DNA from: Piscicola geometra
Lineage: Eukaryota > Annelida > Clitellata > Hirudinida > Piscicolidae
Direction: 5' to 3'
Length of the DNA stretch: 64,000 nt
NCBI GenBank assembly: GCA_943735955.1
Contig: OX030956.1
Coordinates: 559,501-623,500 of the forward strand
This document shows positions 1-64,000 of this stretch, in pieces; within the stretch, counting starts at the first letter, position 1, and each line of letters opens with the position of its first letter. Position numbers and translations under genes: made by a program. The notes under the pieces were generated by a model that saw only the letters and a program-made list of their open reading frames with translations, did not search any database and was not told where the DNA came from.

Positions 1-963
1 AGTGGTGGTGGTTGTGGTGAAGGGATGGTGGTGGTGGTTGTGGTGGAGGGGTGGTGGTGGTGGTGGCATGTGGTGAAGGGATGGTCGTGGTGGTGGCATG
101 TGGTGAAGGGATGGTCGTGGTGGTGGTTGTGGTGAAGGGATGGTAGTGGTGGTGGTTGTGGTGAAGGGATGGTGGTGGTGGTTGTGGTGGAGGGGTGGTG
201 GTGGTGGTGGCATGTGGTGAAGGGATGGTGGTGGTGGCATGTGGTGAAGGGATGGTCGTGGTGGTGGTTGTGGTGAAGGGATGGTAGTGGTGGTGGTTGT
301 GGTGAAGGGATGGTGGTGGTGGTTGTGGTGGAGGGGTGGTGGTGGTGGTGGCATGTGGTGAAGGGATGGTCGTGGTGGTGGTTGTGGTGAAGGGATGGTC
401 GTGGTGGTGGCATGTGGTGAAGGGATGGTCGTGGTGGTGGTTGTGGTGAAGGGATGGTAGTGGTGGTGGTTGTGGTGAAGGGATGGTGGTGGTGGTTGTG
501 GTGGAGGGGTGGTGGTGGTGGTGGCATGTGGTGAAGGGATGGTCGTGGTGGTGGTTGTGGTGAAGGGATGGTAGTGGTGGTGGTTGTGGTGAAGGGATGG
601 TGGTGGTGGTTGTGGTGGAGGGGTGGTGGTGGTGGTGGCATGTGGTGAAGGGATGGTGGTGGTGGCATGTGGGCAAGGGATGGTCGTCGTGGTGGCATGT
701 GGTGAAGGGATGGTCGTGGTGGTTGTGAAGGGATAGTAGTGGTGGTGGCATGTGGTGAAGGGATGGTCGTCGTGGTGGCATGTGGTGAAGGGATGGTGGT
801 GGTGGCATGTGGTGAAGGGATAGTAGAGGTGGGTGGCATGTGGTGAAGAGATGGTGGTGGTGGTGAAGGGATGGTGGTGGTGGTTGTGGTGAAGGGATGG
901 TAGTGGTGGTTGTGGTGGTAAAGGGATGGTAGTGGTTGTGGTGGTGGGTTGGAGAAGGATGGG
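1..963. repeat. G-rich minisatellite
   Basis: The stretch is a tandem array built from variants of GTGGTGAAGGGATGGT followed by GGT-rich spacers (GGTGGTTGT, GGTGGTGGCATGT, GGAGGGGTGGT). Units combine into a larger block of roughly 140 bp; the GGAGGGGTGGTGG variant recurs near 47, 189, 328, 501 and 617. The array is cut by the left window edge and decays after about 900. No gene is seen in it. It lies downstream of the minus-strand acyltransferase and may be in that gene's remaining 3' part. Confidence 0.95.
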
Positions 964-1646
964 TGGTGAATGGATTGTTAACACACATTTATACGCATCA
1001 AGAGATCTCTAATGAGAGGAAATGGACTATATGGGTATGATGAAACTAGCTCGAAAAACAAGAAAACAAATTCGTCCTCCTGAAATGATTTAGGCGAGGT
1101 ATGACGGCTTCTCACGTGAACGACATTTACGTAGAATATTAATTCAATTAAATGATAATTAAATTAATTCAAACTAAAACAATTATGCTATCAAATAATT
1201 AATAACACGACGATAATGATTGTGATGATAATGAAGATGGTGATGATGATAATGAAGATGGTGATGATGATAATGATGATCTTATGTTGAGTGAGATTAA
1301 AAGAACGACAAGAGTTAGACTTTAGCATGAGAGATATGAGAACACAGAGGACTCTTAATAATTCTTCACAGACTGTACAATAGACTCTCGTACTACATTG
1401 CATTGAAGGCAGTTTCTGAAGGCGAGTTCAGAAGGCAGAACGTCAAAGAAGTATGCAGATGCCGATAGTTGGAACATGGTTGTTCTAGCTTTGCTGTGCG
1501 TCAACGACAACCACTACTGCAACACTACTGCAACTACAACAAAAACTACTACAACAACCACTACAACAAAAACTACTACAACAACCACTACAACAAAAAC
1601 TACTACAACTACAACAAAAACTACTGCAGCCACTACTACAACACAC
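964..1646. other. Non-coding stretch, 3' side of acyltransferase
   Basis: No recognisable exon was found here. It contains GATGAT microsatellite near 1210-1280 and an ACTACAACAAAA-type repeat from about 1505 to 1640 that directly abuts the splice donor of the last exon I could place (donor GTGTGT, minus strand, 1641-1646). The remaining C-terminal exons of the acyltransferase should lie here or beyond the left edge, but I could not identify them. Confidence 0.6.
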
Positions 1647-1994
1647 CTTGTAGACGTAGTGTTGATGCAACCATGCAGCACATTCCTCGTCGTTGTCTGT
1701 GGGAATCTCATCCAATGGAATCCTCCTGTGACGTCATCACCATCATTTATGTAGCGCTGTATACAAATGCAGTGTCCTTTCGTATGCGTGCATTTTGTTA
1801 TGCATGCACCCACCTATCATCCGTCCACCCATCATCCACCCACCCATGCACCCACGCGTACACTCACTTGGCGTATATGACGGCGGTGCACGCTTTGCCC
1901 TGCAGCACACTCATCATGCTCGGGTGTGCACTCTCCTCCGTGAAGGCCAGCGTCAAGTCGAGCACTGCATTTACTGGTCGTCGTGGTGGTCATG

Positions 1995-2026
<32 letters not shown>

Positions 2027-4136
2027 GGAGGTGATGATGATGATGATACTGTTAGATCTGATGATAATGATAACAGTGGTGATGACAGTTGATTGAGTAC
2101 ACCCCATACAAACAACCCCCCACCAACTTTTGCCCTTCAATGCATGGATGGAGGTGGAGAAGCCCTTGGTGCGGGGCGAGAGGTGGTGTTTGAGGAGGGG
2201 CAGGCGGTGCTCCTGGGCGAACTTCATGCTCAGTTCGTGCTTCGACTGCGTGAAGCGGGTGCCCTCGCAGAACAACAAGAGCTGTTTGTGTGTGTTTGTA
2301 TGCTTTGTTGACGTGTGGTGGAGTATCCTAATAATAATCATCATCATCATTACCATCATCATCATCATTGCCGTCATCATCATCATCACCAATGTAACTT
2401 TTAAAACATGCTATGCAGATAAATTGCCAATATAATATTGGAACACCACAAGAACATTTTCATTTTACACTTCATACAATAAGCTAGGATAGGTTAATAT
2501 GAGAGATAGACGCACAGTGAACCAGTAGTTGTCCGGGAAGTCTCGGATGCGGAAGAGACTCTTTTGCAGCGTCTGCTTGTCCTTCTGCCAATCGCGCGCC
2601 AAGAAGATGCTCTCTGCAAAGTACCACGCCCATCCCAGCAGAGGCATGAAGCGGAGAGTTGACTTGCTGAAGACTTTGGTGCCCTGGAGTGGGTGGGTTG
2701 GTTGGGTTGGTTGGTTGGGTTGGTTGGGTGGGTGGGTTGAGGGGGGATGAGAGAGTTGTGGGTTTGGGTCATGTAGGTTGGTTGGTTGACTCATGTAGGT
2801 TGGTTGGTTGGGTCATGAAGGTTGGTTGGTTGGGTCATATAGGTTGGTTGGTTGGGTGCTTGTGTGTAGTGTGGTTGAAGGCTTGATGTAATTTTTATCA
2901 AAGATTTGTGACTTTTACAAAGAGATTGATGGGTCCCCATCATCACTCACTCCAAGCATCATCATCATCATCACTCACTCCAAGCATCATCATCATCCTC
3001 ACTTACTCTAAGCATCATCATCATCACTCCCTCGAAGCATCATAATCATCATCACCACCCCTTACTCCAAGCATTATCACCACTCACCCCAAGCAGTATC
3101 ATCATCACCACACCTTCCAAGCATCTTCATCATCATCATTAAAACTCATTCCAAGCCTCATCATCATCATCACCACTCACCCCAAGCCTCATCATCATCA
3201 TCACCACTCACCCCAAGCCTCATCATCATCATCACCACTCACTCCAAGCCTCATCATCATCATCACCACTCACCCCAAGCCTCATCATCATCATCACCAC
3301 TCACTCCAAGTCTCATCATCATCATCACCACTCACTCATTCTAAGGATCATCATCATCACCACTCACCCCAAGCCTCATCATCATCATCATCATCAGTAC
3401 TCACTCATTCTAAGGATCATCATCATCAGCACTCACTCCAAGCATGTTGAGTCGTTCTGAGAGGAGCCATGTCATGAGCCAGTCAATGTCGTATTTGTGG
3501 TTCATGATGACGATTGTGTGTTCTTTGCCTGTGTGCACATGTGTTTTATTGAGCGTGTGTGTTTTTATGTGTGATGTGTTTATGAGTGGAGTGGTGTAAC
3601 ATGTGTGAGGTTATGTGTGAAGTGGTGTAGTGTGCATTGCAGTGTGATGAAAAATGTCCTATAACCAATTGAAGCAACCTATGAATTCTATATCTTTCTC
3701 ATTGTGGAGAATAAGCCTGCAATCTGACTTGGACCACCATTGTCCCAAGAATGTGAACTCTGCATAGAATTTTTGTATTTTCGAGAAAAAAATCTAATAT
3801 ATTTTCTAGAAAAAACTAAATCAAGAAATTATTTGGATCTATGTTAAAAGCACACTCTAGTGACTAGAGTCAAGTCAGCTTTAGATTTCTTTATTGAAGC
3901 TATTGAATGATTGAAGTTTGAACATTAAACAATTATAAGATTAACTTACGAGACCAATGTGAGTAGGCAAGAATATAAATGATTTTCCTGTAGAGAGTTT
4001 GGTTGAAAGGCCATACAAGAATGAGGGTCAAGAGCATCAGGAAACAAACTATGAAACCACTCATCAAAAAGACGATTCCTAAGAATATGTGAAAAGGTAT
4101 AAAATATCTTTTCATATTTTCAAAAAAAGACGCCAT
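1647..4136 (-). CDS. 1-acyl-sn-glycerol-3-phosphate acyltransferase, AGPAT3/4/5 type (3' end missing)
   Basis: This is a membrane acyltransferase that converts lysophosphatidic acid to phosphatidic acid, probably in the endoplasmic reticulum. Exons on the minus strand are 4136-3950, 3759-3679, 3528-3437, 2683-2516, 2281-2128, 1964-1868 and 1725-1647; all have GT-AG borders and matching phases. Exon 1 gives a hydrophobic N-terminus (IVFLMSGFIVCFLMLL) and ends LAYSHWS. Exon 3 carries the catalytic NHxxxxD motif as NHKYDID. Exon 4 contains FMPLLGWAWYFAE. Exon 5 holds the FCEGTRF glycerophosphate-binding block and PRTKGF. Exon 7 reads RIPLDEIPTDN...AAWLH. The order and spacing match AGPAT3/4. The start is the ATG at 4136; an in-frame upstream ATG also exists, but family proteins begin close to this hydrophobic segment. 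The C-terminal membrane part was not found. Confidence in the family is high; the exact paralogue is uncertain. Confidence 0.93.
1983..2090. repeat. (GAT)n microsatellite in acyltransferase intron
   Basis: This is a run of GAT/GGT triplets with interruptions. A related ATC-rich run lies at about 2330-2390 in the preceding intron (between exons 4 and 5). Both are intronic in the minus-strand gene. Apparent ORFs across them are low-complexity artefacts. Confidence 0.85.
2690..2875. repeat. GGTTGGTTGGGT repeat in acyltransferase intron
   Basis: GGTTGGTTGGGT-type units begin a few bases upstream (minus-strand sense) of the exon 4 acceptor. They change into four copies of a longer unit containing CATGTAGGTTGGTTGG. 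On the minus strand the array is pyrimidine-free CCAACCAACC, so it replaces the usual T-rich tract close to the acceptor at 2684-2685. Confidence 0.85.
2941..3433. repeat. Minisatellite carrying copies of the exon-3 splice donor
   Basis: About 16 imperfect units of 25-35 bp have the form CATCATCATCATCACC + ACTCACTCCAAGC. On the minus strand the second half reads GCTTGGA|GTGAGT, which is the end of exon 3 plus its splice donor at 3431-3437. At least ten units keep the GTGAGT hexamer. The array fills most of the intron that follows exon 3. Confidence 0.9.
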
Positions 4137-4680
4137 TGTTATAAAATAATTGATCAATACCAAATCCATAGATATCCTACAAACAACAAGTATATATAGT
4201 ATATATATATAGTATATATTATATACTATATCTATGACCAAATCTCATAAGCCCGTCGCATAAGAAAAAAGTCACGACTTAGAAATCTAACCTACTATTT
4301 AAAAGATTCTAAATGTTGTGGGTGCTAATATTGGTTTATAAATTTATAATTATATTTTTTATTAAATGTAATTGTTCAATTATATGAAACAAAGATTTAA
4401 AAATAGTTATTATTCAAAATAATAAAAAACCAATAAACATAAATTATTTGAGTTTAGGGATGGGTATCAGAGCTCGGGGATATACGAGTTAGTCGGAATA
4501 AAATATATTCTTTAAAAGTTTTATTCAAAAATATTTAACTTTCCAAAATAAAATTTAAAATTGAAATCGTAGATTATAATACTACGACGTAGATGTTATA
4601 GTCCAAAAGGTAGATGTAATAATCTTGGACGTAGATGTAACCAAATGTTACTTTGGCTTACCAAATAACCTGTAACAACT
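4137..4680. other. Upstream region of acyltransferase / tRNA 5' flank
   Basis: This is AT-rich intergenic DNA. It contains a TATATATAG-rich stretch around 4188-4240 that could serve the minus-strand gene. The last ~120 bp (4559-4680), with short GTAGATGTTATA-like repeats, is similar to the flank of the tRNA copy at 26538. Nothing else was recognised. Confidence 0.5.
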
Positions 4681-4751
4681 GCATCAGTGGTATAACGGTA
4701 GCATAGTTGCCTTCCAAGCAATTGATCCGGGTTCGACTCCCGGCTGATGCA
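4681..4751 (+). tRNA. tRNA-Gly (anticodon TCC), copy 1
   Basis: The 71-nt cloverleaf has a 7-bp acceptor stem (GCATCAG/CTGATGC), an anticodon loop CTTCCAA with anticodon TCC at positions 34-36, and a T arm CCGGGTTCGACTCCCGG containing the B box. There is no intron. The discriminator base is A and CCA is not encoded. A TTTT run follows at once as a Pol III terminator. The sequence is identical to the copies at 26538, 29544 and 29991. Confidence 0.97.
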
Positions 4752-5843
4752 CTTTTGCCAGTTTTGAAAATGTTTAAAAAAATTAGCTCAAAGAAAAGAA
4801 AACTCCGTCATTTTGAAATGATTTATTCAATAACTTCATACTTTATGTTTGTTTTCAATTTTAACTTAAATTTAATTATTTTGTACTTCAATTTTTATTT
4901 AGAGGCATTAAATTTTAATTATTAAACTTTAATGATTAAAGAGTCCTACCCAAAACGCGCACTTGATGATTTTCCCGCGCATTCGAGGAACACCCGGTTC
5001 TTGAGTTGCCAGCCCTGTGAAATCCTCAACTAGGCCTTCCAAACTAAGATAGGTTGAAAATAAATATATTCAGGTTTTATGTTACTAGGTAACATTGTTA
5101 CCTATGAATTGAATATTACACTAAGATATTTTAATTTAAAATACATTTTTAATATGATAAAATAATTATAACAATTCAAGTTATTTTGAGTTACCTTAAA
5201 GCTGTCTATATTTTTTACTTTATAAAAATGTATAACAACGGATAAGACTCGCATACAGACATATCTATTGTATCACAATAGTCTATAGTCTATAATAGAC
5301 TATTACATCCGAAAGATTTATCTTTCAACGAAACAACATCATAAAAATAAAGGCTCAAAAACACATAAAGTGTTTTAAATAGGTCGAAATCATTATCAGC
5401 AACAAGGTAAAAAAATAACACAGAAAATAGGTCTTCAATACATTTTAATGTTTTCTCCAATGGTGGATTCTGGTAGATCAGGCTTGACTCAGAAGTCAGA
5501 AGGGATTCACCAAGCCTTTCATACCTTTTATTATTATTTTTATCATTATTATTAATATTATTATTACAAACCAATAATAATAAGTATCATATTGACAACA
5601 AAAACCTAAGAAGAGCTGCCTATAGATAATAATCAGTTGCCTTAGACAGAAGTAATAGTAGTAAAATGAGGAGCCTGTAAGTTGTTTGCATATCACTCAA
5701 TAAAATTAATTGAGGCCGCTACGATTGAGGTATACTTTTTGAAGAATATAAATACACAACCCTAGAGTTTCACCTTTATGAGCAACAGTGAAGAGAAGAT
5801 TATATTATCTTTTTTTCAGCTAAAAAACAAAATACTCTCAAAG
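4752..5843. other. Intergenic, AT-rich
   Basis: The stretch between the tRNA and the SLC22 gene contains no recognisable gene. ORFs here are short, AT-biased and lack conserved features. The promoter and 5' UTR of the SLC22 gene should lie in its right-hand part. Confidence 0.5.
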
Positions 5844-8800
5844 ATGAATGTTGAAGAGGCCTTGGAGAGTCTGGGATCGTGGGGAAGATGGCATATAACG
5901 AATTTTTTGATGCTTGCAGTTTTCAAAGCTTACATCCCAACATTCAACATGTTATCAATAGTGTGGATCAGTGAGTTATTTGTACAATATATACTATAAA
6001 ACGTAGGTTTTTAGCGAAAATATTTACTTTAAAGAAAGGCATAAGCAACAAATGATAATTTTGATACATAAAATCAACGCAGGCCACACTCCCGAGCACC
6101 ACTGCAGACTGCCCGAAGGAGCCTCCATCAACGACTCCATCCCTCGAGACTCCGACGGGCGACTGTCGCAGTGCTTCAAGTACCTCAACCACTCGCTCAG
6201 CAACCAGACGGTCGCCTGTGATGACGGCTGGTTGTACGATCCACACGACAGTTACACCATTGTCAACAAGGTTTCATTGTGTTAAAACGATATATGCTTT
6301 CAAATTAGATAATGTTATTACTCGTAAATATTAATTATGGAAGAGCATGCATACCTAGAAAAAGATCTAATGCCTGAATGGAAAGACTTTGACTATTCTC
6401 AATGTGTTTTCCTGTGTTGGTCGAATCGTTAACGACTCACGGCTTACGTTTCCAGTTTGGATTCTTGCAGCCCAGAGAGTTTTGGTGCGATGAAAAGTGT
6501 ACTCGTCATTGAAATGAATTCCTCACCAATCTAATCATGATTTACTCGCGAAAGATCAACGGTTCGCTTTTGTAAAACATCATTAAATATTGTTTAAGGA
6601 ATTGGCTGAGTTAAACGAAAAAAGATGTTATGCAATATTATTACATTTTATTTTAAAAAAAGTTTTAGCTCAGAGTTGACAATTTTAATATAATTAACAC
6701 TTGATAAAGACCCTTGAGCCTTACGTTTCAGTTTTATACAAACACGAGAAGCAAAGTGTCATATATTTTATGACAAAAACCTAATAAAACACTTTTAAGT
6801 ACTCAAGAATATGATTTTAAAAAATAGTTTTATGAAAATATATTTTCGAGGGTTACTTTTGAAGCTAAAAGTAATTTATTTTTCATTTATAACAAAATGC
6901 TTTGGGCTCAAATTTGTACAAAAAGTATAAAGATAAAGATTTTAGGAGATAGCGAATATGAAGAGTAACATGCATTAACACGACCAACGAAAAAAGATGT
7001 CTTATTGCATCTTACCAGGGACGGCGATCTTGGGGGGGGGTCCTACCCAGCATGGATGATCCTGGTGGGGCGTCCTGGGATGCCCTCACTTAAAAAAAAT
7101 TAACTTTTATTTTGATACGAATATTTAAGTAAGCAATAAATAGTTTGGTTTTAGACAGCTATAACTACACATACTCACAATGTATTAATCTGTAAACATT
7201 CTGTTTTATGCCATGTTTGACGATTATATTCGCATCGAAACAAGAGTTTAAAAAAAATTATTCAAAAAGTGAAGAGCCTGGACCCCAGGATCCCCACAGG
7301 ATCACCGCCCATGAATCTTACTTCAACTACAAACTTATTTCCCAGTTATAAATTATTGTTATTTGCCACAGTGGGACTTGGTGTGCGACAAAGAGTTCTA
7401 CTCTCAGCTGCCGCAGACTTCTCTTGTTCTGGGAGTGATGATCGGGTCTCTGGTGACATCATTTCTCTCTGACAAACTTGGCAGAAAAAAAGTTTTCATG
7501 GCAGGTCAACTGTCGTGGGTGGTTGTGGCAGTGGTTTGTACCCTCGTCACCAACTTCTACATCTTTCTTGTCATCCGCTTTCTCATGGGATTTCTTCAAA
7601 TGGTGAGAATTATGCATAAAAACTTCGTTTTTACACTTTAATAAAACTTATAACTTATTTACAGTCTATAACTTTGAGTGGCTTCATCATGGTCTCGGAG
7701 TTGTTTGCAGCGAGCAAGAGAACCATGGCTGGTACGCTTGTCCAATGCTTCTGGGGACTGTTTGTGGGACTACTGGCACTCTTAGCCTTCCTCATCCCCA
7801 ACTGGGTTCATCTCCAGTTGACCATCAGTCTCTCAGGACTTGCCTGTGTTCCCCTCTTTTGGTACCTTCTGCTTTTTGATGATCTCATATTTTATTTGTA
7901 TTTGTCCATCGACTCGTTTTTATAATTTATATAAAAATCTATTTTAAATTTTTGTAACATCAACCTAATTTAAAATAAAAGTGTCTTTTCTAAGGTTTGC
8001 TTCAGAGTCAGTGCCGTGGTTGTACGCCAATGGCAGGTTGGCAGAAGCGGAACTTATAGTAAGGAATGCAGCTAAGATGAACAAAGTTAAACTGCCAGAA
8101 ATTATTTTTCTAGTGAAGGAGGAAGAGGAAACAGAAGAAGAAGGAGAAGAAGAAGAAGAAAACCTAAACGCCGCTACAAAAACCAGGATTACGTTTCCTT
8201 CAAAGCGGTCTCACTCCCACCACTTCAGCGCAAGTTACTCGCTTCTTGACTTGGTCAAAAGTCGAAAGCTGCTTCTCTACTTGGTCGTGTGTTGTTTCCA
8301 ATGGTGGGTATTTTCAATGGCCATTCTTTCATTCAAGTTTCAGTAATGTTTGAACATTTTGGTATTTTTTGCAGGGTCACTCTGACACTTGTTTATTACG
8401 GGTTGTCGTTGACGACGGGAGAGATGGCAGGTAATAGGTTTCTGAACGGTTTCTACTCTGGAATCGTTGAAGTCCCAGCTTACATTGCTGCATACTTTCT
8501 CATCAACAAGTTTGAAACAATTAATTACTTGACATTTTGAATAACCGATGGGAACCCATTTTTAAAGAACAAAATATATTTATCGAAATTGAATACTCAA
8601 ACATGAATAAGAAAAAGAAGAAAATAATCGGCATATTGGAAAAAGAATATAAAAAGATACCAATTATTTAGCAATACCCAATATGGTTTTATCGGTGGTC
8701 GATCTTTTAAATTATATATTTTAAATTATATATTTTCTATATAAATTTTTCATGATGTATTTAGTTATAACAAATAGTTAAACAATAGTTAAATAAATAT

Positions 8801-10145
8801 CCTAAAACCAGCCACCATAGAGGTCAAAAGACCTGCGGTGGTTGAATTTCCTAATCTAAACTTAATTTAATCATTATGTTTGAAGGTTTGGAAGAAAAAA
8901 GACAATAATGTCAGCCTTCATTATCACTGCGCTCTCTCTCTTTCTCATCGTTTTGATTCCACAACCCTCACGTTAACCTACTTTTTTTCTAAACATTTTC
9001 ATGAGTTTTTCGATATTCATAAATAATAATTGTTATGAATAATTGCTTTACAAGTCCTATATTAGTGAGGGATTTTTGGAAAAATCATAAATGATTTCAA
9101 TATTAGATTTTAGTAGTCTAAAACTTATTTAAATTTATTTTGTAAATAATTAAATAAAAACAGCATTTTTCAAGTAATAAAAAAGGATAATGAAAAAAAA
9201 TTTATATAGAAAAAATGGAATATGTATAAAACTCAAATGCTATTAAAATAATCTTTGAACGAAATATTCAAGAACAATCTCTTGACAATAATTCAGACTA
9301 TTTTGGTACAGAGGGTATCCGGGTGACCCAGCAGCAACCAACCCAATTTCTAATAAACTTTCACAAATTTTATATACTAATTAAGTATTCATATATATAG
9401 TGAAAAAGTCAAATTATAGTTTAAACTTTACAATTCACGTATGCAAAAACCGTTTGAATAAAATCAACTAAACTTTTAATTTTTTAGTAAATATTAATTT
9501 ATTATTAATTAACTCAAATATAATAAATTGTATAACAACCTTTTTGTTATTTTTATATTTTCCAAACCATTTAATCAGCTGGGAACGTGGATCTCACCTT
9601 TATTGTGACGGCCCTGAGCATCATAGGAAAGTTTGGGATCACTTGCTGCGTTGGAATCGAGTACTTGTACATGGCTGAGCTCTTCCCAACAAACCTCAGG
9701 TATTCAAGATGCATTGACTAGTAGTCATGAAAAATATATTTTAAAACATATTTTCAGAAATCAAGCTATAGGAATAGCATCTTTTGTCGGAAGATTAGGA
9801 AACCTTACAGCGACTTTCTCCTTATATTCAGTAAGCTTCAATAAATTATATAGAAATTTAGCTTTTGAAATATTAAACTACTTTAATAATAATATCACTA
9901 TTTCACACTTTCAGATCAAACTCTACCCTAAGTTGACAATCATAATATTTGGAATCCTATCTTTCATAGCCGGTCTGAGCACTTTTCTTCTCCCGGAAAC
10001 TAAAGGTCGCTGCCTTCCTACCACCATAGAAGAGATAGAAGCATGGACCGAAGTAATTGTCATAGAAAAAGAAAGACCTGATACAACTATCGAATTGATA
10101 CAGCACGCAGGGCAAAAAGTTGAAAATAGAAAAGTTAAAAGTTGA
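5844..10145 (+). CDS. SLC22-type organic cation/anion transporter
   Basis: This is a twelve-helix plasma-membrane carrier of the major facilitator superfamily, SLC22 family; the substrate is unknown. Exons are 5844-5970, 6083-6270, 7372-7602, 7665-7861, 7995-8303, 8375-8509, 8886-8971, 9579-9699, 9758-9830 and 9915-10145. All phases join and give 565 residues, the usual family length. The N-terminus MNVEEALESLGSWGRWH is the SLC22 opening. A large extracellular loop with cysteines follows (exon 2), then SDKLGRKKVF (the MFS loop 2-3 signature), ESVPWLYANGRL after helix 6, the loop 8-9 motif FGRKK, and LLPETKGR near the end. The ATG at 5778 lies in frame upstream, but 5844 fits the family start. 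An acidic Glu-rich insert occupies the central cytoplasmic loop (about 8116-8160). AATAAA signals lie near 10199. It could be OCT-, OCTN- or OAT-like; sequence alone does not decide. Confidence 0.94.
7010..7262 (+). repeat. Dispersed repeat, copy 1 (in SLC22 intron)
   Basis: This segment begins near CCAGGGACGGCGATCTTGG and runs through TCCTACCCAGCATGGA to GTAAACATTCTGTTTTATG. It is clearly similar to 22985-23305. No coding capacity was recognised. It is probably a decayed mobile-element fragment of unknown class. Confidence 0.7.
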
Positions 10146-11546
10146 AAATAAAAAGTCAAAAGTTTAAATTAATTTTTTATATGCAACATTTCTTAGTCAA
10201 TAAATAAATCAATAAATTAAACACTTACTTTATATCAGAACCAATCAATCGATCAATAAGGTGTATTTATAAAGAACTTTCAAATTCAAGATCCCTTTTC
10301 AACAAATGTGTTAAACAGAGCAGTTTTTAAACCGGCTATAGAATATGTCATTATAAATTTAAATGAAAATCACATCCAATCTCACCCATAATAAATAATC
10401 AGTTAATTAACTAACTGTAAGACTCGGAAGCTCCACACATGCGAGTTTGCGTGCTCGAGTGAGATAAGATCTCAAGCCGATGCGATCGTCGGCCAGAGAG
10501 GATTGGGTGATACTCCACTTGAGCATGCCTGGGTGCCTTCTAATTCAAGTGAAAGCGTCTGAGACTCGTGATGTGTCTTGTGAGCACGCAACAAGTCTTG
10601 AGAGTTTTCTGATAAGAGTTCGAAATGGATCATTCATTTGCGCTAAAAACGGATTGAAGATTTGTTTTAAAATATTGTTGAAGTTATTGAAGTTTGAATG
10701 ACAACGTGGTTGTTGAAATGCTAGGAAATTACATATAAGGTTTTTAGGATGTGTTCATGTTCTAGGCATTGGAGGCGAAGATTCGGAGGTATATCATCAG
10801 AGTGTGCATGCTGCAGCACAAACCTGCAGTGATTTAGCGGCGACCTGACGTCTGAAGAGCTTTAATGTGTGAGCGTAGTTCGAGTTTTAGGGAAAATATA
10901 TTTATCAATACTTGGAATAAATGGTATTTATCAATGATTTCAATCTAAGAATACTTAACCTAATTGAATGATTCTAATTTAAGAGTACTCAACCTAATTG
11001 AATGGTTTCCAATTAAGGATGAAGCACTAAGATAATGGTTATTGATGGGTTATTTATGTATAAATACGTGCAAAAATACATTAAATTACTTGTTGTCAGT
11101 AGAAATGTCATCCTAAAAGTGATTTAGGAATTCCAAAAATCATTTATTGCTTTGAAGTTTGTCACGGTTAAATGATGGAAACTTTCAAAAACTTAACTTG
11201 CGGATGATAAAGATCCTGACGATTCGAAGTTCGACCAAAGGCATTTTGTTGCAAGGTGTGTTCGATCACTAGTTAAGAGTTTCAATTTAATAATTTAAAT
11301 TGAATTTATCCTCTTGTCGATGACCAGTTGAAGGAATTATTGATATTATTTGAAAATATAAATTATTTAGATTGAAAACAGTTTAAAGTAAAATGTATGA
11401 TATAGACAAAATATAGTTTAAAGTTTAAAAGAACCTATAAAACAATGAAAAACTGTAAAAATAATTCCATTTTGTAGACAGCTAAAAATGAATAACTCAA
11501 AAGGACAAAAAGCACCAATATATATAAATTATCAATAAGCACGAGA
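10146..11546. other. Intergenic region between SLC22 and channel genes
   Basis: After the SLC22 polyadenylation signals the sequence is AT-rich with no recognised gene. A slightly GC-richer patch at 10430-10640 has a 73-codon ORF without features that I can assign. Confidence 0.45.
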
Positions 11547-14500
11547 ATGACGTGCAAGTTGACGACGTTGATGGATAGACCAGCTCTGATGGCTCTATTG
11601 ATCATTCACACCTACCAAAGCACCATGGGCCTCCAGCTCAAACACAGGTCTCTAACTTTTTAAATTTGTTTTTGTAATCTATTTTTTATAACGAGTTAAC
11701 TTCTCATTCAATTATGTATTTTTCCATACATTTGATACCCCTCAACTAGAGATTTCCAAGTAATAGTCTCAAAAGATTTAATGTTCCAAAAGTATTCCAA
11801 GATGGAGTATGTGTTGGAGGCGTCAGTAATGCTTGCTTTACAAAGAGTTTTTTTTCTTTTTGAAAAGCAAGTAATTACTCTTGGAGGCATTGCCATCACC
11901 AGGGTCCATTAAAGCATTCACACGCTTGCACGTACAGTCACGAAGATGCACACAATGAAGCCAGAAGATAGTGTTAAATCCCACGTTCTCAATAACTAAC
12001 ACACAAACAAACAAACATAATTACAGACACACACAAACACACCCATACATTTGTAATGAAAGAACAATAAAGACACAGTATCATGAAACACAAGGGACGC
12101 TGAGTTATGGCTGATATTTAAATCGGCTCACTCCACAAACCACTTGCACGCCTCCACAGAACAGTCAGTGCACCTAATCAGTAGTTCTGAGGGTGGTTGG
12201 TGTCTTTGGAGAATATTTAGCGTGTCTAATTCAGAGGTGGAAGAAAGGCCCAGGTGGGAGGCGTAACAATCCTTATCATTGCTCTTGTGTTTGCTTTTAG
12301 AAAACTGAAGTTTTAAAAACAGTTATTCTGTTTTTCTTACAGGCTTTTTGTTTTATTATTTTTATTTCAAGTTTCGAAATTTTAAAAAGCCTAAATTGGC
12401 TTGCTATCAGATTAGAGAAAAATGATATTCATAAATCTTGAAAAACTATATCTGTAATCCAAATATCAAACTTCTATTATTAAAAAAAAGATATTGTAAA
12501 AGCCTTAAAATTTCGATATTATCAGTTTCTGTACGGGAAATTTAACGAGGTGCTAATAGGAATACAAACCATCAGTGATCTCGCTATAACAGCTAATTTG
12601 GTCTAGCAGACATCTCTCTTTCTATTATTTAGTCCAAAATATCTTCCCTTATTAGAATCTATCCCAAAGAGTGTGATGTACCTGACAATAAAAAATCGTT
12701 TTTAGAAACATTTTATTTGAAGAATTTAATAATTCAAAAAAAACTTTTATACTGCGAACTTTAAGTTTTGAACATTTTATTTTCTCGAAGCATTCAAATA
12801 TCGATTTATTACAGAGTATTATAGAGAATTAGTGCTTCAATAAAGTATCATTTGCACTCATTCTCTCATTGGAAGCCTTGGCTTTTTCATTCAAACCAAC
12901 GTTTTTTTCTATTTCAATTCCCGATTTGTAAAAAAACTTGTTAATTTATTATTATTTTTTGTCCCTTCTGCTTTTGTGATTTAAGTCTTCAAAGCTTCTC
13001 TGCTTTGCACACCCATCTTTCTTCCACAACTCCTCCTCCACGCCATCTCTTCCCTCTACACACCATTTCCTTTCTTTCTTATCCAGTTAATTTTAAAAAA
13101 TCACTTTAATTTAAACTCCAACTTAACAAAATTTTCAAAAATGAAACTTTTTCATTTAAACTTTAAATTTAGATTATTCTGATTTCAAAATAATCAATAT
13201 AGAATGTCATAAATAAGTTTTTTCAAATCCCAAATTTTTTAGTGAATCTTTATATGAAATTATATTTTACAGCTAAGATGCAACTTTTACTGAAAGGTCG
13301 TAACGCAAACGTATTCACGTATTTAAAGATTCATACATAGTTAAAACTGAAATCCACCTAAAACTTCATTGACTTGCAAACTACTTTGAAAGTTCAAAAC
13401 TAAGTCGAATGTCCCGGGAAGTAAATTAGCTGGCTGCACGATAGATAAAGGAAAGATCGTTAATCGTGCTTGCAAGCAATTCCGCCCAGATGATAAGCAA
13501 TGACTGGAAAAAAGTAAAATTAATGCAGATTCCATGAAATTGATAAAAAAAAATAATAAATAAGATGCATATAAAATGAGAAAATCTAAGTCATAAAAGT
13601 TTTTCGATAACAAAAAGCAATTTAAATAATATAAAAAGTCAGAAAAAAGATTAATAAAGAATTTAATTCTATATATAAATAGCGTCCAAACAATTTGCAA
13701 ATTAAATTCCCACAAAAACATTTGTTTTTAAAACCTTTAGAGTAGCAAATTTGCAAAGGTTATTATCGATGAAAATAAGTTTTTTTTAAACTTATTTTTT
13801 ATTCATTTACTTTTTATAACAATTATATGTTTTTTCATAACTTTATTCATATACGTGATATAAACTCACGTCAAAAATACTTTATAAAGAAACTTTCAAC
13901 ATTTGTCTAATTAGAGCTTTGAAAAAACTAATGATGGCAACCAAGATGAAAAATAATTTTTTAAAGTTAGAAAATAATTAATAAGATATACAAAAGTAGT
14001 CGCGAGTTCATTGAAATCGAGATCGAGTTGACGAGTAGCAAGTGTTGGTAATATAAAAAATCGGATACCGAGGATGATGATGGTGGTGATAATGATGGTG
14101 ATGATGTTGATGTTGATGATGATGTTGATGTTGATGATGATGGTGATGATGATGTTGATGATAATCATGATGATGGTGATGACGGAAAAATGATGCAAAA
14201 ACTAGGTAGAGATGAATTAGAACAGCAAAAGGGTTGGTGTTTTGGAAGTTGCTGCAGATGGAAGACCCTGTGTGTTCGTGTGCTCCATCCCTTGAACGAG
14301 ATGAATGCTGTGGCGGTGGCAGCTTCAGAGGTAGGAATAGTAATGATGGAATTATAAAAAATAGTGTAATAATGCTAGTGAAAAAAACGGCGCTAGTCGT
14401 GATGAGAAAACGGTAGTGTAAAAAAATATTTTAAAAAGTTTTTTTCTTCTTTTGATTTGGAAATGAGATAGCCACTCAGGCGTAAAACGAATATATTATC

Positions 14501-17500
14501 TGTTTATTTTGCTGTCATGTAATTCGTAAGGTCAGACAGGTAAACAGGAAGAGGTCCATGTAATCATGTATATCTTTTATTTTTGGAGGTAACATGTTAT
14601 CTTACGACGTTAATTTGGCATTGATTGCGGAAGACTTAATTAAGGAGTGCTCCTCTAAACCTCCGCGAGAGGTGCAAGTATGCATCGAACATGAAAAGCA
14701 AGAAAACAAAATCATTAAGTTTTAACAGTCTCGTTAAATCAAAGGTAGATTAATTAAGCTACAGTAGAATAAAAAAACATAAAATTAGCAATATAATTAT
14801 TTTTTATTATAAATTCTTTATATATAAATGTTCTTTTAATTTTCACTTTTTAAAATTTTTTAGTGGAAAATCTTTGAAATTAAAAGCTCAACGAAGAAAT
14901 TGAAACTTGATTTTTCATGAGGTTAGCTTTTATGTCCAGACTCAAAACACTACGGTCTCTGCTTGGAACTCTATGAAACTACTGTGAGTACCTTCTACTG
15001 CTGATGGCGGTGATTGAAGAAAAATTATTTAAAAATTTTCACATTTTTGCGGAGCGTCATATTTCCTGGAACTACTGAAAATAAACACTTGCGCCAAGAT
15101 TGTGGAAGAGAAATGCTTTAGGAACGAGACAGGAATACATTAACTCGTCTGAGCCCTCATCGTTTGTCTTGAAGGATGTTCTGGTAGTGGGATGGATGGG
15201 ATAGTTGATGAAAGGATTGGTGAAATGTGTGGTGAGGGGGATATACTGATCGGTTATTGAGAAAAAACGTCAAAGTCCATTTAGATACATAATTTTAATT
15301 AATTTTAGAAGTTATTTAATTTAAATAAACCAAGTTTTTGAAAAAAGTTAAAAAATTGAGATATGACCTCTGAACCGTGAGAAATATTTTCATCGCTTAT
15401 TAATAAGCCTCTCTTCAAAAAAGGTTTCCAATTAAACTTGATACAACCAGTCTTCATTAAGAGTTCCAATTTCATTTTTAATGTTTTAAAAGATTAATAT
15501 GCTTGAAAACCAGCATTTTTCATTATCATAAACAACTATGATAGTTGTCTTTTGATTATCCACAATCGATAGTATTCTATTTTCTTTTTATTGAGCCATT
15601 CAAATTCTTTACAGGCAGCCTTTGATGCAGTCACAGTTACTCTTGCCCTTTGAGAGTTTTCAACGCGTATATTAAATGTTAATAATAAAACAAAGTTTTT
15701 ATATATTTTAATGGCTACATTAAATCTGGGCACGCAAGTCAAGCTCTCAAAAAGGGATAAAAATATTTTAATTATAATGCACTCGAGCATTTTCTTCCTT
15801 TACAGATTGATTGCAACGATGGCGTGTGTTGCTTTCGTGTGCTCTTGTGACGTCATGCACGTCATTGTCCTCCTTGGTGTGGTCCTGTGAGGGAGTGAGT
15901 GGCAGTAATTAAAAACTCAGGACTTAGCTTAGATATTCAAGTTGGCAAATCTCTTTTATGTAATATATTAGGGCGATGGCTACTTCAAAGAATTTAAAGT
16001 TTCATTTTTTTAAAGTTTTCATTTGTTTAAAAAACATTGAAAACGTAAAAACGGTGAAAAAGTAATTTCGTGATAAAGTGTTTAGTGTCACTGCATGAGG
16101 GATGGGGGAAAGACTTCAGAGCGGAGAACATCCATTATTATTCTAGCCCAGATCTTCAAAAAGTAAAATTTAGGAGCGATAAAAACGTCTGTGTAATTGA
16201 AACGAACTGTTGAATGCTCAGATGTGCTGCCAAAAAGGTAAGAAAAACTATTTTCAATGTTCGGACCAAAATAGAAATATTTTTGGATAACAATTTTTTA
16301 AAGTATATTTAATAAGATTTATTCTTGAAGTTTTTATAGGAATAAATTAGTGAAACTTTTAACTTTTAAATAGAAATAACCTTAAAAAAGTAGTAATCCA
16401 ATATTCCTTGTCTTTTTCGATTATTTAAGAAAAAACTAATTAGTTTTCAAATGAATTTTGATTGATACCATTTATATCTTGCACATCTTAATTACCTTGT
16501 AAATGAAGTTTCAGCTAAAAAAGTAAAATCTCGATTGAGAACCGTCTAAAAAAGATTAAAACAGCACTAAAATCGAAAACTGAAAATTTATTATGACTAG
16601 TACACACCTTCATTATTTTAGTTCAGAAGACAATAAAATATGGATTGCAATGGAGGGCACAAGCCCGAGCGAGCCTGGAGCCCCTGAGAGCTGTGGCGAG
16701 CTGTCCCTGAGGCTTCGTCCAGCTGTCATGCGCTTGCTTGATGCTCCTTCTCAACTCCCTTTGAAGGCTTACTCGTTGAGAGTTATTTTTATTTTTTCTG
16801 AAGTATTTTTTACATTTTTTACAAAATTATTTTCTTCTTTTTTCATTTTGTGTATTACTATTTTTTTCTATTTAAACAAATTGTATTAAGATTTAAATTG
16901 GCTCGTTTTTTATTTATTTTCACTTTAAAATCCTTAAATAAAGTTTCAAAAAGTAAAAATATGTACACAGATAAATCTCACTTATGCAATTATATCAAGC
17001 CTTCGTCGCATTCACAAAACTTCGAAATCAAATAGAATTTTTTTTTATTTAATGTTTTTATTTAGTTTTTGGAAACTTCAAACTGTAATTTTTGCATAAC
17101 ACTAGAAGTTTGTTATATATTATTTCAACTTTTCATTAATGCTTATTTAATTTACTAGAGCTAAATACATTTTATTTTATTCAAAATTAACAGCGAAAAA
17201 GTTGAAATGATATGCTTTTTGATATCTATCAATCACATTGAATAATCCTTATCATAACCCCCTCACAAACATCACAACTACTTCATAATCATCACAACCA
17301 CCACTTCCCAATCATCATCACAACCTCATCATCATCATCACAACCACCACCACCTCATCACTTCATAAGCACCATCAACACATCGTTAAAGCACCGCTGG
17401 TACGAATAATACTACAGCGCCACAGACACGCATCTTGTATCTAAGGCTTAAAATGCCTCTTGGTGTCCTTTCACTTCTCTCTGTGGATGTCTCTGTGCGT

Positions 17501-20500
17501 TTGTGCGCAAGAACGTATCTTTTTTTCTGAGAGTTGTTTTTTTTATTTTAAAGTAGTTTATTATAATATTAATTATTAAAATAATTTCTAGATATTTTGA
17601 TCCTACAAAATAATATTTCTAAATAATATCGAAAATAGCTTCAAAAATCGAAAAACATCTAAATCTCATTTATTTTAATGAGTAATAAAAGAACTAAGTG
17701 AGTAAGTACGGACAGGGCGGTTTCTCTAACAAGTTTAGTTTAGTTTAGGGAGTTAAAACCACGCAGATCTTTTAACCTCTATAATGGTTATAAAAAAATA
17801 TAAAAAAACAAGTTCCCATGGATGCACTCACAAGTCTCCAGGGACAGCTTAGATGGTTTCTGGCGCACTTCGTTTCAGCTTTAAAATCCGAGAATTTGTA
17901 TTTTGCGACCCTACTTTGTTGCCACAACTCACTTGCCTCCACCTCAAAGGGCTTTGTTCAGCTGAAAGTCGTAATGGTTTTCCTGGATGGAAAAAAGTGA
18001 ATTTTAATTATTTTTGGTTTGGTAAAAGTGAATGTGGTAAACTATCTCTTGCCTTATTTTTTTAGTTTTGTTCATTTTAGTTCAGGGAGTTTAAGCAATG
18101 CATGTCTTTTGACCCCTTAAGAGGCAGCTGTTGAGATATTTATTTACTTTTTGTTTTATTATTGTGTTATAATCGCATTTATAGCTGAGCACCATTGGAT
18201 GATTCATCAATAAATTATCTTTTTTTATTTGAATGCGTCTGAATCTGTAGCAGTTACTTTATCATGCAAAATATCCCACAATGAGAAAACTCTTAACAAA
18301 AAATTGTATTTTATGTTGGCAATGCTGCTTTGATAGTTTCAACGTTTGGTTGTTGGTTGAGCTGGTATTGAAGGTCATTATTCCATCCGTTTTTTGGCTG
18401 TCGTATCTATTTTTAATGGTTTTTTAATGTTCCTATCATGTCACCAGATAGTCTGCGAAGCTTTAAGGTTGGTAATTTAACTTGTGTATTTAAAGAAATA
18501 ATTTTAGCGACGGGTTTATAATATAAACTTTATATACAGTGGTTGAGCGCAATGCAATAGAACCTTTTTTTATAATGGAAATATACTCGTTTCTCAATTT
18601 TCGGCATAACTTAAATAATTATTTAATTATAATTATCAAATTATCTAAAAATATCGTCTCTGTTCCGGGCTGTTCCATCTCATTGCAAAGGCAGCTAAAA
18701 CACATTTAAGCACAAACAAAAAAAGATTCCCATTGGTATTCTTGCGAGGCACTTGAACAGCGAACGTCGAAGTCTTTGATCTTGCTCCCATTCCATGCCT
18801 CAAATACCCCCTGTTGTCCAGTTCAAACTCCTCTCCCACATCAAAGGGACTCATCTAATACTTAAAAAGCTGTTTTGTTTAGAAATTTAACCCTAGTTTT
18901 TTATGAATTATTATCTTATAAAGTTTTTGCAGTTTTAATTTGTACATTTTAAAATAGAAAACATAAATTTTTATAAGGTTTAAAGCTCTAGGCGTTGTAA
19001 AGTCCGCCTGCGTGTTTATAAATGATTTATTTAATTTTTTCTATTAATTTTCACACACAAATTATTTTCTTTTCATGTACATTTTGAATGGGAAGTATAA
19101 TTTACATTTCCACAGCAAAAACTTTAGTATTCCATGGACTTTTCACGCCTCATAGAAACATGGCAACAAGTTCTTTACAGTTACAACCACGAAATTTGAA
19201 AGTTGCTGTCGCTCCAAAATCCCTGATACCAAAGTTATTGGAATCTCAAAGGAACAAGTGTCTATTTCCATTGGGAACACTCTAATCTCGCTAATGTTCT
19301 CCCAAGGCCGTTTAAGGACTCCTGGATGCGTTATGCAACAATATCGTATCACATAATAACACGCTATATCACTTTAATGTGATTGTTTTCGCTTATCATA
19401 TTCGACTCAAAACAAGTATAAAATTTCAATTAAATTTTCTCAATCTCATCTAAGAATAATTCATCTCACACGTTCGATCCATGCATGTTTGCTTAAGTCT
19501 TTCAGTATCTATAAAGCGTTTAATTTAAACTTTAAATGTTTTTTCTTGCTATTACATCTTTTAAAATAAAATGTTATGAGCAAAAATTATGTACATTTTA
19601 TATTAATTTCTCTAATAAAAATAATATGAAGCAAAAAATCATGTGTCAACAATGAGATAAGATTCTGCCAATGTTTGATTTTCTCATCACAAAGCACTAA
19701 AGACTTTCTCCAAGCAGATGCATTATTGACCATGCCTAATGACTTCTTATTTAACGGCGCACGGAAAGCTACATTTCAGTTAATTTTGTCTCCGCTTTTT
19801 GTGAATTCCATAAAAACGGATTGAAGAGGCTGCAACTCTTTTCAAAACTCTGCATTGGCTCTGAAGGCTTTTGCATGTTTTTAAAACAGAAGAGTAAACT
19901 AATTAATAAGAAAACACATTTTTGTGAAGTTTCAAAGTAATTTCTTTTATGAGGAAGACGACATGAGTCTATTGAATTGAAAAAATACATCTCGAGATTT
20001 AAAAAAAAAATTTAAAATAGATTTTAAAAATTCATTATTAAAAAATGTGTTTAATTAATAATATTATAAATTATTACAGAGTAATATAAAATATAATAGA
20101 ATTAATTATAGCATAGTTAATACGTGCCGGATCGATCAGTCAAATTCCTAATGCAAATGCATAAATGAAGGATGGATGGGGCGGCATGATAATCAGCTAT
20201 GCACACGATGGCCTCAAACCTAATTAGGGGTCGAATGGAACAGCCTGCAGTGGGTCAATCCATTGCATGGGGTTTAGATTCAGGTATGTGTTGGAGGCTT
20301 CCATCAGCGCATATCAACCCAATGCGAATTTTATTTTTTCAAGTTGAAAATTTTACATTTTAAATATTAAAGTATTGAGATTGATTTAATAGAATTGTAT
20401 ATTTTTGATTATTCTATAATTAATCTTTTAATTAATATAATCGTTGATTATTTATGGAAAACACTCAGAACTAATAAACTTAAGACGAAAGCTGTCATCA

Positions 20501-23500
20501 CGTCATATAAATTCAATTTAGAAGAAAATATGAGAGACTTTCAAATAGTTTTTTCACATTTCTATGGTGTCGTTGTTGTTTGTTGCAAGGTTGTTGTGAC
20601 TCATCAAACTCTCGAAATGCGATTCATGATCAATTTAAAAAACTCACTTAAAAGTCAAATAATTATTTTTCAAATCAATGAAACATCCAAAAAGCGTCTG
20701 TTAACAGCACTGTGCAATCGTTTATAGCATTTTTTTTTACTTTTAAAACTTTAAAATAAAAGAAGTATTAAGAGAAGCAAAAGTAACCGTTTAGAAAAAA
20801 AAAGTAAAAAGAATAGTTAAGTCCTACTGGTAGTAGTAATAATACTATAATAGAAGAAGTAGTGGAAATGAGTTTTTAGGAGTTTTAAGAGAATAATTAA
20901 GAGAAGACAGCAGTGCAAGAATGATTAGCGAGCATATTTTGAATTCCTCTTCTTTTGATGCTTGCCCAAGCATAACAATGGCATGAACTCGTCGGGCAGC
21001 CATTAAGAGGAATTCTGGAGCTCCCAAAAAGATAACATGGAAACAGAAATGTTCCTATTCATGTTTTTTTCCTTAGTGCTTTTTCAGTAATATGCATAAT
21101 CACAAAACTTTAAAAAAAAGTTAGTATTGAAATATCATATCATTTTTGTCTATTTAAGGTTTGATACCTTAAAGAAGAAAATGGGAAAAAGTTGTTTAAA
21201 TTTATGGAGTGGATAATTCCATTAGGGAAGGAATGAAACGTTAATGAAGTCATTAGGAGGAGAGTGAGAAAACTATTAGGCAGACGACAGTTTCAAGACG
21301 TAGTGGCCGCCAAGACTGATCTCCCAGTCTGAGAGATTAGGATTTGAAAGGACAGTCTGTCAGAAAAGTTTATTTATCGGTTCAAGTTTTACCAGGGTTA
21401 TTATTCATTGATTGTGTTTTTTAATTGTATTTTCAGGCATTAACAATTAAAATTATTAATGTGAAAAGATTCGGGTTTTCAGCTTTGATTAAAATACTTT
21501 TTGATAGAGCAAATAAAAAATGCTAAATAGGAAATAAATGTTAAGATTATCTAGTTATTTTGTCACACTTATAAATTACGGGAGCATTCGTTGTGTCATT
21601 GTTAATGGAAATAGGAGTCTCCAAACATTTTTGTTTTGAATAAAACAGGAAGAAACAAATCGACACAGAAATTATTTTCAAAAGCATGAATTAATCATGT
21701 GATACTGCCGCTTCATTAGACGAGCTCTGGAGGGCATGTGGGTTGTGTTGCATGGAAGTCAACGCCACGACTGCTGAGTGCTCCACATTAGAAGTGCAAT
21801 TGATCAGTGAAGAATTTCACGAGGAGTTCGCTTTCGAAAGTCAAAAACTTGCGATGAATCTTGGAACAAGGAAACTTGCAGTGTTCTTTGTGTCGACACA
21901 TGCCTTTCCACAGTTGCCTTCTTGTCAGCTGTTTTTCAATAAACGAATCTTCTACATTTTTATCTTTCAAGTGTTTCAAGCGAATAGTTCTCAATTTTTA
22001 TAAACTAAATACCGTAAAAATGGATTAGGGTCTATGTATCTTTATTAATTACTAATCAAACTTCATACTTGCCCTTGATTTTATCCAACTCTTCGGCAAT
22101 TAGATCAACGACTTTGCAGGATGTTGTCTAGATGCGGGATGGAAGGAGTGCATAAACTCACAAAACTTCCGCTTCCTTCCTTCCTCGCTGCCCCATAAAG
22201 AAGTCACTCCACGACAGCAGACCAAAGCAACAATTATTTCGTCTTTTCTTTTTTCTTAATCGATTTTTCACATTTTTTGAAAACTTTTACATATAGTTTT
22301 GAGATTAATAAAGTAATCCTCAATACTTGAAGACTAAAGCAGTTTTTCTCATTTATAAAAAAAACATTAAAAACTACAAAATTTATTTTTTTAATGTTTT
22401 TAATATTTTAGGGGTTTTTACAAATTGAAAAATTTTCAAAAGCGTGTTTTGCAGTGGAGTGTCTTTGTCATGTTATTGAATTACTTTTGTGAAAATGTTA
22501 AAACAAATATACGGAAAACTATAATAGAAAAATAATGGAAAAACTTATATTATCTAAAATATTTTCTTTTACAATTGTAAAAACAGTTTTGGAATAGTAA
22601 AAGTGTTAGAGTGATGGCTGCGATTGAACTGAGGTATGCTTCAAGAAAACACCGACCATTAAACATGCTTGCATCGCAAAAGTTTATATTTTCAATGCAA
22701 ACATTGAAATGCTATTACTTTATTATTTGTGCAAAAATTTTCAAGTGTCAACATATTTCTAAACTAAAAAATAAAATAATACAAAAGCATTTGTTGTTCT
22801 TCAAGGCAGCACGATCTGCCCCCGACACTGCAAAAATCTGGAAAAGTAGGCGATACATCTTAACTAGGCAAGTCATTAAAGGGGACTCTGAATGAACTAC
22901 AACTTGAACAAACTTTTATTTTCTTTAATAGCGTGCTTCAACATTTTCGAATTGTCGTTTTTTAATTAGTCTCGATTTTTACAGCTTCACTTGACCAGGG
23001 GCAGCGATCTGCTGCAAATCTTGGGGGGTCCTACCCAGCATGGACGATCCTGGGGGGTCCTGGGGTCCGGACCCCCCTTCCCCCACTTGAAAAATATTAT
23101 TTAATTTATGTTTTGATACGAATCTGTGACTAAGCAAAGAATAGTTTTGTTTAAGACAGCTATCACTATAACTACACAGACGCACAATGTATTACTATAT
23201 AAACATTCCACTATAACTACACAGACGCACAATGTATTACTATATAAACATTCTGTTTTATGTCATGCTTGTATCAAAACAATAGTTTAAAAATTTTTTT
23301 AGTGAAAAATCGCTTTGCTTTGTGAAAAATTAATCTATTAATGAAATTGTATATTTTAATTTTACTTTCTCAATGAAAAACTTTTTGTTTTTTAATTAAA
23401 CTAAAACTCTCTGTGAAGTATTTTATTTAAAACCACCAAAAATGAATTCGTGTAAATGGAGTTTTATGAGCTTTGGTGAACTTCAGTGATGTTTGTCGTT

Positions 23501-26500
23501 TGAATTACCATTGAGTCGAGACATGACAACAGCGAAATTGCAACCAGCTTCAAAATTCCGATCTGAACATTTTGAAGTTAATTCCAAATTCCATTTCAAA
23601 AGTAGCCCTTGGATCTTACTTGTTTTTTTCCAGAATAGACGTGCTTAAATACCCGTACTACTTTTAGTATTTCCACAAAATATACTAAAAGACTTTGTTT
23701 TAATATTGATTTCCGCTTTTGTTCCATTATTATCATCTGTTTTTTACTCTTTATGAACATAATTTTTTAAAGATATTTCTATCGAATTCATTTCTATTAG
23801 CAATTTTTCACTTATTTCTCAAAGTGGAAATAGTGTGATACAGATAAATAATGAAAAATAATAGAAAAAATTTCAAAAATATAAGGTCAAACGATGTAGG
23901 TTCTAATAATAATACTACCAATGCAAATAACAAGCTGATTTTTAAAAATATTATCTTTAATCGAAAAAATCCATTGCACAAAATAGGAAATAACTATTAA
24001 TTAATCTTGCTAAGAGCACTGGAATGTGTTTTAATAAAATATAAAACTCTTATGTTCCAAAGGCTGATGTGACCACGTCAGATTGTTACGTTTCATATAT
24101 TTTATTCGTATTGTAAAATGTTATTTCATATTTTGAAAAAATATTATTTAATACTTTGAAAATTTTTTATTTAATATTAAAAAAAAATATTAATATATAT
24201 TTATAAAAAATATTAGTATATATTTTAAAAAAATATTAATATATATTTTTAAAAAATATTATTTTCTATTTTTAAAAAAATATTATTTTCTATTTTTTTA
24301 AAATATTATTCTATATTAAAAAATAACATTATTCTATATTTTTTTTAAATATTATAAAATATTTTTCAAAAATATTATTTAATATTTAAAAAAAATATTA
24401 TTTAATATAAAAAAAAATATTATTTAATAATTTATTTTTGTTCAATATTATTTAATATTTCGTTTTTATTTTTCATTATTATTTGATATTTAGTTTTTAT
24501 TTTTCATTATTATTTTCTATTTCAGTGGCTGTATCAACAGACTCAACAGTGTAATCAAGCTTATGGAAGTTGTAAAAATTTAATTTTTTATTTTTAAAGT
24601 TTCATCGCCTAGATCAGTTCAAAGACCCTCGAGAAAGGGATACATATGATGCTCTGGAACGTCAGCAGGGAAATCTTCTTGGGGTGTCAGTGATAAGGTT
24701 TTTTTTACAAAAATGAAACAGTGAGAATATGATTCTTAAATATATAAAAGTAGAAAAAATATTGTATTCAAGTTTATGGTCAAGAAAAGCAAGCTCCACG
24801 ATGCGTGAATGAAAAATAACTTTATCCTTTGTTGGGATAAGATGAACTTTTGAAAAATACGTCAACTTTTCAAACTTTAAAATTACAACTTATTCATACT
24901 CAACTTCCAGACATTTAGTCTCTTCTTGTTTTCTTGGTGGCGGTCATCGATTGTAGCAGTGTATGCGACTTGTGCCGTCTCTTATGTTTTTGGCTAAATC
25001 TGGTTCTGCCCCTTTTAATCTTCCGTTTATATTGCTCCTAATTTCATTTGGAATACAATTCATACGTACTGAAAATAATTCTCAGTTTCCACGACTTTCG
25101 ACCATTCTTCCCCCCTCCTCCACCCTTCAGTCTCCCCAAGTTCCTGCAAGACATTCTCACCAACGGCTACGACAAGCACCAGCCTCCCACCAAAGGTTCT
25201 CTCTCTTATGGACATTAATGACACTTTTATATATATTTAATATAATATAATTTTCAATTATATTTTTCTGGTCTTTATTTTACGTTTTACGTTCTGCAAG
25301 ACTTTCACTAGACCTTTTCGAAGCAATTTTGAAATCTCAAATTAATTTAAAATGACTTTAAGGAGCGGTTAAGTTGCTTTTAGACGGTATGGTTTCTTTC
25401 CACCGTTAGATTTCTTTCAATACATCGAGGCGAAAGGTCTAAACGTTCCTCATTTTCAACATACGAGTAAAAATTATTTTGTTCAGTTAAAAAAATTTGA
25501 AATAAATTATTTTGTTCACAAGAATTCATTTTAATAATTCACAACTGAGCCCTAGGGTGCGAGGGAAATAGCCTTCAACAGTTTTTTCTGTTTCAAGCTT
25601 CAGGAAAATCAATGGTGGACTTCATCTGTCATTCTCTCAACGTCTTCCCCTCGTTTGTGTCACAGATTCAACCTCAACATGCCACTTTTCTTTTAATTTT
25701 GCAAAATAATTTGAACCTAAATGGATTAATGACATCTTTTAATAATTTTCAAATGTATTTCAATCGTTTTATGTGATTTAATTATTTAGCATTCTTTGTT
25801 TTGAAATTTCAAGCATTAAACAAAGGGAAAAAATGATTTTTTCTAAAATATTTTAAACCGATTTATAGTAATTTAGGCTTCGACAAGCACACTATTACTT
25901 CCTTAATGTGTTTTCTTTTTCAGCCGACCACGAATATTCTTTCCTACACATTATTTTTCTAAACGTAGAATTCTCTTTCTATAGAAGCATGCTTCTGCCA
26001 GCTATCTATTCATCCTATTTTTCCATACACATTATCTATTCAAATAATCTTTTTGCCTATTTCATTCATCCCTTGATTCTATTTCTTGATAAATCATATC
26101 AATCTTCTTTTTTCCTCTCCTTCCTTTACTACCAACACCAACTAAATAACAACTGGGAACGACTGCAGAGAAATATATTTACGCTAAATTATTGCGTCTG
26201 AATGACACAAAACAATTTATCTTCCTTCTTTTTTTTTTTCTTTTTTTCTTTGTTTTTTTTCAGCCTATTTATAAACGATGCTTTATCTTTGTCTTTTTAC
26301 CTCTAGAACAGCTGTCTTCTTCAAACGATCGGTCATTATCTTGTCTCGAGTTTTTCTATGTAATTTTTAGGTATTTTTTTGTAGATATTATAAGTCAACT
26401 TTGTTTTAAAATATAACCTTCGTTGCTATTGAAATCGTAGATTATAATACTACGACGTATATGTTATAATCTAGATGGTAGATGTTATAATATGTAACCA

Positions 26501-29500
26501 AATGTTAGTTTTGCTTAACAAATAACGTGTAACAACTGCATCAGTGGTATAACGGTAGCATAGTTGCCTTCCAAGCAATTGATCCGGGTTCGACTCCCGG
26601 CTGATGCACTTTTTGCGTTGTTTAGAGTTTTTTCCGAGAAAAAGGGCGTTCAATATCATAGGCTAAAATTAAATTATATAACGCCCCTTTTTTCTGTTCC
26701 AATTAAATTCACATGCAGTTTAAGCACCTTAAAAAATTAAAACATTAAAAAAATTTAAAATATAAACAGAATGGAAACATGATTTTACAATCAATTTCGA
26801 TACCCTAAGCCTTAGAGCCAATGGCCTCTAAATTAACAAAATTTTAGAAGAAAAAAAATTAAAGATTGAAATGAAGCTTTTTTTTCTCATCATGGCGAGG
26901 AGACGTCATACGATCAATGAAGGTTTAATTTAAATCCTCAATCATTCCAAAACCATCAAGGATCCATGAAAAAGAACTCAAACTCGTAACTTTGGAGCTC
27001 TATGGGACACTTCCAAGTATCAGGATAAGCGCCTATGCGGCACATCCATACTAGAAGTCGGACCGGGTACCCGATCTGACCAGATACCCGCGGGTACCTG
27101 CGGGACTCCGGCGGGAACAGGAATGAAAATTAATTTCGGAACGGGAAAAGTCGGGAACCCGGAATAGGTTTTCGGGACGGGAACGGGAACGGGTATCAAC
27201 ATTCAAATCGAGAACGGGAAAAAACGGGAACGGGAATCAACTTTTAAATCAGGAACGGTTAAAACGGGGATAACAATTATCGGGATTGGATTTTTTAACA
27301 ATGATTTTTCAGCAAACTCCTAAGTATGGAAATCTTTATTTCATCGATACTTCGTACTTAAAATAAGTATTAAATGCAATGGAAATGTATAACGAAGCCA
27401 CCATTGCCAATGTTGAAATCTCCAACACTACATTTGAAGTTGTTATGGTGAGTCCAAAGAATAGGGAGATTAGAACAAATGGGTAATGAAGAAAACTTTT
27501 CAGATGAAATCAAAATGGTCAGTTATATTATTTTTATTTTATAAATTAATACTTTGAATTTGAATGATTAATTTTCAAATGATTGCTCAGTTGATCATTT
27601 CGACAAAAGAAAAGATGCCATTGATCTTATTCTTATGGCAGCGTGTCTGTTGCATCCCCAGTATAAAAGAATAATAAGAAAAAAGTTTGGGATAGAAAAG
27701 AAATAAATACCAAGACTTTCGTTAGAGAAAATATAATTATATTTTGTACAGCCAGACCAAGGGGCAGTGCCGTTGAGAAAAAAAACAAATGATGGTCATT
27801 TAGACATATTATCTTTGTTTTTATAACGTAAAAATTATAATAAAATTATTATATTATCAAATTATACAAAATATTTTATATTTGCAGCTGTGGAGAATAA
27901 GAATGTCATCAAAAAACATATTTCTAACATTATTGAAGAATTAATAATAATGAACGAAATAAAAAATTCAGAAGAGGATGAATTGTAAAAATATTCACAA
28001 TTACGTCCCAAAAAAATTGAGGATTATAAAGATGTTTTATTTTATTGGAGTAAAATGAGCAATTTTCCAATACTATAAGAAGTAGCCAAAATTTTGTCGA
28101 GTATACCTGCAAGTTCTATTCCCTGTGAACGGAATTTTTCAATATGTGGTCGTTCAACTTCAGACCCAAAATCATTTAATTTGAAAGCTAAAACTCTTGA
28201 CAGTTTAACCCGTGTGAAAAGACTTGATTGGATTACTCAAAAATAATTAATAACTTCAATACTTTCATTTCAATAAATATTTGAAATTTAAATCGTGTTT
28301 TTTTTATTTAATTAAAAGAAATATTCTTTCAAATAGTAAGTTTTAGGAAAAGTTAGAACTAGCAAGTTTGGGATCCGTGAAAACGGCAGCGAAAATGAAT
28401 AAAAAAACAAAAAAGTTTCGGGAATGGGTCGGGACCGGGAATCGAGTTGCGGGAACGGGACGGGACGGGAATCAAAATTCTGATGTCCCATCGGGAACGG
28501 GACGGGACGGGAAAACTAATTTCGGGAACGGGACGGGACGGGAATCAAAATTCTGATGTCCCATCGGGAACGGGACGGGACGGGAAAACAAATTTCGGGA
28601 GCGGGACGGGAATCAAAATACTGATGTCTCATCGGGAACGGGACGGGACGGGAAAACAAATTTCGGGAACGGGACGGGACCGGGAATAAAAAATCGTCCA
28701 TGTCCGACCTCTAATCCATACACACAGATCTAAAAGTTTCATTTATAAATATTTTATTTTCCAGAAGAAAACTTTGATAAATTTAAATTAATGAAAATAA
28801 TTAAGTAATAATTATTGAATAACTAAATTTTAATCATTCAGACTTTTTCCTCCATTACTTTCTTCTATAAATAAATTGCAAACAACATTTTTGTTATCTG
28901 CATCAGTGGTATAACGGTAGTATAGTTGCCTTCCAAGCAATTGATCCGGGTTCGACTCCCGGCTGATGCACTTTTTTCCAGATATTGAAATCATTTTATT
29001 GTTTATTTCATTCTATGAAAAACCCTTAAAGAAGCTCGATCAATTATATACGTTTTTAGAAAAAAATACTACATCTTATTAGATCTATTTAATTCAAACT
29101 TTTTATTCAAGTTTTACAAAGGTCTATCTACTTTAATTTATATTCAATAAATGATTCTTTAAATTTTAGAACTTCTTAAAATATTTAAATAAACAGTATA
29201 CAAATCTTCATGAACCGCAACCTCGATGGAATTTCTTGAAAGGATTCGAAAAGGGGTGTTATTGGTGAGAGGGCAAACGCTCTACCTCTGTGCCACTCGT
29301 CGTCATTCGAAAATTCTCCAAAATGACCATAAACAAGAGTTATTTCGATGCTAAGTGCACTGACGTCTTATTATCCATTCTCTTTTCTAATTCTAAACCA
29401 TAAGATTGCGCTCTTGAATTTGAAGAAAGAGCGCTATAGAAATCTATTTGATTGATTGATTGATTGATATTTTACAATACTTTGAGTATTTAAATCTTGT

Positions 29501-32500
29501 TATAACAAGATTGTAATATGTTAACAAGTAACCTGTAACATCTGCATCAGTGGTATAACGGTAGCATAGTTGCCTTCCAAGCAATTGATCCGGGTTCGAC
29601 TCCCGGCTGATGCACTTTTTTCAAAATTTTGAGATGATAAAGTTTTTTTTCCCATTTTCGGAAAGCAACAAAATTTAAAAAACATTACTATTGAACTTCT
29701 TTAGAGCTATTTTATAAGGGCGCATGATAAAGAGTACAAACTTTGTACTACAAAGGGCTCTTTTCGGTCACAGAGCTCTATTCGGTCACAGGGCTCTTTT
29801 CGGTCACTGGGCAAACGCCACTAACCCAAGCCTCTTTTTTGTTTCTCAGATTTCTCCAAGTGGCCAGTATAATGACGCCTCACTAACATGTCTGACCCAT
29901 TTTCGTGACCTAAGATTCCCACTTTATTTACAATACATAAAGATTTTAAATCCGGTTATAACATAATTGTAACAAAGAATATGTATAACTGCATCAGTGG
30001 TATAACGGTAGCATAGTTGCCTTCCAAGCAATTGATCCGGGTTCGACTCCCGGCTGATGCACGTTTTGTTGTCATTTCTATATTTCAAAAGTTTTGAATG
30101 ACTTTACATATAACTCTGAATCTATTTTTACTTGAGAACGATCTTCAATGGCTCATATCATTTATAAAGAATGTATACTCAACCTCAGTGAAGCCCCCAG
30201 GGTTGAACTACTCAAATCATACAACTTGAAGTTCAAATTCTCAAAAATAAAAATCATGAAATAGTTGATGCCCTTGGTCTTCCTCCTGCAAGATCCGTTT
30301 ACAACGTTTAGTTAGCCATGAGACGTTTTCAATCTTTATGCAGAACTCACATTAATTTCCCATCAGCGCCCTGCTCAATAAAACACAACTAGGAAAATTT
30401 TAATGTTTTTTGCATTAAAATTTTTTCTTAAAGCGCAGTTTGTAGAAACGAAAATAGAAACTCTTAGAAACATGGTCGAAAATTCCGTCAGAAAATTGCC
30501 TTCAGAGACAAATAGATGCTTGTAACGAGGCAAAGCTTCCCTCTCAAGAACATGAACTCTAGAATGTTGAAAAAGTATGTCTTTTAAACTTTTAAAACGC
30601 TCATGTCCAAAAGCAATGAACTTCTAAAGGCAAGAAAGACAACAGTTATTTTTCTTAAAAAATAAAAATTAAAGATTATTTAAAATAATTTGAAGCCAGT
30701 ATAATAATTTATAATATAGTCTATCTTGAACATTGAAGTAGTAACGTTCTGCAAAAAAGTGTTTTTCAAATTCGCTTTCTTAGTAATTTCAAAAATCATT
30801 AAAATATTGAAAATAAAAGTAATAATAATCCTTCAAAGTAGCTTAATTAGAAGGACGACTTTCATAAATTCTTTAAGGCTTCTTGTTCATGTCAAGAATT
30901 CGCTTACACACTCCTCATAATTATTTGTTTAAACTTTAGTTTTTAGAGAAAAAGTATTCATATGAGAATTTTTGATTCAAATAATTTATTTTCATTATTA
31001 TTCATCTTAATATAACATAAAATTAATCAAAATTATCTCATTTTATTTATCTCAATAATTTCCCCCCATAAAACTTCCCACTATGCAAACACCACATTAT
31101 CTTAGCATTACCTCCTTGTCATTACCTCCCCTCCCCCATAAACTAATAAAGTTGTTTAGGCGCTAACGAAGTCATTTCCCGCCATTACGCAGACGAGCCA
31201 ACACAGGTCGGCCTCGGCATCTACGTCACCACCTTCTACTCCATCAGTGAACAGACGATGGTACTTGAGAGATGCGTTGAAAATACTGTTTTGTCGCTGT
31301 TTGTTTGTGTTTTATAGTTAATGCTGTTGATTTAATGGAATTTATTTTAGTTTGTTTACATTTATTTTAGTTTGTTTACATTTATTTTAGTTTGTTTACA
31401 TTTATTTTATTTTGTTTACATTTATTTTAGTTTTTTAACATTTATTTTAGTTTGTTTACATTTATTTTACTTTTTTTACATTTTTTTTAGTTTTTTTACA
31501 TTTATTTAAGTTTTTTTTACATTTTTTTAAGTTTGTTTACATTTTTTTAGTTATCCCTTATTTATTTTCATTCAACTAATAAAAACATGTAATAAATCTT
31601 TAATATTAATTTTACTTTTTAAAAACCCTTTTTTATTTACGGAAAAGTATTTGTTTTCGAGCTCAATTCGGCAATTAAAGCCATTTTACGCGGAGAGAGG
31701 AATTCTTTGGCGTGTGTGAATCTTCATTTTAGAGGTTTCCTGTCATTAATCTTCATCAACGTTGATTTCATTGCAATTTGTACATCTTTTTGGAATCTCA
31801 AAATTCGTTGACATTCTTTCCTCGCTACACTACTTTGGTTTGATTCCTGTCAAAGCGAAAAGTTTCATTTTTCAAACTTTAAAATTGTGTGTCAAAAGAC
31901 TTTTTAAATTTTGAATTATTGACGTTTCACTGTTTCTGGAACACCATTTCACACTTTCATTCTTCTTAGTCCTTGTTTGTCAATTTTCAACTCTAATTAG
32001 TTTTAATATTTAAAAATAAAATTTCATAATTCTTCCACCCTATCCCGAATAAAGTTTTCTCCAATCGAATAAAGGTTTTTAACTTTGATTTGTTTCCAAA
32101 CGCTGGAAAGAAGTGGTCATAGGGAAGCCATAATATGTGACGTAGGAGAGTTATGTTCCATAAAGATGCCGAAGAAAGAGCCGAAGGATGCTTTGATGTG
32201 CAGCAGCTTTATGGTTATTAGTCCCAATCAAAGAACATGCCCATGTCGGTTGCACCTCCTCCGAACAACTTCTATCGAAATGAAATTGTAATTATAGACA
32301 ATTGCTGAAGAGAATGTTGGAAACATATTTTAGGAAATGATTATTATTAACTACCTACGATAGGAATAAAATATCTCAAATCGATGAGAGAGAGAGACAT
32401 TAATCATAGAATGTCGGCCATTCTTTCCCAGAGGCCTCGAGAAAGCAAGTCATGAACCACTTACAAATGGAAAAAGAATGAGTTGAAGTTTTATTATACT

Positions 32501-35500
32501 TTGCCAAAATTCCCAGCTCTTCAAGATTATTTAGAAAGTACTTCTCGTTCTTTTTAAAAAGTTACTTTTGAAATCTTTTGGAAGCGGTGCCAAAACATTT
32601 TTTGAAGATTTAGCAAACATTTTATTTGGTGTTCCGGCACTTCAGAAACTGCACAATTTGTCTTTTCAGTAGCATAAAACTTTTAAAAAATATTTTTTTT
32701 AATAGTTTTTAAAGTCTTTCTCAAAGCTGAGCACGCACAGTCGCATGATTCAGCGATTCAATGCAACAGAAAAACGTAATATGTGCGTTAATAATTGACT
32801 AAGAGTACAGACTTTCCATAAAAGTTTGTTTCTTTTTTGAAAAAGAACAATTTAGTAAAAACTGAAATATCCAGGGTCACGTACTCGAAGGCAAAAACAA
32901 CAAACAGAACTCGTAAAATACTTTTTCTAAAAACCACAACAAAAGATCCACATCATCTTAAACACCGTCTCCAACACAGACTACTCCACCATCTTAATCT
33001 ACCACCACTTCCTGCAAACACCTCCCTCCACCTCACCAACAGGACTATTCTGTCAGCATGTACCTGCGGCAGGTGTGGATGGACGGCAGGTTGGCGTACA
33101 AACCAGGCGAGGGCCGCAAGAACGAAACGAGACTGGGCGTCGGCAGCTGGGACACTCTCTGGGTGCCTGACACCTTCCTGCGCAACGAGAAGAGGGCCTC
33201 CTTCCACGACGTTACACGCCACAACCGCCTCTTGAGGCTCGACTACAAAGGGGGCTTGTGGTACGTCATCAGGTAACTCCGATTCATACTGCTGCTTTTT
33301 GAAGATTTTCAGGTCTTTTTGCTCATTTGATACTACTGGTTGTACTGTTAATTATATTGTATTTTATACTTCAACTTATGTGAACTTGTTGTTGAAGTTT
33401 CTTTACGGATTTTTCGTTCCAGCAATCTTTGTTTCAGTGCTTTGCCACGTAATAAAGTGAAAGCTTTCAGGCATGTAGACAATCTACATTGTTGACTATA
33501 GTTCTAATGAAAAAATTTCTAAAAGAATAAAAAATACGAGATCATTTCATTAAAAAGCTAATATATTCAAAACTTGTGTCACAACATGAATTTCAAAGTC
33601 TTTTAAAACACCGTTATAGACATCCTTGGAGAATTTATGACTTTGACAACGCACAAATGTTTTGAAAAACACAAATAAAATATTTCCAAATGACTTTATT
33701 AAATCATAAAACATACTTACTCGCCAACTATATTGCCTGAATGAGGGTCGTGGAACGGCGAAGAAAGTTACTTTGGCACCAGGCGACATCATGTGACATG
33801 TAATTCAATCTTCAGTCACGTAGCCCAAATAAATCCCGCATCTTTTTGGATCCAGTGACTCAAACTATTTCAGTGAATTGTATTTTATAGTTATTTAAAA
33901 ATAATTATATAAAAAAAACAAAAAAGTTTATTGAAATGAAATTCAATTTGAACTGCACTCAAACTCTTCGGACTCAAAAAAGTTTTCGTGAATTTTCTTC
34001 AATTTAAAAAGCAAAAGTTTCAAAATGACAATGCATTTGACATTTCTCAAGTTCAAAATCTCTGCATCAGCATCCCATCATCACCATCTCTCCCCCACCA
34101 TCATCACCATCCCTCCACCACCATCCCTCCACCACCATCACCACCATCCCTCCACCACCATCACCACCATCCCTCCACCACCACCATCAGCATCCCATCA
34201 TCACCATCCCTCCACCACCATCACCACCATCCCTCCACCACCATCACCACCATCCCTCCACCACCATCACCACCATCCCTCCACCACCATCACCACCATC
34301 CCTCTACCACCATCATCAGCATCCCATCATCACCATCCCTCCACCACCATCATCAGCATCCCATCACCACCATCCCTCCACCATCACCACCATCCCTCCA
34401 CCACCATCACCAGGATCCCATCATCACCATCCCTCCACCACCATCACCACCATCCCTCCACCACCATCACCACCATCCCTCCACCACCATCATCAGCATC
34501 CCATCATCACCATCCCTCCACCACCATCACCACCATCCCTCCACCACCATCACCACCATCCCTCCACCACCATCACCACCATCCCTCCACCACCACCATC
34601 AGCATCCCATCATCACCATCCTTCCACCACCATCACCACCATCCCTCCACCACCATCACCACCATCCCATCACCACCATCCCTCCACCACCATCACCACC
34701 ATCCCTCCACCACCATCACCACCATCCCTCCACCACCACCATCAGCATCCCATCATCACCATCCCTCCACCACCATCACCACCATCCCTCCACCACCATC
34801 ACCACCATCCCTCCACCACCATCACCACCATCCCTCCACCACCATCACCACCATCCCTCTACCACCATCATCAGCATCCCATCATCACCATCCCTCCACC
34901 ACCATCATCAGCATCCCATCACCACCATCCCTCCACCATCACCACCATCCCTCCACCACCATCACCAGGATCCCATCATCACCATCCCTCCACCACCATC
35001 ACCACCATCCCTCCACCACCATCACCACCATCCCTCCACCACCATCATCAGCATCCCATCATCACCATCCCTCCACCACCATCACCACCATCCCTCCACC
35101 ACCATCACCACCATCCCTCCACCACCATCACCACCATCCCTCCACCACCACCATCAGCATCCCATCATCACCATCCTTCCACCACCATCACCACCATCCC
35201 TCCACCACCATCACCACCATCCCATCACCACCATCCCTCCACCACCATCACCACCATCCCTCCACCACCATCACCACCATCCTTCCACCACCATCACCAC
35301 CATCCCTCCACCACCATCACCACCATCCCTCCACCACCATCATCAGCATCCCATCATCACCATCCCTCCACCACCATCACCACCATTCCTCCACCACCAT
35401 CACCACCATCCCTCCACCACCATCACCACCATCCCTCCACCACCATCACCACCATCCCTCCACCACCATCACCACCATCCCTCCACCACCATCACCACCA

Positions 35501-38500
35501 TCCCTCCACCACCATCCCTCCACCACCATCACCACCATCCCTCCACCACCATCACCACCATCCCTCCACCACCATCACCACCATCCCTCCACCACCATCA
35601 CCACCATCCCTCCACCACCATCACCACCATCCCTCCACTACCATCATCAGCATCCCATCATCACCATCCCTCCACCACCATCACCACCATCCCTCCACCA
35701 CCATCACCACCATCCCTCCACCACCATCACCACCATCCCTCCACCACCATCACCACCATCCCTCCACCACCATCACCACCATCCCTCCACCACCATCACC
35801 ACCATCCCTCCACCACCATCACCACCATCCCTCCACCACCATCACCACCATCCCTCCACCACCATCACCACCATCCCTCCACCACCATCACCACCATCCC
35901 TCCACCACCATCATCAGCATCCCATCATCACCATCCCTCCACCACCATCACCACCATCCCTCCACCACCATCACCACCATCCCTCCACCACCATCACCAC
36001 CATCCCTCCACCACCATCACCACCATCCCTCCACCACCATCATCACCATCCCTCCACCACCATCACCACCATCCCTCCACCACCATCACCAGCATCCCAT
36101 CATCACCATCCCTCCACCACCATCACCACCATCCCTCCACCACCATCACCAGGGTTACAGCGACGTTGTCCTGTCCCATGAAACTGCATGAGTACCCAAT
36201 GGACACCCAGGTGTGCCCGATGCTGTTCGAGAGTTGTGAGTGATGGTGGGTGTGGATTGATCGGGTAGTGGTGGGTGGGTTGTGGGCGCTCTTGAAATTA
36301 TGAAATAGCGCTATATATATTTATTTATTTTACTGATTGATTGGTTGATTGATGGGTTGGTTGCTTTTGGTTAGTATTTAATAAGTTTTTCTTTGGTTTT
36401 TGTCAATTTGAAAAAATATAATATTTTAGTTGAAATGTATAAAATAGTTTTTGATAAAATTAAAGTTATCTGTTTGAGACTTTTTCCCAAAAAATGTAAT
36501 ATGTAGCTGTTTTAGCGGCCACAATTCAAATTTCAAAGCCATTCAGAATTCATGAAGAAGCGTAAATAATTTTTACAAAAAGACAAAAATATTCAAAAAT
36601 TTTGATTAACTTTTTCGAGAATTATAAATAGTTTTATTTATATATCTTTTAATTCATCTTTTAACAAATGTTTTTTCATATATTTTTAGCCATGACAGAA
36701 CGATTAAGTTTCGCAATGGTCATTATGAAAAAAATGTAAAATTAAATTAGTTTAAATTTATTTAGAAACTACGAAGTTTCGGAAGCAAGAGTGCAATCGA
36801 TTTTCAAGCGTCAACATCATCATCAGCTCTGCCATCAAGCCGGCCTCAAAGCTTTAATCCTCATCCCTCCTACCACCATCACTATAATCATAATCTCGTC
36901 ATCACTATCACCACCTCAATACTATCATTATCATAACCTCACATTCCCCTGAATGCGTCGTTTGATTTACATGCACCCACATCATCAGCGAGTATCCTCT
37001 TATTGAACCGCCATAAAGCGCCTCTTACAACGTGCCCTCAATAAGCTCCCAGAGCATTAAACATCCTCAATATATCAGCGTGTCTGCTGAGTTATTTAAA
37101 AAAAATATTCTTTATTAATCATTTAAAAGACTAAATAGTAAATGATAATATTTCATGAAACGCACCGAGTTTTAGAGAAAATTGATCGAGCAGCTCAGTT
37201 CGAGTTCGTTTTTTTAGTCTCGAGAAATGTTTGCACATCGATGAACAGCATTGTGTGAACAGCCTTGTTCTCTGATTATGTTCTTCGCCACGATTAACAG
37301 GTCTTTAAACAAAACAAATGAGTTTTATAATAGAGCTTGCAAAACAAACTACCAATGACACGAAATAACCGAAAAAACAGTGGTAAAGAATTAAAACACA
37401 AAAACGGAAATATGCACACAAAAGACCAATTACACAAACACACAATGTGCTTCACAAATACCCTCAAAATGAGCATCACAAAGACAAGCAAGCACACACG
37501 CCGAACTTCACTCCCCAGTCGGATACACTATGGACAACATATACTTTGTGTGGACAAAAAGTCCAGTGGAAATAGAGAAGAACGTGCAGCTTCCACAGTT
37601 CAAACTGCAGTCTTTTTTCCTGTACGACTGTGTACAGAACTATACAGCAGGTGAACTTATCTTTTTTATATACAATAATCATCTGTTTGCTCTATTGATT
37701 CAATTATCTTGTTCTTATTTCTTCAAGTTTTTTTTTGCTTCTTAAAACTTTTAATAAACATTGCAGATTAAAAATAGATGCATCTTTTTATTTTTGAAAA
37801 GACTGAAAAAGAAAACTTTATTTTTCTCTTGACACATCTCAACACCACACTTCTGCCTCTTTGCATCATTCATCTTTGCTTAAATATTCCCGTAAGGTCA
37901 TTTAATCTTGATTAGGACTCGATATGCCCTGCGCAGCTCTTTAAAAGTAATTACTGAAATCATTAGCTGCCGGACAGTCATCTATTGCTAATGCTGGCAA
38001 ATCAAAAGAAAGCGCTAGAATAATGGACCACTAATTGGCTGAGAGCCTGTTAAATAAGCATTATCTCGACCCTTCAAAAGAATATTTTTTTACAAAAGTT
38101 ATCTTAGAATAGTTTTAATTAAAAAAAATTTTTAAGCATGAGCTTAAATTTATAGCGGTAACTTTTTTCAAATAATTAAAATAATTCATTAAAAATTGCA
38201 AAACTTTTAAAAAACCATATCATGAACAAGATCAAAAAAACAAAAGACTCTGTTTTCGAAACAAAACAGGAGCTTTTCCATGCTTGGAAATAAAGTTTCT
38301 GCTTCGAAGAGACTTCGGCTACTTCTTCATTCAGATCTACGTGCCTAGCATGCTGGTGGTGATCCTGTCTTGGGTCTCTTTCTGGCTGAACATCGAGGCC
38401 TCACCTGCCAGAGTCTCCATCGGCCTGCTCACCGTCCTCACCATCACCACGCAGAACTCGGGCATCAACGCCTCGTTACCGCGCGTGTCGTACATAAAGG

Positions 38501-39936
38501 CGGTCGACGTGTGGATGTCGATGTGTTTGATCTTCGCCTTCGCTGGTCTCCTCGAGTACGCCCTAGTGAACGTGCTGTCCCGGAGAAAGTCCAAGGTGGT
38601 GGTGAGACTCAAACGGGCCAACCTTTCCCAACAGCCAGTCAACTCAGACTTGTTGCACTCTATTCAGAAGACTTACCAGCCACACGAGCAAGCATACACC
38701 TCTCCCACCGTCACCAGACAACCACGTACCATTCCAGAGAAGCAAATCATCAGCCTTTACGAACTGCAAGACCGAATGCAACACTCCGCCGTTCTGAAAC
38801 AGCCTTCATCAGCAGCGAGAAACAACTGCAGTTCCAACTGCTTGGAAAGTTCCGACGAAAAAAAGAAAAAAGCCATTAAAGAACTGAGAGCTCAGCTTCA
38901 CGAGTCGTTCAACAACATCTCTGAAAGGTACAAACGTGAGCGAGTTCTCAACGCAGATTCTTCGAATGGACAAGATGAAAGAGAAGACAACTCCTTGTTT
39001 GAACAAGAGTCCCCCATCAACTACAACAGCCTGCCCACCAAGTCTTACCGACCTTTACCACCTTCAGTGCACCACCCGCACTCCTACCACCCCTACCACC
39101 ACTACTCCTACCACCCACCTCCAATACACTCAAACACCTTCAGTCCCCGCCACAACAACTTGAAACCACCTCTCCCAAGCCCTCAGAGGCAACAACAACA
39201 ACAACAACAGCAACCACAGCAACAACAACAACACTCGAACCTGATTGTCGAGTGCGCTCGCAAGGTTGGTGCTCACCATCAACACCATCCTCATCATCAC
39301 CATTTCCATCATCATCATCACCAACACCATTTTCATCATCATCATCACCATCAACACCATCATCATCATCACCAACACCATCCTCATCATCACCATTTCC
39401 ATCATCATCATCAACACCATCCTCATCCTCATCATTTCCATCTTCCACACTCGTAAACACGGGCTGGCAGTTGTCGCAATGCAGATCTCCATCACCGCTT
39501 CACGCCTCGTCTCACCCACACGTCGCTACTTTAATTGAAAAGACTCCGCGTCTTTCTGAAGACGCGGACCATTTTGCATTCATTTATCCTAACAATTCGT
39601 TATTATTCTTAACATTAAGACTTAATAATAGGTTAATGAACAAAAAGTACATTAAGAACTCACTCAACCCCATCGCAGAAGCCCAACATGGTCAACTGCA
39701 CACTGAGCACTCGACACAAGTCAAAAGTCCACTCGGGAAGAAGTGATGCTGGCAAGGGAAAACGAACAGTTGAGATAATAGACGGAGTTGGACACGCCAA
39801 GGAAATCGATAAAATGTCCAGAAAACTCTTTCCGTTCATCTTCGTGCTCTTCAACGTCATCTACTGGCTCCTCTACGCACTGCCATACGTACAGAGCGCC
39901 AAGAAACAGAACAACAACAACATGAACGGCATGTAG
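11547..39936 (+). CDS. Cys-loop ligand-gated chloride channel subunit (glycine/glutamate-receptor-like)
   Basis: This is a subunit of a pentameric anion channel at the cell surface, probably inhibitory in nerve or muscle. Proposed exons are 11547-11647, 25131-25195, 31160-31260, 33043-33272, 36153-36235, 37519-37650, 38270-39264 and 39679-39936. Every junction is in phase, giving 654 residues. The first exon (signal-peptide-like) is the least certain, because 13 kb separates it from the next. Exon 2 has LTNGYDK, exon 3 YVTTFYSISEQTM, and exon 4 DYSVSMYLRQVW and WVPDTFLRNEK. Exon 5 has the Cys-loop, CPMKLHEYPMDTQVC with 13 residues between cysteines. Cysteines in CVQNYTAGAFPC suggest the second disulphide typical of GlyR/GluCl rather than GABA-A subunits. 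Exon 7 carries M1-M3, with the anion-selectivity PAR motif before M2 (SPARVSIGLLTVLTITTQ), and a long polar loop with a polyglutamine run. The last exon supplies M4 (LFPFIFVLFNVIYWLLY). The ligand cannot be assigned. Confidence 0.93.
18645..18854 (-). other. Unassigned ORF with protein-like composition
   Basis: The 69-codon reading frame opens just after an AG that could be an acceptor, and contains FDVGEEFELDNRGYLRHG. Its composition is less AT-driven than the neighbouring sequence. I recognise no family, no second exon and no homologue. It may be an exon of a gene nested in the long intron, or chance. Confidence 0.2.
22985..23305 (+). repeat. Dispersed repeat, copy 2, with internal tandem duplication
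   Basis: This matches 7010-7262: TCCTACCCAGCATGGA, then GTTTTGATACGAAT, then a shared AACTACACA...CACAATGTATTA tail. Within it a segment of about 49 bp starting near 23163 (CACTATAACTACACAGACGC) is repeated once in tandem. No open frame of note. Confidence 0.7.
24120..24530. repeat. AT-rich irregular tandem tract
   Basis: AATATTATTTAATATT and AAAAAATATTAATATATATTT variants recur about every 20-30 bp. The tract is almost pure A/T and has no coding potential. It lies 600 bp upstream of the second placed exon of the channel gene. Confidence 0.75.
26538..26608 (+). tRNA. tRNA-Gly (TCC), copy 2
   Basis: The 71 nt are identical to the copy at 4681, with anticodon TCC and a TTTTT terminator directly after. 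The upstream ~120 bp (from about 26428) is clearly similar to the flank of copy 1, so the whole unit was duplicated. It lies in a channel-gene intron, on the same strand. Confidence 0.97.
27044..28721 (+). mobile_element. hAT-family DNA transposon relic with target site duplication
   Basis: The element spans 27052-28713. It is bounded by near-perfect 12-bp inverted ends (TAGAAGTCGGAC at the left, GTCCGACCTCTA at the right) and flanked by an exact 8-bp duplication ATCCATAC (27044-27051 and 28714-28721), the hallmark of hAT. Inside are decayed transposase remnants: a LLHPQYKR-like segment near 27630-27690, and a C-terminal dimerisation-like segment (IPCERNFSICGRS) near 28110-28230. Frames between them are interrupted. 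Both ends carry dense CGGGA/ACGGGACGGGA subterminal repeats. The element is non-autonomous and lies in the channel-gene intron. Confidence 0.9.
28430..28690 (+). repeat. Subterminal GGGACGGGAC array of the hAT element
   Basis: Four to five units combine GGGAACGGGACGGGACGGGA with a spacer such as ATCAAAATTCTGATGTCCC. A shorter group lies at the opposite end (27170-27240) as ACGGGAACGGGAACGGG. Such subterminal repeats are commonly transposase-binding sites in hAT elements. ORFs reading Gly-Thr-Gly-Arg-Asp here are artefacts of the repeat. Confidence 0.8.
28900..28970 (+). tRNA. tRNA-Gly (TCC), copy 3, one-base variant
   Basis: It is identical to the other copies except for C to T at tRNA base 22 (GGTAGTATAG instead of GGTAGCATAG), at the end of the D arm. 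The cloverleaf, anticodon TCC, B box and TTTTTT terminator are intact. It lies about 180 bp downstream of the hAT element. Confidence 0.95.
29220..29470 (+). repeat. SINE-like element with (TTGA)n tail
   Basis: The 3' part, GAATTTGAAGAAAGAGCGCT followed by ATAGAAATC and TTGATTGATTGATT, recurs elsewhere in the window (36285, 48921, 56344). The upstream segment containing AGAGGGCAAACGCTCTACCTC may be a decayed tRNA-like head, but promoter boxes are not convincing. The element borders are approximate. Confidence 0.5.
29544..29614 (+). tRNA. tRNA-Gly (TCC), copy 4
   Basis: The 71-nt sequence is identical to copy 1. It is followed by a TTTTTT terminator and preceded by GTAACCTGTAACATCT, which resembles the flanks of the other copies. 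It is intronic in the channel gene, same strand. Confidence 0.97.
29755..29815 (+). repeat. 18-bp tandem repeat
   Basis: Three copies of GGGCTCTTTTCGGTCACA (with AGAGCTCTATTCGGTCACA as a variant), then a partial fourth. It lies between two tRNA-Gly genes. Confidence 0.85.
29991..30061 (+). tRNA. tRNA-Gly (TCC), copy 5
   Basis: This is identical to copy 1, with anticodon TCC and a CGTTTTG terminator run. Its 5' flank (GGTTATAACATAATTGTAAC) resembles that of copy 4, suggesting local duplication. Confidence 0.97.
31335..31550 (+). repeat. 20-bp tandem repeat with forkhead-like core
   Basis: About ten units of TTTATTTTAGTTTGTTTACA, perfect at the left and decaying to the right (TTTTTTACA, TTTTAAG variants). 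It starts about 75 bp after the exon at 31160-31260. Each intact unit contains TGTTTAC, which matches the forkhead transcription-factor consensus. Confidence 0.9.
34075..36152 (+). repeat. CCATCCCTCCACCACCATCA minisatellite abutting a splice acceptor
   Basis: About 2.1 kb of tandem CCATCCCTCCACCACCATCA-type units (about 23 bp with the extra CCA), with variant units containing CATCATCAGCATCCC. A higher-order block of 555 bp is duplicated: markers at 34186, 34411 and 34610 recur 555 bp later. The array fills the 3' part of the intron, and its last unit ends CATCACCAG, the acceptor of the exon at 36153. The long His/Pro/Ser ORFs (33988-36243) are repeat translations, not a protein. Confidence 0.95.
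36236..37518. other. Channel-gene intron with SINE-like tail
   Basis: This is intronic. A GCGCTATATATATTTATTT...TTGATTGATTG tail at 36285-36354 belongs to the same dispersed family as 29404-29468. CATCATC/ACCATCACT-rich sequence lies at 36820-36940. Nothing coding was found. Confidence 0.6.
39265..39453 (+). repeat. (CAT)n tract in last channel intron, open in frame
   Basis: The intron between the M3-loop exon and the M4 exon (39265-39678) starts with GTTGGT and a CATCATCACC-rich run. The run continues the exon's reading frame without a stop for 63 codons, to a TAA at 39454-39456, and encodes mainly histidine. The spliced form was preferred because both splice sites are in phase and the downstream exon supplies M4. 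Confidence 0.8.
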
Positions 39937-39982
39937 CGGAAGCTTTCTAATGCACGCTTCAACTTGCAACAAAATATCTTTT

Positions 39983-40005
39983 TTTATTTTCGAAATAAAA
40001 ATAAA
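39983..40005. promoter_or_regulatory. Back-to-back polyadenylation signals of two convergent genes
   Basis: The near-palindrome TTTTATTTTCGAAATAAAAA holds AATAAA on the plus strand (39994-39999, again at 40000-40005) and AATAAA on the minus strand (39983-39988). It lies 58 bp after the plus-strand channel stop and 45 bp after the minus-strand PAAT-like stop. The two stop codons are only 97 bp apart. Confidence 0.7.
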
Positions 40006-40032
40006 ATCATCATAAAAGACAAGAATCAATCC

Positions 40033-41297
40033 TCAATTGACTTTGTTACTCTTGATAAGTTGCTCAATTTCGTTAAGTTTCGACATGATCCTCTCTTCCA
40101 GCCTGGCGACCGATGCCTCGATGTGCTTGTGCATTTCAAGTCTCAGTCCTTCCAACTCTGAAGGCACTGTGTCGTTCTTCCCTGCAATTGACTCCTCTCC
40201 CTTCCTACTTCCCTGCTTTTGTTTGAGTTATCATTATTATATTCGAATAATTGTTTCTTCAATACGCATCTAAACAAATTATTTTAAAATGTATTAACTT
40301 ATATTTATGAAAAAATAAATAGTAGTGTTTCGAAATAATGTATGTAAAGCAATTCGTTCGAAAGACTCCAAGTTATCAATCAAAAAAATTACACCCTTTT
40401 TTAATTTGCGTTTTTTAAATAAAAATTAATCAAAATATCTTCATGGTTTATAAAATAAAAGCATCAACTGTCATAGAAATTTTCCTTTCACGTATATAGT
40501 CGGTTTTCATAAAAAAAGATAAAATACTTTTAAAAAATGTAAATACCTCTTCATAATTTTCTAAAAGAGTGTTTCCATTGTGAAAATTATCAGACAAGGC
40601 CATATTTTTGAAAAGCAGCTTGGCTTCCTGCAGAGAAAGCCCACTTGAAGGACTCATTAAGGCAAGGGTGATGAAGATGTTGTACAAGTGAAGCTCTTTG
40701 TCTAAAGGAAACTGAATAGTTTTGATAACAACAATAAAAATTGGTAAAGATTAAATATCTGATGAGGTTTTATTCTTATTTCAAACATTCATATCAAACC
40801 TTTGCACAAAATTGTTTCAAAGGCTGATCAAAAGAGTTGAGAATAATGAAGGTTTTCGGAGGGTACATCAAGTCATTTTCCAAGAGAACTCCATAAGAGG
40901 TGTTGAGGTAGCCATTGGAGGGGGTGTATGTCTCGGAACAAGAACCACTGCTTATGAAATCTACAGATTCAATTAGAACACTCTTGTTTAAGGACTTTAT
41001 AGAAAAAGAAACTGGTTCATTAGAGTCTTTGGGTGGTTTAAGTGTCACTTTTGACTTATTTATCTCATTGGAATTTGTTCCAGCACTGAAATGATTGTAC
41101 TTATATTAATAAAATTAAAAATAATTATAAATCTTAAAAATTAAATGCAAATTTAGAATATATTTTTTTGGCAAAAATAATTAATTTTAGAGTTACTTTG
41201 CTATTTGTAGTACCAAAAGATCATTCAGGTTGAAATCGCTGTTCAGATGCCAGTTACAAGAAACATGAAAGTCGCTTTTGGAAAAACCATTTTCCAT
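40033..41297 (-). CDS. Small coiled-coil protein, possibly ATPase PAAT-like
   Basis: Exons on the minus strand are 41297-41197, 41085-40800, 40693-40547 and 40212-40033. The phases join and give 237 residues. The start is the ATG at 41297. No signal peptide or membrane segment is seen. The middle part (VLIESVDFISSGSCSETY, then KTFIILNSFDQPLKQFCAK) resembles from memory the beta-rich N-terminal region of C10orf88/PAAT, a regulator of mitochondrial ABC transporters. The C-terminus is a short amphipathic helix (LEERIMSKLNEIEQLIKS), as in PAAT. It is shorter than the human protein. The acceptor of exon 3 is ambiguous because three AGs lie within 10 bp; the one chosen keeps the frame. The gene model is fairly secure; the functional name is tentative. 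Confidence 0.6.
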
Positions 41298-41852
41298 AAC
41301 TCTGTGTTTAAAATGTAAATTAATTGTTTTATTGCAAAGATTGATTAGAATGAAGGTAAAGTTTTTCTAATCAAAAGTTTAAAAGTGAAATCGAGATGAA
41401 AAGTGACAAAAAGTAATGCTGAAATTTTTAAATATTCTTTATTACGTTTAAATAAATTTTTGTATATTTACAAATTATTTATACAAAAATATTTTATTAA
41501 ATATATAAATTATATTTTAGTTCCTCTTAATAAAGACTAGCATTAAGAAGTTATAAAAATCGTAAAGCTGCAAATCCAATTCTACAATTAGTGACCAATG
41601 CATGCGTGTATTGACCGAAAAAACAAAAATACAAAAAATAGTTAGTTTCATAATTCATTCTTTATTTTTCTTTCCATATTTCCACTAGCGATTCACCGAA
41701 ATTTATTTCATAAATAAGGAAAATAAATCAATCAAAAAAATTAAAACCCAAAAAATACTATCCGATATATTAAAAAAAGTTCAATTTTCAAAAATCCAAA
41801 TTTTCCTTAGTTTAAACTAAATTTTCACCAAAAAGACAGAGAAGCCTCTAGG
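41298..41852. promoter_or_regulatory. Divergent promoter region, PAAT-like / CLASRP
   Basis: The 555 bp between the two start codons separate genes pointing away from each other, so both promoters must lie here. The sequence is AT-rich, and I see no clear TATA box or conserved site that I can assign. Confidence 0.45.
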
Positions 41853-50390
<8,538 letters not shown>

Positions 50391-50665
50391 GGGGGAGTGC
50401 TCTCACTCACTCACTGTTTCCATTTCACCCCTCAACATTTCGACTAATGAAGATTCCCCTTCTGCTTTCGCCCTCTATTCGCTCTTGGAGTTTAAAATAT
50501 AATGTGGTTGCGTGCCATTTAAATGTCATTTTATCAAAATTTAACTGGCCCAGGATCACCCATCAAATTAATTGAAATAAGTCGTATTTTTCTCTTTATT
50601 GAACAAAGTCAGACTTGCAAATTCAAAATTTTTCTTGAAAGTGAATCATGGAGCCTTCAAAGTGT

Positions 50666-51255
50666 TTATGTCTCCTGGCTGTTGGGACCCTTCTTGCGCC
50701 CGAAGCCTGCCACGACGTTGACGTACCTCCTGTTGTACTGCATTCGCCTCTTCGCCCTGCCTGTCTTCTTCTTCTTCACCCTCTCCTCCTTGTCTTTCTC
50801 AACCTACAGATGGATATGTTTTTACATTTTTGATAGCCATGGAAAAGATATAAACTATAGATTTATAAATAATGTACTACATAAAATGTATTTAACAGAA
50901 TATATATTATTATAAATTATAAGACATTATTACAATTTTTGTAGTTACATTTAGTAAATGAGTTCTAGATCTGTGAACACACCTTTGGCGTTTGTCCCTT
51001 TACTTTTCCAGCACGAGCGAGTGACCCGTGCACTTTGCCTCCGAGCATCTTGACGCACATCTCAAGAGTGTCGAGGTCTGCAGCCACATCTACCAGACAG
51101 GCGTCCTCCATGAGGGGCCTTCCAGCGTTGTACAAGACCACATCTTCCGACTGGAAACCCTCCTTCTGGGCAGCCACACTCTTCAGCCATGCCACTGATG
51201 AGCCCCCATTCACGTCGATCGTGTGAACGTTCAAGCCTCTCACGAAGAGTTGCAT
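50666..51255 (-). CDS. FAU: FAU: ubiquitin-like / ribosomal protein eS30 fusion
   Basis: The precursor is cleaved into a ubiquitin-like protein and 40S ribosomal protein eS30. Coding exons on the minus strand are 51255-50983 and 50803-50666, joined in phase 0 (GQTPK|V). The N-terminal 70-odd residues form a ubiquitin-like fold ending in Gly-Gly (MLGGK). The eS30 part follows: [18 protein letters not shown], then [18 protein letters not shown] and [13 protein letters not shown] splice acceptor (CCTTCAG) just upstream of the ATG suggests a 5' UTR exon. AATAAA on the minus strand lies near 50594-50600. The gene converges with CLASRP; the stop codons are 276 bp apart. Confidence 0.97.
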
Positions 51256-51991
51256 CGTGACCTGAAGGAAAAAAATTAAACTTGATTTAAATATTTTAAT
51301 ATAATTTTCGTTAAATATTTGAGCTTTAAACTATATTTTGTGGTGTAAATTGTGAGATTATTAATGCGATAATAAATATTACTTACAGCAAGTATAGACC
51401 GGAAAAAAAGAAATATTATAAACAAGTTCTAGCTGTTTTGCGGAAAGATACTAAATATCTTTGTTTCGTTTTAAAAATTAACTCAAGACATTTTCCAAAT
51501 GAATAATCTATTTTGATGAATAAAATATTTTGAATTGAATTATTTCACTATTTATAGATGTTTTGTTTTGATTAACTGAAAATAAACACTTCCTAAATAT
51601 ACTTGTTTTATTATTTTTTAAATCCTGATAAATATGTTGGCTCCTCATTCGTATTGTTTTTAAAAAATATTTTAATAAAATAATTATTTTGTTAAAAAGT
51701 ATCTTTTTAAAAATAATGGTTTTAAAACCCTTTTTTTATTATAAAAATAATTTTTCTATGTTTATAAATAACAAGTTAACAGTTTTATATATTTTTTCCC
51801 AATTTCTTATTCATTATATTATAATGATTATAAGTTGTAGAAGAAAGGTTAAATCATTTATAAATTCATTAAATATATCAGCGACTAAAGTTTACAATGT
51901 CCCCAATAAAAGCGAAAAAGTTTTCCAAGTTTTTTCATCAAAGTCGTTGAATAAAATATAACTTAAAATACAGTTTTTGAAACAAGCATCT
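51256..51991. other. Intergenic / FAU upstream
   Basis: AT-rich sequence holding the FAU promoter and unmapped 5' UTR exon, and probably the 3' UTR of the ferric-reductase-like gene. No other gene was recognised. Confidence 0.5.
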
Positions 51992-54490
51992 TCATTGAGA
52001 CACAACTGGAGAGAAGATGAGAAAGAAGAAGATGAAGAAGAAGAAGCCTAAGCTGGTGAGGCTGTAGATCAGGACCGTGGTGTAACAACTCTTTGACATC
52101 TTAAATAGGAATTTTTTGGGATTCATTATATTTATTTTTAAATGATTTTATGGTATAATAATAGATATTTTTTCACGGTTGCTATTCAATAAAATTTATT
52201 GAATAAATGGTTATTCACCTGGGAAGCACTCTCTTCTGGTATGCTTTCATAACTTGAAACATCTGAATCATTGGAAAGATTGAACGTCAAAACATTTATT
52301 ATTTGAAAAAATAAATAATTTCGTTAAAGCATCAAGTGAAACACTCAAAACTCATTCGAACGAAAATGTTTTTTAAAGTATAAACTGCATTTTTATTCAA
52401 CTAACTGCGTCCGAAAAGGCTCAGAAGGACGTCGATGAAGATCTTGAAGCCGAGAAAAACGAGGGCAATCAGAGACAGCCACAGGGGCAGGGCCGCAAAC
52501 TCGCTGCGGAGGCCGAAGAAGATGGTTATAACTGTTGGGTGAAGGCGGGAAATAATTTATTTTAGTTTAATTTATAATAATCTGCTAGAATAAAACCTTT
52601 GTTTTCGAAAAAAACCAATTATTTTAGAATATTCAAATATTTTGCTATGTCACGGTGAATTGAAAGTCATACGTCCGAGGAATACGATGGCATTGCCGAG
52701 GAGTCCGTGCGAGATGTTGAATGCCCGCCTGAACCTCGACTCGTGACTTGGTCTGATCACTCCCAGCAAGATCTTCGGATGTTTATATAGTATTATATTT
52801 GCTAATGGCTGTGTTTCATTATTATGTAGGTTTTTTATTAATATATTTATTTGTAGCCTGAGAGTACTATTTCGGATTTATTTTTTATTAAATTATATTT
52901 ATAAATCTAAAATAAATCTTAGACATCTTCTTGAAATATTATTACGTGTTAATTATTTATTTAAAAAATTGAAAAATATTAATAAAATGAAAAGAATGAA
53001 GAGCAACATTGGCAACAATGACGGATACGGTGACAAGGCCTAAGATCGAATGTGCGCCTGGCTGTGTGGGTGGTGGAAGCTTGCATTCAGAAAAGACAAT
53101 GTTTCAATATACAAATAATAATAATCATAAAATCTAAAAATAAACTTATAAAATCAAATTTAATAAAGATGAAATTAAATTTAGCAAAATTGAATTAAAA
53201 AATTTGATGAGCAAGTTGACGCATTCCAGAACTGACATAAAAGGTCCATTGGTTGTGACTGAAGATGAGCATGATGGCTATGAAAATCAGGAGCGCAGCA
53301 GTGGTCACCAGACCCCTGTGTAGCTGAGTAATAATATTGATGTTTTTCAATATTTCTATTATTTAAAATAATAATAGTTAAGTGATGAGAATTTCAAATT
53401 GTCATTTAACAGCTGGGAAAGATGTTTGAAGGTGATGGCTTGTTTAAAGTACAATAACCGACAACTCAATAGAATATAAAAAAATCAATAATTTTTAAAA
53501 TTTTCGTGAAACTCATGAATATTTCATTTAACCAATTGAATTATAAAACTTATAGCATTTTCAAGGCTTTAAAGCAACTAGGTGATCATTGGAGTTGGCA
53601 CCTGCAACCACATCGGAGTTCCCAAGAAGGACTGCTGCATGTGTTTCTTCATGTGTCTGGAGATGAGGGTGGCAAGGCCTATCAGGAGAAACCACGAGGC
53701 CATCATCAGAGACGCTGTGGCGAGGGAGAAAACAAGAGATGATAAAGGAAGCAAAGAGACTTTCGAGGTTTTACAATACAATTCAATGCAACGACGAGTG
53801 TTATAAGCTTTGGAGACTTTAAGATGAGAAATGTGTGGATAGGTGGTGCTCAGAGAAGGTATGAGGGAAGGTGTTAGAGAAGGTGTTTAGAGAAGGTGTT
53901 AGTGGAGAATGCAGTGAAGAATGCAGACCGTGAGCGATAATGAGGGCGGGTCTGGACAGAGAACCACTGGAGAAGTTGATGAGGGAAGACGAGATGAAGG
54001 GCTTTACGTGGTGCATTTTTTTGACGCCTGTAAGGGAATGAGAGGCGAACTAAATGATCTATTTAGTAGAATGGAGGTTTATTCGTCGTGGCAAGGTTGC
54101 TTTGCTGTGTGCATTGTACTTATGCGTTTTTTTAAAAGCTTTGTTAATTTTATCTTAGAGTGGTTTTAAAATATAGCATAATAATGTGGGGATTTCAAAA
54201 TATAGCATAATAATGTGGGGATTTCAAAATATAGCATAATAATGTAGTGATTAAAAAAAATATTTTTTGAGTCGAATTTATAATTTGTTCCAGAAAATTG
54301 CTTTTCAAGAGTGTTTAAATAACAGCAAGTGCCATAGATGTTTCTATATAATAATTATATAAAAATATAATTGTTATATAATAATTATATAACAATTATA
54401 ATTGTTATTTGTTCTCTTAAGTCCGTGTGGGCTTACATAACGTCTTATTTATTTGAAACAGTATTAACACCCATCTCTTTATTATTATTA

Positions 54491-54521
<31 letters not shown>

Positions 54522-56303
54522 CTTCCATTAATTTTATGCTTCTTTCATCACAAAAACTTATATAACGTTACTATCCCCGCCATCTTCTCACTCACCATCA
54601 TCATCACTTCATCCTACTGCCTTCTCTTAATCATCATCACCGGAAAAATTATTAAAACTTCAATTTTAAAGTCCATTAAACATATTTATGTAGACCAACT
54701 TTTATTCACTCATTGACTTCCTTTTTTACAAAGCCAACCCTTTAAACCCACCATCAGGGCCGACTTCTCCATAGGCCATCAGGACGTAGTACTCCTGGTC
54801 CAGAGGCTGCACTCTCGAGGCTTGGGGCGAGTCTGGAGTGGTGACGCTGTGCGAAAAGTTGCAGTAGATCTTGTCGTTCGTCTTGAAGCCGTTCCCTCCT
54901 ATCAGGCCCAGCATTTTCTGTGGTTCATTTGATGAGTTAAGTCAGTAAGAAACGACAGGAACCTGTAAAAAACGTCTAATTTTATATGAAATCATAAAAG
55001 AGAGTTTATAGCAGCAAAAGAGTATAATTCTCTTAGATTTAATATGTTATAGAGTCTAAACCATCATCAAAGCAATAGAAAAAAGCTAATAGGGTTACAC
55101 ATACGACACATATGAGAAAACCCTTGATTGCAGACAGCGAGAGACTTTGAGGCCTAAAGTTCACTAGTATGTTTAAAAATAACCATCTGATGAGAAATCT
55201 AGAGCTAAATACAAAAGGTAACAGCACAACAAATATGTGTACCACATTTTTAATTTTTTACCACTAGAACTTTAGTTCAATTCAAAAAGTAAAAACTGAG
55301 TCATAAAACTAGCGTTCTATTTACATAATGTACTTTTACATAAAGTTAATTTAACACCAAAGCATTCAAGCTTCCGTAGGACGAGGCAACAATGCACTGC
55401 AACACAATCTCACATCATCGAGGTGGATGTTGTTGTGGCGTTGGTTGTACGAGGCCTCGACCAAAAACTTCTTGCCAGTACTGAGACATGCCACCACGCT
55501 GGCTGAATTCTTAGAGTGATAAAGGTGTCTTTAATGCTACAATTTAAAATATTAAGAATAATATTGGTATCGTTATTATAAATGTTTAGTGTTACCATTT
55601 CTTTATTTTGTATTAATCATAATATGACTTTTCAAAATCATGTAGTTTTGACCTTCCAGTAATAACGATGACCTAATTATAATAATATAATTATAATAAT
55701 ATAATTATAATAGTATAATTATAATAGTATAACTTTAATAATATAACTATAATAATTATAACTATAATAATTATAGTTATAATAATTATAGTTATAATTA
55801 TAATAATAATCATAATAATATAATTATAATAATTATATAACAATAATAGTAACAATTGAATATTATTATTATCAATTTATTATAACGGTCTAATTAGTCC
55901 TTTGATTCAGGCCTTAAATTACAACAAGGAATTACATCTAAAACTAGAACGAGAGTCCATACAGGGAAACAAAGGTTCGAAACGCTAGCAATTAAAAAGC
56001 AAGACTAAACAGTTAAACAATGAATAGTCGAATTATTTTTAAAATAAAAAACTCAGAATACATGAATTTGTTTAATTAAAAAAATGGATTAAGTGGATAT
56101 GTTTGTTCCAATCGAACAAAACGACGAACCATCTGCGGCATTTTGTTCCACCCGAGGGCCACCCATGCGTTCTCGTCCTGCGCCTTGATCGCCAACTGGA
56201 AGTCCAAGCGGTTCTTCTGGCCAAGCCTCCACTGCAGAACGTACGTGCATGCATCGCCTTCACATCCCTTAGGGTCCTTCAGTTGATTCCATAGTTGCCC
56301 TGT
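51992..56303 (-). CDS. Ferric-chelate reductase 1-like protein (DOMON + cytochrome b561), 5' incomplete
   Basis: This is a membrane haem protein that moves electrons across the membrane to reduce ferric iron or another acceptor. Exons on the minus strand are 56299(or 56303)-56130, 55509-55414, 54917-54752, 54027-53929, 53714-53602, 53323 to about 53225, 53057-53008, 52772-52673, 52531-52406, 52262-52219 and 52099-51992. All but one junction (near 53220) were checked for phase. The first three give a DOMON domain (RLDFQLAIKAQDENAWVALG, SVVACLSTGKKFLVEASYNQ). Then comes the b561 region with candidate haem-ligand histidines: AHASLMMASWFLLIGLATLI, LHRGLVTTAALLIF, AHSILGLVTV, then RPSHESRFRRAFNISHGLLG. 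A last hydrophobic segment ends the protein. The reeler domain and signal peptide expected upstream were not found. Confidence 0.9.
54160..54255. repeat. 34-bp tandem repeat in reductase intron
   Basis: Three near-identical copies of AAATATAGCATAATAATGTG plus GGGATTTC. Intronic. Confidence 0.9.
55670..55870. repeat. TAATTATAATAATA tract
   Basis: A degenerate repeat of ATAATTATAATAATATAAC type inside the intron between the first two placed reductase exons. No coding content. Confidence 0.8.
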
Positions 56304-59300
56304 CTTTTAAGGTGATGCAATTAAGGAATTAACTAATTTGGGTAATCAATCAATCAAATAAATTTTTATAGCGCTTCTTCCTCAAATTCAGGGTAAAAGT
56401 AATTAAGAAGTTTATCAGCTGTTTGTTTCAAATATTATTTTTTTAAATATGGATACTTTTTTTCATAACATATTGATAAGCACCAATGGTGCTTAGCACC
56501 ATAGGTTTCTATTTATCTTTAAACGTTATAACTTACATATTAAATATCATATTTACATATCAGTATTTTTAAAATTTTATAGCTCAACTTATCAAAACAT
56601 ACTATTTCCACGATGCTGAAAAAGTCATAAAAAATGGAATTTGAAAAATGACAAATGTTAAGACAACAAACTCACTGTGCAATTCCAGAAAACTAAAGTA
56701 TGGATCCAAAAAAGCAAGCTTAACTTGACATTCAAGAGCATATCTATTCACAAAGTATTCTAAAGCACCATGTCATGCGGCTGCCATTATATTGTGAAAT
56801 AAATAAAATAATAAAAAAATAATTATTATTATATAATTTATAAAGCTAAAACGACATTTAGGAATTACATAAACATGTGGGGCATAGACCCCATGATAAA
56901 TGGGCTTTGCAGTATAGCATACATATATCTATGCATGAATGATGGATTGATTCAGTTTATATGAAATACTTAGTCTATATTTATGAAATGCATTAAGATT
57001 CGCTCGATATAAGAAGACCTGCTTATATAATATTTATAGTTACATTATGGTGCCAAGAAGAGTAAAAGTTTTGTTTTTTAAACTTCTCACCTCCTAGTTT
57101 CTTTATTCTCTAGTAAAATTAAACTCTGCCAAGTTCCATTCGAATATTTTTTCATTATTTACCAGTCGCTCAACAACAAGAAAGTCTCGTAATAACCAAC
57201 ATTTTTTGCAGTGTTTCTTGATCTTGTGACTTATTGATAAGCGATCCGAAAGTTATATTATAAAAACTCTTTTAATCAAAAAAATTATTTAAATTATTTT
57301 CCACAAATATACATATATGTATGTCCTATTATATATCATCGTAGTAGTGTCAAAATAGGCTTTTGAGCTCTGATACTCATGCCGGTGACTTTCTACAACT
57401 TGAAGCAATACTTTTTTTGTTCTTTTTGGTTATCCATTCAGCCCCGTACTAAAGGCATTCCACGCTCAACTGCACTGTTGACCCTCCTTCAACGGTTGCC
57501 CTCCTCTGACCAAGGACATAATTCTCGTCGTCATTCCTGCAATATCCTTTAGTAATTTAACGTCAAAAATACTTCGAAGAAAGTTTAATTATTTTCCATA
57601 TCTTACTTTAAACTTTAAATCATGACAAATCTTAGACGCCAATTCATTACCCCATTTATTAACATTCAAAAAAAGTGAAATTGTATTCGACATATTCAAG
57701 ATCAATTGGCCTATGCTGAATTATAAAAGTTTATTTAATTTATATATATAAATTCGAAAGCTTCAGAATTTGTGGAAGAAAATGAGTGTTTTCAAACTCT
57801 AGGATTCCTGAAATGAAAGGGTAGGTATGATTTGCTAAGCTATCTGAATACGAAATATTAAAAATAATGTGATTAAAACCTTCCACAGACAACGTTTATA
57901 AAAAACATCAAAATACGCAGATAAATGGATCGAAAAGAGTAAATGTTCGTATTAAAATATATATAAGAAATTTTTAAATACCCCGAAGTTAAGTTCGCGG
58001 TATAAAAAATGAGAAGAAATGAAGAACAACGACGTTCATGAGTGGAGGGTGCATCGGACACGAAGGTTTCAGGAACATTGAGACGATATCGAAGTGGGCA
58101 ACGCTACAAACGCCTTTCGAACACGAATTCCGATGAGAAAATCAGAGGAAACGAGCAAAGTCAGCAGCAACAACGCCGTGCATGAAAAGTAAATATATTC
58201 AAAAAAGGTACATGCATGAAAACAAATTCAAATGCAGAAAAAGTTTGAAAAGATAGATAAAGTTTTCTAGTTTTCAACAGAATCTCTCGTTTTGTAAGGC
58301 ATGTGTTCGAAGCCGTACTGTGCTGCAATAAAGTTATGACTTACCTATCAGGTATGAATATGTTCTATATATAAGTCCGTTTATTGTCTTTATAGACCAT
58401 TCTTTTTTATAATAGTTTTGGAACATTATATTAACATTTATAGCGTTATATATTGATCCGTTTGTCAGACATTTGCCACACTTTATCAGCGTCTTTTGAG
58501 TGAGACATGAAAGGAAATCTACAGTGATGATGACGTACCAGCTCATAAAAACATATTCAATAAATCCTAAAAATTAAAACAAACTGGCAGTTGGAGTTAC
58601 AAGAATAACTGATTGGAGAAAAAACATCGAGTAAGATGAAAGAGAAGGACGAGGCTGTGGAGGCAACACACGCTTATTGGTTTCTTATTGCGCCGCAGAG
58701 TTTATTGCCTGAGACAACTTGCAGAGGCCTCACAAGAAGTTGCATACGGGAGATGCTGGAAGGGGGCAGGTAATCCGAAATGCACCCCCTGCCGAGGAGA
58801 AGAAATTTTTGATATTGGTGTCACAATTCCGTATTTACAGTGCAGTGTTTGCTTCTTTGAAAAACAATGAACTCTTCAAAGGCATGTTAGTTCTTTCAGA
58901 TCATGCATTGAAAAAAAATATATAAAAGAAAAATTCATCAGTTAATAATAATAATAATAACAACAACAATAATAAGAATAAACAAGTTTCTTGATGACTG
59001 CGATGTGACCAGGATGGAGAGGGCAAACTTACATAGACACTGAGGAGTCAGAAGAACTCAAGACTCTGGCAGTGTGGCGAGTCTAAGGGTTTGTTGTGCA
59101 TTTCTTCGCTGGACTTTTATTGAAAAGAAACAATGAAATATGCTGAAGGGCAGGAAGCGTGTGCAAGTAATGAAATGAGAGAGTAGTGGAGGTTGATCTA
59201 GTTATTACTGGCATTCTGCAGAACAAAAAGGGCGTCAAGAAATCACAAAATGTAAATAGCTTCTGGCAAGAAATGATGTTTATAACACATTTCCATTAGT

Positions 59301-59423
59301 ATAATTCTTCGATGTTATTGAAAATAGATATAAAAATATGCACATTTTAAATGATTGAAAACCAGATCTCGAAAAAAAGCGGGAAAAACAGATCGATTTG
59401 TAGAGGCGAGCAGTTTCAGCGCC
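56304..59423. other. Region between reductase and kinase genes
   Basis: About 3 kb without a secure gene. The 5' exons of the reductase-like gene and the 3' UTR of the kinase (AATAAA on the minus strand near 59115) should lie here. A SINE-like tail is at 56344-56393. A minus-strand stretch at 57440-57538 reads GQRRATVEGGSTVQLSVECL between plausible splice sites and could be an exon, but I recognise no family. Confidence 0.4.
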
Positions 59424-62400
59424 TCAGTTGGGTGACTCGTGCGGATGGGAAGTGGCAGGCAAGAGTCGGTAAGGAGGACGCTGCATGACTGCTTCGTGTG
59501 TGGTGGAGACTGGTGGTGAGAAGGGGGTCGGTGAAGCTGTCACTGTGGTGGTTAAGGGTGAAAGTGAAGGTAAAGTCACAGTGGTGGTTAGGGATGGCTG
59601 TGAGTTGAATGACGACTGAATGAGGTTTGTTGCTGTTGGAGGGGTCTCTCCTTTGGAGTCAACCATGATTAGGGAAAGTTCATCCCGTCGAGTGTTCAGT
59701 TGAGCGTCACCGACTCTTTCCTGGAAGCTGTAGTGACTTGCGCGCTGAAACGAGGGCTCAAAAATCGCGTTTTGATCACCTGAATGCGCTGTGTACTGAT
59801 TATTATCTTGAAGTTTGGACTGGGAGGATGCATGGATGGAGCTCGATGAAGGTGGATTGGACTTCGGAGGGGGATGGACCACCACCGGCTGAAGTGGAGG
59901 GGGGAGGGGGCTTGGTGAGGGATGCAGGAAAAGATGTTTGAGCGAGCGGTGGTGGTTCGAAAGACCGATGCAGTGCTTGGAAAGGCCTTTGAGAATCTTG
60001 ATCTCCCTGAGAAGTCTCTTCACATGTCCCACTTTGCTGATGCCCAGGTCCTGCAGGTTGCATCGAGTTGTGTGGCGTTGACTGTTGCAAACAAATAAGT
60101 TTTTAAAACTCTGCCAATATGAACCTTTTCAAAATGAAAAAAATACTCATAAATTTTGAGCAGAAACAACTATGAATTCGACATTAATTCTTAAACTTTT
60201 GAAACTTTCAAGCCTGAATCTCACAAAAACTGGAACTAAGCGACCAAATACCTTCAAGTCATTGCGCTGCAGATTGATCAGCTCAGCTCCATGCACCTCG
60301 TGTTTGCGGAAGTTTTCAGCATACGTTTCCAGGTCGATGGAGGCGAGCCACTTGTCGACGTCTGCCGAAGTCCACTCCCTTACGGAAGCCACTGTGGTAG
60401 TGGTCAAGTGGGTGGTGGTGAGATGGCTGATTTTGAGATGAAGCTGACCAGATAGGCGCAATTAAGCTTCTTGTCGAGAAACAAAGCAATATCATGAACG
60501 ACTAACGATTCAATCTTTCCTTCTTCTCGCTTTCCGTTCGTTTCCAATTCTTAAGAGCTTCTTCAAAAGCCTTGAAAAGAAATATTTAATTCAAGTTAAC
60601 AAAAATAATTCAATGAAAAATTATTTTTAATTTTGACTAATGAGTTATAAAGCCTCAGGTAAAAATATTTTTTTCAAGTAAAAAAAATCCCAAAAAAGTA
60701 ATTTTAATTTAGGCCAAATAGTTATAAGGTCATCAGACCCTGTCTCTGGTCAAGAGTTGGGCTCGGTTCTTGTGTCTGATCCAGATGACACCAGGGTTCT
60801 GGATCCACGCCTCTCCATCCACCTGCACGGGGATTCCTTCATCTCCTATGATCGTTATCCTCACTGACCTGCACTGCAGTCATTTACGTGGAAAGCATTT
60901 AGATGATTTCTTTAACTGGTCTTTTATATTGCTATAAACTATTTGAAAATATATAATTCAGTTTATTAATTACTGTAATGCATTTAGAAAGAATTTTCAA
61001 CTACTCATCAACTAAATCATTCACCATGACGACAATAATTTAGAACTACTCATTTACGAGTCGTCACCCAGGCAACCTGTGCAATGCGGTGTTTCTGGAG
61101 GTTGATCACTCGGGAGATGCCCAGCTGGATGCTGCCGAAGACTGCCACCACCTCGAGAATCTTGTCGTCCGAAGAAGGCGCCAGGAAGTACTGGCAAAGT
61201 GGTGTAGCGGTCTACATTTCATAGCTTCCCATTAATAGGCACGCACTTTGTACCTTTGCACTTGCCTCACAGACAGGCCCTGGATATTACCTGGACATTT
61301 CCTTTGTCTCGTGTACCCTATATAAGGAAGCTATCTTGTAAATAAAACTCTCTCTCTCTCTCTCTCTTGTGTCTCTGAACTCTTAGCTCGTTATAATTGG
61401 TGACCCGACGTGATGAGTGGGTCTCTGAAAGACGTTGTTAAAGTAGGAGGAGTTGACGAACGGGAGACAGGGCAGGATGGCGAAGAGACCTTCTGCAGGC
61501 AGTGCTAGCAGCAGGTTGCCAATTTGAGATATGATTTCCTGAATCTCTTGGTTGCTCCTCAGCGAGAACTGTATGTTGTTAGTGTTGTTAGCTTAGACTT
61601 TTGTCCCACCAACAAGAACCTCAACGTCTCCTGGAAGCCTATCTTGAAGAGGATGACAGGCACTTCGGGTGAGTGGGTGGTCAGGTGGTTGAGCACACGT
61701 GAGCGCAGATTCGAAGGAGGGCGAAATGAGGAGCAAGTGCTGCAGGTTGTGGAAGAGTTGTGGGTTGGTAATCTCACTGCCCAATGACACCCCTCCCTCA
61801 CTCCTCCCTCCATCACGCTGTAGAGACACTCACACACCAACTCCACTGTCCTCTTGATTATTGATTCGTTGCACGAGGGTGGCAAGTGAGGCTCGATGAG
61901 GGGGAAGTGGTCGCGGGAGAGATGGAGGCAGCAGTGCGCGATGATGGAGAGGCACGTGCGTTGGCCGCTGATCGAGAAGAAGTCGATGAAGATGAGGCAA
62001 GTCGCTATGCCGTCCTGCTTGAGGATGTTCTTGGCGTGTTTCTTGAAGGCGATCTGCAACACCTGCAGGAACTGCTCTATTGCCTGCAACTTATCGAGCA
62101 GGGTGGGGATGGCATCGACGAAGAGGAGCGAGTGCCTGGGCACAATGTCCACGATGTGCAGAAGAGCCCTCGACGAGTGCAGCATTATCTCGGAGTTGAT
62201 CGACTTCTTGAGAGTCTTCATGAGTGCACTGATGCACTTATTGACAGGAAACGACGCCAAAATGGCTGACGCCATTTCTCAAATTCTCTTACCAAAGATC
62301 GAGAATTGGAATAACGACATGGCGAAAAGTATCCCGTCATCATCATCATCATCATCATCTGCTGCTGCTCATCATTATCATCACCACCACAACAACAACA

Positions 62401-62966
62401 AAAACAACAACCTCACTCTCAATCTGCTAACAACAACGACTACCAGCTCATCGGACGACCCGAATACTCAACAGCCACCTCCAATCCACACAAGGTCCGG
62501 CAGAAGGGTGCATTGGGCAAAGAATTTGGAAGATTACGCAACTTGACTCATCCATTTGTCTATCAACCGTCCATCAAACATGCTAACCACGTCTTCATCA
62601 TCATTTTCAGAACTACCCACTTCTCGTCGTCATCGTCGTTTTCTCTTGCATCCTCACTCACTTTTTTGAGTTCACAAAACACTGCAACATGCACCACTGC
62701 AACATGCACCACTGCAGCATGCACCACTGCAGCATGCACCACTGCAACATGCACCACTGCAACAACAACAATTGCATCAAAAAACTGCTTCTTCGTTCGC
62801 CAGTACTTTCTGGTGGGGGAGTATCGTAGCGGTCTACATTTCATAGCTTCCCATTAATAGGCACGCACTTTGAACCTTTGCACTTGGCTCACCAGACAGG
62901 CCCTGGATATTACCTGGACATTTCCTTTGTCTCGTGTACCCTATATAAGGAAGCTATCTTGTAAAT

Positions 62967-63020
<54 letters not shown>

Positions 63021-64000
63021 TCTCTGAACTCTTAGCTCGTAATAGTGGGAAAATGAGCTGAAGTGAAAGTTCTGATATGGACTTTCATTAATCTTAAAAG
63101 CGTACAAATCAATTTATTTATTAATATGAACTTTTATTAAGCTTAAAATTTTATTTATTTATTTGTGGCGCTTAAGTCAGCAAAAAACTCACACCATCCT
63201 CCTTGAAGCCTCCCCAGAAGTTGATGCCTCCCATGTAACTGCAGTGAGCGAGAAAGCTGTCAACGCAGGTCATGATGAAGACATTTTCACGTTTTCATTT
63301 CAAGTTTTGAAACTTCCCACATCTAGAGCATTGAAATGTTTCAAAGCGATTACCTCGGAATGTTGAGGACGACAATTCCCTGGAGATTCGGCAGTGGAAT
63401 CAGCTTGCCATCGCACTCCAATCTCACCTTCTGGTCGAGGTTTTTGTGTGTTCTCTGCAGCACCTCCTTGCCTCCCAGCACTCCGTACCTGCGATATTGA
63501 TTGATTGAAGATAAAAGATGTGTCGTGAAAAAAAAAATTTGAAAAAATGTATTTAAAAATAATAATTTAAAACTGTATAATTTAAATGTATTCAAAAATA
63601 ATAATTTAAAACTGTATAATTTAAATGTATTTATATAAAAAATAACTATATTTTATTTTGAATCAGGAGAGAAGCAAGTAAATGGAATGAACGGGTCAGT
63701 TGAGCTCCTGCNNNNNNNNNNNNNNNNNNNNNNNNNNNNNNNNNNNNNNNNNNNNNNNNNNNNNNNNNNNNNNNNNNNNNNNNNNNNNNNNNNNNNNNNN
63801 NNNNNNNNNNNNNNNNNNNNNNNNNNNNNNNNNNNNNNNNNNNNNNNNNNNNNNNNNNNNNNNNNNNNNNNNNNNNNNNNNNNNNNNNNNNNNNNNNNNN
63901 NNNNNNNNNNNCTGCACCTGCAAGCTCTCACCACATCATGTTCTTGGTCCTGCTGCGGCACTTGTCGGGTGCTCCTCTCGCTTGTTGTGGAAGTCCAGGG
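59424..64000 (-). CDS. Diacylglycerol kinase, delta/eta type with SAM domain (C-terminal part)
   Basis: This kinase phosphorylates diacylglycerol to phosphatidic acid and so ends DAG signalling. Exons on the minus strand are 64000(continues)-63932, 63488-63354, 63238-63193, 61190-61077, 60873-60739, 60570-60507, 60391-60252 and 60050-59424. They encode the accessory part of the catalytic region: [63 protein letters not shown] and [17 protein letters not shown] domain follows ([20 protein letters not shown] to KVGHVKRLL), as in DGK delta/eta, where it drives self-association. A Pro/Ser/Thr-rich tail of about 190 residues ends at a stop at 59424. The exon at 63932-64000 reads FHNKREEHP and then needs a one-base shift to continue [13 protein letters not shown] 200-N gap lies in the adjacent intron, and an LTR element in the intron after exon 63193-63238. 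Confidence 0.93.
61203..61394 (+). repeat. 5' LTR
   Basis: The 192-bp repeat begins TGTAGCGGTC and contains a TATA box (CCTATATAAGG, near 61317), AATAAA (61340) and a (CT)n run. Compared with the 3' LTR it differs by about four substitutions, one single-base indel and the length of the CT run. Confidence 0.88.
61397..61415 (+). other. Probable tRNA primer-binding site
   Basis: TTGGTGACCCGACGTG follows the 5' LTR by two bases. It starts with TGG, the complement of the CCA end of a tRNA, as expected for reverse-transcription priming. The primer tRNA was not identified. A start codon (ATG 61413) follows at once. Confidence 0.7.
61470..62265 (-). pseudogene. TRIP12-like E3 ubiquitin ligase fragment (retrocopied, broken)
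   Basis: Read on the minus strand, the fragment matches the armadillo-repeat region of TRIP12/UFD4-type HECT ligases: [16 protein letters not shown], then [60 protein letters not shown], and [20 protein letters not shown]. In family proteins this stretch lies before the WWE domain. No intron interrupts it, so it derives from a spliced transcript. At least three frame changes break the reading frame, and it lacks the WWE and HECT domains, so it cannot make a ligase. It is antisense to the element that carries it and sense with the surrounding kinase gene. Confidence 0.8.
62425..62546 (+). pseudogene. Remnant of retroelement polyprotein C-terminus
   Basis: The plus-strand frame ending at 62546 contains Thr-Arg-Ser-Gly-Arg-Arg shortly before its stop. 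This type of ending is common at the tail of Gypsy-class polyproteins. It lies about 270 bp before the 3' LTR and supports the plus orientation. No catalytic domain remains. Confidence 0.5.
62682..62775 (+). repeat. 15-bp repeat inside the LTR element
   Basis: Six copies of ACTGCAACATGCACC with A/G variation (CAACATG/CAGCATG), just upstream of the purine tract. Confidence 0.9.
62813..62822 (+). other. Polypurine tract candidate
   Basis: GGTGGGGGAG directly precedes the 3' LTR, the expected place for plus-strand DNA priming. It is short and holds one T. Confidence 0.55.
62825..63043 (+). repeat. 3' LTR
   Basis: The 219-bp partner of the 5' LTR starts CGTAGCGGTC (the first base is changed from T) and has a CT run about 26 bp longer. 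The TATA box and AATAAA are conserved. Confidence 0.88.
63712..63911. other. Assembly gap (200 N)
   Basis: Exactly 200 Ns, which usually marks a scaffold join of unknown length. It falls inside the kinase intron between the exons at 63932-64000 and 63354-63488. Confidence 0.99.

Follow-up and report, generated by a model that had tools for sequence, protein, structure and literature searches.

The window analysed here is a stretch of 64,000 nucleotides of the Piscicola geometra genome (contig OX030956.1, positions 559,501 to 623,500), and a single non-autonomous LTR retrotransposon was found at 61203-63044. The element lies inside an intron of a putative diacylglycerol kinase (DGK) gene, so named from a single Pfam match below the threshold. 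The exon directly downstream of this intron in gene sense (61060-61190, minus strand, the 61060 end being approximate) matched DAGK_acc (PF00609) with an E-value of 1.2e-4 and 22.9 bits, under the curated cut-off of 27, and the intron acceptor CAG is located at 61193-61191. The stretch 63175-63294 (minus strand) had no Pfam match and contains what we take to be the preceding DGK exon. The LTR is separated from the downstream exon by 12 nt, and the insertion lengthened the intron from 156 to 2002 nt. It also altered the surroundings of the acceptor, with 13 against 16 pyrimidines in 20 nt. Since the flanking gene reads as a kinase, neighbouring TRIP12 exons were rejected as the source of the TRIP12 sequence described below.

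The 5′ LTR (193 bp, 61203-61395) and the 3′ LTR (220 bp, 62825-63044), both on the plus strand, differ at 4 of 173 aligned bases when a CT run is left aside, and by one indel; the CT run is longer in the 3′ LTR, which begins with C where the 5′ LTR begins with T. The earlier note on this DNA had proposed paired LTRs, a tRNA-type priming site and a purine tract, and all three were recovered. The primer binding site (61398-61414, plus strand) corresponds to the 3′ terminus of this genome's tRNA-Trp genes, with one C missing. These genes, in L057, L058 and L060, end in TCACGTCGGGGTCA; ARAGORN detected tRNA-Trp in three of the five smaller stretches and found no tRNA in L053-L056. The polypurine tract, counted from the letters, occupies 62811-62824 (plus strand). 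A flanking duplication had also been claimed and is present, at 4 bp instead of the 5 bp of AGTGG: the letters read GTGG at 61199-61202 and at 63045-63048, and the A before the right-hand copy belongs to the LTR as its final base. The relative L028 likewise has a 4-bp duplication, ATAT (two copies examined).

Between the primer site and the polypurine tract, the interior consists of a 19-nt filler (61415-61433, plus strand), which holds a 12-mer differing by one base from LTR sequence (family D8); 827 bp of spliced TRIP12 cDNA, antisense to the element (61434-62260, minus strand); a sense fragment of PRRC2/BAT2 cDNA of about 137 bp (62257-62393, plus strand), whose first four bases, CCAA, are common to the TRIP12 fragment; a C-terminal coding remnant of the family, in frame with the PRRC2 piece and with a stop at its end (62394-62546, plus strand); and a 3′ untranslated region containing tandem repeats of 15 bp that are common to the family (62547-62810, plus strand). 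The reading as two solo LTRs was rejected, because the primer site, the purine tract, the 3′ sequence of the family and the target duplication belong together as one unit. Both the PRRC2 sequence and the DGK intron as insertion site had been overlooked in the earlier note.

Origin of the antisense TRIP12 fragment

The parent of the TRIP12 fragment is an intron-bearing TRIP12-like gene at C13:1890721-1901200, to which the fragment aligns exon by exon in antisense. The four parent introns with both sides visible are cleanly absent from the fragment, and GT-AG occurs at those splice boundaries that can be read, which confirms exon fusion at these four introns; this comparison leaves aside about 350 nt (window ~62086-61735), for which the parent reads N (C13:1894681-1899680). 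Fragment and parent differ at 32 of 471 aligned bases (~7%), with gaps that shift the frame, and a 239-aa antisense frame matched TRIP12 of PDB with an E-value of 1e-26. These features are not due to chance. The exon-wise alignment thus agrees with the intronless, frameshifted, TRIP12-like interior described earlier, and neither retained introns nor separate solo LTRs, which would speak against capture, were found in the testable part. The suggested search for other copies with the LTR revealed divergent relatives at seven places beyond the window's own two LTRs; sharing of the TRIP12 sequence was not found, and the genome yielded no second copy of it and no other TRIP12 cDNA or pseudogene copy.

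A processed TRIP12 pseudogene made by a LINE and inserted in a family element would also be spliced, fragmentary and, as here, antisense. This origin is hardly credible, however, as the TRIP12 piece is an internal mRNA fragment with, by eye, no poly-A, poly-T or duplication around it, the gag-protease region is gone, and no TRIP12 pseudogene with the same ends was found elsewhere in the genome.

The codons of the fragment, compared with those of the parent, give no clear sign of its being kept: of the 31 codons that differ, 18 specify another amino acid, although 15 of 32 changes fall at third positions. This argues against a use to the host, in which element RNA or small RNAs would regulate TRIP12 by analogy with Pxyfem of the diamondback moth, as do the single copy, the 7% divergence and the frameshifts. 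The orientation, by which RNA driven from the LTR would lie antisense to TRIP12 and to the kinase gene alike, the TATA-like TATATAAG seen by eye in the LTR, and the published parallel of piRNAs from an antisense retrocopy (PMC9674220) would fit such a role, which we nevertheless regard as very unlikely.

Divergence between fragment and parent (32/470) exceeded that between the LTRs (4/173; Fisher p 0.03, a test based on 4 LTR changes that ignores constraint on the parent, reverse transcriptase error and LTR conversion). On these figures, TRIP12 was apparently captured before the element last integrated. The opposite order would apply if free TRIP12 cDNA had served as break-repair filler in an already integrated element, displacing gag-protease and part of PRRC2, which predicts LTRs at least as diverged as the fragment is from its parent. 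Such a patch permits either orientation, the short shared bases and the 19-nt filler suit end joining, and the TRIP12 sequence was found in one copy; break repair does not, however, predict a join immediately after the primer site, and we consider this explanation unlikely.

PRRC2 in the parent retrotransposon family

As judged from sequence features, the window element derives from a larger Ty3/gypsy family of the CsRn1 type, marked by a DUF7041 Gag, a CHCC motif and, in a relative, a Ty3-type polymerase. The CHCC Gag motif was present in three of the four family copies scanned (L033, L048 and L049) and absent from L028; the window copy has no gag. Copies of the L028 type match the tRNA-Trp primer site over about the first 12 bases only, and the leaders after the primer site vary among family copies.

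The window PRRC2 piece showed 96% identity to C9:1468563-1468444 over 62270-62393, and 62257-62269 was assigned to PRRC2 by eye. With a query spanning the first exon junction only, spliced PRRC2 cDNA was detected at at least 38 loci besides the parent gene, and wherever the structure was read it lies after the protease and before the C-terminal remnant. Two introns of the C9 parent are absent from the cDNA in all eight family copies compared, and a single Gag-Pro-PRRC2 frame is kept in four of the five copies fetched. In the PRRC2-free copy L052, which was scanned in three pieces, RVT_1, RNase H and rve scored above the cut-off, and the protease (RVP), at 19.4 bits, narrowly missed its cut-off of 20.7. 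The order protease, reverse transcriptase, RNase H, integrase is present in this one PRRC2-free copy, and the window copy has none of these. The protease/PRRC2 switch falls at a 9-nt identity, GTGGACAAC, and the TRIP12/PRRC2 switch at CCAA.

Host origin of PRRC2 is indicated by a match (E 6.6e-35) to a Helobdella robusta protein labelled as BAT2 N-terminal domain, the only match among the best 7968 candidates scored, in which a 15-residue PRRC2 block is conserved. The PRRC2 exons went unnamed in Pfam, which also gave no BAT2 domain for the Helobdella protein (641 aa); we take the name PRRC2/BAT2 tentatively from the source label of that protein. Over 78 non-independent pairs from 13 copies, pooled pN/pS was 0.51 for the PRRC2 part as against 0.31 for gag-protease, which is at most weak evidence of constraint on the PRRC2 part. 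The window piece includes sequence that the eight compared copies lack and that was found in full at two places only, the window and the parent gene, so the piece may stem from a further PRRC2 capture, independent of the first.

No further captured host gene appeared at four loci that have the family's 3′ sequence without gag (from the best 150 of 176 candidates). The C8 locus has a tandem array, those on C4 and C2 have polymerase remnants, and the neighbour of locus L029 is presumably a LINE.

Probable order and proposed routes of the captures

The structure is best explained by two captures of host mRNA by reverse transcription, PRRC2 first and TRIP12 second, to which we assign a probability of roughly 0.8. 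The window copy descends from a family in which the polymerase had already been swapped for PRRC2. In the first step, read from the copies themselves, part of a spliced PRRC2/BAT2 mRNA, in sense orientation, replaced reverse transcriptase, RNase H and integrase in an ancestor and became fused in frame to the protease, giving the form now at 38 or more loci, whose copies were presumably mobilised by the enzymes of PRRC2-free relatives. In the second, of which the product is visible and the route inferred, the window lineage lost gag-protease and most of PRRC2, and the TRIP12 fragment entered in antisense, joined through the filler to the primer site on one side and through CCAA to PRRC2 on the other. 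The third step, likewise visible in the sequence, is the integration itself, marked by the 4-bp duplication upstream of the DGK exon. The earlier proposal, that template switching onto TRIP12 mRNA replaced gag-pol, therefore holds for the capture of spliced cDNA and fails for replacement in one step, PRRC2 having already replaced the polymerase.

Switching to mRNA at microsimilarity is described as the route of LTR capture in two reports (PMC5408686; PMC9674220). Ordinary minus-strand switching onto TRIP12 mRNA would yield a sense insert, contrary to the antisense one observed, so that a plus-strand switch or some other route is needed. The start of foreign sequence right after the primer site suggests an aberrant plus-strand transfer: plus-strand strong-stop DNA (LTR and primer site) would have been extended on co-packaged TRIP12 mRNA, and the extended strand would have returned to minus-strand DNA at CCAA. 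This is the likeliest route for the second step, proposed tentatively from one copy; the 19-nt filler in place of microsimilarity at the primer-site join and the variation of leaders in the family count against it. A minus-strand switch would follow the standard capture route (PMC5408686) if its template had been a spliced RNA antisense to TRIP12 or a reverse transcript of an older retrocopy. This is improbable, because antisense transcripts of the gene would not splice at the sense GT-AG sites and the genome yielded no further TRIP12 cDNA copy.

It is conceivable, if somewhat doubtful, that the TRIP12 insert reflects a capture route of its own, in which plus-strand strong-stop DNA, ending at the primer site, is mis-transferred to host mRNA instead of to minus-strand DNA. 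If so, this would routinely place antisense host sequence beside an LTR promoter and might be a general origin of antisense genes or piRNA genes directed at host mRNAs.

Comparison with known elements

The CsRn1/PwRn1 clade is characterised by a tRNA-Trp primer site and a CHCC Gag motif, with a 4-bp duplication in PwRn1 (PMC2582038). The window copy shares the primer site and the duplication, and its family the CHCC Gag; unlike in those elements, neither Gag nor Pol is present in the window copy, and its family has PRRC2 where the polymerase stood.

TRIM elements are generally defined by an interior without coding remnants or host genes. The TRIM type suggested in the earlier note was rejected: one TRIP12-bearing copy was found, derived from a Ty3/gypsy family, with no amplified miniature family, and its interior holds a coding remnant alongside cDNA fragments of two host genes. 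Like PbTRIM of the harvester ant (PMC3532108), it is a small, non-autonomous LTR element with a 4-bp duplication; unlike it, its interior consists of host cDNA and family 3′ sequence, and it is not amplified.

The two-step capture is a new version of the known capture of host genes by LTR elements. A literature search naming TRIP12 and PRRC2 gave no title on such an element among the matches listed, which is not proof of absence. Stepwise intermediates of LTR gene capture are seldom found together, and here the PRRC2-free, PRRC2-bearing and TRIP12-bearing forms occur in one genome, so that the order, junctions and direction of capture can be read. The PRRC2 fusion also raises the testable question of whether the host segment is useful to the element.

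In maize Bs1, an LTR element, pieces of three host genes have been joined to form a novel reading frame (PMC13317346). The window element similarly carries host-gene segments; it differs from Bs1 in being an animal element of the CsRn1 type, in having one of its two fragments in antisense, standing in for gag-protease, and in sharing its genome with many copies that bear PRRC2 and with a relative that has the polymerase and no PRRC2. As in LTR-mediated retroposition in animals (Tan and co-workers, as cited in PMC5408686), host mRNA was incorporated through microsimilarity switching; in contrast to those cases, two genes were taken successively and in opposite orientations. The antisense TRIP12 case bears on the origin of LTR-linked antisense regulators such as Pxyfem, the LTR-linked PxyMasc retrocopies of Plutella xylostella, which are multicopy, W-linked and linked to piRNAs, and whose LTRs could not be recognised (PMC9674220). 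Both combine antisense, spliced, partial host cDNA with LTR-element sequence at a 4-nt shared switch point, whereas the window element, found in one copy, retains its LTRs, primer site, purine tract and target duplication.

Structure and insertion site of the window copy

Comparison of the letters revealed that the window copy is a single LTR element at 61203-63044, with a 5' LTR at 61203-61395 and a 3' LTR at 62825-63044; a CT run being left out, the two show 4 mismatches over 173 aligned positions and one further indel. Apart from one missing base, the primer site (61398-61414) agrees with the 3' ends of this genome's tRNA-Trp genes, and a purine tract lies directly before the 3' LTR. The earlier note's paired LTRs, tRNA-type priming site and purine tract were all borne out; the target duplication was also present, but as the 4-bp GTGG and not the 5-bp AGTGG, the fifth right-hand base being the LTR's own.

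The element lies within an intron of an opposite-strand gene, and we take its neighbouring exons to be those of a diacylglycerol kinase. This assignment is suggested by a DAGK_acc match below the curated cut-off (E 1.2e-4) and, further on, a sub-threshold SAM match. The intron measures 2002 nt with the element and would measure 156 nt without it; the LTR-to-exon gap is 12 nt, and 13 of the last 20 nt ahead of the acceptor AG are pyrimidines, compared to 16 without the element. A 200-base N stretch (63712-63911) adjoins the kinase gene exons. Elsewhere in the window are large minisatellites at 34075-36151 and 1-947, the former keeping three frames open for more than 700 codons, and five tRNA-Gly (tcc) genes on one strand (4681, 26538, 28900, 29544 and 29991).

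Two spliced host gene pieces

A genome search with 61440-62275 returned seven matches, namely the window and six stretches in one gene region of C13, the TRIP12 parent. Detailed alignment paired six exon pieces at C13:1890721-1901200 with window 62260-62087 and 61734-61434; the counterpart of the middle ~350 nt, if this gene has one, would fall in N. The visible exon boundaries show GT-AG (for exon Ec the donor was identified by eye), and none of the four introns with both sides visible is retained in the cargo; the comparison with the real TRIP12 gene proposed earlier thus showed exon fusion in its testable parts. The cargo is an internal piece of mRNA, without poly-A, and differs from its parent by 32 mismatches in 471 aligned bases plus frame-breaking gaps. 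Changes at codon positions 1, 2 and 3 number 7, 10 and 15, and 18 of the 31 changed codons alter the amino acid. Read in the antisense frame, the cargo gives a match to PDB entry 9gkm, TRIP12, at E 1e-26, in agreement with the TRIP12-like opposite-strand piece first described. Protein search also found a weak second TRIP12-like place at C15:6438941-6439087 (L044; 43% over 49 residues, E 7e-6).

Beside TRIP12, sequence comparison indicates a second captured host gene, PRRC2/BAT2. Window 62270-62393 is 96% identical to exon C9:1468563-1468444, and long genomic matches to 62262-62385 were restricted to the window and this C9 gene; the 75 other matches, in repeat-like sequence, begin no earlier than query base 64. 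With the C9 exons as query, one protein passed (E 6.6e-35; 7968 best-ranked candidates scored), from Helobdella robusta and labelled BAT2 N-terminal domain-containing. The 15-residue block encoded in the window piece is conserved in that protein, and on these grounds the C9 gene is read as PRRC2/BAT2-like.

The PRRC2-bearing family and the order of capture

Relatives of the window copy's 3' part comprised 226 candidates, 40 of them scored. One of them, L028, measures 2.47 kb. It has a gag with DUF7041 (E 5.3e-22), a protease-like stretch recognized by its motif, PRRC2 cDNA and a C-terminal piece, together with 15-bp repeats, a purine tract, LTRs and a 4-bp duplication. In all eight family copies compared, the PRRC2 piece lacks both parental introns at the exon borders and the same ~227 nt within one exon, a gap whose ends are without GT-AG. 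Spliced PRRC2 cargo was counted from the search listing at 38 loci besides the parent (40 of 40 candidates scored), with a query spanning the first exon junction, its sole true splice junction. In four of five further copies Gag, protease, PRRC2 in its native frame and the family C-terminus all lie in one open frame, which ends only where the fetched stretch ends; the fifth, L047, departs from it inside the cargo. Gag-protease elements with spliced PRRC2/BAT2 cDNA in the polymerase's place are L028, L033, L047-L051 and the 38 loci. In the PRRC2-free copy L052, scanned in pieces, reverse transcriptase, RNase H and integrase pass the curated cut-offs and protease falls just short. Compared to L052, PRRC2 in L028 occupies the place of ~2.7 kb from the protease end to the C-terminal region, and the left protease/PRRC2 switch falls in a 9-nt identity (GTGGACAAC) common to element and PRRC2.

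Further variation was seen among family members. L027 (3866-7248) has a 3.3-kb tandem array between the PRRC2 and 3' regions, and in a PRRC2-bearing copy at C8:1460500-1463880 (L062, L006) a short-unit array of ~2.6 kb replaces or cuts off the gag side. Primer sites vary among the leaders of L028, L047-L051, L054 and L056, some being of tRNA-Trp type and others matching tRNA-Trp over only about the first 12 bases.

In the window copy, gag and protease are missing and TRIP12 occupies their place. The proposal that template switching onto TRIP12 mRNA replaced gag-pol holds as regards spliced TRIP12 standing for gag and protease; replacement in one step does not, since PRRC2 already takes the polymerase's place in the family. 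The PRRC2 piece and family 3' sequence share one frame (62262-62546), and this continuity would most simply reflect descent from an ancestor that already had PRRC2 and had not yet lost the 227 nt, while an independent PRRC2 capture may instead account for the piece.

Given the established order of reverse transcription, standard minus-strand switching onto mRNA yields an insert in sense with the element, whereas TRIP12 is antisense, so that a switch onto TRIP12 mRNA during plus-strand synthesis would be the simplest reading. Plus-strand strong-stop DNA has its 3' end where the primer site ends and would fit as the switching strand because the left join sits there, with 19 nt of filler immediately after the primer site; the TRIP12/PRRC2 join is CCAA, present in both genes at that point. 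Leaders behind the primer site vary among relatives anyway, which speaks against this route, and from one copy we give it roughly one chance in three. Divergence is greater between cargo and parent (32/470) than between LTRs (4/173; Fisher p 0.03). If rates are comparable, capture would predate the last integration, and this would speak against patching of TRIP12 into an already integrated element, although counts are small and parent constraint, reverse transcriptase errors and LTR conversion are uncontrolled.

Relation to known captures

The window copy is a real two-step, two-gene, two-orientation capture, richer in structure than the earlier note had it; an antisense regulatory role is purely hypothetical. 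Features of the CsRn1 clade and animal TRIMs are described in PMC2582038 and PMC3532108, respectively. Capture of host genes by LTR elements is known: examples are Bs1 of maize, with pieces of three genes (PMC13317346), the 672 captured genes in LTR elements of rice and 1,343 in those of sorghum (PMC3726574), and animal cases cited in PMC5408686. For antisense capture the nearest parallel is Pxyfem, whose own LTRs are described as not identifiable (PMC9674220), unlike the window copy, in which both LTRs were read.
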